The notes beneath the pieces are model-generated. The model ran no database searches. It had not been told where the DNA came from and saw nothing but the letters and a program-made list of their open reading frames with translations. Shown here in pieces: positions 1 to 49,211 of a stretch of 49,211 bases of DNA; the stretch's first letter is position 1; every line of letters begins with the position of its first letter. Position numbers and translations under genes: made by a program. The stretch spans positions 1 through 49,211 of IMG/VR virus record IMGVR_UViG_3300048784_000047; one strand, given 5' to 3'. The DNA comes from a virus.

Positions 1-127
1 CTCCTGTCTTTATGTCCTCAGCCATCGCATCGCGGAGCTTACTGAGGGAATCAGCCACCGCGTTTTCATCAATCCGGACTTGGTAATTCGCCGGGACTTT
101 CTCCGACGATTCACCTTCAGTGATTAT
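1..127. repeat. Terminal direct repeat, copy 1 (circular contig overlap)
   Basis: These 127 bases are identical to positions 49085-49211. A gene on the minus strand reads continuously across the joint, so the molecule is circular, or circularly permuted, with a unit length of 49,084 bp. The length of exactly 127 is a common assembler k-mer size. An assembly overlap is therefore more likely than a true packaged terminal repeat, which fits headful packaging of P22-like phages. Confidence 0.93.
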
Positions 128-298
128 CTGCCAAGTCGTTCCGTTGAGAATGTTACGAATTGTGCTGATTGATACTCCGTACTCACGGCTTAGTTGAGCC
201 TGCGTGCAGCCACGTTCGGCGGCATAGCGAGCACGAATTAACAGCACCTGTTCGCCAGTCAATTTCGACGCCTTGTGATTGTGGGTCTGGAAAGGCAT
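1..298 (-). CDS. Small helix-turn-helix protein (runs off the window start)
   Basis: The start is the ATG at 298, preceded by an AGGAG site seven bases upstream. The reading frame runs to base 1 and, once the circle is closed, ends with TAA at 49080-49082, giving 100 residues. Residues 28-55 look like a helix-turn-helix: a CTQAQLSREYGVS helix pair followed by STIRNILNGTTW. This pattern is common in phage DNA-binding proteins and at the C-termini of phage HNH endonucleases, but no nuclease domain is present here. The C-terminal 45 residues are acidic and helical. It is the fourth gene of a minus-strand run starting at 1484. A transcription regulator is the natural guess; the target is unknown. 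Confidence 0.8.
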   Translation of the reverse strand, partial: MPFQTHNHKASKLTGEQVLLIRARYAAERGCTQAQLSREYGVSISTIRNILNGTTWQIITEGESSEKVPANYQVRIDENAVADSLSKLRDAMAEDIKTG

Positions 299-300
299 TT

Positions 301-582
301 TCAATCTCCTGTGGTTTCACCCGGCTCGAGCCTGTGCAACGGCAACAGACTCGCGGTTTCTAAACGCTTTGACATCCAATCAGCCGCCGCATGGATATTC
401 CCTTCAATCTCGGCTGGAATCTCATTCCACTCTGCCAGATACCACAACCCCTTCCAGAATATGTAAATCTCATCAGCCTCCGAGATGAAGGGAACCTTGT
501 TCTCAGTAACGCCAATGTAAATCTCGGACATTACAGTCCGAAATATATCAACTGGTACAGATTTCGTTTGCTGTTCTAACAT
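301..582 (-). CDS. Hypothetical protein, 93 aa
   Basis: I do not recognise this protein. It starts at an ATG eight bases downstream of an AAAGGAG site and overlaps the stop of the upstream gene by seven bases, so the two are translationally coupled. The middle is rich in aromatic residues (EIYIFWKGLWYLAEW), the rest is acidic, and there is no signal peptide or membrane segment. It ends just before the ribosome site of the HTH gene downstream. An early phage accessory role is inferred only from its position. Confidence 0.75.
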   Translation of the reverse strand: MLEQQTKSVPVDIFRTVMSEIYIGVTENKVPFISEADEIYIFWKGLWYLAEWNEIPAEIEGNIHAAADWMSKRLETASLLPLHRLEPGETTGD

Positions 583-1484
583 TTCATTTCTCCTTTCACA
601 TTATACCGTTCTCGATCTGCCACCTCATCCAAGGACTTGCAATTAACCAGCATGTCCTTGATCCAAATCTGCCGCCCGTCACTCAGGGTGCGAATATGCC
701 CGCGCCTGAGATGTGCAATCGGACTTGCATGAGTGCCTTTGGTCTCAGTATTCCGCATCGCCTGATAGTAGTGCTCTGAATCCACATAAGTCACATACGG
801 CAACGGCGGCTTGCCGCGTTCCTCGCGCTTGGATTGCAGTTTGCGACTCGGCTGTTCGGTTCGCAATTTCACGCTCTTAGTGCAAAGCATCAGCGTGAGC
901 GGCCAGACATAATGATCCGTCTGGCCGTGGTCGGTGTTGTACTGTATCACGCCGGCATTCCGCCGGGCCAGGAGATGAATCCTCGATTTACCTGTGTAAC
1001 GATAAACCACTGTCTCATAGGGCAAATCCAAAAAGCCTTTTGAGTGCAATTCGACTGCTCGGGGCATTTCTCTCTTCAGCCTATCCTCGTCGACTTCACA
1101 GAAATCAAACACCTGGGCTTGTATGATGCCCTGGCGTAACAGATTGAGGTCGTTGTAATACTGGTCGGCGGCCGAAAGATGCTCTACTGCGTGATCCAGC
1201 CATTTTTTGTAATCACTCAATGACTGGGGCATTGTGCTCACGGCAGTCAATTCCACCCGCGCTGGCTTGCGAACCACAGTCATCACCGCGTCCTGGCCCA
1301 GCCCTTTCGGTACGACTGTAAACCTTTCCAAGTTTTTGAGTTTCGCGCCTACCACAGCCACCGCGTCCAGGACTTTTCGCGATATATCCTGTGCCACACG
1401 CTCACCATTCTCCAGCGTGATCCATGTCTGGTTTCCCGCCTGGCGATAAACCAGTGTTTTTGGCTCGTAGTTTTTCTCTGTCAT
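576..1484 (-). CDS. Conserved-looking early phage protein, 302 aa
   Basis: The start is the ATG at 1484 with a TAGGAGACT site upstream. I do not recognise the N-terminal 220 residues, which are mixed alpha/beta and include a helical stretch around residues 90-150. The C-terminal 60 residues contain the string HASPIAHLRRGHIR, then LSDGRQIWIKDMLVN. I have seen this RRGH plus aromatic/Trp layout at the C-terminus of uncharacterised phage proteins. No catalytic motif is evident. A promoter with a 17-bp spacer lies 139 bp upstream, making this the first gene of a leftward operon that continues through the joint to about 47924. Confidence 0.8.
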   Translation of the reverse strand: MTEKNYEPKTLVYRQAGNQTWITLENGERVAQDISRKVLDAVAVVGAKLKNLERFTVVPKGLGQDAVMTVVRKPARVELTAVSTMPQSLSDYKKWLDHAVEHLSAADQYYNDLNLLRQGIIQAQVFDFCEVDEDRLKREMPRAVELHSKGFLDLPYETVVYRYTGKSRIHLLARRNAGVIQYNTDHGQTDHYVWPLTLMLCTKSVKLRTEQPSRKLQSKREERGKPPLPYVTYVDSEHYYQAMRNTETKGTHASPIAHLRRGHIRTLSDGRQIWIKDMLVNCKSLDEVADRERYNVKGEMKC

Positions 1485-1622
1485 TCCAGTCTCCTATTTA
1501 ACCCACCCAAAGCCTGGACACTCTCGCAAGTGCCCAGGGTTTGAGAGGCTCTCAGCCTCCTGTTTCAGTTTATCACTCAGCCCATCACTCTCAACCCACG
1601 GCCATTACCTGGCCATTCGCGC

Positions 1623-1651
1623 ATCATACCACGGGCGGCGGGACAATGCAA
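1623..1651 (-). promoter_or_regulatory. Sigma70-like promoter, leftward
   Basis: On the minus strand TTGCAT (1651-1646) is followed by a 17-bp spacer and TATGAT (1628-1623). It lies upstream of the leftward gene starting at 1484, with an untranslated leader of roughly 130 bases. The same TATGAT -10 box occurs in two other leftward promoters of this phage. Confidence 0.65.
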
Positions 1652-1676
1652 CAAAGCAATCCATCATTGCATGTAT

Positions 1677-2003
1677 GACTGTCACTACCATCAGCACTAT
1701 GAATACCACTACCATCACAACTACCTGTACCTGTACCTGTATCAATACACAATACGGCGTCCGTTCATTCCCGGTACACGTTATCCCCAGTGCCTTTCTC
1801 TCAGTGCCTTTCTCTCAGTGTCTGTTTGTCTCTTTCTATCTAAGATAAAAAAAAAATTATATAGAACAGAGAAGAGAGCCACGGCACTGGGACACAGGGG
1901 ATATGAGTCAGTAGGGATATGAGTCAGTGAGAATCATAACGTGTACCGATAAAACAACGGACCCCGTATTGTGTATTGATACTGGTGATGGTAGTGGCAG
2001 TCC
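1677..2003. repeat. Long imperfect inverted repeat with A-rich apex
   Basis: The core arms are 1741-1784 and 1936-1980. They pair over 17 bases, then 7, then 13, with one mismatch and a small internal loop. Outside the core, 1678-1699 pairs imperfectly with 1982-2003. Inside it, CAGTGCC and CTCT-rich stretches at 1788-1838 partly pair with 1862-1890. The apex carries ten consecutive A residues (1847-1856). The left arm contains ACCTGT three times (1723-1740) and a 14-base unit AGTGCCTTTCTCTC twice plus a partial copy (1789-1820). The right arm contains a 15-base repeat twice. Origin, cruciform binding site or structured RNA are all possible. Confidence 0.75.
1898..1928 (+). repeat. Direct repeat, 15 bp x 2
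   Basis: The unit GGGATATGAGTCAGT occurs at 1898-1912 and 1914-1928 with a period of 16 bp. It sits inside the long inverted repeat. It could be an iteron-like protein-binding site; two copies are too few to be sure. Confidence 0.7.
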
Positions 2004-2034
2004 TAGTATTCGTACCCCTCTCTCAGCCCCTAGA

Positions 2035-2064
2035 GCCCGCTAGGGTGTCAGTCCCCTAGCAGGC
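2035..2064 (-). terminator. Strong hairpin downstream of a leftward gene
   Basis: Bases 2035-2045 and 2054-2064 form an 11-bp stem with one non-Watson-Crick position and an 8-base loop. It begins 18 bases past the stop of the leftward gene ending at 2082. No U-tract follows, so it may be a processing or stabilising hairpin rather than an intrinsic terminator. Confidence 0.5.
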
Positions 2065-2081
2065 TATCCTCAGTTCCTGGA

Positions 2082-2621
2082 TTATTCCTCGGTCATAAAC
2101 CCTTTCAACGTGGTGCTTACATCCACCTTGGTATCCGCGCGCTCCAACCTCAGCCGGCTGATGATCTCAATCACTTCTTTCGACTTCCTCAGCGCATCCA
2201 GATGTGCCTTGATTTTCGGATTATCCTTGGCCTTTTCCATCTGTGCCCGGACCTTATCCTCGCTCTCTCCAGACAGCTCCATGAGTGCTGCGAGAAACAG
2301 TCCGCCGTCCCGTCCCTGCCCGCCGCCGGTCATTTTCCAGGGATTCGTCGGCTCACTCAGCCACTCAATCAGTTCAGCCACGTTGTCGTATTTCAGTTTC
2401 TCGCGCTGTTCCTCGGTCCAGCCCTGCGTTTGTTCCCAGGGTATCGCCGTCGCATTGCTCAGCCGTTGAGTCATGCCATGAAAAGCTGAATGCCGGTATT
2501 TAATCGGGTCCAGCCAATTCATGTCAAAAATCTGTTTGCCAAGCTTCGGGAATCCCAGATGGATCTCATCACCCACCCACTCTGTCGTGACAACGCTATT
2601 CGCAGCTCGTTTAGCTCTCAT
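2082..2621 (-). CDS. Early protein, 179 aa, apparent distant paralogue of the 45600-46241 product
   Basis: The start is the ATG at 2621 with a GGAGACT site nine bases upstream. I do not recognise a named family. The stretch DGGLFLAALMELSGESEDKV at about residues 105-124 aligns by eye with GTSVLIKALIEFSGKTVEEV in the protein encoded at 45600-46241. Both proteins continue with a lysine-rich helix and a closing isoleucine/arginine helix. Gene order and size suggest an abundant early protein acting on DNA or RNA, but that is inference. A sigma70-like promoter lies 84 bp upstream and the gene appears to be transcribed alone. Confidence 0.8.
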   Translation of the reverse strand: MRAKRAANSVVTTEWVGDEIHLGFPKLGKQIFDMNWLDPIKYRHSAFHGMTQRLSNATAIPWEQTQGWTEEQREKLKYDNVAELIEWLSEPTNPWKMTGGGQGRDGGLFLAALMELSGESEDKVRAQMEKAKDNPKIKAHLDALRKSKEVIEIISRLRLERADTKVDVSTTLKGFMTEE

Positions 2622-2704
2622 AATAGTCTCCAGTTTAGATGTTAAATAGTCCGGCCGACAACTCGGTCTACCGGATGAGTCAGAATCATCTAACCCATGT
2701 GTGC

Positions 2705-2733
2705 ATCATACACCAGTCATTCCCTCGGTCCAA
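2705..2733 (-). promoter_or_regulatory. Sigma70-like promoter, leftward
   Basis: On the minus strand TTGGAC (2733-2728) is followed by a 17-bp spacer and TATGAT (2710-2705). It lies just upstream of the leftward gene starting at 2621. Confidence 0.65.
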
Positions 2734-2848
2734 TACCGTTTTAGCATAACGCTCCGTCGCCGTTATAACCGTTGGTTATGGTCCACGGTGCTGCCGGGAC
2801 AGGAGAGCATTGCACTGCACCATTGCTGCCTAGGCAACTATATGATGC

Positions 2849-2894
2849 AGCACGGCACCGAGCGGCCGCCCCGAGCGTAGGGTGCTGCCGTGCT
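2849..2894. repeat. GC-rich inverted repeat
   Basis: AGCACGGCACC at 2849-2859 is complementary to 2881-2894 apart from a 3-base bulge. The loop contains GCGGCCGC. Neither flank has a U-tract, so it is not an obvious intrinsic terminator. Confidence 0.5.
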
Positions 2895-3099
2895 CTAGTG
2901 CTGCCGCGAGCTAGTGTACTACCCAGCTACAACACTCCAACGCCTGCCGCCGGCTCGGTGACTGACAGACCCCGTGTGACTGACAGAACCCGCGCGGCTG
3001 ACCAACCCCTCAGCCAAAATACCCCGGTAGGGGGGAAAACTTTTTCCAGCGCGCGAACGAGCTTAATGCTCTGTCAGAAATTTTCGACCTCGTGATAAC

Positions 3100-3131
3100 G
3101 TGAACACGATATGATAGTATAATGTGAACAC
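3100..3131. promoter_or_regulatory. Palindromic 32-bp operator, copy A
   Basis: Two GTGAACAC half sites (3100-3107 and 3124-3131) flank exactly 16 bp that contain TATG and TATA. A perfect TATAAT (3118-3123) abuts the second half site. On the opposite strand TTGGAT, 18 bp, TATCAT is also possible. It is one of five copies in the genome and lies at the divergence point of the two arms, so it probably controls one or both directions. Confidence 0.75.
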
Positions 3132-3137
3132 AATATC

Positions 3138-3201
3138 CAATGACTTTATCCAATGACTTTATGTAAAATGTGCAATGACTATGGTAGGATTTACAATGAC
3201 T
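3138..3201 (+). promoter_or_regulatory. Four CAATGACT boxes upstream of the rightward promoter
   Basis: CAATGACT occurs at 3138-3145, 3151-3158, 3173-3180 and 3194-3201. The last two are 21 bp apart, about two helical turns, and the last runs into the -35 box as CAATGACTTGGTTGAC. The same pair with the same 21-bp spacing precedes the leftward promoter near 45430. These are probably activator or repressor sites. Confidence 0.7.
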
Positions 3202-3204
3202 TGG

Positions 3205-3234
3205 TTGACACGGGAATTAGACTTGCGGTATGGT
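3205..3234 (+). promoter_or_regulatory. Promoter of the rightward virion arm
   Basis: TTGACA (3205-3210), an 18-bp spacer and TATGGT (3229-3234) stand 34 bases before the start codon chosen for the first rightward gene. The -35 box is embedded in the conserved CAATGACTTGRTTGAC element. An ATG at 3175 in the same frame would lie upstream of this promoter, which argues against that start. Confidence 0.65.
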
Positions 3235-3267
3235 CGGGCGCGTGGCGAGAAAAAGGACTGGAACGTG

Positions 3268-3870
3268 ATGGAAGTTAATCTGTTGGATCAGCTTGCCGCC
3301 GACCATGCCCGGCCCCGTAGCGATCCCGAGGCTGAGGCGGCCGCCCAGCTCCGCCTCGCGCAAAGCGAAGGCTACAATCCCAAGCCTTTAAAGCCCTCGA
3401 TTCAAAAGATCAATTACTCCCATGATGGGATGATTAACATTATTCTGGCGAATCGTGGGATTTCGCAGAACGCTCTCGCAGCCCACTTTGGCTACACCGC
3501 CGCCTGGGTCTCAACCGTAATGGCTTCAGACGCGTTCCAGGCACGTCTTGCCGAACGCGCGGCTGAGATCGAAGACCCAGTCCTCCGGGCCTCGATTGAA
3601 GATAATCTCAAAGGCCTCGTCTCGCGTTCGATGGAGATACTGAAAGAAAAGCTCAGTGCTCCTGCGTCGAGTATTCCTGATAACCTGGCCCTGCGGACCC
3701 TGGAACTCAGCACTCGAGCCTTGGGCTTTGGTGCTCGTGAATCTACTGTCAACGTCACCGTCAACCAGGTTGAGAATCATCTCGAACATCTTGGCGGCCG
3801 CCTTACCGACCTTCTCCACCGTAAACGGGCGGAAGCCCTACCCCAGGAGCCTGCTGATGCGTCCGACTAA
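3268..3870 (+). CDS. Putative small terminase subunit
   Basis: The chosen start is the ATG at 3268, with an AAAAGGA site upstream, giving 200 residues. The frame is open to 3175, but that start would precede the promoter. The centre (about residues 55-95) carries a helix-turn-helix (RGISQNALAAHFGYTAAWVSTVM) followed by a long helical region (about 95-150). This is the usual order in phage small terminases: DNA binding, then oligomerisation. The protein would recognise the packaging site and recruit the large subunit encoded at 9271. It is the first gene of the rightward arm. Identification is by architecture and position; another DNA-binding role is possible. Confidence 0.65.
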   Translation: MEVNLLDQLAADHARPRSDPEAEAAAQLRLAQSEGYNPKPLKPSIQKINYSHDGMINIILANRGISQNALAAHFGYTAAWVSTVMASDAFQARLAERAAEIEDPVLRASIEDNLKGLVSRSMEILKEKLSAPASSIPDNLALRTLELSTRALGFGARESTVNVTVNQVENHLEHLGGRLTDLLHRKRAEALPQEPADASD

Positions 3871-4456
3871 GGTTGTTTTGAATGCCGCCGGCTACTCCCA
3901 ATGGGTTCCCATTTCGTACATGGAATCCTGGTTCGGGGTAGGAGTTTCGGTTCAGCTGTCTGGCGATGCGAGCGGCATCACGTATACTGTCCAGCACACT
4001 TACGATTTTCTGAACATTGATCCTTCAACCCCCGACTCTTCCGCCGGCAACCATGTCACCATCTCCCGCTCCGGCACCACCGCCACCGTCACAGACTACG
4101 GCCCCTACGGTCTGGGCCACGGACTAAGCACCGGGGATTCTGTCATCATCAAAGGCTCGGGTTCCAGTGTGCTGGATTCTCTATCCCCTGCTTATGGAAC
4201 CGGTGACGTGGGCTGGTCAGTCACCTATGTTTCGTCCAGTACTTACACGTATACCTGTGCCAACTCTGGGGCCACCGCCGACACAGGAAACTGCTATGTT
4301 GCCCGCCAGCGAGTGTTCCCGCACGCCACTCTGGCGACTCAGAGCGCTCGTGGCCAAGGCACGTATAACTACCCTGTGAGAGCCGTTCGCCTGTACCTAA
4401 GTGCCTATACCTCCGGCTACGCTGACATGATTGTTCTCCAAGGACAGCCGCAGTAA
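3857..4456 (+). CDS. Virion-associated protein, 199 aa (decoration or fibre-like)
   Basis: The start is the ATG at 3857, eight bases after AGGAG and overlapping the previous gene by 14 bases. The protein is rich in Thr, Ser, Gly, Tyr and Val with predicted beta structure. The C-terminus ends NYPVRAVRLYLSAYTSGYADMIVLQGQ, a pattern I associate with small phage virion proteins found near capsid or tail genes. The stop overlaps the start of the next micro-gene (TAATG). No signal peptide is present, in contrast with the next three large genes. Confidence 0.65.
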   Translation: MRPTKVVLNAAGYSQWVPISYMESWFGVGVSVQLSGDASGITYTVQHTYDFLNIDPSTPDSSAGNHVTISRSGTTATVTDYGPYGLGHGLSTGDSVIIKGSGSSVLDSLSPAYGTGDVGWSVTYVSSSTYTYTCANSGATADTGNCYVARQRVFPHATLATQSARGQGTYNYPVRAVRLYLSAYTSGYADMIVLQGQPQ

Positions 4457-4545
4457 TGCTGCTTCTACATATCATAGCAGGAGTCTGTGTAGGACTGGTT
4501 ATCGGTTTGCTTATCATCGCAATAATGAATTGGCTTACTGTATGA
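4456..4545 (+). CDS. 29-residue single-span membrane peptide
   Basis: This tiny gene begins at the A of the upstream TAA (TAATG, 4454-4458) and ends in an ATGA overlap with the next gene (4542-4545). That double coupling is the strongest evidence that it is real. It encodes MLLLHIIAGVCVGLVIGLL followed by about ten more mostly hydrophobic residues, so almost the whole peptide is one transmembrane helix. No charged residue is present apart from His5. It might insert in the host membrane as a small holin-like, exclusion or assembly factor. Function is unknown. Confidence 0.6.
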   Translation: MLLLHIIAGVCVGLVIGLLIIAIMNWLTV

Positions 4546-5423
4546 AGTACCTTGTTCTCCTGCTATCCCTCTTTCCTTTGGTGCTGGGGGCTCAAACTAC
4601 TGGAAACGACGTTAATGGCGGGGTAGTCCAGATTCTCCCTGGCGTCGGCATCAGCCTCTCTCCGACGAACGGGATCGGGAATGTGACTGTCAACACCATA
4701 GATACCGGAACAATCAGTTTGATCACGTCGCCCAACTCCACGCTGAGTATCACCAACGCCTCAGGCCCGACGACCAACATTGACATTCCGACTTCCTATC
4801 TGGCCAGCCCGCCGACGATTGGCGGCACCACGCCTGGAATCGTCAACGCCACTACTATCGTTGCTAATGGCAGTGCTGGTACCACGTCGATCGCGTCAGG
4901 GGTTTTAAGATTCAACTATAACGCAGGAGTAGATGCTGTCGGTATCGGTACAGGTACGACAACTGGCACCGTTAACATCGGCGGCGGCTCTAACGCAATC
5001 ACGATCAACGCAGCCGCTTCGCTTACTGTCTCCAACCTAACCACTGGAACGAATGCGGATTTTGTCTGCCTCTCCGGCTCGGGGGTGTTGCTTATCCAAG
5101 CCTCCGCCTGTACTATCTCCAGCCTGAGATTCAAGGAAGATTATCAGCCGGTCAAATTTTCTACCGCCATCGCGGAAGTCAATTCCCTTGAAATCCTTTC
5201 CTATCGGATGAAGCCCGCCGGCAACCCTGACCCTAATGCAACCTTACGCCAAACAGGCCTAATTGCCGAGAACGTTGCCCAGGTTGCCCCCGAGTGTGCG
5301 ATCTACGAAGACGACTTGAAAACTCCCAAATCCTACCGCCAGGAATGCATCATTGCTCTCCTGGTGAAATCTGTCCAGGAACAGCAGAAACAAATCACTT
5401 ACCTCCGCCGCCATGCGCGTTAA
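4542..5423 (+). CDS. Fibre protein with signal peptide and C-terminal S74 chaperone domain
   Basis: The start at 4542 gives 293 residues. Residues 1-18 form a typical Sec signal peptide (MKYLVLLLSLFPLVLGA, then Q). Residues 22-51 (NDVNGGVVQILPGVGI onward) are repeated in the next fibre gene. The middle is a Gly/Thr/Ser/Asn-rich fibrous region. Residues about 190-290 are a peptidase S74 intramolecular chaperone domain: SSLRFKED carries the expected Ser193-Lys198 pair, followed by RQTGLIAENVAQVAPE. In phage fibres this domain assembles the trimer and then cleaves itself off. A signal peptide on such a protein is unusual. Confidence 0.8.
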   Translation: MKYLVLLLSLFPLVLGAQTTGNDVNGGVVQILPGVGISLSPTNGIGNVTVNTIDTGTISLITSPNSTLSITNASGPTTNIDIPTSYLASPPTIGGTTPGIVNATTIVANGSAGTTSIASGVLRFNYNAGVDAVGIGTGTTTGTVNIGGGSNAITINAAASLTVSNLTTGTNADFVCLSGSGVLLIQASACTISSLRFKEDYQPVKFSTAIAEVNSLEILSYRMKPAGNPDPNATLRQTGLIAENVAQVAPECAIYEDDLKTPKSYRQECIIALLVKSVQEQQKQITYLRRHAR

Positions 5424-7467
5424 GACCTTAGTCGTTGCTTCTGCCTGGACCGCCGGCTTCGGCATCTCGGGGTGGCTAGCCTACGCCCAGAACTCCTCGA
5501 ACGACGTTAACGGCGCTGTTTCTCAAATCATCCCTGGGACTAACATTTCAATCAGCCCGGCGAACGGCAAAGGCCAAGTCACCATCAATGCTTCGGGGGG
5601 ATCTTCGGGAAGCGGCAATGCCACCACGGTTAATGGAGCTACGGTTCCTGCGTCGTGCGGCGGGGCTGTTGGAACGAATGCATCGAGTCAGTTGACTTGC
5701 TTGTCAACAAGCACGCTTAACATCAGCGGCACGGCGGCAGGACTAAGTGGAACCCCGGCTCTGCCGAATGGTACGACTGCATCTACCCAGTCTTCAGGTG
5801 ACAACAGTACAAAGGCTGCCACAGACGCCTTTGTCTATAACCTTTTGTCCTCGGGTACACCTTCGATTTTGCTGACGAATGGTAGCGGATTGCCTGCTAC
5901 AGGGATCACGGCAGGTGCATTGATTTCAGGGGTTACTGCGGCCTCGGGCGGCGCGCTTGTAGGTATCTCGGGCACTCAGACTCTGACCAACAAAACAATG
6001 GACGGAGGTTCGAATACCTTTACCAACATCGGGCTTTCCAGCCTCGGGCAGTCCTCGACTGCCGCGGTGCTGGGATACCCTGGCGGCTCATCTACCGCCC
6101 CCGAGGCTTTTACCGAAGTCCCTTCGGGCGTAACCCTCGACGTATCGAGCTTGACCCAAACCTCCAGCAGCGATGTTATTTCGATCAACTATCTCCCAGG
6201 CACAGCCACATCTTACCCTGCAGGCTCCCATACAGTTTCCGGTGCAGACAACGGCACGCTGATCTACAACACAGCGTCTTCTGCCTCGACCTTTTCCCTG
6301 CCCCCGATCAACGCAGTGGCCCCTTACGTGCTGCCCAGCGCGTTTCAATCTGTCATGGCAAACTTCGCTAACACGGCAGTCACAACCCTGGCAGGCATTC
6401 CTAATGTGTCTCCAGCGATTGCTGCCCCTACCCTCAACCAAGCTGCAGGACCTATGTACCTGGGTCCTTTGGGTTGGTCGTTCACGCTTACTGATGGTAC
6501 TGCCAGCCCCGGCAATTACGTGATCCTCGAAGGAGGCGGCTATCAGTTCAACTCCGCTGGCGTCGCGGTGTGGACGAACGCACTGATTGCCTCGGGATTC
6601 GTCCCCAACTCGCCGGCGTGTGGCCTGACAGGAACCGGACGCATTGCCTCGTATACGGGCGGCGGACTGACCTTCTGCACCAATGGTAACGGTGCTGGCT
6701 CCCTAGATGCCTCTGGAGACTTGGCGATCACTGGCTATCTGGCTGCCCAGAGCTTCGTGAGCGGCACCGTACTGGTCCCGACTTCGAGCGCAATCCCAGC
6801 CACCGCCGGCCTCAACTACCCTACAACCTACGAACTTGGCTTCGGTGTCGACGGCATCCAGGCTGGCTATATTGGCCCCGCAGGCATACTTAACTGGAAC
6901 TATGCAGGCATATTTACAGGCCTGCAGCTAACCAACCTGACAACCCCTGGCATCATCGAGAACAACTCATCAGGCACTCTCGGTACTTCAACCTCTCTAC
7001 CCAGCAACACCACTGCAACCACACAGACAACTGGAAATTCCAGCACCTATCTCGCCACGACTGCTTTTGTTCAAAACACCATAGCAGCCCCTGGCGCGCT
7101 AGGTGTCAGCATACCGAATAGCGGATCTCTTACTACGTTGATTGTGACCCAAAGCATTGCTGCGTCTTCGTCCGCTTCGCAGCCTAGCATAGCAATCAGC
7201 GGCACGAACTGTGTTAGCGTAGGATCAAAGCTCGGCGGCATGATCGCTGGCTCTATGCGGGTTGCAACAAATGGTTTAGGCTCTTGCGGAGCCACCATCA
7301 CAATCAGCGGCTTGCCTGCTGTGACCAATGAATACAAGTGCGCAGGTTCTGATGAAACCAATCCTGCCGGCCTTGTACAGAGCGGCGGCTCTACCACGAG
7401 CTGCTCCCTCACAGGTAGTGTATCCACCAACAATGATAAAGTGTCATGGCTAGCTATCGGTTACTGA
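5413..7467 (+). CDS. Large fibre-like protein with signal peptide, 684 aa
   Basis: The start at 5413 overlaps the previous gene. Residues 1-25 form a signal peptide ending AYAQ. Residues 28-59 match the start of the mature upstream fibre (NDVNGAVSQIIPGTNISISP), which suggests a shared attachment domain. The rest is low-complexity Gly/Ser/Thr/Asn with repeated TTxxTQSSGDNST-type motifs near residues 115-135 and 535-550 (STKAATDAFV, STYLATTAFV), typical of phage tail fibres. The C-terminal 90 residues have three Cys and beta character. Host-surface binding is the likely role. Confidence 0.7.
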   Translation: MRVKTLVVASAWTAGFGISGWLAYAQNSSNDVNGAVSQIIPGTNISISPANGKGQVTINASGGSSGSGNATTVNGATVPASCGGAVGTNASSQLTCLSTSTLNISGTAAGLSGTPALPNGTTASTQSSGDNSTKAATDAFVYNLLSSGTPSILLTNGSGLPATGITAGALISGVTAASGGALVGISGTQTLTNKTMDGGSNTFTNIGLSSLGQSSTAAVLGYPGGSSTAPEAFTEVPSGVTLDVSSLTQTSSSDVISINYLPGTATSYPAGSHTVSGADNGTLIYNTASSASTFSLPPINAVAPYVLPSAFQSVMANFANTAVTTLAGIPNVSPAIAAPTLNQAAGPMYLGPLGWSFTLTDGTASPGNYVILEGGGYQFNSAGVAVWTNALIASGFVPNSPACGLTGTGRIASYTGGGLTFCTNGNGAGSLDASGDLAITGYLAAQSFVSGTVLVPTSSAIPATAGLNYPTTYELGFGVDGIQAGYIGPAGILNWNYAGIFTGLQLTNLTTPGIIENNSSGTLGTSTSLPSNTTATTQTTGNSSTYLATTAFVQNTIAAPGALGVSIPNSGSLTTLIVTQSIAASSSASQPSIAISGTNCVSVGSKLGGMIAGSMRVATNGLGSCGATITISGLPAVTNEYKCAGSDETNPAGLVQSGGSTTSCSLTGSVSTNNDKVSWLAIGY

Positions 7468-8945
7468 TCGCTGCCCTGCTGCTAGCCGGCAGCGCCCGGG
7501 CGCAGGTGATTTTCCTGCACGCAGGTACGCGGAGTATTGTGGAACCTGTAAACAATGGCGGCGCCGCCGCGCTTGCCACTGCCACTCAGAACAGCGCTTG
7601 CACCACGATTCAGCCCTTTTATATCGAAATCGACGCGATCAATGGCTCCTCGACCTGGAGCACATCTTCCCCTGTAGGTGGGTCGGTTAGCACTGGAACC
7701 GCCATGTCAGTCGCCTCGGGCTCGAAGATTCAGTACGGCGCCTATGTCGTAGCCTTTAAAGGCGGGGCAGCCAATCTTACGACGGCGGATAAGCTCGCTG
7801 GTAGTTTCTCCGACGGTTACAGCAACATGGGGAGCGAGACTGCTGGAACCCAATGCGTTGGCCCTTCCGGCCTGACCCCGTTCTCCGCCAACATATCAAG
7901 CTCCACTACCCCGACGGTATGGACCGGGACTGGGTTCAAAATCCAGAACAACCAAGCCATTACGCTTTCAGGCTCGCCGCCAACCCCTTTCAACACCACA
8001 ACCACTTACTATGTAACTGGCGCCACAACCAGCACGACGTTTTCGCTTTCTACCACTGCGGGCGGCTCAGGCAGTGCAATTACAGCTACCGCCTCTGGCT
8101 CTGCCAATGTGACGATTCAACCGAATTTCTCTGTAGGCACGTCGATCGGCGGGACTGTAGATTCACCCAATTACTGCCTGCCGCAGGCGGGCGTGAACAA
8201 CACCGCACAGACGAACGCTTATCAATTCAGCAGCCAATCAACCAACAAGCAATTCGCTTACGACGGCGGCCACGCGCAGAACAATGCCAGCGCGAATTTC
8301 TCAGGTGCCGGCCAGTTCGCCAACCTGCCCTCGGGCTCGGGCTCCGGCACGATGTATTCGCTTTATGCTGCCCAGTTCTCTAACGGTGGCTCATTCACTC
8401 AGCCAATGGTTGCTGGCGGTGTCTACCAGACCCCTACCAACTACCTGGCTTTTCTCAAAGCCCTGACAAACTCCACCAACATGATGAGTGTCTTTACCAC
8501 CACCTACATCGCAGCTAACGGTGTATGTGCCTGGACGACACCGAAGGATTCTACCGGAAACTTGAACGGCTACTGTCCCACGGCGTATTTTAGTCCGATT
8601 ACCAGTGACTGGTCCTACGTGTTTCATTACTGGCTGGAAGGTAATTTCTTCGGTAGTCCGAGCGGTCCTGATTATGGACAGTGTTTACCCGACTGTTCAG
8701 CCAACAGCGTTGGAGCTTTCGGCGCATATCCTTTTATCACTCCCCAGTGTCCGGCGGCAGGCCACGCAGGGAATCTTTGCCAAACCACCACAGAATTCAA
8801 TGCCGCTGGCCCGTCGCCTTGGACTTACTACGGCGGCGTGTTTCGGCAAGTAGCCCCTGGTACCAGCCCCACCGGCAACGGTCAGGCGTCGGCGGCTTGC
8901 GGCGCCTTGGTCCGGAAAGCGTATTTCACAGGAATCCAGCAATAA
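7446..8945 (+). CDS. Secreted-type virion or surface protein, 499 aa
   Basis: The start at 7446 overlaps the previous gene by 22 bases. Residues 1-19 are a signal peptide (RLLIAALLLAGSARA, cleavage before Q). The mature part is Thr/Ser/Gly/Asn-rich with about ten Cys residues and a region of repeated TTT.S motifs around residues 170-215. I recognise no enzyme motif. The stop overlaps the next start (TAATG). Cysteines plus a signal peptide fit folding in the periplasm or outside the cell, so it may be a surface-bound or secreted phage factor rather than a normal virion part. Confidence 0.65.
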   Translation: MASYRLLIAALLLAGSARAQVIFLHAGTRSIVEPVNNGGAAALATATQNSACTTIQPFYIEIDAINGSSTWSTSSPVGGSVSTGTAMSVASGSKIQYGAYVVAFKGGAANLTTADKLAGSFSDGYSNMGSETAGTQCVGPSGLTPFSANISSSTTPTVWTGTGFKIQNNQAITLSGSPPTPFNTTTTYYVTGATTSTTFSLSTTAGGSGSAITATASGSANVTIQPNFSVGTSIGGTVDSPNYCLPQAGVNNTAQTNAYQFSSQSTNKQFAYDGGHAQNNASANFSGAGQFANLPSGSGSGTMYSLYAAQFSNGGSFTQPMVAGGVYQTPTNYLAFLKALTNSTNMMSVFTTTYIAANGVCAWTTPKDSTGNLNGYCPTAYFSPITSDWSYVFHYWLEGNFFGSPSGPDYGQCLPDCSANSVGAFGAYPFITPQCPAAGHAGNLCQTTTEFNAAGPSPWTYYGGVFRQVAPGTSPTGNGQASAACGALVRKAYFTGIQQ

Positions 8946-9271
8946 TGCCTGGTGGTCACTTAAGTTTCCAGCCCAAGCGACAAAGTGAAACGTGCTATAC
9001 TTCCCAGCCGTTTGATTTCATCGCCTCGCTTCAAGTCGGAGAAACGATCAATTCTTGCACGACCACTGCCACGGTTTACTCTGGAACTGATCTAGTCCCT
9101 GGAAACATACTCTCTGGCTCTCCTGCTATAGTGAATTCTACCCAGGTGATTCAGCTAATCACCGGCGGCGTGGTAGGTGTGATCTACGAAATCTCTTGCA
9201 AGATCATCACCAGCCTTGGCCAGAGTGTGGTGCTGGCTGGATTCATGGCTATCATTCCGGACCTAACTTGA
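8945..9271 (+). CDS. Small virion protein, 108 aa
   Basis: The start at 8945 shares its A with the upstream TAA. The layout is common for small phage virion proteins beside the terminase: a Q/K-rich N-terminus, then FDFIASLQVGETINSCTTTATVYSGTD, then ITGGVVGVIYEISCKIITSLGQ. The GGVVGxxY...I.TS.G string resembles beta-sandwich proteins found in fibres or head-tail junctions. The stop overlaps the large terminase start (TGATG). The exact place in the virion is unknown. Confidence 0.6.
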   Translation: MPGGHLSFQPKRQSETCYTSQPFDFIASLQVGETINSCTTTATVYSGTDLVPGNILSGSPAIVNSTQVIQLITGGVVGVIYEISCKIITSLGQSVVLAGFMAIIPDLT

Positions 9272-10731
9272 TGAAGCTCACAGCTGAAATGGTCGAAGCG
9301 TTCTCGGGAGTTTTCCTTTCGCCACTCTACGATGCTGCTTCAGCCACCCCAGACTTTCACCGTGAAGGATGGAAGATCTACTGCTCGGACTGTCCGGCCG
9401 CCGCTATCGCTGCGCCTCGCGGCCATGCTAAGTCCACTGCATTCACCCATGACTACGTTCTGGCAAATGTCTGTTTCCGCACAGCCCTCTACGTCATCAT
9501 CATCGGCGCTTCCGAGGAAATGGCAATCGAGCATCTCGGAGACATTGCCAATGAACTTCGTGATAACGAAGAACTGATCCGTGAGTTCAAAATCAAAGGG
9601 TTTGTTCAGGAACAAAAAACTGACATCATTGTTGAGTGCCAGGACAGGCACCAGTTTAGGATCCTTGCTCGCGGTGCTGAGCAAAAAATTCGTGGTCGCA
9701 AGTGGCGCGGCCGCCGGCCCGATCTGATTGTAGGAGACGACCTTGAAGACGACGAGCAAGTCGAAAACAAAGACCGCCGTAAGAAATTCCGCAAGTGGTT
9801 CTTTAGAGCTGCTAAACAGGCTCTCCGTGTCGGCGGCAGAATCCGAGTACATGGCACTATCCTGCACAAAGACTCACTACTTAATCACCTTTGTCACAAC
9901 GACCAGTGGGTTAGTAGAGTTTACAAAGCACATCGGTCCTTCAGCGACTTCAGCAATATCCTCTGGCCTGATAGGTTCACTGAAGATGATCTGAGGGATA
10001 AGCGCCAGGAGTTTATCAACGAGGGTGATTCTTCAGGTTATTCCCAAGAATTCCTGAACGATCCTCGGGATGACGAGGGTAATTATCTTCTGGTCGAACA
10101 GTTCCTTCCAATGAAGCCCGAGCACCATGAGGAATTTCACAAGGTCTGCGTGGGTGCCGACTTCGCGGTTTCAAAGGCTGATGCGGCCAATCGAACCTGC
10201 TTCGTGGTCGGCGGCAAGACCATCAGCAATTTCATCGACATTCTTGACGTTCGGGTTAATCGCTGGGATTCAAAGGAGTGGCTCGATGAAATCTTTGCTG
10301 TCCACGCTCGATGGAATCCTTTTTGCTGGTTTGTGGAAGACGGGGTTATCTGGAAAACCGTGTGGCCCTTTATCCGTGACGAGATGCAGCTGCGTGATAT
10401 TTTTATTGACTTTGTGCCTACTCTCCCCGTTAAGGATAAGGCGACCCGAGGACAGACGCTGAGAAAGCGAATGAAAGCCGGGGGCTGTAGGTTCGACAAA
10501 GAAAGCTCGTGGTACGACGAATATCAGGAAGAAATGCTCGACTTCTCTGCCACGCAGGAAGCCACCCTGGATGACCAGTTCGATGCTACTGTCACCCTGG
10601 CTCGGGGCTTTGATGGCATGATCCTCGAAGACGAAGACTCCATGACTGAGGACGAGGAAGAATTCATCTTCAATTCGCTGGCAAAGAAAACCTCTACTGA
10701 ACACGGCCGTTCAAAGATCACGGGATACTAA
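9271..10731 (+). CDS. terL: Large terminase subunit (packaging ATPase and nuclease)
   Basis: The start at 9271 overlaps the upstream stop; the product has 486 residues, normal for the family. Walker A is APRGHAKST (residues 48-56) and Walker B is DLIVGDDLED (151-160), preceded by the RGRKWRGRRPD stretch seen in P22/T7-type terminases. The C-terminal RNase H-like nuclease shows the expected acidic residues in VGADFAVS (Asp297), FVEDG (Glu356) and DQFDAT (Asp438). It pumps DNA into the prohead and cuts concatemers. The upstream putative small subunit and downstream portal fit this role. Confidence 0.93.
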   Translation: MKLTAEMVEAFSGVFLSPLYDAASATPDFHREGWKIYCSDCPAAAIAAPRGHAKSTAFTHDYVLANVCFRTALYVIIIGASEEMAIEHLGDIANELRDNEELIREFKIKGFVQEQKTDIIVECQDRHQFRILARGAEQKIRGRKWRGRRPDLIVGDDLEDDEQVENKDRRKKFRKWFFRAAKQALRVGGRIRVHGTILHKDSLLNHLCHNDQWVSRVYKAHRSFSDFSNILWPDRFTEDDLRDKRQEFINEGDSSGYSQEFLNDPRDDEGNYLLVEQFLPMKPEHHEEFHKVCVGADFAVSKADAANRTCFVVGGKTISNFIDILDVRVNRWDSKEWLDEIFAVHARWNPFCWFVEDGVIWKTVWPFIRDEMQLRDIFIDFVPTLPVKDKATRGQTLRKRMKAGGCRFDKESSWYDEYQEEMLDFSATQEATLDDQFDATVTLARGFDGMILEDEDSMTEDEEEFIFNSLAKKTSTEHGRSKITGY

Positions 10732-12860
10732 TGCTCTTCACTCTAGACAAAAAGCTCGTCATCAACAAAGACGTGATGCAGTCTCAGAATCTCTGCGACC
10801 GTTTTTCCAAGGAAGATCTTCAAAAGATCGGCGGCCTGGTCCATCGAGGTTATCAAAGTGATCTCACTTCCCGGTCTAAGTGGCAGCGCCGAATGGAAGC
10901 TGGCATGGATCTTGCGATGCAGGTTCAGAAAGACAAGAGCTTCCCGTGGCCGAACTGCTCGAATGTTACGTTCCCCTTGGTGACGATCGCGGCATTTCAG
11001 TTCAGCTCTCGCTCGTATAATGATCTTATCTCAGGCACCGAGATTGTAAAGTACCGGGTTACTGGAATCGATATTGATCAAAAGCTTCGGGATCAAGCCG
11101 ACCGCATTTCCAGACACATGTCCTGGCAAGTGCTGGAAGAAGACACTTCGTGGGAAGAAGAACATGATAAGCTTTTAATCAATCTCGGTATCGTCGGGTG
11201 TAATTTTGTCAAGACCTTTTATTCTGGCCGGTCGGAGTGCCAGATTTCTGAACTCGTAATGGCCAGGGATTTTGTCCTGCATTACAAAGCCAAGTCCGTG
11301 GAAGAGTGCCCGAGGAAAACTCAAGTCATTCTGATGGACCGGAATACTGTTTATGAGAGGGTGGTCACTGAACAATTTGTTAATGTTCTCAACGAGGACT
11401 GGTTTAATTCTATCCCGGTTTCTCAGGAGAACACCAATGCTGAACAGGAAAATCGAATCGGCGTATCAGCCCCGCCGCCCGACGAAGACACCCCTTTCCG
11501 CATGTTTGAGCAGCATCGGCTCCTGGATCTTGACGGCGACGGCTACGCCGAGCCTTACATCGTCACTCTCGAAGAAGGTTCAAAATCCGTAGTTCGTATC
11601 GTCGCTCGCTGGGACGACGAGAACGCAGTCGACAAAACTGATTTCCCTGGAACGAAGTCCAAGATTCGTCGGATCAAACCTACGGAGTATTATACCAAAT
11701 ATGGCTTCATCCCCTCGCCTGACGGCGGCATCTACGACGTTGGATTTGGAGTCCTTCTCGGACCTCTTAACGAAAGCGTTAACTCAGCCATCAATCAACT
11801 CATTGATGCTGGAACGTTATCAAACGGCGGAGGCGGATTCCTTGGTCGGGGAGTCAAGATCCGAGGCGGTGTGTATACTATGGCTCCTGGGCAGTGGAAA
11901 CGAGTGGACTCCTCAGGGGATGATCTTAGAAAAAACATTGTGCCAGCTCCAATAGTTCAGCCCGCTGAGGTTATGTTTAAGCTTTTGGGGTTGCTGATCG
12001 AATATACGGATCGCCTCGCTGGCACTGTCGATACGATGGTCGGGGTAGCTCCGGGGCAGAACACGCCGGCGGAGACTTCACGCAACACCCTCGAACAAGG
12101 GATGAATTCCTATAAAGGAATTTATAAGCGTATCTGGCGTTCAATGAAGGAGGAGTTCAAAAAGCGCCACCAGCTCAATGCGTCGTTTATGCCGCCGCGC
12201 AAGCGCTTTGGCTCAGGTGATTCGTGGATCACGCAAGAAGATTATAAGACCAACCCTGATCTGGTGATCCCGGCGGCCGACCCAGAAATTGTATCTGACA
12301 GCCAACGCCTCGCCCAGGCCACCATGATGGTCGAGCACGCTCATGCTGTTCCTGGCTACGACATTCCAGTCGTTGAACGGAATTTCCTCAAAGCCATCAA
12401 GGTCGACGCTATCGAGATGTTTTATCCTGGGCCGGACAAAGTCCCGCCCTTGCCGAATCCGAAGGCTGCGCTGGAACAGATGAAACTCCAAGCGAAGCAG
12501 ATGGAAATTGAATTTAAGAAATGGGAACTGGTCCAAACCCTTCAGGCCGCCCGTTCCAAAACTCAGGCGGAGATTGTCAAACTCTACGCTGAGGTTGGTA
12601 AGTTGTTAGCTGAAACTCAGACCGAGAAAGTCAAAGCCAAGGTCGAAGCGTTTAGTGCGATGGTGGATGCCTTTAAAGCCCACTCAGACATGATGACGCA
12701 GCAGATCGAGGCTATCACAGGAGGGAAAGATGCAGGAAGTAAATCAGGAGGAATGGGAAGCGTGGAAGGCCAATCCGGTAACGCAAGCCCTGCAGCAGTA
12801 CCTCCGCAAGTCCAGAACGGCCTTAATGGAGCAATGGGCGGCGGCAATGTTCCAGGGTGA
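10731..12860 (+). CDS. Portal protein
   Basis: The 709-residue product overlaps the terminase stop by one base and is of the long P22-like portal size. The N-terminal part (WPNCSNVTFPLVTIAAFQFSSRSYNDL) and the central GFGVLLGPLNESVNSAINQLIDAGTLSNGGG resemble portals of P22/Bordetella-phage type, including the gatekeeping helical region. The C-terminus (about residues 565-660) is a long Lys/Glu/Gln coiled coil, possibly the barrel, followed by a Gly-rich tail. It forms the ring through which DNA is packaged and to which the neck proteins bind. Confidence 0.88.
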   Translation: MLFTLDKKLVINKDVMQSQNLCDRFSKEDLQKIGGLVHRGYQSDLTSRSKWQRRMEAGMDLAMQVQKDKSFPWPNCSNVTFPLVTIAAFQFSSRSYNDLISGTEIVKYRVTGIDIDQKLRDQADRISRHMSWQVLEEDTSWEEEHDKLLINLGIVGCNFVKTFYSGRSECQISELVMARDFVLHYKAKSVEECPRKTQVILMDRNTVYERVVTEQFVNVLNEDWFNSIPVSQENTNAEQENRIGVSAPPPDEDTPFRMFEQHRLLDLDGDGYAEPYIVTLEEGSKSVVRIVARWDDENAVDKTDFPGTKSKIRRIKPTEYYTKYGFIPSPDGGIYDVGFGVLLGPLNESVNSAINQLIDAGTLSNGGGGFLGRGVKIRGGVYTMAPGQWKRVDSSGDDLRKNIVPAPIVQPAEVMFKLLGLLIEYTDRLAGTVDTMVGVAPGQNTPAETSRNTLEQGMNSYKGIYKRIWRSMKEEFKKRHQLNASFMPPRKRFGSGDSWITQEDYKTNPDLVIPAADPEIVSDSQRLAQATMMVEHAHAVPGYDIPVVERNFLKAIKVDAIEMFYPGPDKVPPLPNPKAALEQMKLQAKQMEIEFKKWELVQTLQAARSKTQAEIVKLYAEVGKLLAETQTEKVKAKVEAFSAMVDAFKAHSDMMTQQIEAITGGKDAGSKSGGMGSVEGQSGNASPAAVPPQVQNGLNGAMGGGNVPG

Positions 12861-12975
12861 GAGTCGTGATGAGATTCTCACTCGGAACGCCGCCGCCCTT
12901 GGCGAAGTTAAAGCCTACGAGCGGATTCACGATTTAACATTTACAGAATATCAGGAGGCAATGAAAGATGATTAA
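12730..12975 (+). CDS. Small helical protein overlapping the portal 3' end, 81 aa
   Basis: The start at 12730 follows a strong AGGAGGG site and lies inside the portal gene in another frame, with a 131-base overlap. The product is acidic and helical (MQEVNQEEWEAWKANPVTQALQQYL). Small overlapping genes at this place are frequent in phages with this portal type. No function is known to me. A structural accessory role near the head is inferred from position. Confidence 0.65.
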   Translation: MQEVNQEEWEAWKANPVTQALQQYLRKSRTALMEQWAAAMFQGESRDEILTRNAAALGEVKAYERIHDLTFTEYQEAMKDD

Positions 12976-13315
12976 CAAAAGCGGACTTCACCCCCAAGGT
13001 GTGGCGGTGTTGACTGAACCTTACGAGCCTGAAATCAAAGCCATGAGTTATACTCTGGTGATTCCAGATTCGGTCCGTGAGGGTTTAGCAGTGCTGGAGA
13101 ATCGCGTTGTGGTGATCGAGGTTGGTCCTCACGCTTGGTCCGACGAGCCGACGCCTCGGGCAGTTCCTGGAGACGTGGTGCTGATCGTAAAGCACTCGGG
13201 GTTCATCGCGGCGGGCGCTGACGGTAAGCTCTACCGTATGGTGAACTGTCGGGATATTTTCTGTAAAATCGATACTATGGCCTTTGAAAAGGCTAAGAAG
13301 GAGAAAGTAGCATGA
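12968..13315 (+). CDS. GroES-like co-chaperonin fold protein
   Basis: The product has 115 residues. After a short N-terminus, LHPQGVAVLTEPYEPE resembles the GroES start (RPLHDRVVVKR type), and GDVVLIVKHSGFIAAGADGKLYRMVNCRDIFCKI matches the GroES closing pattern G-D-x-V-x-F...Y...G..y.....dIl..i. The expected mobile loop region around residues 22-35 (EIKAMSYTLVIPDSV) differs from bacterial GroES. It sits between the portal and scaffold genes, as some phage co-chaperonins sit among head genes, so it probably helps host GroEL fold the capsid protein. Confidence 0.75.
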   Translation: MINKSGLHPQGVAVLTEPYEPEIKAMSYTLVIPDSVREGLAVLENRVVVIEVGPHAWSDEPTPRAVPGDVVLIVKHSGFIAAGADGKLYRMVNCRDIFCKIDTMAFEKAKKEKVA

Positions 13316-14136
13316 GCGCGAATGAAGTTGAAGAGCAAGCTCGCACGATGGGCTGGAAACCGAAGGATCAGTTCACGGGTCCTGAGAGTAACTGGTTGCC
13401 GGCTGAAGAGTATCTCGAACGCGGAGAGCGGATCAAACCGATTCTCGAAGCTAACAATAACAAGCTGAGAACAAAGCTCGTTGAGGTTGAGAGGAAGAAT
13501 ACTGAACTTCAGCAGCAACTCGCCGCCGCCCAGGAAGCCATCGAGGGCCTCAAGGAATTCCGTTCGACCTTAACCAAGGAACGGGCGGTCGAACAGAAAA
13601 AAGAAATCACCACTGCGATTGTGGAAGCCCGCCGCGAAGGTGACGTGGACGCGGAGGTCGAGCTGACTGAAAAGCTCAGCGAAGTCACGGCGGCTTTGAA
13701 GGAAGCTGAAAAGCCCAAGCCGGCTGTCTCAGCCCCTCAAGGTAATCTTCTCACCCCTGCAGCCAAGGAGTGGATGGAAGCCAATCCTTGGTTCGGGAAG
13801 GACAATCGCAAAACTGCAATGGCCCACGGCATTACCGCCGATTATAAGGCCTCCGGCGGTGTGCTTGGTACTGCCGAGCACTTCGCTTATGTTGACGAGG
13901 AACTCGCAAAGGTCTTCGATCCCAACGCTGGCCGCCGGGCTGGTGGTGGAAAGGTCGAAGGCTCGCGGTCCTCTGGCGATGAAGGCGGCGGCACAAACGG
14001 CCGGACCTTTGCGGACCTCGACAAGGAGTCTCAGGAGTACTGCCTCAAGTACGGCAAGAAAGTCGTCGGCCCCGGCCGAGCCTACAAGACTATGGACGAA
14101 TGGAAAAAGCGCTATCTCGAAACTTACCCGTGGTAA
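13312..14136 (+). CDS. Putative scaffolding protein
   Basis: The 274-residue product overlaps the GroES-like gene by four bases (ATGA) and has an AAGGAG site. It is highly charged, with a coiled coil at about residues 45-130 rich in Glu, Lys and Ala, then a Pro-rich linker and a C-terminal region containing ANPWFGKDNRKTAMAHGI and a Gly-rich stretch. It lies two genes before the decoration/capsid genes. Composition and position match a P22-type scaffold, which guides prohead assembly and then leaves. No protease domain is visible. Confidence 0.7.
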   Translation: MSANEVEEQARTMGWKPKDQFTGPESNWLPAEEYLERGERIKPILEANNNKLRTKLVEVERKNTELQQQLAAAQEAIEGLKEFRSTLTKERAVEQKKEITTAIVEARREGDVDAEVELTEKLSEVTAALKEAEKPKPAVSAPQGNLLTPAAKEWMEANPWFGKDNRKTAMAHGITADYKASGGVLGTAEHFAYVDEELAKVFDPNAGRRAGGGKVEGSRSSGDEGGGTNGRTFADLDKESQEYCLKYGKKVVGPGRAYKTMDEWKKRYLETYPW

Positions 14137-14142
14137 ACTGAA

Positions 14143-14670
14143 ATGCCCAACAAATCCGAAATTCTCGAACCGAACAATCCTGCAAACAAAACAGTCGAAC
14201 CCACGGGCAACCGCCGCGTTCGCATCCCTATGTCCGTGCCACTGCGTCGCCTCGAAGTTCCTGAAATCGACGGCTACCACTGCCACTGGATCAAAGAATC
14301 AAATATTCCTAGAGCGCTTCAGGCGTTCTATGAGTTCGTCAACGATCACGAAGTTCCGATCAACCAGAGAGGTATTGCCACTGACACAGAAATGTCAGGC
14401 TCTACTGACTTAGGTTCGAGAGTGAGCATCAGTGCAGGCATCGGGGCGGACAACCGCCCGGAGCGCTTGTACCTGATGAAGCTCGCACTCCAGTACTGGG
14501 ACGAAGATCGCCAGAAAATAGATGAGCGCAATGCCCAGAAACTTCAGGGCATCTTCAGAGGTGAAGTCATTTTGGACAAAGGTGAAGTCGACGACAAAAC
14601 CAAAGAGCTTCGTTATGTCAATCACGAACATACGAAGGCACTGTTCAATCGCCGACGCGCTAAACAGTAA
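14143..14670 (+). CDS. Conserved virion-module protein, 175 aa
   Basis: The start ATG at 14143 is six bases past the scaffold stop; the ribosome site is weak, so reinitiation is likely. I associate the layout (RRVRIPMSVPLRRLEVPEIDGYHCHWIKES, then NDHEVPI...LYLMKLALQYWDEDR) with uncharacterised proteins placed between scaffold and capsid genes of several podoviruses. The central GYHCHWI and the helical LMKLALQYWDED segments are its most distinctive parts. A minor head component is likely. Confidence 0.6.
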   Translation: MPNKSEILEPNNPANKTVEPTGNRRVRIPMSVPLRRLEVPEIDGYHCHWIKESNIPRALQAFYEFVNDHEVPINQRGIATDTEMSGSTDLGSRVSISAGIGADNRPERLYLMKLALQYWDEDRQKIDERNAQKLQGIFRGEVILDKGEVDDKTKELRYVNHEHTKALFNRRRAKQ

Positions 14671-14700
14671 TTCTATCCCTTTTTAATTTAGGAGCTTTTT

Positions 14701-15396
14701 GTGACTAACACTGTTACGAACCAAAACAAGCCTTCAGGGTTGACTCCGGTCAAGTACCTGAATGGGGCTGAATGGAGTGGAGGGGGGAATATTTATTTCA
14801 TCCCTCAGAACGATACAAACGTCTATGCGGAAGGGGATCTGGTAGCCCCGATTGCCGGAGTGGACCAGTGGTCGGGGTTGCAATCCTGCACTCTGGCTAC
14901 GACCTCCAGCACGCTCTGCCTCGGGGTTGTTCTGGCCATTGGCGTTTCGCCATCGGCCGTGACCAGCCAGCGCGGTGGCCCGTACATCAACCCGAATGAT
15001 CTGACCAAGGTCATAGCCCCCGCGACGAAGACGCAGAACTATTTCGCTCTAATCTGCGATGATCCGAAGGTGGTTTACGAGATTCAGGAAACAGGGGCGG
15101 GAACCACGCCGGCAACTTCGTTGACTTATGCAGCGTGTTCCAAAAACGCTTCGTTTGTCTACGCAGCCCCTGCGACTGGGGTGTCTATCAGCGGCACGAC
15201 TCTGGACAACGGAGTTTCGTCGGGGCATACGCCTCAGACCCCCGCCGCCGTCGCCAACGGGTTTTTCCTTCGTATGTTGGGCCTAGCCCAGAAGATCGAC
15301 CCTCAGACCGCCTCGTGGAACACCTTTGGCCTTTATGCCAAGTGGTGGGTCAAACTGATCAACCATGTCTACGAAGGCACGGTCGTTGGATTCTAA
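14701..15396 (+). CDS. Putative head protein upstream of the major capsid gene, 231 aa
   Basis: The start is GTG at 14701, eight bases after AGGAG. The protein is Gly/Thr/Ala-rich with beta character. It has a hydrophobic, mostly uncharged core and ends with WWVKLINHVYEGTVVGF. Its position directly before the major capsid gene suggests a capsid decoration or stabilising protein. I recognise no named family. Both this gene and the next have good AGGAG sites in their short spacers, suggesting high expression. Confidence 0.6.
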   Translation: MTNTVTNQNKPSGLTPVKYLNGAEWSGGGNIYFIPQNDTNVYAEGDLVAPIAGVDQWSGLQSCTLATTSSTLCLGVVLAIGVSPSAVTSQRGGPYINPNDLTKVIAPATKTQNYFALICDDPKVVYEIQETGAGTTPATSLTYAACSKNASFVYAAPATGVSISGTTLDNGVSSGHTPQTPAAVANGFFLRMLGLAQKIDPQTASWNTFGLYAKWWVKLINHVYEGTVVGF

Positions 15397-15421
15397 CCTT
15401 TTCAACCTTTAGGAGAATTTT

Positions 15422-16342
15422 ATGGCAGGTGGAGTAATTTCAACTGGTAGTCATCCTAAGGCTCTCTGGCCTGGGGTGTATGATTGGTGGGGGCAGACTT
15501 ACAACGAACACTCGGAAGAGTTTACAGATATCTACGATGTGAAAGACAGCGACCAGGCTTACGAGGAAGAGGTCCAGGTGACCGGCTTCGGTCTGGCGGC
15601 TCTCAAACCTGAAGGTGCCCCGTTGACCTATGACTATGAAGTCCAGGGTCCGGTTCAGCGGTACATTCACCTGGCCTATGCGCTGGGTTACAAGGTCACG
15701 CTCGAGGAACTGGAGGACAACAAGTACGAAAAGGTGTCGATGGGTCGAGCGCAGGCAAATGCGTTTTCGATTCGGCAGACGATCGAGAACATCGCGTCGG
15801 CGGTCTACAATGATGCGTTTACTGGAAACGTGTTCCAGTACGCAACAGGGACTTCGCTGTGCAACACTGCGCAGCCGAATACCACCGGCGGCACGTTCTC
15901 GAATATGCTGTCCCCTGGCGCCGACATGACCGAGGCTTCGCTGGAAGACATGTGCATCCTCGCAATGGGGCTGCCGACCGACCGTGGGCTGCTGGTTTCG
16001 ATCATGCCGCAGTCCTTGCACATTGCTCGTCAAGAGTTCTTCAACGCCCACCGTATTATGAAGTCGGTGTTGCAGAGTGGAACGGCGAACAATGATCCGA
16101 ATGTTTTGAGAGAGACCAACGCCTTTCCTAAGGGCATCAAGCTCAATCACTACTTCACCGCTCCTCATGCTTGGTTCGTCAGAACCAACTGCATGAACGG
16201 CCCAAAGTGGTTCTGGAAGAAGCGTCCGGTGTTCGACCAGGACAATGACTATGACACCAAGAACGCCAAGGCGGCGACGATGTTCCGTGCTTCGTGCGGT
16301 AACACTGATCCGCGTGCGATCCTGGGGTCGAATGGTCCGTAA
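15422..16342 (+). CDS. Major capsid protein
   Basis: The product has 306 residues and starts after an AGGAG site. Features fitting an HK97-fold capsid protein are an N-terminal DIYDVKDSDQAYEEEVQVTGFG segment, a long spine-like helix (RIMKSVLQSG region), PQSLHIARQEFFNAH, and a C-terminal KWFWKKRPVFDQDNDYDTKNAKAATMFRASCG strand region. The location after scaffold and before neck genes is standard. No delta-domain-like N-terminal extension is visible, so scaffolding is probably by the separate 13312-14136 product. A 103-bp gap with an operator copy follows. Confidence 0.85.
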   Translation: MAGGVISTGSHPKALWPGVYDWWGQTYNEHSEEFTDIYDVKDSDQAYEEEVQVTGFGLAALKPEGAPLTYDYEVQGPVQRYIHLAYALGYKVTLEELEDNKYEKVSMGRAQANAFSIRQTIENIASAVYNDAFTGNVFQYATGTSLCNTAQPNTTGGTFSNMLSPGADMTEASLEDMCILAMGLPTDRGLLVSIMPQSLHIARQEFFNAHRIMKSVLQSGTANNDPNVLRETNAFPKGIKLNHYFTAPHAWFVRTNCMNGPKWFWKKRPVFDQDNDYDTKNAKAATMFRASCGNTDPRAILGSNGP

Positions 16343-16354
16343 GCTGAAAGGAAC

Positions 16355-16386
16355 GTGTTCACACTATGACAGCATAGTGTGTTCAC
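16355..16386. promoter_or_regulatory. Palindromic 32-bp operator, copy D
   Basis: GTGTTCAC at 16355-16362 and 16379-16386 flank 16 bp with inner ACTATG and CATAGT. The palindrome extends outward as AAC and GTT. It lies in the gap after the major capsid gene. A hairpin follows it (GCGGC/GCCGC, 16419-16433; alternatively CTCGCG/CGCGAG, 16405-16436), abutting the ribosome site of the next gene. Here there is no clear -35 box, so this copy may block or modulate transcription elongation rather than initiation. Confidence 0.7.
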
Positions 16387-16445
16387 GTTATTCTCAATTC
16401 TTAACTCGCGCTCACAGAGCGGCTTAATGCCGCGAGGAGAATTTG

Positions 16446-17279
16446 ATGACTTCACCAAGTCAAGTCCCGGTTAGATTCCCTTCAGGAATTTCGACGGACT
16501 ATCAATGGGGTCCGCTGGCTATGTACGCCCAGCCGAACCCTTTTATGTATCAAACTGTTTTCGATGATTTCCTTGGGACACTTGCTGGGGATGAGAACGC
16601 ATCAGCCTATACGACAGGAACCGGGGCGACTGTAACCCAGGTTGCCGGCGACGGGGGCCAGCTTCTCTTTACCACCAGCAGCACAGGTGCAGGAACCGCC
16701 GGCATCAGAGGGCCGGCGAATAACTACTACCTGCCGCCAGCGTTGTACACAGGAACTGGCCTAACCGCCACTCTCTATCCTTCGAAGAAGGTTTTCTTCG
16801 CCACTCGGATCAACGTCACGACGATTGCTGGGACTACCCTCTACGCAGGCTTGATGCCTCAAGGAACCACCACAGCGTTGCCGACCGACGGAATCTTCTT
16901 CGCCGCCTCGGCCTCAGCCATCGTGCTCGAAGCTTACTCAGCCTCAACCCAGCAATGGTCGCTTGCAATCCCGGCTACTCTTGCAGGCGGCGGCTATGCG
17001 AACGCAACCTGGCTCGACCTGGCCTTCTACATGGATCGCTTACAGAACGTCTATGCGTTCGCCGGCTTCCCGCTCTTTGGGTGGCAGCCTCAGTCCGCCT
17101 GGACCGGAGTCAATAACGTCAATGCAACCCCAGGGCCTTTGGGAGCTGTCGCGGCTTACCAGACCTCGGTTTCAGGAGCCTGGACTCCGACCACCGCTGG
17201 TCTGACCTACGCCATGCTGGCCACCGGCACGCAGCAGACTGTCTATACCGACTTCATCTTCGCGGCCAAGGAACGCTAG
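16446..17279 (+). CDS. Virion protein, 277 aa
   Basis: The start is the ATG at 16446, preceded by GAGGAG. The product is beta-rich with FDDFLGTLAGDENASAYTTGTGATVTQV near the N-terminus and no charged coiled coil. I do not recognise a named family, though the FDDF start followed by Gly/Thr-rich beta strands is common in phage head or fibre proteins with a lectin-like fold. It stands between the capsid gene and the neck genes, after a gap carrying an operator copy. Function is unknown beyond a likely virion role. Confidence 0.6.
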   Translation: MTSPSQVPVRFPSGISTDYQWGPLAMYAQPNPFMYQTVFDDFLGTLAGDENASAYTTGTGATVTQVAGDGGQLLFTTSSTGAGTAGIRGPANNYYLPPALYTGTGLTATLYPSKKVFFATRINVTTIAGTTLYAGLMPQGTTTALPTDGIFFAASASAIVLEAYSASTQQWSLAIPATLAGGGYANATWLDLAFYMDRLQNVYAFAGFPLFGWQPQSAWTGVNNVNATPGPLGAVAAYQTSVSGAWTPTTAGLTYAMLATGTQQTVYTDFIFAAKER

Positions 17280-17283
17280 GGAA

Positions 17284-17673
17284 ATGGAAATTACAATCGG
17301 CGCAGACGGCGGAAAGAACTGTCATATTACTCTTACCGGAGAAATGCGCAAGAACACTGTCGCCCCTGTGCCGATTGTTTATTTTAATTCTCTGAATGGT
17401 AGTCCAGGCGCAATGCGCTTGGATGGGATTCAGTTCGCTCTTCAGGAGAAAATGGGATTCAATCTCTGGTGGATTTTGGATGAGCCTATTACTGAAACTG
17501 GTGTACCAAAGCTCAAGCTAATCATGCCGATCGAATCCAGAGGTGGGTTTGACTTTGAGCGGATTAAGCCTATCCAGAGCCCTCACAACGCGATCGGGAT
17601 GGCGCTGACAGCATTTCGTGTAAGCGAACCTCCGATGACTTTCATGGTTATGTTGGACTTTACAAAGCAATGA
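17284..17673 (+). CDS. Hypothetical virion-module protein, 129 aa
   Basis: The start ATG at 17284 follows four bases after the upstream stop. The protein is small and beta-rich, with DGIQFALQEKMGFNLWWILDEP in the centre and no Cys-based motif. The stop overlaps the next gene by ATGA. I do not recognise it. The place between capsid and gp4-like genes could suit a head-completion protein or an uncharacterised fibre component. Confidence 0.6.
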   Translation: MEITIGADGGKNCHITLTGEMRKNTVAPVPIVYFNSLNGSPGAMRLDGIQFALQEKMGFNLWWILDEPITETGVPKLKLIMPIESRGGFDFERIKPIQSPHNAIGMALTAFRVSEPPMTFMVMLDFTKQ

Positions 17674-18416
17674 CAACCATACAGCCGCCTTCGATTAACA
17701 ATGCGATCGGGATTATTACTGACGCGATGTTTGATGCCGGGAAACTACGCCTGGGTTCCGATCCAGGTTCCGAGGATCTGGCCGTCAACATGCGGCGGCT
17801 GAACAAGCTAGTCAATTTCTACATGACCCAGGGGTTAAAGTTATGGCTGATCCAGAACATAACTTTAAATCTTGTTCCGCCGACTTCGGTTAACGTAGGG
17901 ACTGCACTCTATACCCTCGGCCCTCAGGGCACGGTTGTGATGCAGAAGCCCCTCAGAGTAATCTACGGGTATTACCTGGAGACCACTGGAACCCAGTTCC
18001 CTTTGATCCCTATGTCTTATCCAAACGAGTACTGCATGTTGTCCAATGTCCTCCAGCCTGGCTCGATCAACAGCTACGCCGTCGACAAGCAACAGAACAC
18101 GCTCAATGTTTATCTGTGGAACCCGCCCGACGAGTTCACAGCGACGAACGGAACTGTCCAGCTCTTGGTGGAGACTGCTGTCACCAACTTCCTCGGCCTC
18201 ACCGACTCGATGAACTTCCCAATCGAATGGGCCCTGCTTCTCGAGTGGGGGCTGGCGGAACAGATTTCCCAAGGCCAGCCGATGGCAGTTCAAGCCAAGT
18301 GCTCGGCCCTGGCTGCCCAGTACAAGGCGGCCCTTGAGGATTGGGACGTTGAGGATGCTGACACAATGGTTCAACCCGATCAGAGGATGTATCAAAACAC
18401 TGGGAGATTTCGGTGA
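17670..18416 (+). CDS. P22 gp4-like head-completion / DNA stabilisation protein
   Basis: The product has 248 residues. The N-terminal region AIGIITDAMFDAGKLRLGSDPGSEDLAVNMRRLNKLVNFYMTQGL, followed by L.L.P.TSVNVGTALYTLGPQG, is the helix-bundle then beta layout of P22 gp4-like tail-accessory proteins. Twelve copies of gp4 bind under the portal and plug the head after packaging. The C-terminus (FPIEWALLLEWGLAEQISQGQPM) is helical. The gene is coupled to its neighbours on both sides (ATGA upstream, GTGA downstream), in the same order as P22 genes 4 and 10. Confidence 0.7.
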   Translation: MTTIQPPSINNAIGIITDAMFDAGKLRLGSDPGSEDLAVNMRRLNKLVNFYMTQGLKLWLIQNITLNLVPPTSVNVGTALYTLGPQGTVVMQKPLRVIYGYYLETTGTQFPLIPMSYPNEYCMLSNVLQPGSINSYAVDKQQNTLNVYLWNPPDEFTATNGTVQLLVETAVTNFLGLTDSMNFPIEWALLLEWGLAEQISQGQPMAVQAKCSALAAQYKAALEDWDVEDADTMVQPDQRMYQNTGRFR

Positions 18417-19924
18417 GTTCGCAGGAACCTCGTATCAGCCAGGCCGAATCTGTGCAGCGGCCCAAGCGCTGGCCGCTCGTCACTCAGCCCTCGAATCGTT
18501 CTACCAACTTTCTCCAGGACGCGAGGCTGGTTAATTGCTACGCTGAGAAAGACGAAGCGGAAGGGACTTATCAGATTGAAAAGCGGTTTGGCTTTAGTGC
18601 GACAGACAATGCTCCTGGCGCTCCTCTTCCTTCTGGTGTAGGTAGAGGGATCTTTCCCTGGCTGCCTTATAACGTCAACTCGCTGTACACTGTAGCTATT
18701 ATTGGAAGTAGTGTTTACTTTCAGAGCGTTGGTAGCCCAGGATTTGTTTACACAGGCGGCATCTCTTTAGGTGCCGCAGGACAGTCTAACACTTGTGCCT
18801 TTCTAAGTATTCCTAATCAAACCACACCTTATCTGTTATTTGGCGCAGGCCTTTATGCTTGTTACATGGAGACTAATGGAATACCTGTAGCAATAACTGG
18901 TGGGTTTCCAGCTAACGTCGTTAGAGGGTTTGGTTATCTAGACAGTTACATCTATGTCATGGATTCTTCAGGAACAATCTGGGAAAGTGTTAATGAGAAC
19001 GATCCGACTTCATGGACTGTGGTTGATACTATTCTGGCTGGAGCTTATCCTGACCAAGGGGTGGCAATAGCGAATCAGTTAACTTACATCATTGCGTTCA
19101 AGAGTTATTCTACCCAGTTCTTTTATGATGCTGGAAATACGGTGGGTTCTTCCCTGGCTCCTGTCCCTGGAGCGCTGTTGAACATCGGATGCGCGAGTGC
19201 GGATACTCTTCAAGAACTGGATGGAGTGCTTTACTTCGTTACGCAGAACAGGCAATCCGCCCTTCAGATTGGAATGCTGGACAATCTCCAGTTTACAGTA
19301 ATCTCTACTCCTGCGATTGATAGGTTACTGATTGGTAGTCCAGGAACTAACAGTGCTCCAGTAGGTTACGGCTGGACTTCTATGGCCTTTGAAAGAGCTG
19401 GACACAAGTTTTACGCTGTCACGAATACCTTTCAAAACATCACTCTAGTCTATGATATAGGCCAAAAGCTCTGGTATCAATGGACCGATTCTAACGGGAA
19501 CTTCTTTCCGTTAACGAGCATTACAGCAGGCCCTAGCGGCACGACTCCCCTTTTAGGACAGTCAATTATGACTGGGGCTCTTTACTACGTCGATGCTGAC
19601 TACGTTTATCCAAATGATAACGGAGTGATTACGCCTGTTGATATCTATACTCCTGACCAGGACTTCGGGGTTCACAGGATTAAGCATCTCAGTCAAATGC
19701 GTTTCAACGCAGATCAGACCGCCGGCTCTCGCCTTTGGATTCGTTATTCAGAGAATGATTACTCAACCTGGACGAACTTCCGCCAGGTTGACTTGGGACA
19801 GAAAGAACCTTTGCTCAACGACGAGGGTTCTTTTTATCACAGAGCTTATCATTTCAGGCATGCCGCCAACACCGCTTTCAGAATGGATTCGGTGGATCTC
19901 CAGATGGATATAGGTACTCTATGA
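18413..19924 (+). CDS. P22 gp10-like tail hub / DNA stabilisation protein
   Basis: The start is GTG at 18413 with GGGAG nine bases upstream. The 503-residue product resembles P22 gp10 in size and repeated beta strands: NRSTNFLQDARLVNCYAEKDE, then a long beta domain, then HKFYAVTNTFQNITLVYDIGQKLWYQWTDSNG. gp10 forms the hexameric hub between gp4 and the needle and spikes. The C-terminal RIKHLSQMRFNADQTAGSRLWIRYSENDYSTW region also occurs in this protein group. It directly follows the gp4-like gene. Confidence 0.7.
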   Translation: MSSQEPRISQAESVQRPKRWPLVTQPSNRSTNFLQDARLVNCYAEKDEAEGTYQIEKRFGFSATDNAPGAPLPSGVGRGIFPWLPYNVNSLYTVAIIGSSVYFQSVGSPGFVYTGGISLGAAGQSNTCAFLSIPNQTTPYLLFGAGLYACYMETNGIPVAITGGFPANVVRGFGYLDSYIYVMDSSGTIWESVNENDPTSWTVVDTILAGAYPDQGVAIANQLTYIIAFKSYSTQFFYDAGNTVGSSLAPVPGALLNIGCASADTLQELDGVLYFVTQNRQSALQIGMLDNLQFTVISTPAIDRLLIGSPGTNSAPVGYGWTSMAFERAGHKFYAVTNTFQNITLVYDIGQKLWYQWTDSNGNFFPLTSITAGPSGTTPLLGQSIMTGALYYVDADYVYPNDNGVITPVDIYTPDQDFGVHRIKHLSQMRFNADQTAGSRLWIRYSENDYSTWTNFRQVDLGQKEPLLNDEGSFYHRAYHFRHAANTAFRMDSVDLQMDIGTL

Positions 19925-20172
19925 GCTTGTTTCACCTTCCTTCAATGGTGCCGGTGGTTACGTCAAAGGGGCAATTAACCCCGCCCTGGATTCAACTGTT
20001 TACGAATTTGTTTAATCTTCTGAACCAGGGCTATCCCGCCGCCAAGACCGTCGGGACGAACCAGCAACCCCAGAGTGTCACGATTACCACTGCCAAGCTC
20101 ACCGGCGGCGGCACAAATGGCTCGATGACTTTTACCAATGGTCTTCTCACAGGGAGTACGCAAGCAACATGA
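19921..20172 (+). CDS. Small virion-module protein, 83 aa
   Basis: This gene is coupled by ATGA overlaps at both ends (19921-19924 and 20169-20172). The N-terminal half contains LTPPWIQLFTNLFNLLNQG, an amphipathic aromatic helix. The C-terminal half is Gly/Thr/Asn-rich (TAKLTGGGTNGSMTFTNGLLTG), like a short fibre. I have seen this PWxxfFxxL pattern in small phage proteins next to tail hub genes. It may be a minor tail or needle-attachment component. Confidence 0.6.
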   Translation: MSLFHLPSMVPVVTSKGQLTPPWIQLFTNLFNLLNQGYPAAKTVGTNQQPQSVTITTAKLTGGGTNGSMTFTNGLLTGSTQAT

Positions 20173-20603
20173 ACGCAGTAGAACAGCTCATGGACGAAAG
20201 GATTGAGAGGCTGATTGAAGTCATAATGCCTTTACCTCGGATTGATCTGCCGACCATGAGTTTCCTGCTCGAAGGTATGTACCTCCGCCAGTGTTGCATT
20301 CCTGCCGGCACGGCCTTTGTCGGCCGCCAGCACAAGAAGCCTCATTACTTCATCTGTGCAAAGGGCAGCGCCCAGATCACGGTTGAAGGATCTATTCAAC
20401 TGATCAAATCAGGAATGGTTCTTCTGGTTGAACCTGGGCACAAACGCGCAGGAGTGACGGTTGAAGACACAGTCTTCATTACAGTCCATCGAACTTCTGA
20501 AACAGACCTTCCAGCAATCGAAGAGGATTTGGTTGTGTTTGATTCCAGGGCGACGTATGGAATCAACAATGCTCTTCTGCATAAACTAGAGGAGAAGCTC
20601 TAA
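20169..20603 (+). CDS. Cupin-like protein, 144 aa
   Basis: The central 70 residues read like a single-domain cupin beta barrel: YLRQCCIPAGTAFVGRQHKKPHYFICAKGSAQITVEGSIQLIKSGMVLLVEPGHKRAGVTVEDTVFITVH. The HxxxHYF and PGHKR positions match the usual metal-binding histidines of motifs 1 and 2, though the spacing is atypical. It is coupled by overlap to neighbours in the tail/ejection operon. Cupin folds serve as enzymes or sugar-binding modules. In a virion operon a structural or host-binding role is as likely as catalysis. Confidence 0.65.
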   Translation: MNAVEQLMDERIERLIEVIMPLPRIDLPTMSFLLEGMYLRQCCIPAGTAFVGRQHKKPHYFICAKGSAQITVEGSIQLIKSGMVLLVEPGHKRAGVTVEDTVFITVHRTSETDLPAIEEDLVVFDSRATYGINNALLHKLEEKL

Positions 20604-21202
20604 TGTCTTTCGGACTGATTGCAACAGGGATTGGGCTGACGGTTGGTGCAGGAGCTTCGATCTTCGGGACTATCTCACAGAATAAGAATGCTAATGCTCA
20701 ACTTAGCTTGGCCCAGGATCAGCAAGGTAAACAGGATTGGTCGTTTCAACAACTTCAACAGCTCATTACCAATCCACAGAGCTTCTTTCAATCCCCAGTT
20801 TATACTCAGGCTGCGCTGCAAGGAACCTCGGCGGTCGAGCGAGGGGAAGCCGCCGGCGGGTACGCAGGCTCCGGGAACATGGCGGCGGCTCTGCAATCCT
20901 ACGGGCAGTCCTTTGGTCAGCAACAGCTGTTCAACCAGGAACAGTTGCTCGCAGGCATGTCTGGGACTGGAGTGAATCCTTCAAGTGCTCTTGGTGGAGC
21001 TAGTGCGGCTACTCAAGCTGGGGTTGGAAATCTCAGTAGCCTTGCCGGCCTGGCTGCGTTCTTCGGGACCAGTGGGGTTCTTGGTGGTGGAGCACAGTAT
21101 GATCCTTCCGTGACCGCCGCCTGGACCGATCAAGCATTGAATCAAGTAGGTCAGCCGACCTATAATCCTTCATTAACTCCTAACCTCGGACAGTCGCAGT
21201 AA
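20603..21202 (+). CDS. Putative DNA ejection protein (P22 gp7-like)
   Basis: The 199-residue protein begins with a hydrophobic Gly/Ala helix (LIATGIGLTVGAGASIFGTI), then a Gln/Asn-rich amphipathic stretch and a second Gly/Ala-rich hydrophobic segment (LSSLAGLAAFFGTSGVLGGG). This architecture and its place before two larger genes match the first of the three P22-type ejection proteins, which leave the head with the DNA and build a conduit through the cell envelope. It overlaps both neighbours by one base (TAATG). Confidence 0.65.
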   Translation: MSFGLIATGIGLTVGAGASIFGTISQNKNANAQLSLAQDQQGKQDWSFQQLQQLITNPQSFFQSPVYTQAALQGTSAVERGEAAGGYAGSGNMAAALQSYGQSFGQQQLFNQEQLLAGMSGTGVNPSSALGGASAATQAGVGNLSSLAGLAAFFGTSGVLGGGAQYDPSVTAAWTDQALNQVGQPTYNPSLTPNLGQSQ

Positions 21203-22362
21203 TGGCCGACTTCATCGAAGGCGCCCTCGCCGGCCAACAGTTTCAAATGAACCAGCTCTTGCAGCAGGACACTAAAGTCAAGCTTCAAGAAGACCAACTC
21301 AAGCTTCAGGAAATGCCGATCAAGCTCGAGCAGGAAAAGCTCGCACTTAAAATCGCTACTGCGGATTACCAAAAGCGGGATCAGATGGCCAAGATGCTCG
21401 CAGGGATGAAGGTTCCTGAAGGCAAAGATCCATTGACTAATGCGATGAATTCGCTGTTGAACATGGGCACCGCCGCCGCCGCGAGTGGGTTGCCTGAGGA
21501 AGCTGCCACTGATTTCTCTCATGCCGCGACGATTGCTTATCAACAAGCACAAGCTGCTCATGAGCAGTTGATAGATACACTCCAGAAAACAGAATTTGCA
21601 GATTCAATCCTAGCAAACGTAAAGGACAAGGACACCTGGAAGCAAGCCAACGCATTCATCAAGATGCAGACGGGTAAAGAAAGCGCAGTGGCACATGAGC
21701 CTTATTCCCCTGAACTGGTCAAGGCCCTCCGCGAATCTACTATCAAAAAGCGAACCGATGCTGAAGAAACCTATGACAGAGCGAGGGCGGCGAATGAATA
21801 CGCTGATGCGGAAATGCGAAAGCAACAGGCTGCGTTGTATGCAGCCCAAAAGGATAGGGTTGATCAGCTCACGACTATTCTGAAAAAGAACGGAGGCAAG
21901 CCGCCGACCGACAAAGAACTTCAAACCGACGCTGCCAGGCATCTGGTAGAAATGTCAGGTGACGTGACTTCAATAACTGATGCGATGGACCAGACTTTAT
22001 CTGTTGTCCCTGACATTCAGGAGCGTATGCGGCAAGGATTTACAAAAGCTCAGGCTGTTTACCAGGCTGTTAATGCTGCCCAGCGAGCTGGAAAAATCCC
22101 CAGTCCACGAGAGAGCCGCCCGGCGGCAGGCTCGTTGCCGACGAATCCTTTATCATTACCAACAGTCATGGTCAAGGAAAATCCAAGCAATATGTTCTCG
22201 TCCAGAGTTTCTGCTGTCAACCCTGACCCGGCGGCGTACAAAGACGAACAGTGGTATAATATTCCAGACAAAGATTCTGACGGCAATGTTCGCTATGTGC
22301 CTAAGATGTGGGATGCTGAGACTCAAACGTTTTATGCTGCTGATGAACTGGAACCTAAATGA
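21202..22362 (+). CDS. Putative DNA ejection protein, coiled coil, 386 aa
   Basis: The start shares a TAATG with the upstream gene and the end overlaps the next by ATGA. Residues 10-60 and 170-230 are charged coiled coils (QQDTKVKLQEDQLKLQEMPIKLEQEK; YDRARAANEYADAEMRKQQAALYAAQKDR). The C-terminal 80 residues are Pro/Asn/Asp-rich and probably flexible. Size, helicity and position fit the second ejection protein (P22 gp20-like role), but no specific family motif is seen. Confidence 0.6.
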   Translation: MADFIEGALAGQQFQMNQLLQQDTKVKLQEDQLKLQEMPIKLEQEKLALKIATADYQKRDQMAKMLAGMKVPEGKDPLTNAMNSLLNMGTAAAASGLPEEAATDFSHAATIAYQQAQAAHEQLIDTLQKTEFADSILANVKDKDTWKQANAFIKMQTGKESAVAHEPYSPELVKALRESTIKKRTDAEETYDRARAANEYADAEMRKQQAALYAAQKDRVDQLTTILKKNGGKPPTDKELQTDAARHLVEMSGDVTSITDAMDQTLSVVPDIQERMRQGFTKAQAVYQAVNAAQRAGKIPSPRESRPAAGSLPTNPLSLPTVMVKENPSNMFSSRVSAVNPDPAAYKDEQWYNIPDKDSDGNVRYVPKMWDAETQTFYAADELEPK

Positions 22363-25300
22363 GCACTTCGTTAGCTGAACTGACTGACGCTCCAGTACCT
22401 GACCAACAGGTACAAGATCCTCAGCCTAAGCCCAAAGCCAAGGGTACGAGCTTGGGTGATGTTGTTGCGCTGGGCAATGCGCCATTGAAACCCCCGGTTC
22501 CGCCTGAACCCAAGGGCCTGCCTAGAATGAACACTAGCTCTTTGTCTAGTGCTTATTCTAGTTCGGCTAAGGAAGGAAAGCCTGCCCTCAACAGAGCGCT
22601 GGCTTGGCTGGAAGATTTTCTGGGCCAGAGTGCTTCGTCTGATGGAGCGTCTGGTGAGTATCTTCAGAAACAGATTGAAATGCAGGCAGACGCGCAAAAG
22701 CAAATGAAGGAAGGGTACGGGTTCTTCGAGCACGCTCAAGGGCTTCTGGCCCCTGTGGAAGGTTTTGGCGGGATAGCTGAAATGAGCCTAGGCGCTATTG
22801 CTTATGTGCTTTCGCCTGTAACGACCCTCCTTGATCAGAGTTTTGCCAAGCCTGTCAGAATGATGATTGATAAATATGTAGAGCCAGGTTCGGGGCGTGA
22901 AGCAGTTAAGGATCTGGTAACCTTAGCTCCGCAGTTTCTGATTGGTGGTGAGGGGGCTGAAACGGCTCTGGCTAAAACTCAGAGGATGGCCGCCGAGACT
23001 CGGAAGGCGGCGGCCGAAAACAAAATCGCTGTGGTCAAAGCCAAAGCCCAAACTGCGTTCGATGAGCTGGCCGCGAAGGATTCTGACGCTGCTCACAGAT
23101 TGGCTGATTACGTCAGTCAGGTTGATCCAAAAACTGCGAAGTGGCTGAAAGCGAAGATTGAAAAAATCCAGGACAAAGGAGCCGCCGCCCTCGATGAAAT
23201 CGGCAGGGCGCAGGCAGACCAGGAGCTTAACGAACTCGCAGGTAATGTTGAAAACATTATCAAGGGAAAGGCTTATCTGGAGGATGAAAAGAATACTGGG
23301 TTGGTGATTGGCGGAAAGCCTTCGAAGACCAAAGGCGGAAGTTCAGGGAAGTCTGCACCATCAGGTTACTCTACGATTGCGCATGAGAGACCTGCTGCCC
23401 CCGAGCCTACACTGGAAGAACAAGGACTAGCGGTGGGAGCTGGAAAAGCTTCGCCGGGAAAATCTAAGGTAAAAGGCGCACCGTCGGGATATTCAGAACT
23501 AGGGCTGGAAAAGCCTGAAGAACGTGGAACGCTTGGCGTATCACTTGGACAGGAAGCTACGACCAAAGTCCAGCGGCGGAAAGGGATTCGTTCTACTGGT
23601 GATAATGTTCCTAGGGATGCTCTGGGGCGTGAAGTACCTATTTATCAAAAGCCTGTGGAACGCGGAACACTTGGTGTACCGTTGAATGAAAAAGGAGATC
23701 CCAGGAAAGCGATTAAGAAAAAAGTCGGGCCTATGCCGCCGCCGGCTGAATCCAAAATACCTGACAGTACATTGTTCCCAGGCCAGCAACCTGTTAAAAA
23801 TCCTAAGCCGAGTACTGTTAAAAGCGGGCCTTCCGACGGGCCTGCTGGTAGTGGGGTGAATCTGATTACTCCCGAAGCCGCTGGCGCAAGCATCCGCACG
23901 GCGGCGAAGGATGTGACAGAGGCACTGAATGAAATGGCTGGGAAGCCTCCTGAAAGCAGCGAGTCCAAAGGCTGGGATAAGGTTGAACCTGGGGATGGTC
24001 ATGTTTCTTCTCCAAACAAGCTTATGGATCATGAAGTTTTTTGGAGGCAGCCTATAGCACAGCTTTCTGACAGCTTACGCAACTCCCCTCTGTGGGATAA
24101 GATGTGGGAGGCTCATGATAACAAAAAGTTCATGACTGCTAAGGGCATGCTTGAGCACATGATCAAAGCTGCGGATCGCGATAAAAACGGATTGATGAAA
24201 AGAGTGCTTACGAAAATCCACGAGAACATTGGCGATATTCCTGTCGTGTGGGTGGATGAAGTAAAAGATCCTTTGACAGGGGATGTTAGGAATGCTGATG
24301 GTATGCATACCACGTATAACCGCGTTCAAAGCTCAGTAATACAAATGCGGCTGCCGAAGCAAAGGACGCTTGATTACAAAGATAAGTATCTTTTAACTAA
24401 AACCTTTATTCACGAAGCTGTTCATGCTGTTACAGTAAGAGAACTGGTGTACAATCCTACCGGGCCTTTTGCTAAAGAGATAATGCAGCTTTACAATGAG
24501 GCCGTGGCTAGAGCAAAGGCTTTAGGAGTGTCTCATTATGGACTTAGAAACGTAAGGGAATTTGCAGCTGAAGCTGTTAGTAATCCTTTTTTCCAGGAAT
24601 TCTTAGCTCATTCTTTCCCAGATTTTAAGAAAAGTTTACCTGCTCCGGCATCGCTTTTTGATCGGGTAGCAAAAGTGATCGCTAGGCTTTTGGGTCTAAA
24701 GGATACGAGAGATGCTCAGTTTTTCAGAAAGGTTTTACATGTTACTGAAAAATTGATGGATCAGCAGGGGGGATCGACTCCAAAGTATACAAGTAAATAC
24801 TTAGCCGATTCGATGGAAAAAGGTTTCAGGCAACACCTTGTTGGTAAGGATGCGCCTACTGGTGACGATATCCTTTATTTCAACATGGGTATCCCTGTCA
24901 CCCGCCGCCAGATCGCCGCCGCCTTCGATTTCACCAGTGCGCTGGTTAACAAAATCCCTGGGGTGGAAATCTCCAAGGCCAAACTCGGGCGGCTGTACGA
25001 AGGGGTGATTGAAACCTTCAACCCTGAAGCCAAGGGACCTCTGGCCCGGATCGCTGGGTCTGCGATTGCACAGAATTTTTTCAAACAGTACCATAAAGAA
25101 TTGTTGTTCTGGAACAGTCCTAAGGTCCAAGAGCGCCGAACGTACTGGAACAAGATGGGCGAAAAGCCAGGGATGGATTTTATCCACGCTTTTGAAAAGG
25201 GACTTAGATTTGACAACCCAGTCTGGGAAGCCGCCCGCCGCGCGTACAAGGTCTGGGCTAATGAAATCTACAAGCAAGACATGCTTACTGGATTCAAGTA

Positions 25301-27428
25301 TGAACTGGTTGACCATTACATGCCTCACTTGTTTAAAGACCCTGAAGGCGTTCGGCGGTGGCTCACTCAGCGCTACGGGAACAAGTGGGCTGATCCGAGC
25401 TTTATACACAAGCGCGGGTTTGATCTTTATAAAGAAGCAATGGAACAAGGCCACTTCAGTCCGAAGTTCACCAACCCAGAAGATATCATGCTTGCTCGCC
25501 AGCAAGCCTCGGATATTGCTCGTTATCGGACTGAGTTGTTGGCTGATCTTGAATCTAAGGGAGTCGCAATTAAGGCCAAAAAGGGGGCCGACCGCCCCCC
25601 GTCGCCAGAGTATCATTCTGAAAGCTGGCGGACGCCTACAGGAGAACGGTACTGGGTTGCCGAGGAAGCTTATCCTTTGATGAAGAATGCCTTAGATTCC
25701 AAGGGACTCTGGGACGAGAGCGGTTCGGCGCTGAGACAAGGAGTAAGCAAGACTTTCAAAGGTTACATGGGGGTTAAGAATCGGATTGTTCCGTTGAAGC
25801 TGGCGCTGAGTGCCTTCCACCCTATGCACGTTATGCACATTGACGCGGCGGCAGAAATGACTCGGGGGTCCAAATTGATGCTGGGCAAGCCCTCGATCGA
25901 AACGGTTGGGAACTTTATGATGACGATAGCTTCATCGGTTCCGTATACTACGGGACTGATGAAGTCAGCGCCATTTATCGGCAGCAACCAGAGACTCGGG
26001 ATGCCGCTACTGAGAGTTTTCCAGGGCCTCCGTGATGTGGAGTCTCTCAGTGGCGCGGAGAAATTTGCACTCAAGGATTTAACTGAAGGCGGCTTAATCC
26101 CCACCAGGCCGATGCAGGAAACAGCCAACGACTGGCGCAAGATGGTCGATGCCTGGCATAAGGGGGCGATTAGCGAGGCAGCGTTCCACGCTCCCTTCGC
26201 GGCGTTGACTGGAATGACTGGGTATCTTTATCACACTTGGATTCCTTCGTTGAAGATTGCCTCGTATCTGAAAGATGTGAAGGTAGCGAGGGAACTGAAT
26301 CCTGACTGGACGACGGTTCAGCGCCAGGTTGCTTTTCGAGGGATTTCTAGAAAGGTTGAAGCTCGCTACGGCGAGATGAACTACAACACGATGTTTATGC
26401 ATAAGACTGCCAAGGACATAGGTGTTGCAACGAATTTGTCCTTGGGCTGGAACCTTGGTATGTTGGATCAGTACGTCGGCGGCGCGATAGACGCGACGAA
26501 ATTGCTGACTCAAGACGGCACAATGAAACAAAAGATTGCCGCCGGGACAGCCGACCGCCCGATCTTTGCGATGTATTATATTGGGAGTGCGCTGCTGCTC
26601 GGCGCAGTGATGCACTATATGTTCACAGGCAAACAGCCCCAATCCCTCATCGACTACACTCACCCTGAATCTGGCGAAGTCGATGAGTACGGCAAGCCCG
26701 TTCGCCTGAACACCATGTGGTATACCAGGGAATTCGAAGGCCTTCACAAGCATATGGAGCAGCAAGGAACTGTTGCCGGGGTTTCGGACTTTGTGTTGAA
26801 CAAAGGCGCAGGAATCATGAGCATGGCGAAGGCGGCACTGACTGGAGTAAACAGCCTAGGCCAAGAGATCAGGGATTCAAATTCCCCGGCTTATAAACAA
26901 CTCGAACAGACTCTGGCGTCGGTTTTCTCTGAGGTTGAGCCGATTAGTATTGAAGCGATTGAACGCGCTACAGACCAGCCGGTTAGGCTCAAGGCTCTCT
27001 CGGTCCTGGGCTTTACGCCGGCGGGAAAGTATATTGATCGAACAGAGACTGAAGGAAAGATCAACACAGCCTACAATACCTTTGTACGGCCGGCGGAGAA
27101 GTCTTACACTTCGGTTCAGCTGGCAAAAACTGTCAAGGACCTTAAACAGTCCTACGAATCCAATGACCCTTCGTATTCAGACAAAATGGAAAAGGCGGCT
27201 AAAGAATTTGACCTGGACCAGAAAGATGTGCGGCGGCTGGAAAAGCAGTTCAACTCGCCCAAAGAGATTAACTTCGACCCTTCGATCTTTATGTTCCAAA
27301 AGCTTCCCTGGGAGCAGAAGAAAAAGATGCTGGGTGAAATGAAACCCGAGGAAAGGGAAAAGTACCTGCCGCACCTGAGTAAGCGGGATCAGCAGAAATG
27401 GGAACGCTCGCAGGATGGACAGGAATGA
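22359..27428 (+). CDS. Giant internal virion protein with HEXXH zinc-protease motif, 1689 aa
   Basis: This is the largest gene in the window. The N-terminus is Pro/Lys-rich; a hydrophobic segment (about residues 135-165) and an Ala/Lys coiled coil follow. A linker contains APSGYS twice and ERGTLGV twice. Residues 560-760 form a candidate protease with FIHEAVHAVTV (His685-Glu686...His689) and a downstream REFAAEAVSNPF acidic helix, consistent with a gluzincin. The C-terminal 800 residues are helical with membrane-like segments (YYIGSALLLGAVMHYMF). The position after two smaller ejection candidates suggests a P22 gp16-like ejected protein that works in the periplasm. Confidence 0.75.
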   Translation: MSTSLAELTDAPVPDQQVQDPQPKPKAKGTSLGDVVALGNAPLKPPVPPEPKGLPRMNTSSLSSAYSSSAKEGKPALNRALAWLEDFLGQSASSDGASGEYLQKQIEMQADAQKQMKEGYGFFEHAQGLLAPVEGFGGIAEMSLGAIAYVLSPVTTLLDQSFAKPVRMMIDKYVEPGSGREAVKDLVTLAPQFLIGGEGAETALAKTQRMAAETRKAAAENKIAVVKAKAQTAFDELAAKDSDAAHRLADYVSQVDPKTAKWLKAKIEKIQDKGAAALDEIGRAQADQELNELAGNVENIIKGKAYLEDEKNTGLVIGGKPSKTKGGSSGKSAPSGYSTIAHERPAAPEPTLEEQGLAVGAGKASPGKSKVKGAPSGYSELGLEKPEERGTLGVSLGQEATTKVQRRKGIRSTGDNVPRDALGREVPIYQKPVERGTLGVPLNEKGDPRKAIKKKVGPMPPPAESKIPDSTLFPGQQPVKNPKPSTVKSGPSDGPAGSGVNLITPEAAGASIRTAAKDVTEALNEMAGKPPESSESKGWDKVEPGDGHVSSPNKLMDHEVFWRQPIAQLSDSLRNSPLWDKMWEAHDNKKFMTAKGMLEHMIKAADRDKNGLMKRVLTKIHENIGDIPVVWVDEVKDPLTGDVRNADGMHTTYNRVQSSVIQMRLPKQRTLDYKDKYLLTKTFIHEAVHAVTVRELVYNPTGPFAKEIMQLYNEAVARAKALGVSHYGLRNVREFAAEAVSNPFFQEFLAHSFPDFKKSLPAPASLFDRVAKVIARLLGLKDTRDAQFFRKVLHVTEKLMDQQGGSTPKYTSKYLADSMEKGFRQHLVGKDAPTGDDILYFNMGIPVTRRQIAAAFDFTSALVNKIPGVEISKAKLGRLYEGVIETFNPEAKGPLARIAGSAIAQNFFKQYHKELLFWNSPKVQERRTYWNKMGEKPGMDFIHAFEKGLRFDNPVWEAARRAYKVWANEIYKQDMLTGFKYELVDHYMPHLFKDPEGVRRWLTQRYGNKWADPSFIHKRGFDLYKEAMEQGHFSPKFTNPEDIMLARQQASDIARYRTELLADLESKGVAIKAKKGADRPPSPEYHSESWRTPTGERYWVAEEAYPLMKNALDSKGLWDESGSALRQGVSKTFKGYMGVKNRIVPLKLALSAFHPMHVMHIDAAAEMTRGSKLMLGKPSIETVGNFMMTIASSVPYTTGLMKSAPFIGSNQRLGMPLLRVFQGLRDVESLSGAEKFALKDLTEGGLIPTRPMQETANDWRKMVDAWHKGAISEAAFHAPFAALTGMTGYLYHTWIPSLKIASYLKDVKVARELNPDWTTVQRQVAFRGISRKVEARYGEMNYNTMFMHKTAKDIGVATNLSLGWNLGMLDQYVGGAIDATKLLTQDGTMKQKIAAGTADRPIFAMYYIGSALLLGAVMHYMFTGKQPQSLIDYTHPESGEVDEYGKPVRLNTMWYTREFEGLHKHMEQQGTVAGVSDFVLNKGAGIMSMAKAALTGVNSLGQEIRDSNSPAYKQLEQTLASVFSEVEPISIEAIERATDQPVRLKALSVLGFTPAGKYIDRTETEGKINTAYNTFVRPAEKSYTSVQLAKTVKDLKQSYESNDPSYSDKMEKAAKEFDLDQKDVRRLEKQFNSPKEINFDPSIFMFQKLPWEQKKKMLGEMKPEEREKYLPHLSKRDQQKWERSQDGQE

Positions 27429-28744
27429 AAGTCCTGATCATGGATATTGAAGGCGGCGGGACAGGAGTGAATCTTGGACTGCGAGCTAAGGACTGTGATC
27501 ACGAGGTCCGGTACTGGATGCCGACGAGAGCCGGGAACCCGAGGCCTTATGCGGATGGACTTTTAGAAAAGCCGAAGGAATGGGAACCCTCAATGGACTG
27601 GGCGGATTTGATCGTCCTCACAGGGAATAATCGTTATGCCTCGTCACTGGCTGAGTACTTTGGTGCGGGCTATCCGATCTTCGGCGCGAATATCAAGGGT
27701 GCGGAACTTGAACTCGATCGAGGTAAGGGTCAAGAGACTCTTCAAAAATACGGGATCAAGACAATCCCTTATACGGTTGTATCTTCGCCTGAGGAAGGAA
27801 TTGCGCTCATCAAAGAAACGGGGAAAGCGTATGCGATGAAACCCTGGGGAGGGACCGAAGACTGTGCGCTGACTTATGTTTCCAGCGCCCCGGATGATGG
27901 AATTTTTACCCTGGAGAAATGGAAGCGCGAGGGGTTGTTTAAGGGTCAACTGATGATGCAAGAAAAGATCGAAGGGATTGAAATGGGGATAGCTGGGTGG
28001 TTTGGTCCAGGGGGATGGTCGAGAGCGCTGGAAGAATCTTTCGAGCATAAGAAGTTCTGCAATGATGACTTAGGAGCGAATACTGGTGAAATGGGAACTG
28101 TTATTCGTCATGTTACTTCTTCTAAGTTATTTGATCTGTTACTTGATCCTATTACGGATTATCTCCATTCTATCAACTATGTAGGGGACTGTTCGATAAA
28201 CTGCATGATTGATAAAAAGGGTCGAGCCTGGCCGATGGAGCTTACAATGAGACTAGGCTGGCCGGATTTCAACATTCGGCAGGAAGTGATTAAAGGGTGT
28301 CCGGTGACCTGGATGAAGGATTTGATTTACGGAAAGGATACGCTGGAGGTGAGTAAGAAGATTGCCCTGGGGTTGATTATGGCTCATGGGGACTTTCCGC
28401 ATGAGAATGATCCGCCAGAGAAGTGGGCGGATTTTCCGATCTATGGAGTGGAAGATGATAAGATGGAACACCTGCATATGCAGCAAGTGAAATGGGGAAA
28501 GGGTTATCTTTGGGATTCGAAGCTCTCGCGGCCGCCGATGTTCTTGACAGCAGGAACGTATCCCCTGGTTGTTACGGGTTCGGGTTCTACGGTGCTGGCG
28601 GCCGCTGATAAAGCCTACGACCTAGCCTGGTCCATCAAGTGGCCTTCCAATGTCCTCTTCAGAACAGATATTGGAAAGCGACTTGAGACCCAGCTCCCTG
28701 AACTTCATAAGCACGGGTATGCTGAAGGTATGAATTATGGGTAA
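27425..28744 (+). CDS. ATP-grasp ligase-like enzyme (PurD-like)
   Basis: The start at 27425 overlaps the giant gene by ATGA; the product has 439 residues, near the size of glycinamide-ribonucleotide synthetase. MKVLIMDIEGGGTGVNLGLRA is a PurD-like N-terminal domain. YGIKTIPYTVVSSPEEGIALIKETGKAYAMKPWGGTEDCAL corresponds to the ATP-grasp lid (KxFTKxF...iPta...VIKadGlaaGKGV), and NCMIDKKGRAWPMELTMRLGWPDFNI matches the magnesium-binding E-x-N/R end of the fold. The enzyme would couple ATP to amide or peptide bond formation. Its substrate is unknown and its place in a virion operon is odd. Confidence 0.75.
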   Translation: MKVLIMDIEGGGTGVNLGLRAKDCDHEVRYWMPTRAGNPRPYADGLLEKPKEWEPSMDWADLIVLTGNNRYASSLAEYFGAGYPIFGANIKGAELELDRGKGQETLQKYGIKTIPYTVVSSPEEGIALIKETGKAYAMKPWGGTEDCALTYVSSAPDDGIFTLEKWKREGLFKGQLMMQEKIEGIEMGIAGWFGPGGWSRALEESFEHKKFCNDDLGANTGEMGTVIRHVTSSKLFDLLLDPITDYLHSINYVGDCSINCMIDKKGRAWPMELTMRLGWPDFNIRQEVIKGCPVTWMKDLIYGKDTLEVSKKIALGLIMAHGDFPHENDPPEKWADFPIYGVEDDKMEHLHMQQVKWGKGYLWDSKLSRPPMFLTAGTYPLVVTGSGSTVLAAADKAYDLAWSIKWPSNVLFRTDIGKRLETQLPELHKHGYAEGMNYG

Positions 28745-29261
28745 AGCGGATTACTTTGAGAAAGGCGACTGGAACGCCCGGTGCTCGATGTGCGGGGCGA
28801 AGTTCAAGGCGTCACAGCTGGTCAGAAACTGGCAGGGGAAATGGCGGTGCCCGGACTGTAACGAGCCGAGGCAGCCTCAAGATTTTGTTCGCGGGGTTCA
28901 AGATGTTCAGACTCCGGCTTGGGTTCAGCCGGATGAGGATATTAACCTGACAGTTTGCACTTACAACGGGTGTAGTGCGATTCCGGGGTGGGCTGTTCCT
29001 GGGTGTATGATCCCTGGACGCACGGCGGTTCAACCAGTATGGGGACTCTTCGGAATGGAGTTTACTGCCGCGGTCGACAGCTTGACCTCAGGGACGCTGA
29101 GTGAACCGATCCTCTTTTTAATCGGGACGTACAAAACCACTTTTGGCGATGGTGAGATTCGGCAGGTTACTTACGACGGAATCAACGCGAGTTGGTATCC
29201 AGCCTTGGGAACCAGTCCGAATGGCATCACCAGCTGTTATACAAATATAGGAACTTACTGA
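28737..29261 (+). CDS. Zinc-ribbon protein, 174 aa
   Basis: The start overlaps the ATP-grasp gene by eight bases. Residues 15-43 form a zinc ribbon: CSMCG (Cys15/Cys18), then CPDC (Cys36/Cys39) after KWR. The C-terminal 110 residues are beta-rich with Cys residues (NLTVCTYNGCSAIPGWAVPGCMIPG) and look like a small fibre or decoration domain. The gene ends overlapping the tailspike start (TGATG). It may link the spike to the virion or act with the ATP-grasp enzyme. Confidence 0.65.
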   Translation: MGKADYFEKGDWNARCSMCGAKFKASQLVRNWQGKWRCPDCNEPRQPQDFVRGVQDVQTPAWVQPDEDINLTVCTYNGCSAIPGWAVPGCMIPGRTAVQPVWGLFGMEFTAAVDSLTSGTLSEPILFLIGTYKTTFGDGEIRQVTYDGINASWYPALGTSPNGITSCYTNIGTY

Positions 29262-31909
29262 TGACGTTTAATCCTAAAAACTTTGTCGATGGTGTCGGGC
29301 CGGCGGTTAGTGCGGCATTTCTAAATGGCTTGGATGAGACAGTTAATAATGTTCTCCAAGGAGCAACGACTGTATTGGAGGCGCAGGAAGCACTGGGAAT
29401 CGTGGCCGCTACCGGGGAGAATTATCTTTACTACGGAACGGATTCAGGAACAGGGCCTAATACTTACGTGGTTACGGCTGAGAATCTTCCTTCGCCGCCG
29501 ACCGAAGGAACCGCACTTCAATTCGTCCCGAACTCCACGAACGTCGGAGCCTCGACTGTCAATGGTTATGGAGTTATCAATCAGATTGGAACTGCACTAA
29601 CAGGCGGCGAGCTGTCGAATGTCGGGCCGGCGATTCTGATTTTTAATGGAACGAACTGGCAGGTTACGGCGACCGTAGGCGCCCAGCTAGGGAATGCAAG
29701 AACTGTGCCTGAAACCATAGCGGCAGAAATGCCACAGAGCACGCAGTATTCTCCCTGGCGAGGAAGTGATTTCCGCCGAGTTCCTGGGTCGAGCGGGAAC
29801 GGATCTTCGGATAACACGAATGCTTTCACGACTGCTAATAGCGTAGGAGCAGCGCTTTATATTCCTCCTGGAGTATATGCGGTTGCGAGTAATCTTACGA
29901 TTAGTGTTCCTCTTTTCTTTGATTATAATGCAATTCTCAAGCCCGCCGCCGGGGTTACAATCACGATCAACGCTCCGATTAGTGCAGGTCCGTGGCAGAT
30001 CTTCAACTGCTCGAGTTCAGGATCTGCGATTGCAGGAAAGATCAAAGCTCCAGCGTATTATCCTGAATGGTTCGGGGCAGTTGGAAATACGATCGTTGGA
30101 ACAAGTGGGGTTACTTCTACCACTTCCGCTGTGTTCACGGATACGAATGCTTCGTTTACAGCGGCTGATGTTGGAAAGACCATAGTCATTACTCCGCCTG
30201 GAAATTCTCAGCTCCCTACGTTTGTCGGAACGATTGCGAGTTATAATTCGCCTACGTCTGTGACGCTGAATATAGCACCTTCCTGGGCTTCAGGGGCTAC
30301 GTTTACTGCGGGGGCAACAGGGTATACTCTCACGGTGGCTGCTAGTCCGGCTGTTGTGGGAACTATTTACGCAGGACAGCCGATTACCACCGGCGGGACA
30401 GGGAGCATTGCCTACCAGCTTAGCGGGACTACAGGAGGCGCAGGGACTTACCAGCTAACCACTAGCCAGAGCATAACGACTGGAACGTCGATGGCTACCT
30501 CGACCACAGTTATGTATTACTACGGGACAGATGACACGGCGGCGATCTTGGCGGCGAACGCAATGGTTGGACAGTTGTCACAGAAACTCACTGGAACAGT
30601 TTATCAGAAAGGAGCGGATCAACTGAGTTTCCTGGGCGAAAACATCTATATGATGGGGAGTCTGACGAGTCCGGTTACGATCGCAGGAGCTTCGGGAACG
30701 TCGGCACGCCGGTGGAAAGGGGTTAATGGAATCGCTTCGATTGTGTTTGCAATGCCGAACAGCAGTACGGACTGCATTGACTTTGGCGGAGTAGGGAATA
30801 CCTCGACTGGCGGAACTCCGTCGTATGGTGGGCTGGAAGATCTGTTTCTAGACGCGTGTTATAGCGGGAGGGACTTGCTGGTCTATTCTGGGTTTCAGAA
30901 CACGATTCTCAGGAATGTTTGGCTGCAGCAGTCTGGACAAGACTGCTTATCAATGACTCCGAAATACTATTCTTACTTCCAGCAATCTCACAACGAAGGT
31001 CTTTACATTGGGCCGGCGGGACGGCACTGTATTTATGTGTCTCCTCAGTACGATGCTTCGCCGCCGCCGAACAGTTCCTTCGGAAACGAAACCGACTTTA
31101 TCAACCTGGTTCTTCAGTCCCCTTCGGTGCGACAAGCCAACGGGACTGGAATTATGTTTGGCGGTGCTGTTCCGAATACTCCAGCGTATTCCGGAGGCGT
31201 GGACTCTTGGGGGATTAAGAATTATAAATGTTCCACCGGCTGGAATGGAGATCCGAATTATGAACCTTATGGTTCGTGGTGCTGTATCAATACAACGAAT
31301 TTTATCTTCAACGAAGTAGGGTTGTATCTGGAACAGGGGTACTGTGAAAACGGAAACACGGCTCTCACAATCGGCCCGACTGTAGCGCCGATCAGCGCGG
31401 CCGCCGGAACAGGAGCTAAGATCTGGGTTGATGGTTTCTACAATTCGTTCTGGGGAAAAGGAGGGATTACTCACGCAGCGCATAGTGCGGCCTCCGTGTT
31501 TACAGTGGCAGCAAGTGGATCACAGGTTATTTATAAGCTCCAACCTTATTATACAGGGACTGTTGAGCTGATTCTTGCGATTAGTGACGCCGCAACTTCG
31601 GATGTTGGAACGGATTATCTACGGGTGACTATCTCCGGCGGCGGAGCTGGTGCGCCGACTTCCACGAACATTTTTAACAATTCCACCCTTCTGCCTGGGT
31701 GTACGATTAGCACTGTATGCTCGACTGGGATTTCTCCCCTTGGAGCTGGACGTTATACAATCAGTGTTACGAACAACTCTGGAGTAATGGGCGGAGTAAC
31801 AGGGACGATTTTCACTGTTACCTTTAACAACGTAGGTTCTGATCCTTTGACTCTCAACTACTCCGCGGTTACTAAAGACTGTGGCTCTGCGGTGGTCTAC
31901 TACTACTAA
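29261..31909 (+). CDS. Tailspike / receptor-binding protein with beta-helix region
   Basis: The start at 29261 follows the upstream stop by overlap. An in-frame ATG at 29192 is less likely because it lies deep in the previous gene. The product has 882 residues. Residues 1-150 form a probable virion-binding domain. Residues 150-280 contain DNTNAFTTANSVGAALYIPPGVYAVASNLTI, the classical start of pectate-lyase-like beta-helix spikes, and PEWFGAVG. The remainder is Gly/Ser/Asn-rich and ends in a beta-sandwich-like domain. It should bind or degrade host surface polysaccharide. Confidence 0.78.
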   Translation: MTFNPKNFVDGVGPAVSAAFLNGLDETVNNVLQGATTVLEAQEALGIVAATGENYLYYGTDSGTGPNTYVVTAENLPSPPTEGTALQFVPNSTNVGASTVNGYGVINQIGTALTGGELSNVGPAILIFNGTNWQVTATVGAQLGNARTVPETIAAEMPQSTQYSPWRGSDFRRVPGSSGNGSSDNTNAFTTANSVGAALYIPPGVYAVASNLTISVPLFFDYNAILKPAAGVTITINAPISAGPWQIFNCSSSGSAIAGKIKAPAYYPEWFGAVGNTIVGTSGVTSTTSAVFTDTNASFTAADVGKTIVITPPGNSQLPTFVGTIASYNSPTSVTLNIAPSWASGATFTAGATGYTLTVAASPAVVGTIYAGQPITTGGTGSIAYQLSGTTGGAGTYQLTTSQSITTGTSMATSTTVMYYYGTDDTAAILAANAMVGQLSQKLTGTVYQKGADQLSFLGENIYMMGSLTSPVTIAGASGTSARRWKGVNGIASIVFAMPNSSTDCIDFGGVGNTSTGGTPSYGGLEDLFLDACYSGRDLLVYSGFQNTILRNVWLQQSGQDCLSMTPKYYSYFQQSHNEGLYIGPAGRHCIYVSPQYDASPPPNSSFGNETDFINLVLQSPSVRQANGTGIMFGGAVPNTPAYSGGVDSWGIKNYKCSTGWNGDPNYEPYGSWCCINTTNFIFNEVGLYLEQGYCENGNTALTIGPTVAPISAAAGTGAKIWVDGFYNSFWGKGGITHAAHSAASVFTVAASGSQVIYKLQPYYTGTVELILAISDAATSDVGTDYLRVTISGGGAGAPTSTNIFNNSTLLPGCTISTVCSTGISPLGAGRYTISVTNNSGVMGGVTGTIFTVTFNNVGSDPLTLNYSAVTKDCGSAVVYYY

Positions 31910-31921
31910 CCAAGGAATGAA

Positions 31922-32107
31922 ATGAAAGATGCTCAAACAACCTTCAACGTTTCGCTTCTCACTTGGGGAGCCTGGATTGTGTCGAACGTGGATCTGATAA
32001 ATAAGTTCCTCCAGATGGCGGTGTTGTTGCTGGCGCTGGTAACGTCTGTGTTTTCATTGTCAGTGATTTGGGCCAAGCGAAAGAACGGGAGGGCTAAGAA
32101 TGAGTAA
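31922..32107 (+). CDS. Holin-like membrane protein, 61 aa
   Basis: The gene starts 12 bases after the spike stop, with AAGGAATGA as ribosome site. It encodes a short N-terminus, one clear transmembrane helix (LQMAVLLLALVTSVFSLSVIWA) and a basic tail (KRKNGRAKNE). A weaker hydrophobic stretch precedes it. This layout and the position directly before a lysozyme-like gene suit a class III-like or pinholin-type holin. It overlaps the next gene by eight bases. Confidence 0.65.
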   Translation: MKDAQTTFNVSLLTWGAWIVSNVDLINKFLQMAVLLLALVTSVFSLSVIWAKRKNGRAKNE

Positions 32108-32474
32108 GCTAGCCCAGTGCATTGCCCGGATGGAAGGGTTTGGGATTCCAGGGGCGGTTCCGACGGTGAAAAATAATCCTGGGGATTTGAGACATTCGCC
32201 GCAAGCGAGTCATGAGGGAGAGGGGCCAGATGATATTGGGATTATGAACAGCCCCGCCGCCGGCTGGCAAGACCTCGAGCGGCAGTTGAATTTATTCGCA
32301 ACCAGGGGGCTGAATCTAACAGACCTCGCTGAAGTCTACGCGCCGCCGAACGAAAACAACACAGCGAATTATCTCAATCTACTCTGCAACTGGTTGCACA
32401 TCAGTCCTTTGGCTCTGGTGAGTGATGCACTGAAAATTCCGAACGATCCGAACTTTCCCCTGGAGACACTATGA
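32100..32474 (+). CDS. Lysozyme / transglycosylase-like endolysin, 124 aa
   Basis: Residues 5-30 (CIARMEGFGIPGAVPTVKNNPGDLRHS) carry the NNPGDLR motif and an upstream Glu (MEGF) seen in small phage muramidase or lytic-transglycosylase-like domains. Then follow GWQDLERQLNLFATRGLNLTDLAEVYAPPNENNTANYLN, the typical second half of that group. No signal peptide is present, so the holin-like protein would release it. It would cut the glycan strands of host peptidoglycan. Catalysis is inferred from motif order only. Confidence 0.75.
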   Translation: MSKLAQCIARMEGFGIPGAVPTVKNNPGDLRHSPQASHEGEGPDDIGIMNSPAAGWQDLERQLNLFATRGLNLTDLAEVYAPPNENNTANYLNLLCNWLHISPLALVSDALKIPNDPNFPLETL

Positions 32475-32728
32475 AATTTTTGAACTTATTGCTTTGGATC
32501 TGGGTCCATTACGGAACCAGGATTCTCGGCGGCGTGACAGGAACGATTACGGTTCTGCTGACTCAGGACGTGATCCCTCCGTCGCATGTGAAGTATTATC
32601 TAGCCGCCATCGCGGTGCTGACGTACTGGCGCGGCCAGGGTAATGCCGATTCGATTGCCCAGAAAGTTGTTGATAAGCAGACCGCTGCGTTGATTCCCGA
32701 CCCTCAATCACAGGAGAAATTGAAATGA
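32471..32728 (+). CDS. Membrane protein of the lysis module, 85 aa
   Basis: The start overlaps the endolysin by ATGA. Two hydrophobic stretches are visible: an N-terminal one (FLNLLLWIWVHYGTRILGGVTGTITVLL) and a weaker one (YYLAAIAVLTYW), followed by a hydrophilic tail. It could be a second holin, an antiholin or a spanin-like partner; the lack of a lipobox argues against an o-spanin. Confidence 0.6.
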   Translation: MKFLNLLLWIWVHYGTRILGGVTGTITVLLTQDVIPPSHVKYYLAAIAVLTYWRGQGNADSIAQKVVDKQTAALIPDPQSQEKLK

Positions 32729-33015
32729 CTACTCAGAATGTTGGACAGCAGATCCTTGGACTGTTGGAGAATGATTTGTTGCTGGCGGCGGGGCCGGCGA
32801 TCATGACGTTTCTGACGAATGTGGAGAAGAATCCGGCGGGGGAGCCAGGGTACTGGATTCAGCTCACAGGGGCTTTGATTGCCGAGGCGCCGCAGTTGGA
32901 GCTGCAAGTGATCCAGCAGATTGTTGGGGCGTTGCAAGCGAAGCTGGCGGCGAAGCTCGCGAGCATTCCGCCGACTACCACCCCGCCGGCCGCTGTCATT
33001 GCTCCAGCGGTGTAG
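32725..33015 (+). CDS. Hypothetical small protein of the lysis module, 96 aa
   Basis: This gene overlaps the previous one by ATGA and has an AGGAG site. The protein is rich in Ala, Leu, Gln and Pro: a helical N-terminal part (QQILGLLENDLLLAAGPAIMTFL), a Gln/Leu helix (LELQVIQQIVGALQAKLAAKLA) and a Pro/Thr tail. I recognise no family. It may be an amphipathic or membrane-associated lysis helper. Confidence 0.55.
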   Translation: MTTQNVGQQILGLLENDLLLAAGPAIMTFLTNVEKNPAGEPGYWIQLTGALIAEAPQLELQVIQQIVGALQAKLAAKLASIPPTTTPPAAVIAPAV

Positions 33016-33016
33016 A

Positions 33017-33523
33017 ATGTCCAAGATCAGAATAGATTTCCTTCTAGGCAAGGATTGGAGTTCTAAGCTTATCGCCTGGTACGGAAACGGGTACGGCGGC
33101 TGGAGTCATGCCGCCTCGCTCTTACAGAGCGGGATGTACGTGGACTCCAGGGCGGACACGATTGCAGGCGTGCCGCCGGGAGTTCGGGTGAGGAATCCCA
33201 GGTCTGAGAAATGGTCGAAGCGAATGAGAGCCACGCTCGAAGTCGACGAGCATACTTATGTGAAATGGGAAACCAGTTTGCTCAATCGCATCGGAGAGCC
33301 TTATGCGAAGATTGCGATCTGGGAATTCATTACAGGGAAAAACGAAACAGTTAATGGAATGTGGATTTGCTCTGCCCTGGCGATCAACGCACTCCAGCAC
33401 GCGAAGATCATTCCCTTTCCACTCTGGGTGCCGGCGCATCAGATCACGCCGAATACACTGTTGACTGTTTGTCAGGTGGCGGGGTTTAGGATTACAGATG
33501 AGGATAATGTGTTCATGAATTGA
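33017..33523 (+). CDS. NlpC/P60-like (permuted papain fold) hydrolase, 168 aa
   Basis: The chosen start is the ATG at 33017, one base after the upstream stop. The open frame extends to 32921 but only over the previous gene. Residue His31 in GGWSHAASL and Cys118 in GMWICSALAI are in the circularly permuted order (His before Cys) typical of YiiX/LRAT-like NlpC/P60 relatives. YAKIAIWEFITG and the closing hydrophobic helix fit the same fold. Phages use such enzymes as amidases or peptidases on peptidoglycan. It is the last gene of the rightward arm. Confidence 0.7.
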   Translation: MSKIRIDFLLGKDWSSKLIAWYGNGYGGWSHAASLLQSGMYVDSRADTIAGVPPGVRVRNPRSEKWSKRMRATLEVDEHTYVKWETSLLNRIGEPYAKIAIWEFITGKNETVNGMWICSALAINALQHAKIIPFPLWVPAHQITPNTLLTVCQVAGFRITDEDNVFMN

Positions 33524-33545
33524 CCGCATATTGTGAACACATTAT
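33504..33545. promoter_or_regulatory. Palindromic operator, copy E, at the convergence point
   Basis: ATAATGTGTTCA (33504-33515) and TGAACACATTAT (33534-33545) form a perfect 12-bp inverted repeat with an 18-base spacer. The 8-base half sites (33509-33516 and 33533-33540) are again 16 bp apart, and the right inner CATA is kept. It overlaps the last codons of both converging genes, so here the element might act as a transcription roadblock or bidirectional terminator. Confidence 0.65.
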
Positions 33546-34762
33546 TCCTTCTTCTTCGCCATTAAAATCCCCTTCGCAGCGTCGAATTGAATCAGCCCTG
33601 CACGGACTGCCCCGAGGACAATGCTTTCAAAATCCTTTACAAATGGAAACGCTGTGTGGACGTAAGCGTAGGCAGTTCTGTAATCCACCGGGGAATTCTT
33701 GTTTACGAATTCGATAAAGCGATCGGCTTGGATTGATTCCTCGGTGCGGCCGATTCGCGCAAAGACCTTGGGCATGTCTTGCTCGAGGTCAGTGATCATG
33801 GTGTTGGCGAGCTGGAGATCCTCAGGGAGCAAAATCATTTCGTCGCGGGACGAGGCAGCAATGACCATTGCGAGCTTGTGAAGATGGGTTTGCTTGCGAG
33901 CTAGGTAGCCTGAGAAACGCTCGTCCTGGAGAAGCGGCGGCGGCGAGGCATAGTGGTGCTGATACCATTCCTCACCCCAGATCCGGGCAGATTCGGATAG
34001 CTGGTAAGGCCCGGCCAGCGTGTTCGCGATGTGTTCGAGGTCCTGAGCGAGCTTGGTCTGTACGTCGGTCATTCCCTTGGGGATGTGATAGATGGGATAA
34101 GCGACGAGCTTTTCCTTTTGATCAGTATAGACGAACAGACACCTGGACGTAAACCCCCCTCCGATCACGTATTCGGGGAAGTTTCCAGCGATCCAGCTCG
34201 GAGTCGTGCAGGCGATCAGATTGATCCAAGGATTCTCGATCGCGTCGCTCCCTGAGTTCTTCGTAACCTTCGAGAACCCTCCTTGCTTGGAATCCCAAAG
34301 CGTAACCAACAGATCAATCATTTCTCGATCTGTAGGATTTACCAGGTTCCCGAACTCAGAACTCTCTAATGTAAGTGCGCATTGGGTGTACCAGTCTTCT
34401 CCGATTGAGAAGGATTCTCGGGCAGCTGCAAAAGCAGAAACAAGGGCAGGCCATGTAACGATATCCGGCCCAAAGACAATTCCAGGCACCTTGCGCAGGA
34501 TATCCATTGCAATAGCGACTGTAGTTGACTTCGAGACGATGCCAGGAGGAGCGACAAAGATAATGTAATGATTGACGCACCATCTGTAATAACCCATAGA
34601 TAACCAGACTCTGCGTCGTAGCGCACCAGCGATGGCAGCCACTCCGGACCAGAAGTGCATTCGTTTAGGAGCTTCTGAAAATCCTGCGTATTGGATATAT
34701 GCCGAGAGCCAGTCATCGTAATTTCTCACTCTTTGTAACTCCGTTAATGACAATCTCCCCAC
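33542..34762 (-). CDS. DUF3987-like P-loop ATPase (helicase/primase-like)
   Basis: The product has up to 406 residues from GTG at 34762; an alternative GTG at 34729 has a better GGAG site. RMHFWSGVAAIAGALRRRVWLS is the usual start of DUF3987/YfjI-like proteins, and HYIIFVAPPGIVSKSTTVAIA is its Walker A region with Ser in place of the last Gly. GGFTSRCLFVYTDQKEKLVAYP matches the conserved arginine-finger-like part of the family. These ATPases often replace or assist a replicative helicase in phages. It follows the DNA polymerase gene, overlapping it by 19 bases. Confidence 0.65.
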   Translation of the reverse strand: MGRLSLTELQRVRNYDDWLSAYIQYAGFSEAPKRMHFWSGVAAIAGALRRRVWLSMGYYRWCVNHYIIFVAPPGIVSKSTTVAIAMDILRKVPGIVFGPDIVTWPALVSAFAAARESFSIGEDWYTQCALTLESSEFGNLVNPTDREMIDLLVTLWDSKQGGFSKVTKNSGSDAIENPWINLIACTTPSWIAGNFPEYVIGGGFTSRCLFVYTDQKEKLVAYPIYHIPKGMTDVQTKLAQDLEHIANTLAGPYQLSESARIWGEEWYQHHYASPPPLLQDERFSGYLARKQTHLHKLAMVIAASSRDEMILLPEDLQLANTMITDLEQDMPKVFARIGRTEESIQADRFIEFVNKNSPVDYRTAYAYVHTAFPFVKDFESIVLGAVRAGLIQFDAAKGILMAKKKE

Positions 34763-37230
34763 GAAATTTCAGAAGTCTTTACACTGAAAGGAATGGTCAG
34801 AGGATCTTCGTACGGGACGACAATACTTCCGGCGGCTCGTTCAATACCTCCCCGCAGCTCGGGCATGTGATTAGGGTACTGGCCCGCCAGTGAATCATGG
34901 ACTTGGAGGAGAACTTGCACCTGGGGCAGGTCAGAATAAATCCGTCGCCAAATCCTGTTGATGACGATGGAGACGGTGGACTGAGGTCCCCAGGCGATGG
35001 CTTCGGGGATGATGGAGTCAAGGCGATCGAAAATATACCACCTGTATCCAAATTTATTTTCCACGTATCGCTTGGATAGGACTTGAGCTTTAACTCGATC
35101 ATGCCATCGCTTGATACCTGGATGCGCACCAAACCATAAGTTTTGGGCGCGTTCAACCTCTCGGACAGTTCGACCAGTATTAGCTGCCATAGTTCTTGGC
35201 TGGCCGCCGTAATTCGTTCCATGTATAAAGGTTTTTGCAAATTCACGTTTAGCACTCCTAGGACCACGATGGTCCTGGTACTTGGGATGGGTTTCTACCA
35301 GCTCGTCGAGAGGGGGCGGGTCCTTAGCGTCGAGGGAATAGACATTCAAAAGATGGATATCAACCCCCATTCTCAAGGCGGCTTTGAGCATCGGGTCGTC
35401 GGCTTCCCAGACAACTACCTGTAAATCCGCTCGGTCCAAGTCTCCGTCAAAGAAGGTGAATCCTGGATCTGGGATAAACATGGATCGCAGATTTGGATAT
35501 TTATATGGATCTCCAAGCCCGGCGGTAGTTCCTCTAGAAGCTGCTTTGCCCAGCGATTTACTCTTAAGCGAAGGTATGTTTTGTAAGTTGGTACCAGATC
35601 CAAAGGCATTTTCACTCGATGAGAGCCGATAAGTTTTGGGGGCTGACTTTCCACTGGCTGATCCTCCGATGTTGTAAGCACACCGCATTCGATCGTCTTC
35701 GTCGAGGGGGGCTTCGAGAAAGTGGGAGAGAAAGATATTGAGGGTTCGGATATCTGAGATTGCGTTGACGATTGGGCGCAGGAGAGGTTCGCGCTTCACA
35801 ATAGTTTGAAGTGCGTCGTCGTTGAGAGTCGGCCGGCCAGGGACTCCTTTCTTTGCCCTGGTCATCACTGGGGGTTGATTGAGGTCCTTATAGAACAGAG
35901 TGTGCATTTGCTTGGGGGACCCAGGGTTAAGTGGGTGTCCGAGAACGTCCAGAAGGAACTTTTCACGGCGTAAAATCTCCCCCCGGACTTCAGCTGTAAG
36001 CTCAGCCCTTCGCTGTAGGTCGATTCTAACTCCAGTCTGCATGGCACGCAGAACGGGCCAGAACATGGATTGTTGGAATGAGTGGACTGTTTCGAGGCCA
36101 AGAGTTTTAACAAGAGAGAGTTCAGTTCGGCCGACTTCATCGGTGTACACGCAATCTAAGCAGTTGTAATTCCATAACTCATTTTCTCCGTGTTCTTTCT
36201 CGCTCCAGTTCTTTCCTTCATCCTTCCAGTAAACGTAGTATTGACAATACATGGAAGCCTGGAAAGCCAGGCTCTTCGGTTGATCTGAGAAGATCGAGTG
36301 CTGAGAGATCATGCAGTCCTGAACCACATTTGGAACAAAATGCCAGTGGCGATAGGTGTACTGGGCGTCGTATAAGATATTTTGTCCCACAACTTCGGCA
36401 TTCGGATGCGTCAGCAGTTTCTGGAGCATCCATACTATTTCGGCTTCTTGGTCGGCCGACCAGTAATCACGAAAGCCTGAATAGATGAAAGGAATGCAGA
36501 TAGCTTCTGTAAGAGACCAGGAGAGACCGGCGCAGGCGATGTGGCCTCCTCGGGTTTCGAGGTCGAAAGATAAACGAGAGGGATTTCGCAATACCTTTCC
36601 ATAGAGTTCATCCAAGCAGCGTAGAGCTGTTCCAAAGTCTGGTCGGACAAGAAACTTCCACTCGGGTTTCGGGAAAGGCTTTCCGTTACGATACTGTCCT
36701 GCTCGACGGAGGTCGTGGATGACTGTTTTTCGCCAGGACCATTCTCTGAGCACGGCGGCGGGATGGATAGTTGGCACCACCCTGAATCCTGATCCCACGT
36801 CTCCAGACGTATGGAGCATTGATCCTCGCCACTTCGTAATTCCGCTATAGCCCGTAAGTGCCCACAGCGGGGTATTACCCAGAGCAATAATGATGCTAGG
36901 GTTGACTGAGGTAAGCTCGTTACATAAGCGTTCAACTCCTCGGATGACAGGAGGGAGTACCCAACGATCCCGGAATCTGGAGTGGGCTGGTGTGACATCT
37001 TTTTTGGACCTCGCGATAAAGTGATTTATGTCGTTTGAGGGAGGACGCTGGAAACAGACATTCGTGATAAAGCATTCGGAACGAGAGATGCCGGCTTCCC
37101 CGAGCATTCGGCTGAGTTCTTGGCCAGAGACGCCCTGAAATGGTCTGCCGATTCGTTCTTCGTCGTAGCCAGGGGCTTCACCCACGATCATGATTTTTGC
37201 AGGGATGGGACCTTCAGGGCGGCAGTCCAT
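34744..37230 (-). CDS. Uracil-DNA glycosylase / family-A DNA polymerase fusion
   Basis: The start at 37230 abuts the upstream stop (TAAATG). Residues 1-180 form a family 4/5 uracil-DNA glycosylase: GEAPGYDEERIGRPF (17-31) and HPAAVLRE (156-163). Residues 215-380 form a 3'-5' exonuclease (FDLET with Asp223/Glu225; VGQNILYDAQY; YNCLDCVYTDEV). The rest is a PolA polymerase: motif A with Asp597, O-helix KREFAKTFIHGTNYGG, motif C VHDS with Asp779. Unusual are His670 at the position equivalent to E. coli Phe762, Asp602 for Glu710 and Ser780 for the motif C Glu. It is the phage replicase with built-in uracil surveillance. Confidence 0.92.
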   Translation of the reverse strand: MDCRPEGPIPAKIMIVGEAPGYDEERIGRPFQGVSGQELSRMLGEAGISRSECFITNVCFQRPPSNDINHFIARSKKDVTPAHSRFRDRWVLPPVIRGVERLCNELTSVNPSIIIALGNTPLWALTGYSGITKWRGSMLHTSGDVGSGFRVVPTIHPAAVLREWSWRKTVIHDLRRAGQYRNGKPFPKPEWKFLVRPDFGTALRCLDELYGKVLRNPSRLSFDLETRGGHIACAGLSWSLTEAICIPFIYSGFRDYWSADQEAEIVWMLQKLLTHPNAEVVGQNILYDAQYTYRHWHFVPNVVQDCMISQHSIFSDQPKSLAFQASMYCQYYVYWKDEGKNWSEKEHGENELWNYNCLDCVYTDEVGRTELSLVKTLGLETVHSFQQSMFWPVLRAMQTGVRIDLQRRAELTAEVRGEILRREKFLLDVLGHPLNPGSPKQMHTLFYKDLNQPPVMTRAKKGVPGRPTLNDDALQTIVKREPLLRPIVNAISDIRTLNIFLSHFLEAPLDEDDRMRCAYNIGGSASGKSAPKTYRLSSSENAFGSGTNLQNIPSLKSKSLGKAASRGTTAGLGDPYKYPNLRSMFIPDPGFTFFDGDLDRADLQVVVWEADDPMLKAALRMGVDIHLLNVYSLDAKDPPPLDELVETHPKYQDHRGPRSAKREFAKTFIHGTNYGGQPRTMAANTGRTVREVERAQNLWFGAHPGIKRWHDRVKAQVLSKRYVENKFGYRWYIFDRLDSIIPEAIAWGPQSTVSIVINRIWRRIYSDLPQVQVLLQVHDSLAGQYPNHMPELRGGIERAAGSIVVPYEDPLTIPFSVKTSEISWGDCH

Positions 37231-38541
37231 TTACTTTAGCTCACTCAAACGCTTCACTGCAATCCCATAAGCCACATCATTGATTTCGATCCCTGTGGCT
37301 TTGACCTTCAATCCGTGTGCAGCAGGAAATATAGTTCCACTCCCAGCGAAAGGATCAAGTACTGAATCCCCAGCCCGGCAAGAACGACTAAGAAAATCAG
37401 CATACAAGTCGACTGGTTTCTGAGCAGCCCAGTTAAGGTTTTCATCACTTGCATATGTCACCAAGTCGGAAGAGGATTTGAGGATCGGACGAAGGCCTTT
37501 GATGGCGTAGAGACACATCTGGTAACGACGATGTGGGCCGGTCTGAGGCCAGGGGGCGCGCTGGGACGATGGGTTGTGCCAGATCAGTGGAGTGCGGAAA
37601 CAATTCCATCCAGCGTCAGAAATAGCGTCACGAAGTTCAACAAAGTTATCCACATCGCAAAAGCAGTAGAGATGAGCTTGAGGCTTTGTAAGTAGATAGC
37701 TAAGAGGAGCAAAGTCAGCGATAAGATCGCGCCAATTACAAAGACTGTCATCGTAGCTGTGGCCTGCGGCATCGGCTTTACCTCCTGAGTCACCAAAGTT
37801 CTGAGCGTTGATCCCGTAAGGAGGATCGGTTAGGATTACATCGAAGGATTGGGGTAGCATAGACTTCATGATTGAGATGCAGTCGCCCTTGAGCAGGTTA
37901 TGGTCAGCCGCCGAGAAGGTTTTGCCTACTTCAATCCCAAGGGCGGCATCACGGGCCTGCTGTTCCTTGCGCTTGATGATCTTGAGACCTTCGATCTTGG
38001 TTTTTGCCGCAGCTACCTCGGGATCCTTTAGATGCTTGGCAAGGATTACTTCTTGCCTGACTGTCTCCATCGCGGCGCCTTTGGTCATTTCAGGATAAAC
38101 CGAGGTTGCCAGTTCGAAGGTTTCGGGAATCTTGGTCCCGGATTTCTCGGCCTGAAGCTTGCGCAGGGTTATGAGCTGGGCAGTGGCTTCGGCTTGTTCT
38201 TGCCAGGTAATGTCGACCCGGCGGATGTTTTCTTCGAGTTCGACTTCCATCGCTTCTAAGGGCTCGAGGTCATTAAGCCTGGTGGCGGGGATGAAGCCCT
38301 CGGGGATCTGGTCGCCGGCATACGAAAGGCTCTGGCCCATGGCCCAGAGAGCCTCGATGGCTTTGACCCGCCGCTCGCCGGCGAGCAGCACGAGCTGACC
38401 TTCAACCTCGTTCACCACGATCGGGTGAAGCAATCCTACCGCCGCGATCGAGGTCTTTAACTCCATCAAAGCATCCGCATTGATTTCCCTTCGTTGGCGA
38501 TTGGGCTTGACAGTAATGTCTTTGAGTTTTACTAACCGCAT
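37231..38541 (-). CDS. ParB-like domain fused to DNA adenine/cytosine-N4 methyltransferase
   Basis: Residues 1-110 form a ParB/Sulfiredoxin-like domain with the signature LLAGERRVKAIEAL (52-65). Residues 215-436 form a beta-class amino-methyltransferase: catalytic DPPYG (239-243) comes before the SAM site DPFAGSGT (396-403). A helical linker joins them. The enzyme probably methylates the phage's own DNA, protecting it or marking it. The ParB-like part may contact DNA or have nucleotidase activity. A terminator lies between this gene and the upstream SSB-like gene, so expression may be reduced or need read-through. Confidence 0.88.
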   Translation of the reverse strand: MRLVKLKDITVKPNRQRREINADALMELKTSIAAVGLLHPIVVNEVEGQLVLLAGERRVKAIEALWAMGQSLSYAGDQIPEGFIPATRLNDLEPLEAMEVELEENIRRVDITWQEQAEATAQLITLRKLQAEKSGTKIPETFELATSVYPEMTKGAAMETVRQEVILAKHLKDPEVAAAKTKIEGLKIIKRKEQQARDAALGIEVGKTFSAADHNLLKGDCISIMKSMLPQSFDVILTDPPYGINAQNFGDSGGKADAAGHSYDDSLCNWRDLIADFAPLSYLLTKPQAHLYCFCDVDNFVELRDAISDAGWNCFRTPLIWHNPSSQRAPWPQTGPHRRYQMCLYAIKGLRPILKSSSDLVTYASDENLNWAAQKPVDLYADFLSRSCRAGDSVLDPFAGSGTIFPAAHGLKVKATGIEINDVAYGIAVKRLSELK

Positions 38542-38552
38542 ATCTTTGCTCC

Positions 38553-38582
38553 AAAAAAGAGGGCGGTTGGCAGTCCCGCCCT
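38553..38582 (-). terminator. Intrinsic terminator, leftward
   Basis: On the minus strand AGGGCGG and CCGCCCT (38582-38576 and 38566-38560) form a 7-bp GC-rich stem with a 9-base loop, followed by CT6. It stands between the SSB-like gene and the methyltransferase gene, and the T-run sits just before the methyltransferase ribosome site, as in an attenuator. Confidence 0.8.
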
Positions 38583-38600
38583 AATGCTCCAGGGAGATTT

Positions 38601-39083
38601 TTAGACCTTGGCCACGGTGTCGATTTCGTCGAACTGCTCGCCCTCATAAATCCGGTGCTTGATGCGCACGCGAATCTGGCGGCCGGTCATCTGACGAATC
38701 GAAAAGGGCTGCCCTGCGACGTTCATTTCCAGCGCTTCACGCCACCGCCGCAGGCCGCCATTCTTGCCGATGCCCCAGTCAATGGTCTTCGGATCTTTCA
38801 TGTCGAGGAACAAAGACGCCTGGACGGTGACCTGGGTCAAGCCGCCGAGCGAGTCCATTACGTCGGGATAGGCAGTCAAGTCAATGGTCACGGGAATGTC
38901 CAGCGACACACCCGACTTGACCTTGGCGTCTTCCTTCTTCGAGGTCCAAGCCCGAGGCTTTGGCTCGCCGACAGTGCCGACGTAATCGCCCACCGGGAGT
39001 GGCGGGCGGCGAGTCAGCGCCTCTTCGGTCGTGGAGTCGAGATAGACTGAGGGATCGAAAGCAGAAACGTCTTCGTGGATCAT
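38601..39083 (-). CDS. SSB-like (DUF669-type) protein, 160 aa
   Basis: The chosen start is the ATG at 39083 after AAGGAAA; an open extension to 39131 is less likely. The composition and pattern (PLPVGDYVGTVGEP, SKKEDAKVKSGVSLDIPVTI, QPFSIRQMTGRQIRVRIKHRIYEGEQFDEIDTVAKV) resemble phage single-strand DNA-binding proteins of the DUF669 type, with a GRxxxVRxxxRxYEGE closing motif. Its place next to a Sak4-like ATPase supports a role in single-strand DNA handling during replication or recombination. No direct evidence of binding exists in the sequence. Confidence 0.6.
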   Translation of the reverse strand: MIHEDVSAFDPSVYLDSTTEEALTRRPPLPVGDYVGTVGEPKPRAWTSKKEDAKVKSGVSLDIPVTIDLTAYPDVMDSLGGLTQVTVQASLFLDMKDPKTIDWGIGKNGGLRRWREALEMNVAGQPFSIRQMTGRQIRVRIKHRIYEGEQFDEIDTVAKV

Positions 39084-39147
39084 TTTAGATTTCCTTAAGA
39101 GATATTCCATTGATAAAAGAAAGTTAGTCATGTATCTTGTGTCTTGG

Positions 39148-40017
39148 TTAAGTTTTTACTGTGCTCGTGTATGCGCCTCCTCGGCTAAGCCATTTGGTTA
39201 ATATAGGTTTGAAATCTGGGGGCATGTGATCCTTAAGCGGGAGGTTGCGGGCCTTGAGGTCGGCTTGGCCGTTCGCTGTGGACCAAAAGAACTTGTCTGC
39301 CTCGCGGCTGGTCAGGATCACGTCGCTGAACATCGGTGGGATCTTGGGAGCGAGCTTAACGCCCAGGGTTGCGACGGTAAGCTTGACTCCGCCGAGAACC
39401 TGATCGACTTCGCGTTCTACATGGCTGGTGAGAATGAAGTGACACTTGCAGCCGTCGGTTAGAGTGCGGATGAGCTTCTCAACCTGGTCCATTGCAATCC
39501 CCCAGTCGGATTGAGATTTCACAGGCTTGCCGCCGACCACCAGAGAAAGCGCGATGGGATTGATGCCGCTCAAACTGTCGAGTGCCAGACACCTATCCGG
39601 TCCCCACGAATCCACTGCCCCGAACTTCTGACCTGTTCGGTCGTCAGGAAAATCAGCCAGCACCTTCAACAGTCCTACGAACTGATTATGCTTGCTCCGA
39701 TTAACGTCCTGCATTTTGCTCAGCGACGCTAAGTCGAGCTTGTTGATGGAGTCGGCGGCGGCTGCCATTGTCGTAAATGAGTCTTTAGCGCGGCCGAGCA
39801 CATGCCAGTGCACGTTGGGGGGAATATCAAGTCCTCGATCTGTCCAGTATCCAAGCGTCGTTTCCAGCCCACTCTCTGTGAACAGAAGGAACAATTCCAC
39901 TCCTGCGTCTGCAATGGTCCCCAGGGAGTAGGTTTTTCCTGTTCCGGTTGGTCCTTCGATAAGCACGTTGACACCGGGGAGGAGGGATTGGGGTTCTTTG
40001 CTGGCTGTTTCATTCAT
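39148..40017 (-). CDS. Sak4-like RecA-fold ATPase
   Basis: The product has 289 residues; the ATG at 40017 follows TAAAGGAG and overlaps the upstream stop. Walker A is GPTGTGKT (residues 22-29); the Walker B-like strand is RCLALDSLSGI; FILTSHVERE matches the sensor strand of RecA/Sak4 proteins. Sak4 ATPases act with a phage SSB in single-strand annealing recombination. The neighbouring SSB-like and nuclease genes fit this. No L1/L2 loops of full RecA are visible, consistent with a reduced core. Confidence 0.8.
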   Translation of the reverse strand: MNETASKEPQSLLPGVNVLIEGPTGTGKTYSLGTIADAGVELFLLFTESGLETTLGYWTDRGLDIPPNVHWHVLGRAKDSFTTMAAAADSINKLDLASLSKMQDVNRSKHNQFVGLLKVLADFPDDRTGQKFGAVDSWGPDRCLALDSLSGINPIALSLVVGGKPVKSQSDWGIAMDQVEKLIRTLTDGCKCHFILTSHVEREVDQVLGGVKLTVATLGVKLAPKIPPMFSDVILTSREADKFFWSTANGQADLKARNLPLKDHMPPDFKPILTKWLSRGGAYTSTVKT

Positions 40018-40403
40018 GTAAACTCCTTTAATAGACTGCTCATTGTCAGTTCAAATTCACGCCGCACTAAGACTTCGGGTAATTCGTTGAGTAAGGCTTG
40101 ATCCCAGTTATTGAGAGTTGGGTTGTGGAGAATGCTGCCGGCGACCGGCGAAATGTCTGGGTGGAGAAAGCGGGTTCCGTGTTCTTGGAAACACGAAGAA
40201 CACAAAAGTCCCCGGACTTCCCGCGAGGAAGCGCGGATGATCTGAAAATCTGGACCCAGCCATTCCAGGGCCGCCCAGGGAGTGAGACAGATTGGACAGA
40301 CAAAAACGCCGGAATAAACTGGATAGCCATTGGAAAACTCTTCGTGTTCGAGAAGGAGAGGGGTGCCGAGGTCTTTGATTAGGATTTTCATCCAGCGCTT
40401 CAA
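40014..40403 (-). CDS. Zinc-finger protein, 129 aa
   Basis: The preferred start is TTG at 40403, eight bases after AAAGGAG; the alternative is the ATG at 40391. CPIC (about residues 36-39) and CSSC (68-71) form a probable four-cysteine zinc site around a Trp-rich stretch (LTPWAALEWLGPDF). The rest is helical and acidic. The gene overlaps both neighbours by four bases. A role with the Sak4-like ATPase or as a small DNA-binding factor is inferred from position only. Confidence 0.65.
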   Translation of the reverse strand: MKRWMKILIKDLGTPLLLEHEEFSNGYPVYSGVFVCPICLTPWAALEWLGPDFQIIRASSREVRGLLCSSCFQEHGTRFLHPDISPVAGSILHNPTLNNWDQALLNELPEVLVRREFELTMSSLLKEFT

Positions 40404-40672
40404 CGGGTCGGCTCCTTTGGGGCGAGGGCGGCTACGGCAATCTCGCTAGTAATCTCGAATGCTTGCCGTAGACCGGCTGCACGCATGGGATCAATGCCGC
40501 AATCAGTTTTGACAGTGCATTGGCTGATTTCTCGCAGCGCCTCCTCAAGCTCGCGGATGCGGGCCTGTAGAGCACCATTTACAACGACACTCTCAACCTG
40601 GATATACCCATCTGGACATGTGCCGTCTCTAGTTGACACTAGAGACACGATTGGCGTGTAAGTACGGATCAT
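40400..40672 (-). CDS. Hypothetical protein, 90 aa
   Basis: The start ATG at 40672 has an AGTAAGGT site and the stop overlaps the next gene. The N-terminal 30 residues are beta-like (TYTPIVSLVSTRDGTCPDGYIQVESVVV) and are followed by an acidic helix (ARIRELEEALREISQC). I do not recognise it. Helical-coil proteins of this size are frequent in early phage operons and may bind a partner protein. Confidence 0.6.
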   Translation of the reverse strand: MIRTYTPIVSLVSTRDGTCPDGYIQVESVVVNGALQARIRELEEALREISQCTVKTDCGIDPMRAAGLRQAFEITSEIAVAALAPKEPTR

Positions 40673-40675
40673 ACC

Positions 40676-40960
40676 TTACTGCCTCCTCAGATTCGCCAAG
40701 TCCAGAGGCGTTGCCAGGGTAATGGACTTCCGGCGGCGGTCTTGTTCGTATTCCAGAACCGCCGACATTTGGCCGGTTGCCTGGGCTTGGGACAAAAGTT
40801 GCAGGGCTTGGCTCCGGAGCTGATCGTACATTTGCTTTGACTGAAGAACATGGGCTGCCAGATCAAAGTCTGAGAGGTCTCGGACGTTTATAGGCAGGCC
40901 GTTTGGAGTAATAACGAACTTTTCGGCAGGTTCTGCTCTAGGCAGTTTATGTTCACCCAT
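40676..40960 (-). CDS. Hypothetical helical protein, 94 aa
   Basis: The start follows AAAGGAG. The centre (DFDLAAHVLQSKQMYDQLRSQALQLLSQAQATGQMSAVLEYEQDRRRK) is a Gln/Leu-rich amphipathic helix. There are no Cys residues and no catalytic motif. It begins inside the last codons of the AP2 gene, so it belongs to the same leftward operon. Function is unknown. Confidence 0.6.
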   Translation of the reverse strand: MGEHKLPRAEPAEKFVITPNGLPINVRDLSDFDLAAHVLQSKQMYDQLRSQALQLLSQAQATGQMSAVLEYEQDRRRKSITLATPLDLANLRRQ

Positions 40961-41231
40961 CGGACTTAATCTCCTTTGATTCCCAAGATTTACGTTTCAC
41001 ACAGGCTTCGAAAAAATCCTTCCCGCGATAGAGAAGTCGGCGGCCGGCGAAGGCCCGCCAGTAGAGCTTGCCGTCATCGGTCAGGAACCTGGACACTCCT
41101 GTAATCCCTGACCGATTATTGCAAGCTCTACGTTTGAGCTTCAGAGCTTTGTCTCCACGCGCAAGAGAGGATTCCACTGGCGACGCTCGAAGTAAGTTTC
41201 GAGCCAGGGAGTTTCGTCCTGGGACTGGCAC
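40953..41231 (-). CDS. AP2-domain DNA-binding protein
   Basis: The frame is open from 41231, overlapping the upstream nuclease gene by 91 bases. The true start may be nearer the nuclease stop, such as a GTG inside it, because no clear ribosome site is seen. The last 55 residues (NNRSGITGVSRFLTDDGKLYWRAFAGRRLLYRGKDFFEACVKRK) match an AP2/ERF-type beta-sheet DNA-binding domain as found in phage HNH endonucleases. No HNH motif is present, so this is a stand-alone binding domain or a remnant of a homing endonuclease. Confidence 0.65.
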   Translation of the reverse strand: MPVPGRNSLARNLLRASPVESSLARGDKALKLKRRACNNRSGITGVSRFLTDDGKLYWRAFAGRRLLYRGKDFFEACVKRKSWESKEIKSDG

Positions 41232-42034
41232 GCATCGCGGAACTGGCAGCCGCCGTACTCAGCGCACGCATGGTCGAAGTTATGAAGCCAGACGCCGGTT
41301 TTCCAGGCTTGGAGCATGTTCGTGACGTGCTGGAGCATTTCTTCGTACCACCTTTGAATTTTCCATTCAGGTTGGCTCATGATCGCTTGCTGCGTATCGT
41401 ACTTTGTCTTCAAGATCGATACCCCACGAACAATAGTTCCATCAACCCTGATTCCGATTTGATTGGCTCCCCAAGCGTAGCCGATAAACTGACTTCGAAG
41501 ATCCCATTGACGGGACCATGAAGCGCCAAGTTGCGTTGTAGTCTTCTCGTCTGTAATGTAGGCGCCACCGGCGTAACTGAGAATCGCATCCATCCGTCCG
41601 CAGTACAAGAGAGGGTCCCCTGTAACTGGATGGTTAATTGGGAGAGGTTCTGCGAAGGAGACTTCGATGGCTCTCTTGCCGCCGGCAAGGACGAGCGGCC
41701 CCGTTTCTTCTTCGAGCGGGTAGTTGGACCAGTAGAATTCAAACGCTCCAGCCATACGCTCGGCGGACTTGGCGGAGTCGGCAGGACACGGGAAGTCTCC
41801 GTAGAATCGAAGTACTTCGCCCACACCTTCAGCCACAGCCGTATCCGAGTCTTTCCCTTCGACGAAAAAAGCCGTTCGAGTTCTTTCGCATCCAGAAGCG
41901 AAAGCACCTCCCGCGTGTAGGTGGACTGAAGGGGACTTAGATTTATAGTGTTCAAAGTAGGTTTTCCTGCAAAGTTCAGGACAGGATTTCCAGGCGCTCA
42001 GCAGAGAGGCGTCGATTAGTTCTGGGAATTGCAT
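41141..42034 (-). CDS. Cas4/AddB-like PD-(D/E)XK nuclease with iron-sulfur cysteines
   Basis: The start ATG at 42034 has an AGGAG site; the product has 297 residues. The nuclease core is GRMDAI (Asp149) and YITDEKTTT (Asp162, Lys164). Cys18 or Cys22 near the N-terminus and Cys257, Cys263 and Cys269 in CAEYGGCQFRDAC give the one-plus-three cysteine pattern of Cas4 and AddB iron-sulfur nucleases. HAGGAFASG near residue 40 corresponds to the early motif of this fold. It probably resects DNA ends for the Sak4/SSB annealing system. Confidence 0.83.
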   Translation of the reverse strand: MQFPELIDASLLSAWKSCPELCRKTYFEHYKSKSPSVHLHAGGAFASGCERTRTAFFVEGKDSDTAVAEGVGEVLRFYGDFPCPADSAKSAERMAGAFEFYWSNYPLEEETGPLVLAGGKRAIEVSFAEPLPINHPVTGDPLLYCGRMDAILSYAGGAYITDEKTTTQLGASWSRQWDLRSQFIGYAWGANQIGIRVDGTIVRGVSILKTKYDTQQAIMSQPEWKIQRWYEEMLQHVTNMLQAWKTGVWLHNFDHACAEYGGCQFRDACQSQDETPWLETYFERRQWNPLLRVETKL

Positions 42035-42061
42035 GGGACGCGCTCCTGAGAGTAGAAGGCT

Positions 42062-42262
42062 TCATAAGCACTCGTCAGTATCATCTTGAGTCTCCTCGGT
42101 TGAATTATTCCACTCTTCCCAATCAAGCATTGAACGGTCGTTGAAAAAGCAACAGCCACAGAGATTAGTCTGGGACTGAACATGGTTCACTACAATCACA
42201 CAAGGCGAAGTGCCGCAAAGGCGGCATTCCGACTCGAAGTCAGGATGAAACGACTGGATCAT
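42062..42262 (-). CDS. Small zinc-ribbon protein, 66 aa
   Basis: The start overlaps the upstream stop (ATGA, 42259-42262). CRLCG near residue 13 and CGCC near residue 35 give two CxxC knuckles around a hydrophobic beta hairpin (CVIVVNHV). The C-terminal half is strongly acidic (EEWNNSTEETQDDTDECL). Such small zinc proteins are common in early phage operons; the target is unknown. Confidence 0.65.
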   Translation of the reverse strand: MIQSFHPDFESECRLCGTSPCVIVVNHVQSQTNLCGCCFFNDRSMLDWEEWNNSTEETQDDTDECL

Positions 42263-42477
42263 TCGTTCATGAAATCAGATAACAAAGACCCGATCGCTTC
42301 CGACGTGGGCTTGGCTTTGGACTTGGGCTTTGAAGAGTCCTGCGGGACGGACTTCCGCCCTTCGCGCAGATACAAAATGGCTTGCTTCATTTCATCCAGC
42401 GTCGGCGGATTCGTCGACCCAGGCAACGAACGCTGCCTCAAGTCATTCAGAAAGGATGTTTGTTCCGGACTCAGCAT
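42259..42477 (-). CDS. Hypothetical protein, 72 aa
   Basis: The chosen start is the ATG at 42477, preceded by AGAGGT. The open frame reaches 42591 but lies there over the previous gene. The N-terminal half is MLSPEQTSFLNDLRQRSLPG, then DEMKQAILYLREGR. The C-terminal half is Lys/Ser/Pro-rich. It shares 35 bases with the upstream gene end. I do not recognise it; a DNA-associated role is possible given the basic tail. Confidence 0.6.
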   Translation of the reverse strand: MLSPEQTSFLNDLRQRSLPGSTNPPTLDEMKQAILYLREGRKSVPQDSSKPKSKAKPTSEAIGSLLSDFMNE

Positions 42478-42655
42478 TAGGATTACCTCTGTTAAAGAAT
42501 TCAAGAATACGCTCGCAAAAGAACTTTTGATACGCGCCGTTCGGCACTCGGCCCTGGGAAGGCGAGAACAGGTACGCAGATAAGCGGCCATGCAAGTCCT
42601 CGGGCAGAGTGATGTGCAAGTGCACAGGGCGGATGATGTTGGCTTTCTTGGTCAT
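42443..42655 (-). CDS. RHH-like small DNA-binding candidate, 70 aa
   Basis: The start ATG at 42655 follows AGAGGATTAA. IRPVHLHITLPEDLHGRLSAYLF begins like a ribbon-helix-helix strand and first helix, and GRVPNGAYQKFFCERILEFFNRG would be the second helix. The match is by pattern only. Small RHH proteins commonly regulate phage early genes, so this is a candidate regulator in the operon driven from 43540. Confidence 0.6.
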   Translation of the reverse strand: MTKKANIIRPVHLHITLPEDLHGRLSAYLFSPSQGRVPNGAYQKFFCERILEFFNRGNPNAESGTNILSE

Positions 42656-43090
42656 TTAATCCTCTAAGGTTGGAAAATCATCCCAGCTATTCATCAATTC
42701 GTAAAACCGCCTGGTGATGGCGATGATTTCTTCTGGAGAATCTTCGAGCGGCCGACTGTCAGCGGAGAACTTGGGATGCAGCCAATAGTCGCCAAAGACG
42801 AGTTCCTCGCGGCAGGGGACCAGGCCTTCGGCGGCGGGCAGGAGCCTGCGGGCTGAAGGACTCAAACGATGGAAGTATTCTTGAAAATTGCCCAGGATTC
42901 CGGCTTCGCGGTGCTTGACCGTGATGATTTTTCCAGCAATCCAATTCTCTGGATTCGCATACGTCGAGACAGGGGCTTCGCCGCTCGACCAGCGTTTAGC
43001 CGAGTCCTTTCTTTGAGCTTCGAGTTCCATTTCTTTTTTTATGTCGCGGAACAACAGATCCAGGGGATTGAGATTCTTTAACTTTGACAC
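42656..43090 (-). CDS. Hypothetical early protein, 144 aa
   Basis: The start is GTG at 43090, with AAAGGAGACT upstream. The N-terminal 35 residues are basic (MSKLKNLNPLDLLFRDIKKEMELEAQRKDSAKRW split by acidic positions), the rest is mixed, with FHRLSPSARRLLPAAEGL and SPEEIIAITRRFYELMNSW helices. I recognise no family. The stop directly precedes the RHH-like gene start. Confidence 0.65.
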   Translation of the reverse strand: MSKLKNLNPLDLLFRDIKKEMELEAQRKDSAKRWSSGEAPVSTYANPENWIAGKIITVKHREAGILGNFQEYFHRLSPSARRLLPAAEGLVPCREELVFGDYWLHPKFSADSRPLEDSPEEIIAITRRFYELMNSWDDFPTLED

Positions 43091-43195
43091 GGGTAGTCTC
43101 CTTTAGTACAAAGTGTTCGATTGAAGTTTGTGACTCTCGCTGGTGGAGGTCAGTCATTAATCGTAAGTGTGCTGTGGTTTCCTCAGTGGTAGAAT

Positions 43196-43232
43196 CCCGC
43201 AGCCAATAGGGGGATTGGCCCTTGGCTGCGGG
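43196..43232 (-). other. Strong hairpin in the spacer of the early operon
   Basis: CCCGCAGCCAA (43196-43206) and its exact complement (43222-43232) form a perfect 11-bp stem with a 15-base loop. It lies in a 170-base spacer between 43091 and 43260 that I regard as non-coding. No U-tract follows on either strand, so it may be an RNA-processing site, stability element or protein-binding hairpin. Confidence 0.65.
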
Positions 43233-43260
43233 TTGTGTGAAAGGCCAGGACTGAGGGGCT

Positions 43261-43467
43261 TTAGCCCTCTTCTTCATCAGAATCTTCGTCTTCTTCGTCG
43301 GCGGCGGCCTCAGAATCCGCGATAGCGTCAGTGATGAGATCCTCGAGCTTGTTGACGGCTTTGGTCAGCTCTTCGAGGTCGAGAAAGTCTTCGAGTTCGT
43401 CGGTGAGATTGCTGTTGAGATCGTCCAGCTTGGTCATCACTTGATAGAAAGATAAGAGCCTAGGCAT
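43261..43467 (-). CDS. Highly acidic small protein, 68 aa
   Basis: The start ATG at 43467 follows GGAGACT. The protein is dominated by Asp and Glu: a Leu/Asp/Glu helix (LDDLNSNLTDELEDFLDLEELTKAVNKLEDLI) and a C-terminal run of acidic residues (about the last 17). It is the first gene behind the operator C/P3 promoter, so it should be among the earliest made. Such acidic proteins can mimic DNA and inhibit host DNA-binding enzymes; that is a guess from composition. Confidence 0.7.
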   Translation of the reverse strand: MPRLLSFYQVMTKLDDLNSNLTDELEDFLDLEELTKAVNKLEDLITDAIADSEAAADEEDEDSDEEEG

Positions 43468-43513
43468 TTGAGAGTCTCCAGTTGAGGGTTAGAACAGTTA
43501 GATACGAATTTCC

Positions 43514-43545
43514 ATGAACACGGTATGATGACATATTGTGAACAC
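43514..43545. promoter_or_regulatory. Palindromic 32-bp operator, copy C
   Basis: ATGAACAC (43514-43521) and GTGAACAC (43538-43545) flank 16 bp with intact inner TATG and CATA. On the minus strand the -35 box TTGACA lies two bases upstream of the first half site, so the operator fills the region between -35 and the start of transcription. That placement is what a repressor site would have. Confidence 0.8.
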
Positions 43546-43547
43546 AT

Positions 43548-43564
43548 TGTCAATCAAGTCATTG
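43548..43564 (-). promoter_or_regulatory. Leftward early promoter -35 region with CAATGACT box (P3)
   Basis: On the minus strand CAATGACTTGATTGAC runs into TTGACA (43553-43548). The -10 box is less clear: CATCAT at 17 bp or TCATAC at 19 bp, both inside operator C. This promoter should drive the leftward operon beginning at 43467 and reaching the terminator at 38553. Confidence 0.65.
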
Positions 43565-43582
43565 CCTCACCGCACAAAGTCT

Positions 43583-44968
43583 TTAGCCCAAGAGACCATT
43601 AGGCATCATGCCGTAGACTGTAGTGCCATAGGAAGCAATCGGATTCCCTGTGCCTGTGGCAGAGCCGATGAGGTTATTATTATAAGCGGAATACGAAGGA
43701 TTGAACCTCCACCAGACAGTCCCGATTCCGTTGGTCTTCCCCCAGGAACCAGCATCCTGTGACCAGGTTGAACCGTTGGAAGGGTCACCGATTTCAGTAA
43801 CAATGCGAGCCAGATTGATGTTCTTGAGATTGGCGAATTCAGTCCACAGTCCGCCGCCTGTTCCGCTCCCAGGGGCAGAGACATTGTTCGAGTAAACGTG
43901 CCAGGTCATTGCCATCTGGGCAGGATAGCCCTGGGCGACCAGGGGGTCAACGGGCAGGTAGCCAGGATTGTTGTTCAAAAAGACGTAACCACCGTAAGGG
44001 TTGTCATAGGGGCTGGTGTAGCCGGAGCAGTTCAACAGGATGACGTTGTTGCCGCCGTTCGCTCGGACAGTGTTCATGAAGGTCTGACAATCACAGACCT
44101 GGTAATACCCGTTGGCGAGCTGGACGCTGGAGCCTGAGCCGATCGTCCCGCCGCCGGTTCCCTGGGTCACATCTGGACACTGATAGAGCTTGTACTGTTG
44201 GTAATTCGTCCCGCCTACGTTAGAGCCAAGGCAAATCCCCCAGATCGTGGCATCGGTTATCCCCCCAGATCCAATATAGATTCCGCCTGAAAAGTTTCCG
44301 TTCCCGCCAATGGTAGGTTCATTGTAAACTGTGAAAGCCACTCCTCCGTAGTTTATAGGCCCGTAGGTCGAGGTGGCTGTGCCGTTCGGAACCCCGAACC
44401 ATTCAGCGAAGAGCTGAGCAACCTGGATTCCGTATTTGTAATCCAGAATACAGTTCTGGTTGTTAGGATACCCTGGGTAAGCCCTGCCGCCGATCACAAT
44501 GTCAGGACAGTTGTTCCGAATCCCTATGCCGACAGTGTAACCCTGGCCCTGCATTATGGCGATGAAATCAGCCACGGACTGCATGTACTGAGTCCCGGTC
44601 TGAGAAGGAGCGTGGGAATTCCCGCTGGTGTCGTAGGTCGTCAGCCCAAGGCAGGCCGAGGTCGTTAGATAATGCTGGATGAACTTGGGCTGCCAAGCCT
44701 GGAACGGCTGAACATTAGGCTGAATAGCGCCAAGATTAGGATTAGCTCCCCAGCCATAGAGCTGGTTAGGCGCTCCGTTATACACCACGTCTTCGCGGCC
44801 GTCGACGTTCAGTCCAAAGGGCACAATGATCGACGAGTTCTGATCCCTGAAATTCCCCTGGGCGTCGGTCCAGATCTGCGGGCCTGAAGCAGTGGAAAAA
44901 GGCGGGCCTGCGATTACAGGCCCGACAGGTCCAAACTCGAAGATGGTTGGATTGGCTGGAGCGGTCAC
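43583..44968 (-). CDS. GH5-like (clan GH-A) glycoside hydrolase, 461 aa
   Basis: The start is GTG at 44968, six bases after the upstream stop and without a clear ribosome site, so it is probably coupled. The sequence shows the clan GH-A pattern: IIVPFGLNVDG at the N-terminal side of the barrel; VAFTVYNEPT with Asn216-Glu217 as acid/base; AMTWHVYSN with His357 and Tyr359; RIVTEIGDPS with Glu392 as nucleophile; and GTVWWRFNP with Trp419/Trp420. There is no signal peptide. It would cleave a beta-linked polysaccharide. It may be a virion-bound depolymerase made with the 44974-45372 protein, despite its place in the early arm. Confidence 0.72.
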   Translation of the reverse strand: MTAPANPTIFEFGPVGPVIAGPPFSTASGPQIWTDAQGNFRDQNSSIIVPFGLNVDGREDVVYNGAPNQLYGWGANPNLGAIQPNVQPFQAWQPKFIQHYLTTSACLGLTTYDTSGNSHAPSQTGTQYMQSVADFIAIMQGQGYTVGIGIRNNCPDIVIGGRAYPGYPNNQNCILDYKYGIQVAQLFAEWFGVPNGTATSTYGPINYGGVAFTVYNEPTIGGNGNFSGGIYIGSGGITDATIWGICLGSNVGGTNYQQYKLYQCPDVTQGTGGGTIGSGSSVQLANGYYQVCDCQTFMNTVRANGGNNVILLNCSGYTSPYDNPYGGYVFLNNNPGYLPVDPLVAQGYPAQMAMTWHVYSNNVSAPGSGTGGGLWTEFANLKNINLARIVTEIGDPSNGSTWSQDAGSWGKTNGIGTVWWRFNPSYSAYNNNLIGSATGTGNPIASYGTTVYGMMPNGLLG

Positions 44969-44973
44969 AACGG

Positions 44974-45372
44974 CTAGGCCGCTGCACCGAACGAGAAGCT
45001 GGTCGGGTTGGAAGGCGGCGGCGGGGGAGGTGGCGTCGGAATGATAAAGGCGGCTTCGGGGCCAGCGCCGCTGATGTCACCGGCTGGAATTGGGATCACA
45101 GTTCCAGAATAGACTTCCGAGATGCAGTAGTAATCCACCGCGTCGCTGATGACGATGCCGGCGGCGGTACATGCCGCAATAAACTGCGTGAATGAAAGGG
45201 TTGCGGTGCCTGCCGCCACGGTCCAGGCTGTCAACGGGATCTGAACCAATCCCACTGAATAAGGCCCGCCAGACGCGAGTCCAATCTGAATCTGAACCCC
45301 GCCCACGAACCCTGGCTGGATTGTTGCGTCAGCGATTGAAACCTGGACTGGATTACTATAAGGTACGGTCAC
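44974..45372 (-). CDS. Virion-like small protein with Pro-rich linker, 132 aa
   Basis: The start is GTG at 45372 with CAGGAGACT upstream. Residues 1-105 are beta-rich and hydrophobic (PVQVSIADATIQPGFVGGVQIQIGL; TAWTVAAGTATLSFTQFIAACTAAG), as in phage structural or carbohydrate-binding domains. Then comes a run of eight prolines (PTPPPPPPPSNP) and a short tail. The polyproline end looks like a linker or docking peptide. The gene precedes the GH5-like gene in a two-gene unit with its own promoter and terminator, so the two products probably work together. Confidence 0.65.
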   Translation of the reverse strand: MTVPYSNPVQVSIADATIQPGFVGGVQIQIGLASGGPYSVGLVQIPLTAWTVAAGTATLSFTQFIAACTAAGIVISDAVDYYCISEVYSGTVIPIPAGDISGAGPEAAFIIPTPPPPPPPSNPTSFSFGAAA

Positions 45373-45405
45373 TGAAAGTCTCCTGGATTGGCGGCTGAGT
45401 TCAAC

Positions 45406-45466
45406 AGCCTACCACAAAATCATTCAACCGTCAATCAAGTCATTGTAAATCTTACCACAGTCATTG
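45406..45466 (-). promoter_or_regulatory. Leftward promoter P2 with paired CAATGACT boxes
   Basis: On the minus strand two CAATGACT boxes (45466-45459 and 45445-45438, 21 bp apart) precede TTGACG (45434-45429), a 17-bp spacer and TAGGCT (45411-45406). The sequence from the first box through the -35 is nearly identical to that at 3173-3210. It should drive the 45372-43583 pair. Confidence 0.65.
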
Positions 45467-45485
45467 TAAAGTCTCTAGTCAAAGA

Positions 45486-45507
45486 AAAGGGGCCGAATGG
45501 CCCCTTT
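45486..45507 (-). terminator. Intrinsic terminator hairpin
   Basis: AAAGGGGCC (45486-45494) and GGCCCCTTT (45499-45507) form a perfect 9-bp stem with a 4-base loop. On the minus strand it is followed by TCTTT, and it is nearly symmetric. It ends transcription of the leftward gene at 45600 and insulates promoter P2 downstream. Confidence 0.82.
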
Positions 45508-45599
45508 CTTCGCAGCAGGTAAAGGAGACTAAGCCAACCCTGCCACTTGTGGTGATGCTCTGGGAACGCTGGGCAGCGAAAGCATCATTCTACCACCAT

Positions 45600-46241
45600 T
45601 TAGGAAGCCATCAACGCTGACAGCTCGCTCGCCGTGTCGATCTTCGGACCCTTGGCCAGCTTCGCCGCCTCGATTTCCTTGACGATCTGGGCCATCGTCT
45701 TGCCGCTCTTGCCCACGCTCTTGTCGTCGGCCCGGAAAGCATCCTTGTACTTTTTGTCCTTGTCCTTGAGGAACCCCTTGACTTCCTCGACGGTCTTTCC
45801 AGAGAACTCGATCAGAGCCTTGATCAGAACAGAAGTCCCGGCCATTCCATCGCCTTCCTTGCGGGTCGACCACTTTCCAGCTTGGATGGATTCATCCAGC
45901 TCGTCGATCGCGAGGATCATGTCATCCAGGTCCGGCTCGCCGCCGTCGGTGCCTTTCAGCCCGGCCAGCTCGTCACCGTACTTTTGGATCGCTCCGTGGC
46001 CGGCGAACTGGCCCAAGAGAGACAGCGGAATGTAGATCTTCCGAACTGTGCCATTACGGAAGTCCAGGAGAATGTAGTCCAGCGAACCGTCTTCCTTGAG
46101 AATGTAATCCTTCACCAGCTTTTTCTTGCCGGTGAAATCGACCTTGCGGCCGTCTTCCATCGTGACAGTCTCGACCTCGACGACTTTGCCCTTCTTGGCT
46201 GGGGCGGCGGCGGCTTCGACTTCGTGTGCTTGAGCGTTCAT
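45600..46241 (-). CDS. Early protein, 213 aa, apparent distant paralogue of the 2082-2621 product
   Basis: The start ATG at 46241 has AAAGGAG ten bases upstream. The N-terminal half is beta-like (VVEVETVTMEDGRKVDFTGKKKLVKDYIL; LDYILLDFRNGTVRKIYIPL). The C-terminal half is helical: MAGTSVLIKALIEFSGKTVEEVKGFL, a Lys/Asp-rich stretch, then a closing helix. The C-terminal part aligns by eye with the product of 2082-2621. It has its own promoter and terminator, so it is probably abundant. A nucleic-acid-binding role is a guess from lysine content. Confidence 0.75.
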   Translation of the reverse strand: MNAQAHEVEAAAAPAKKGKVVEVETVTMEDGRKVDFTGKKKLVKDYILKEDGSLDYILLDFRNGTVRKIYIPLSLLGQFAGHGAIQKYGDELAGLKGTDGGEPDLDDMILAIDELDESIQAGKWSTRKEGDGMAGTSVLIKALIEFSGKTVEEVKGFLKDKDKKYKDAFRADDKSVGKSGKTMAQIVKEIEAAKLAKGPKIDTASELSALMAS

Positions 46242-46313
46242 CGTAAAAATCTCCTTTCGTCAGTTTGTGACTGGTTCTTAAGAGGCGACCAGTCGGAGTG
46301 CCTGAGAACGTGA

Positions 46314-46342
46314 ATCATATCCATGTGCGATGCAAAAAGCAA
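46314..46342 (-). promoter_or_regulatory. Sigma70-like promoter, leftward
   Basis: On the minus strand TTGCTT (46342-46337), a 17-bp spacer and TATGAT (46319-46314) lie 73 bases before the gene starting at 46241. A CAATGACT box in the opposite orientation lies at about 46362, in the flanking 46242-46374 spacer. Confidence 0.65.
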
Positions 46343-46374
46343 CAAAGTGATTGGTTAAAATCCAATGACTTTGG

Positions 46375-46668
46375 TTAGGTGGACTTGGAATACGAGATTG
46401 CGAGGAGTTCCTGGCGGCGGACTGACAGTTCCTCAACTTCCTTCATCGCGTCTTCCTTGATCTCGAGAATCTCTGCGTCGATCGCGACCAGTTGCTGAGC
46501 GATTACAGCCTCTTGGGGCCTCGACGGAAAAACAACTTCGACCCATTCGGAATGCTGGATATAACCCAGGCCCGAAACGTCCTCCTCGGTCTTGACGTAA
46601 AGATACTCGGGATACTTGACCGAGGAAAAGAGCGCGAGACGGATTTTTTCGTTGACTTTGAGACTCAT
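46375..46668 (-). CDS. Hypothetical protein, 97 aa
   Basis: The chosen start is the ATG at 46668 after AGGAGTT, overlapping the upstream stop (ATGA); the frame is open to 46707 but only over the previous gene. The N-terminal half is beta-like (NEKIRLALFSSVKYPEYLYVKTEEDVSGLGYIQHSEWVEVVF) and the C-terminal half is a Glu/Ala coiled coil. I do not recognise it. Confidence 0.65.
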   Translation of the reverse strand: MSLKVNEKIRLALFSSVKYPEYLYVKTEEDVSGLGYIQHSEWVEVVFPSRPQEAVIAQQLVAIDAEILEIKEDAMKEVEELSVRRQELLAISYSKST

Positions 46669-47048
46669 TTGCTTAACTCCTGGATGTGACGTGCGTAAGT
46701 GGACCAATCAACACCTAGCTCTGCAGCTAGGACTATTTCAATCGCTGTGGCGAGCAGATGCTGAGAATAGTAAGGCGCGGCAGGATCAGCGCCTGGTTCA
46801 GAACACTCCTCGTTAGGCACAAAGGCCATGTCGAACCTGTCGATTTCATTGAAAGAAATGCCGGCGGCATCACAGAGGACGGCTTCGATCAGTTCATGGA
46901 TTGCAACCAGGATCATCTCACGATGATCTGGGAGTTCGCTGACCAGAATGTTCAAGGTGCCTAAAGGCTCGTTGCCCCTGCGGTAATAATCCCCGCAGGT
47001 ATCATAGCGTTGCTGACTGTGCGGGATGGATTCAATGATGATCTTCAT
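46665..47048 (-). CDS. Small HELIE-motif protein (metallopeptidase-like), 127 aa
   Basis: The start ATG at 47048 is overlapped by the upstream TAA and follows AAGGAG. The central helix ILVAIHELIEAVLCDAAGI carries His51-Glu52...Glu55, an HExxE variation on the zincin HExxH helix. This IHExxEA helix recurs in small uncharacterised phage proteins. FNEIDRFDMAF and PYYSQHLLATAIE follow and could supply the third ligand (His97). Catalysis is uncertain; it may only keep the metal site. Confidence 0.65.
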   Translation of the reverse strand: MKIIIESIPHSQQRYDTCGDYYRRGNEPLGTLNILVSELPDHREMILVAIHELIEAVLCDAAGISFNEIDRFDMAFVPNEECSEPGADPAAPYYSQHLLATAIEIVLAAELGVDWSTYARHIQELSK

Positions 47049-47359
47049 TAAAAAGACTCCTTATCATAGCGTTGGTCCCAGTCCGCCGCGATCCTGTCCT
47101 CATCGACCCTGTGACTCTCCTCAGCCGCGAACTCCTCGCAAAGGGCTGTGATATCGTCGACTTCTTCATCCGTGAGAATAATGTTCAGGGACTCTTCAGT
47201 CTCTGGATGCAAGAGATCCCAGTCGTCAACGTAATCTGTCATGATCCCTACGTCTGGCTCGGCTCTGGCCATGTTAAAGGCGATCTTGCATTTGATTGGC
47301 CGCCTGTCAATCTCGCGCTCTTCGGTCGTGAAATGCCACTTTGGTTTCAGGCTGTTCAT
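47048..47359 (-). CDS. Hypothetical acidic protein, 103 aa
   Basis: The start ATG at 47359 follows GGAGGGGAA and overlaps the HTH gene by four bases. The first half is basic-polar (KPKWHFTTEEREIDRRPIKCKIAFNMA) and the second half strongly acidic (DWDLLHPETEESLNIILTDEEVDDITALCEEFAAEES). I do not recognise it. It belongs to the five-gene operon under operator B. Confidence 0.65.
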   Translation of the reverse strand: MNSLKPKWHFTTEEREIDRRPIKCKIAFNMARAEPDVGIMTDYVDDWDLLHPETEESLNIILTDEEVDDITALCEEFAAEESHRVDEDRIAADWDQRYDKESF

Positions 47360-47655
47360 GGTAATTTCCCCTCCAGTGCAAGTAACGCCAAGGCACTCAA
47401 GTGCCAGACGATTTCAAACTCCCCTGCGATTCCATACACGCGGGCCTGGCGCAGGTAAACCAGTGCGTCCATTGTGTTGGCTTTGAATTGGTCTTTGGGA
47501 GCCGGCGGCTGGGCGGTTGCAGGAAATGCTTTGACCCAGTTATGAATTACAGACGATGAGATTTTGTACCTGCTCATTGCCGCCTTACGACCATTAGCGC
47601 GATAATAAGCCAAGACTTTTTTCCTGTAGGTATCAGTGAATTTTCTCCTACTCAC
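47356..47655 (-). CDS. Helix-turn-helix protein (transposase-HTH type), 99 aa
   Basis: The start is GTG at 47655 with AAGGAGACT upstream. Residues 1-45 (RKFTDTYRKKVLAYYRANGRKAAMSRYKISSSVIHNWVKAF) form an HTH of the kind found in IS3-type transposase OrfA, with a recognition helix around residues 33-43. The remaining half (ALVYLRQARVYGIAGEFEIVWHLSALALLALEG) is helical and could dimerise. No transposase catalytic gene is nearby. As the second gene behind operator B it is the leading candidate for the protein that reads the GTGWWCAC operators. Confidence 0.72.
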   Translation of the reverse strand: MSRRKFTDTYRKKVLAYYRANGRKAAMSRYKISSSVIHNWVKAFPATAQPPAPKDQFKANTMDALVYLRQARVYGIAGEFEIVWHLSALALLALEGKLP

Positions 47656-47840
47656 TTGAGTCTCCTTAATCTATCAGTGTATAACGAGAGTTTCGAGCTG
47701 TAACGGAGCCTGGCGGCCGCCGTTCGTTTCGCCCAGCGATTCAATGCTGCTGAGCAGTTACGGCAAAACGGTCCCTTGGTCTCGTTGTCATAGGGACAGT
47801 CTCGCATTTCACAAGTCCTTGGTTTCGGCTTTTCAGCCAT
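47652..47840 (-). CDS. Small zinc-finger protein, 62 aa
   Basis: The chosen start is the ATG at 47840, preceded by GGAGACT. An open extension to 47897 would run across the operator. CEMRDCPYD and GPFCRNCSAALNRW give four cysteines in a treble-clef-like spacing, followed by a basic helix (RWAKRTAAARLRYSSKLSLYTDRLRRLK). This is a plausible nucleic-acid-binding protein and the first gene of the operator-B operon. Confidence 0.7.
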   Translation of the reverse strand: MAEKPKPRTCEMRDCPYDNETKGPFCRNCSAALNRWAKRTAAARLRYSSKLSLYTDRLRRLK

Positions 47841-47856
47841 TTGAGTCTCCAGTTGG

Positions 47857-47906
47857 GTTGCAATCGTGAACACAATATGATGCCATACCGTGAACACGAT
47901 TGCAAC
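47857..47906. promoter_or_regulatory. Palindromic operator, copy B, with extended arms
   Basis: GTGAACAC at 47866-47873 and 47890-47897 flank 16 bp with intact TATG and CATA. Here the palindrome is longest: GTTGCAATCGTG (47857-47868) is perfectly complementary to 47895-47906. On the minus strand TTGCAA can serve as -35 box two bases before the first half site, with CATCAT at 17 bp. It is upstream of the operon 47840-46375, which includes an HTH gene, so autoregulation is likely. Confidence 0.78.
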
Positions 47907-47923
47907 AAAGTTTTCAACACACC

Positions 47924-48256
47924 TCAGTCATCAACTTCCCAGATCTCTCCTTCGAAGTCCTCGGGCTTCAGATCCTTTTCCCGAATGATCTTCACGTCGG
48001 AACTCTTTTCGAAGTCTTCCAGGGATTGAAGTACACTTCTACCCTTTCTGTGAAACTTCGTAGCCTCTTCCATGCTCGGGCTTCCGTCAATCGCAAAGTT
48101 CCGCCCACAGCACTCACAGGCCGTTTCCAAAGGCGAAATCTTAAAGACGTTCTGAAAGACCACAATAGCCTTTTCCATCGGCGCTTCGATGTAGATGTAA
48201 TGAAAGGGAGTCTTCAAACTCCCACCTGAGTGCATATCCCAAAATTCAGTCCACAT
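47924..48256 (-). CDS. Hypothetical protein, 110 aa
   Basis: The chosen start is the ATG at 48256 after AAGGAGATT. The N-terminal part is aromatic (MWTEFWDMHSGGSLKTPFHYIYIEAP), the centre contains CECCGRNFAIDG (three clustered cysteines), and the C-terminus is acidic (DLKPEDFEGEIWEVDD). The Cys cluster could bind one metal but is not a full zinc finger. It is the last gene of the leftward operon that passes through the contig joint. Confidence 0.7.
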   Translation of the reverse strand: MWTEFWDMHSGGSLKTPFHYIYIEAPMEKAIVVFQNVFKISPLETACECCGRNFAIDGSPSMEEATKFHRKGRSVLQSLEDFEKSSDVKIIREKDLKPEDFEGEIWEVDD

Positions 48257-48272
48257 TTTAGAATCTCCTTGA

Positions 48273-48440
48273 TTAAGACCAGGAATCGTAAACACTTCGT
48301 CGGCAAGCGTCCGCCGGCGGCGGCAGATTATGCCTCACGTTCGGCTTTTTCCGGTGGAACCACCAGTCCAGGAACCAAACCAGTCCCCAGGAACCAATCA
48401 TCAGTCCACAGAGCAGAATCCCTGATTGTTGCCAGTTCAT
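48273..48440 (-). CDS. 55-residue single-span membrane protein
   Basis: The ATG at 48440 overlaps the upstream stop (ATGA, 48437-48440) after a GAGGAGGA purine run, and the TAA is at 48273-48275. It encodes a short polar N-terminus, a Trp-rich transmembrane helix (GILLCGLMIGSWGLVWFL, followed by DWW) and a basic tail (HRKKPNVRHNLPPP...). The coupling and membrane layout support a real gene. A superinfection-exclusion or early membrane role is possible; no family is recognised. Confidence 0.65.
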   Translation of the reverse strand: MNWQQSGILLCGLMIGSWGLVWFLDWWFHRKKPNVRHNLPPPADACRRSVYDSWS

Positions 48441-48823
48441 CCCTCGTCCTCCTCTTTCATCACGCTGAAGGGAACATCCGGCCAGTAATAAATCACCCCG
48501 TGGCCGAAAGAATCCATTTTCCAGTGTAACAGAGCCATAATCGCTCCGTTGACATTACAGGCTTCAGTTTCCAGGAACTCAGATTCCTCCCTGTTTACCT
48601 CAGTCCTGGCTTGCTCGAGCAAGTCATAAACCAGCGTCCCGCCGATGACTCCAGCGATCCAGACTCGCAGCTCTGGCTCATTAAGTCCAGCCATCGCGAC
48701 ACAGCTCCTTCCGAACATTCCTCTGCCGGAATATTCCTGGAGTGTCGCGCCCCGGGCCTGTGCGTCTCGAAAGGTCTTTCCAACCAAGTCTAGAACTCCT
48801 TGTCTGTCTGTCCAGTCTTTCAT
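48437..48823 (-). CDS. Hypothetical protein, 128 aa
   Basis: The start ATG at 48823 follows GAGGGGA. A helical N-terminal half (DRQGVLDLVGKTFRDAQARGATLQEYSGRG) is followed by a hydrophobic stretch (ELRVWIAGVIGGTLVYDLLEQA) that may be buried rather than membrane-spanning, then an acidic region and an aromatic end (HGVIYYWPDVPF). I do not recognise it. It couples to the small membrane protein downstream. Confidence 0.65.
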   Translation of the reverse strand: MKDWTDRQGVLDLVGKTFRDAQARGATLQEYSGRGMFGRSCVAMAGLNEPELRVWIAGVIGGTLVYDLLEQARTEVNREESEFLETEACNVNGAIMALLHWKMDSFGHGVIYYWPDVPFSVMKEEDEG

Positions 48824-48826
48824 GGC

Positions 48827-49078
48827 TTATCCCCTCAGATTCTTTTCATTAACCCACTCAACCCGCTGGGGGACCGCCGGCAGGATCTGAACCCTGACGT
48901 AAGTCTCCTTGGTCGGATTGCCCAGGCGATCGATCCCTGGCTCCGAGATCCTGGTCCCGTTCTCGCCTGTGTGCACACAGAGCATTCCGCCCCGCGTGCG
49001 CATCAGTCCCAGCCCAGAGTTTCTCTGCCTATAACTCTGGAGTTCAAGCAATTTCTTCACTTCAGCTCTAATGTTCAT
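48827..49078 (-). CDS. Hypothetical protein, 83 aa
   Basis: The start ATG at 49078 follows AGGAGACT and lies one base after the stop of the HTH gene crossing the joint. The protein is basic and beta-like in its second half (GGMLCVHTGENGTRISEPGIDRLGNPTKETYVRVQILPAV). It has no catalytic motif. A small DNA-associated early protein is possible; I do not recognise the family. Confidence 0.65.
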   Translation of the reverse strand: MNIRAEVKKLLELQSYRQRNSGLGLMRTRGGMLCVHTGENGTRISEPGIDRLGNPTKETYVRVQILPAVPQRVEWVNEKNLRG

Positions 49079-49079
49079 C

Positions 49080-49211
49080 TTAGTCTCCTGTCTTTATGTC
49101 CTCAGCCATCGCATCGCGGAGCTTACTGAGGGAATCAGCCACCGCGTTTTCATCAATCCGGACTTGGTAATTCGCCGGGACTTTCTCCGACGATTCACCT
49201 TCAGTGATTAT
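49080..49211 (-). CDS. 3' part of the joint-spanning HTH gene
   Basis: This is the end of the gene listed at 1-298. The TAA at 49080-49082 closes the frame that continues from base 1, and bases 49085-49211 duplicate 1-127. It is the same gene and should be counted once. Confidence 0.85.
   Translation of the reverse strand: MITEGESSEKVPANYQVRIDENAVADSLSKLRDAMAEDIKTGD
49085..49211. repeat. Terminal direct repeat, copy 2
   Basis: It is identical to bases 1-127. See the first copy. Confidence 0.93.

Follow-up and report, generated by a model that had tools for sequence, protein, structure and literature searches.

It is a long-standing open question, familiar chiefly from T7 and T3, by what route a phage with direct terminal repeats makes the second copy of the repeat while its DNA is packaged. 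The mitochondrial light-strand origin, OriL, is a short stem-loop. For T7, a hairpin end on the concatemer (Chung, Nardone and Hinkle 1990, cited in PMC4281155 and PMC4925675) is presented in the citing papers as a proposed intermediate that helps to duplicate the repeat. In OriL priming takes place on an exposed single strand, at a T-stretch of fixed polarity within the stem-loop (PMC4256270), and the hairpins ssiA and ssiB of RSF1010 are strand-specific primer start sites used beside the mobile element's own primase (PMC4434180).

The DNA analysed here, referred to as the window, is a record of 49,211 bases which represents a complete phage genome and was assembled as a circle. It carries a long imperfect hairpin which, like the T7 concatemer hairpin as described in PMC4281155 and PMC4925675, would be fold-back DNA beside the direct terminal repeat of a short-tailed phage. 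It differs from the T7 hairpin, as far as those two accounts go, in having a stem of about 100 bp or more, a conserved place without a conserved sequence and an A/T run at the tip, and no T7-type RNA polymerase was noticed. A T-stretch of fixed polarity in a stem-loop is shared with OriL, but the stem is tenfold longer here and priming is putative. The likeness to the ssi sites lies in the hairpin DNA as such, whereas those sites are 40 nt long, sequence-specific and present once per strand, and no such motif was seen here. Searches of the open-access literature did not turn up any account of an element of this kind.

The hairpin in the window and its surroundings

The late genes are located on the plus strand and start with a small-terminase-like gene, terS (3175–3870), which served as the landmark for locating the element and whose own position agrees with the annotated small terminases of Caulobacter phage Kuura and Pseudomonas phage PaMx41; the large terminase is found at 9196–10731. 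The early genes are located on the minus strand, from 2621 across the record ends to 33.5 kb. The phage encodes a family A DNA polymerase (PolA, 34744–37230) and, adjoining it, a DUF3987 protein (33542–34762) labelled primase in PHROGs, as well as a Sak4-like protein, an exonuclease and a portal, and neither a TOPRIM nor an archaeal-type primase turned up among the genes searched. For the DUF3987 homologue in PaMx41 the annotation mentions an HHpred hit to archaeal Orc2. Positions 1–127 of the window are identical to 49085–49211 and several relatives have a similar exact end overlap (123–127 bases); this is an overlap of assembler length and no evidence of a terminal repeat.

The hairpin, about 330 bp (1674–2005), is situated between two minus-strand early genes, early gene 1 (2082–2621, function unassigned) and the next early gene (576–1484, without known family). 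Neither of the two gave a match among protein families, or a close relative when used as query against viral contigs. In one relative (G010) the early gene 1 family occurs in two copies, at 668–1054 and 5074–5307 (L045 and L049).

An earlier note, made from the letters of the window alone, had described a long imperfect dyad with further pairing blocks, a run of ten A at its apex, several tandem repeats and no gene in the region, and all of this was borne out. The core arms, 1735–1784 and 1936–1986, pair to 86% and a second, nested block outside them (1674–1706 with 1973–2005) to 85%, all given on the plus strand, and the run at the tip consists of exactly ten A (1847–1856), i.e. T10 on the early-gene strand. 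When folding the plus strand of 1660–2020 as RNA, as the note had proposed, a value of -139 kcal/mol was obtained (z -9.3, none of 100 shuffles as stable), and the minus strand of 1670–2010 gave -148.5 as RNA (z -10.1) and -80.1 as DNA (z -11.3). The dyad has an arm score of 69, compared with a mean of 18.8 (sd 2.7, maximum 34) at 700 random sites. The only open reading frame over it (1671–1922, plus strand, 83 aa) is unsupported, and a coding function was rejected. Neither the hairpin nor the genome showed sequence similarity to known phages.

The tandem repeats comprise three copies of CCTGTA (1724–1741) and two of a 14-bp unit (1788–1815) within the left arm, two copies of a 15-bp unit with a spacing of 16 within the right arm (1898–1928) and, in addition, two of a 24-bp unit (1674–1721). 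The note had likened such repeats to iterons, a comparison that had to be given up; they are slippage-type tandem copies inside the arms, two or three only, and no motif except the T-run is common to the window and its relatives.

Consensus scans, which were used for all promoter and terminator calls, identified a σ70-like promoter (TTGCAT-N17-TATGAT, 1623–1651, minus strand) immediately past the hairpin and pointing away from it into the early genes. Between early gene 1 and the hairpin there is a GC-rich, terminator-like stem-loop (2035–2064, minus strand), which is weak evidence of a terminator since it has no U-run.

Hairpins at the same place in related phages

Relatives were collected via DNA polymerase homologues, giving 31 viral contigs together with GenBank records. 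A plain minimum free energy scan of whole genomes found the element in some genomes only, and searching for A/T runs combined with alignment of the arms was sharper. The element was identified in 11 genomes, among them MW202489, Microcystis phage Mel-JY34, Kuura and Desulfofustis phage LS06, in all cases on the early side of the border between early and late genes and usually 0.3–2.2 kb from the first late gene. Whole-record scans showed that the hairpins of the relatives share no DNA sequence with the one in the window and that several of them adjoin weak homologues of early gene 1.

An alignment search with the small terminase yielded 80 loci, 42 of which include at least 2.5 kb upstream of terS. 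At an arm score of at least 36 a hairpin was called upstream of terS in 37 of these 42 loci and in none of 63 late-side stretches; in the five loci below the threshold folding around A/T runs also gave imperfect hairpins. The distance between these hairpins and terS has a median of 1.66 kb (10th–90th percentile 1.26–2.06 kb, range 0.17–2.35 kb). The element keeps its place relative to the terminase gene, and its orientation, too, is constant in dozens of related phages although the letters are not conserved. A long hairpin without a long T-run occupies that place in MW202554 and the archaeal virus vir526, and only a short one in 119X/PaMx41. No such element was found in Gordonia phage Yakult, MW202455, Tiera and the near-complete relative G021, nor a comparable hairpin in Vibrio phage VS-ABTNL-3, which has a 39% identical primase-like protein.

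The centre of the hairpin carries an A/T run, mostly 8–14 bases, and almost always the T stands on the early-gene strand: in 10 of the 11 genomes with the element, and, taking the largest run, in 28 of 32 clusters, where A stands on the plus strand of terS. These 28 clusters have the stem-loop with a single-stranded T-rich loop of fixed polarity by which OriL- and ssi-type sites can be recognised. The run is T on the terS strand in the remaining four, and in three of them it is just 3–4 bases long. In Desulfofustis phage LS06 the polarity is reversed, with A17 on the early strand (L087, 43246–43262). In the first genomes scanned, a run of eight or more A or T was almost always the sign of a long hairpin, and in the terS-locus set a hairpin centre was found no further than 130 nt from 38 of 50 such runs. 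In 9 of 11 genomes no other 30-bp stretch of the genome is as unstable as the tip; the window is one of these, its A10 tip having rank 0 when all 30-bp stretches are ranked by duplex stability. In relatives that can be aligned the tip is also the best-kept part of the hairpin.

Base changes and transcription signals around the hairpin

A transcribed RNA under selection for pairing is expected to show many more G-U than A-C mismatches. To compare the two, the arms were aligned with a strand-neutral score, using one hairpin from each of 42 clusters, since counts from consensus folds of pairs of relatives omit broken pairs and thereby overstate pairing. On the early strand 145 G-U and 139 A-C mismatches were counted (p 0.77), and 320 of 604 mismatches across clusters are transversions. 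Among one-sided changes between close relatives there were 58 to G-U, 40 to A-C and 100 others. Compensatory changes, which the earlier note had asked for, were seen only in part: of the changes affecting both sides 46 kept a Watson-Crick pair, two became G-U and 47 broke the pair, so that pairing is kept in bulk but loosely.

The signals for transcription are unevenly placed. Following the direction of the early genes, 21 of 36 clusters have a sense terminator upstream of the hairpin and one has it downstream, while σ70-like promoters lie downstream in nine of 36 and upstream in one, and the spacer with the hairpin therefore seems to be untranscribed. No Rfam family matched the dyad at gathering score. 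The element is most likely a cis-acting DNA signal rather than a gene or an RNA.

Genome ends and the possible working of the element

For Kuura, direct terminal repeats of 606 bp have been determined by PhageTerm (PMC9959647), and the record contains a repeat of exactly 606 bp beginning at 43208. The Kuura hairpin has its core arms at 43046–43075 and 43219–43248 and its A-run at 43141–43152, and the start of the repeat is thus inside the loop, between A-run and right arm and 55 nt from the run, which places the mature left end of this phage in the hairpin loop. The chance of a terminus that close to the run is roughly 0.3%. Kuura is a distant relative, and its hairpin, with a score of 28, is the weakest in the set. 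The other boundary of its repeat is located 144 bp ahead of the annotated small terminase gene. Metagenome contigs of relatives tend to end at that place, with 16 ends 0–500 nt upstream of terS versus three downstream. Near the hairpin, the distance between contig end and A-run is 63 nt for L125, whose end is on the side of the run where Kuura has its terminus, and 93 nt for L161; L142 and L167 end within the spacer between terminator and hairpin, which could also reflect failure of the assembly. By analogy with Kuura and the contig ends, a direct terminal repeat is predicted in the window from 55–63 nt past the A-run (about 1.91 kb) to the gap before terS, with approximate boundaries 1912–3100.

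The hairpin is quite possibly, but by no means surely, a DNA element that lies where the terminal repeat begins on the early side and works like the concatemer hairpin of T7. This leading explanation was beyond the view of the earlier note, as it comes from the relation to the terminase gene and from the repeat boundary in Kuura. Besides the place linked to terS and the Kuura terminus in the loop, the contig ends, the untranscribed spacer and the lack of an RNA-like mismatch signature point the same way. Further in its favour is MW202796, a phage with a related large terminase and a DnaB-type replication module, in which the corresponding place is taken by an AT-rich palindromic stretch, although this stretch is trivially palindromic because of its TA-repeat. 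On the other side, a single relative has experimentally derived ends, the records of Mel-JY34 and MW202489 carry no information on theirs, contig ends near a strong hairpin could be failures of assembly, a stem of 100 bp is far longer than processing would seem to require, and the unstable tip with its fixed T polarity suits a priming site at least equally well. Long stretches that are palindromic through TA-repeats were noted upstream of the large terminase in phages whose terminases are related, at L177 around 9690 (MW202796 around 18689) and L176 around 8420 (QDWS535 around 48541).

In the proposed working the element would be a long fold-back whose oligo(dA)·oligo(dT) tip melts easily, located at the early-side boundary of the direct repeat of a linear chromosome, and the mature left end of packaged DNA would be produced there from replicating concatemers. 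The A/T tip would open or be nicked, the strand would then fold on the long stem, and hairpin-primed or strand-displacement synthesis would copy the terminal repeat, giving two copies per unit. Processing by terminase and nuclease near the loop would leave the left end. We infer the same arrangement for the window phage, together with every one of these mechanistic steps.

The main rival, a replication origin or single-strand initiation site as the earlier note had suggested, is rather unlikely but survives. According to this explanation the tip opens, a strand folds and the exposed oligo(dT) loop is primed by a primase or an RNA polymerase, in the way of the mitochondrial light-strand origin, where priming on a stem-loop T-stretch is established (PMC4256270). 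The instability and good preservation of the tip, the T-run of 8–14 bases fixed on the early strand and the DNA-like, untranscribed nature of the element all agree with it, as does the presence of PolA and of the DUF3987 protein, annotated as primase in homologues. In 26 of 36 clusters the local GC skew passes from C-rich on one side of the centre to G-rich on the other (p 0.011), and the skew switch looked for by the note was present in part, with the cumulative minimum at most 2.2 kb away in 6 of 11 genomes; skew is, however, confounded with the switch between early and late gene direction, and the minimum of the window is at a distance of 7.7 kb. The relatives compared have no iterons or common binding motif, and the Vibrio phage mentioned above lacks the hairpin in spite of its primase-like protein. 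The formation of ends and the origin may also be one system. That a single fold-back with an oligo(dT) tip both sets the end of the chromosome and starts synthesis by hairpin priming, constituting an undescribed class, is a doubtful proposition; if true, duplication of the terminal repeat and the start of replication would be a single event, and since function would rest on shape and tip, the sequence would be free to drift across a large, mostly uncultivated group of phages.

It is improbable that the hairpin is a structured non-coding RNA or processing site made early in infection, be it a long double-stranded RNA, an RNase III site or a decoy. The very strong RNA fold, the arms still pairing despite drift and the slight excess of G-U among one-sided changes speak for it, but the long structured transcript considered in the earlier note is disfavoured by the balance of G-U and A-C across clusters, by terminators that precede the hairpin with promoters mostly behind it and by the lack of an Rfam match. 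More improbable still is a transcription device, an insulator or supercoil-sensitive cruciform separating early gene 1 from the main early promoter; the order terminator, hairpin, promoter fits such a device, which leaves the Kuura repeat boundary, the fixed T polarity and the stem length unexplained. A functionless quasi-palindrome maintained by template-switch mutation would account for the tandem duplications and rapid turnover in the arms and for the many mismatches with transversions among them, but it is hardly credible when phages without DNA similarity agree in position, run polarity and instability of the tip and none of the control regions has a hairpin. Telomere-type hairpin ends of the N15 kind were set aside because of the imperfect arms and the fixed A/T polarity.

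An element conserved in shape can be computed in dozens of phages, of which cultured ones such as Kuura and Mel-JY34 make it directly testable, and it offers a way to predict genome ends and the borders between early and late genes in uncultivated phages. As for other genes of the window, the late gene at 5413–7467 (684 aa, without family) shares mainly a 35-residue stretch, at 74% identity, with its relatives, and the early gene at 43583–44968 weakly matches glycosyl hydrolase family 5 in Pfam, which is odd for an early gene.
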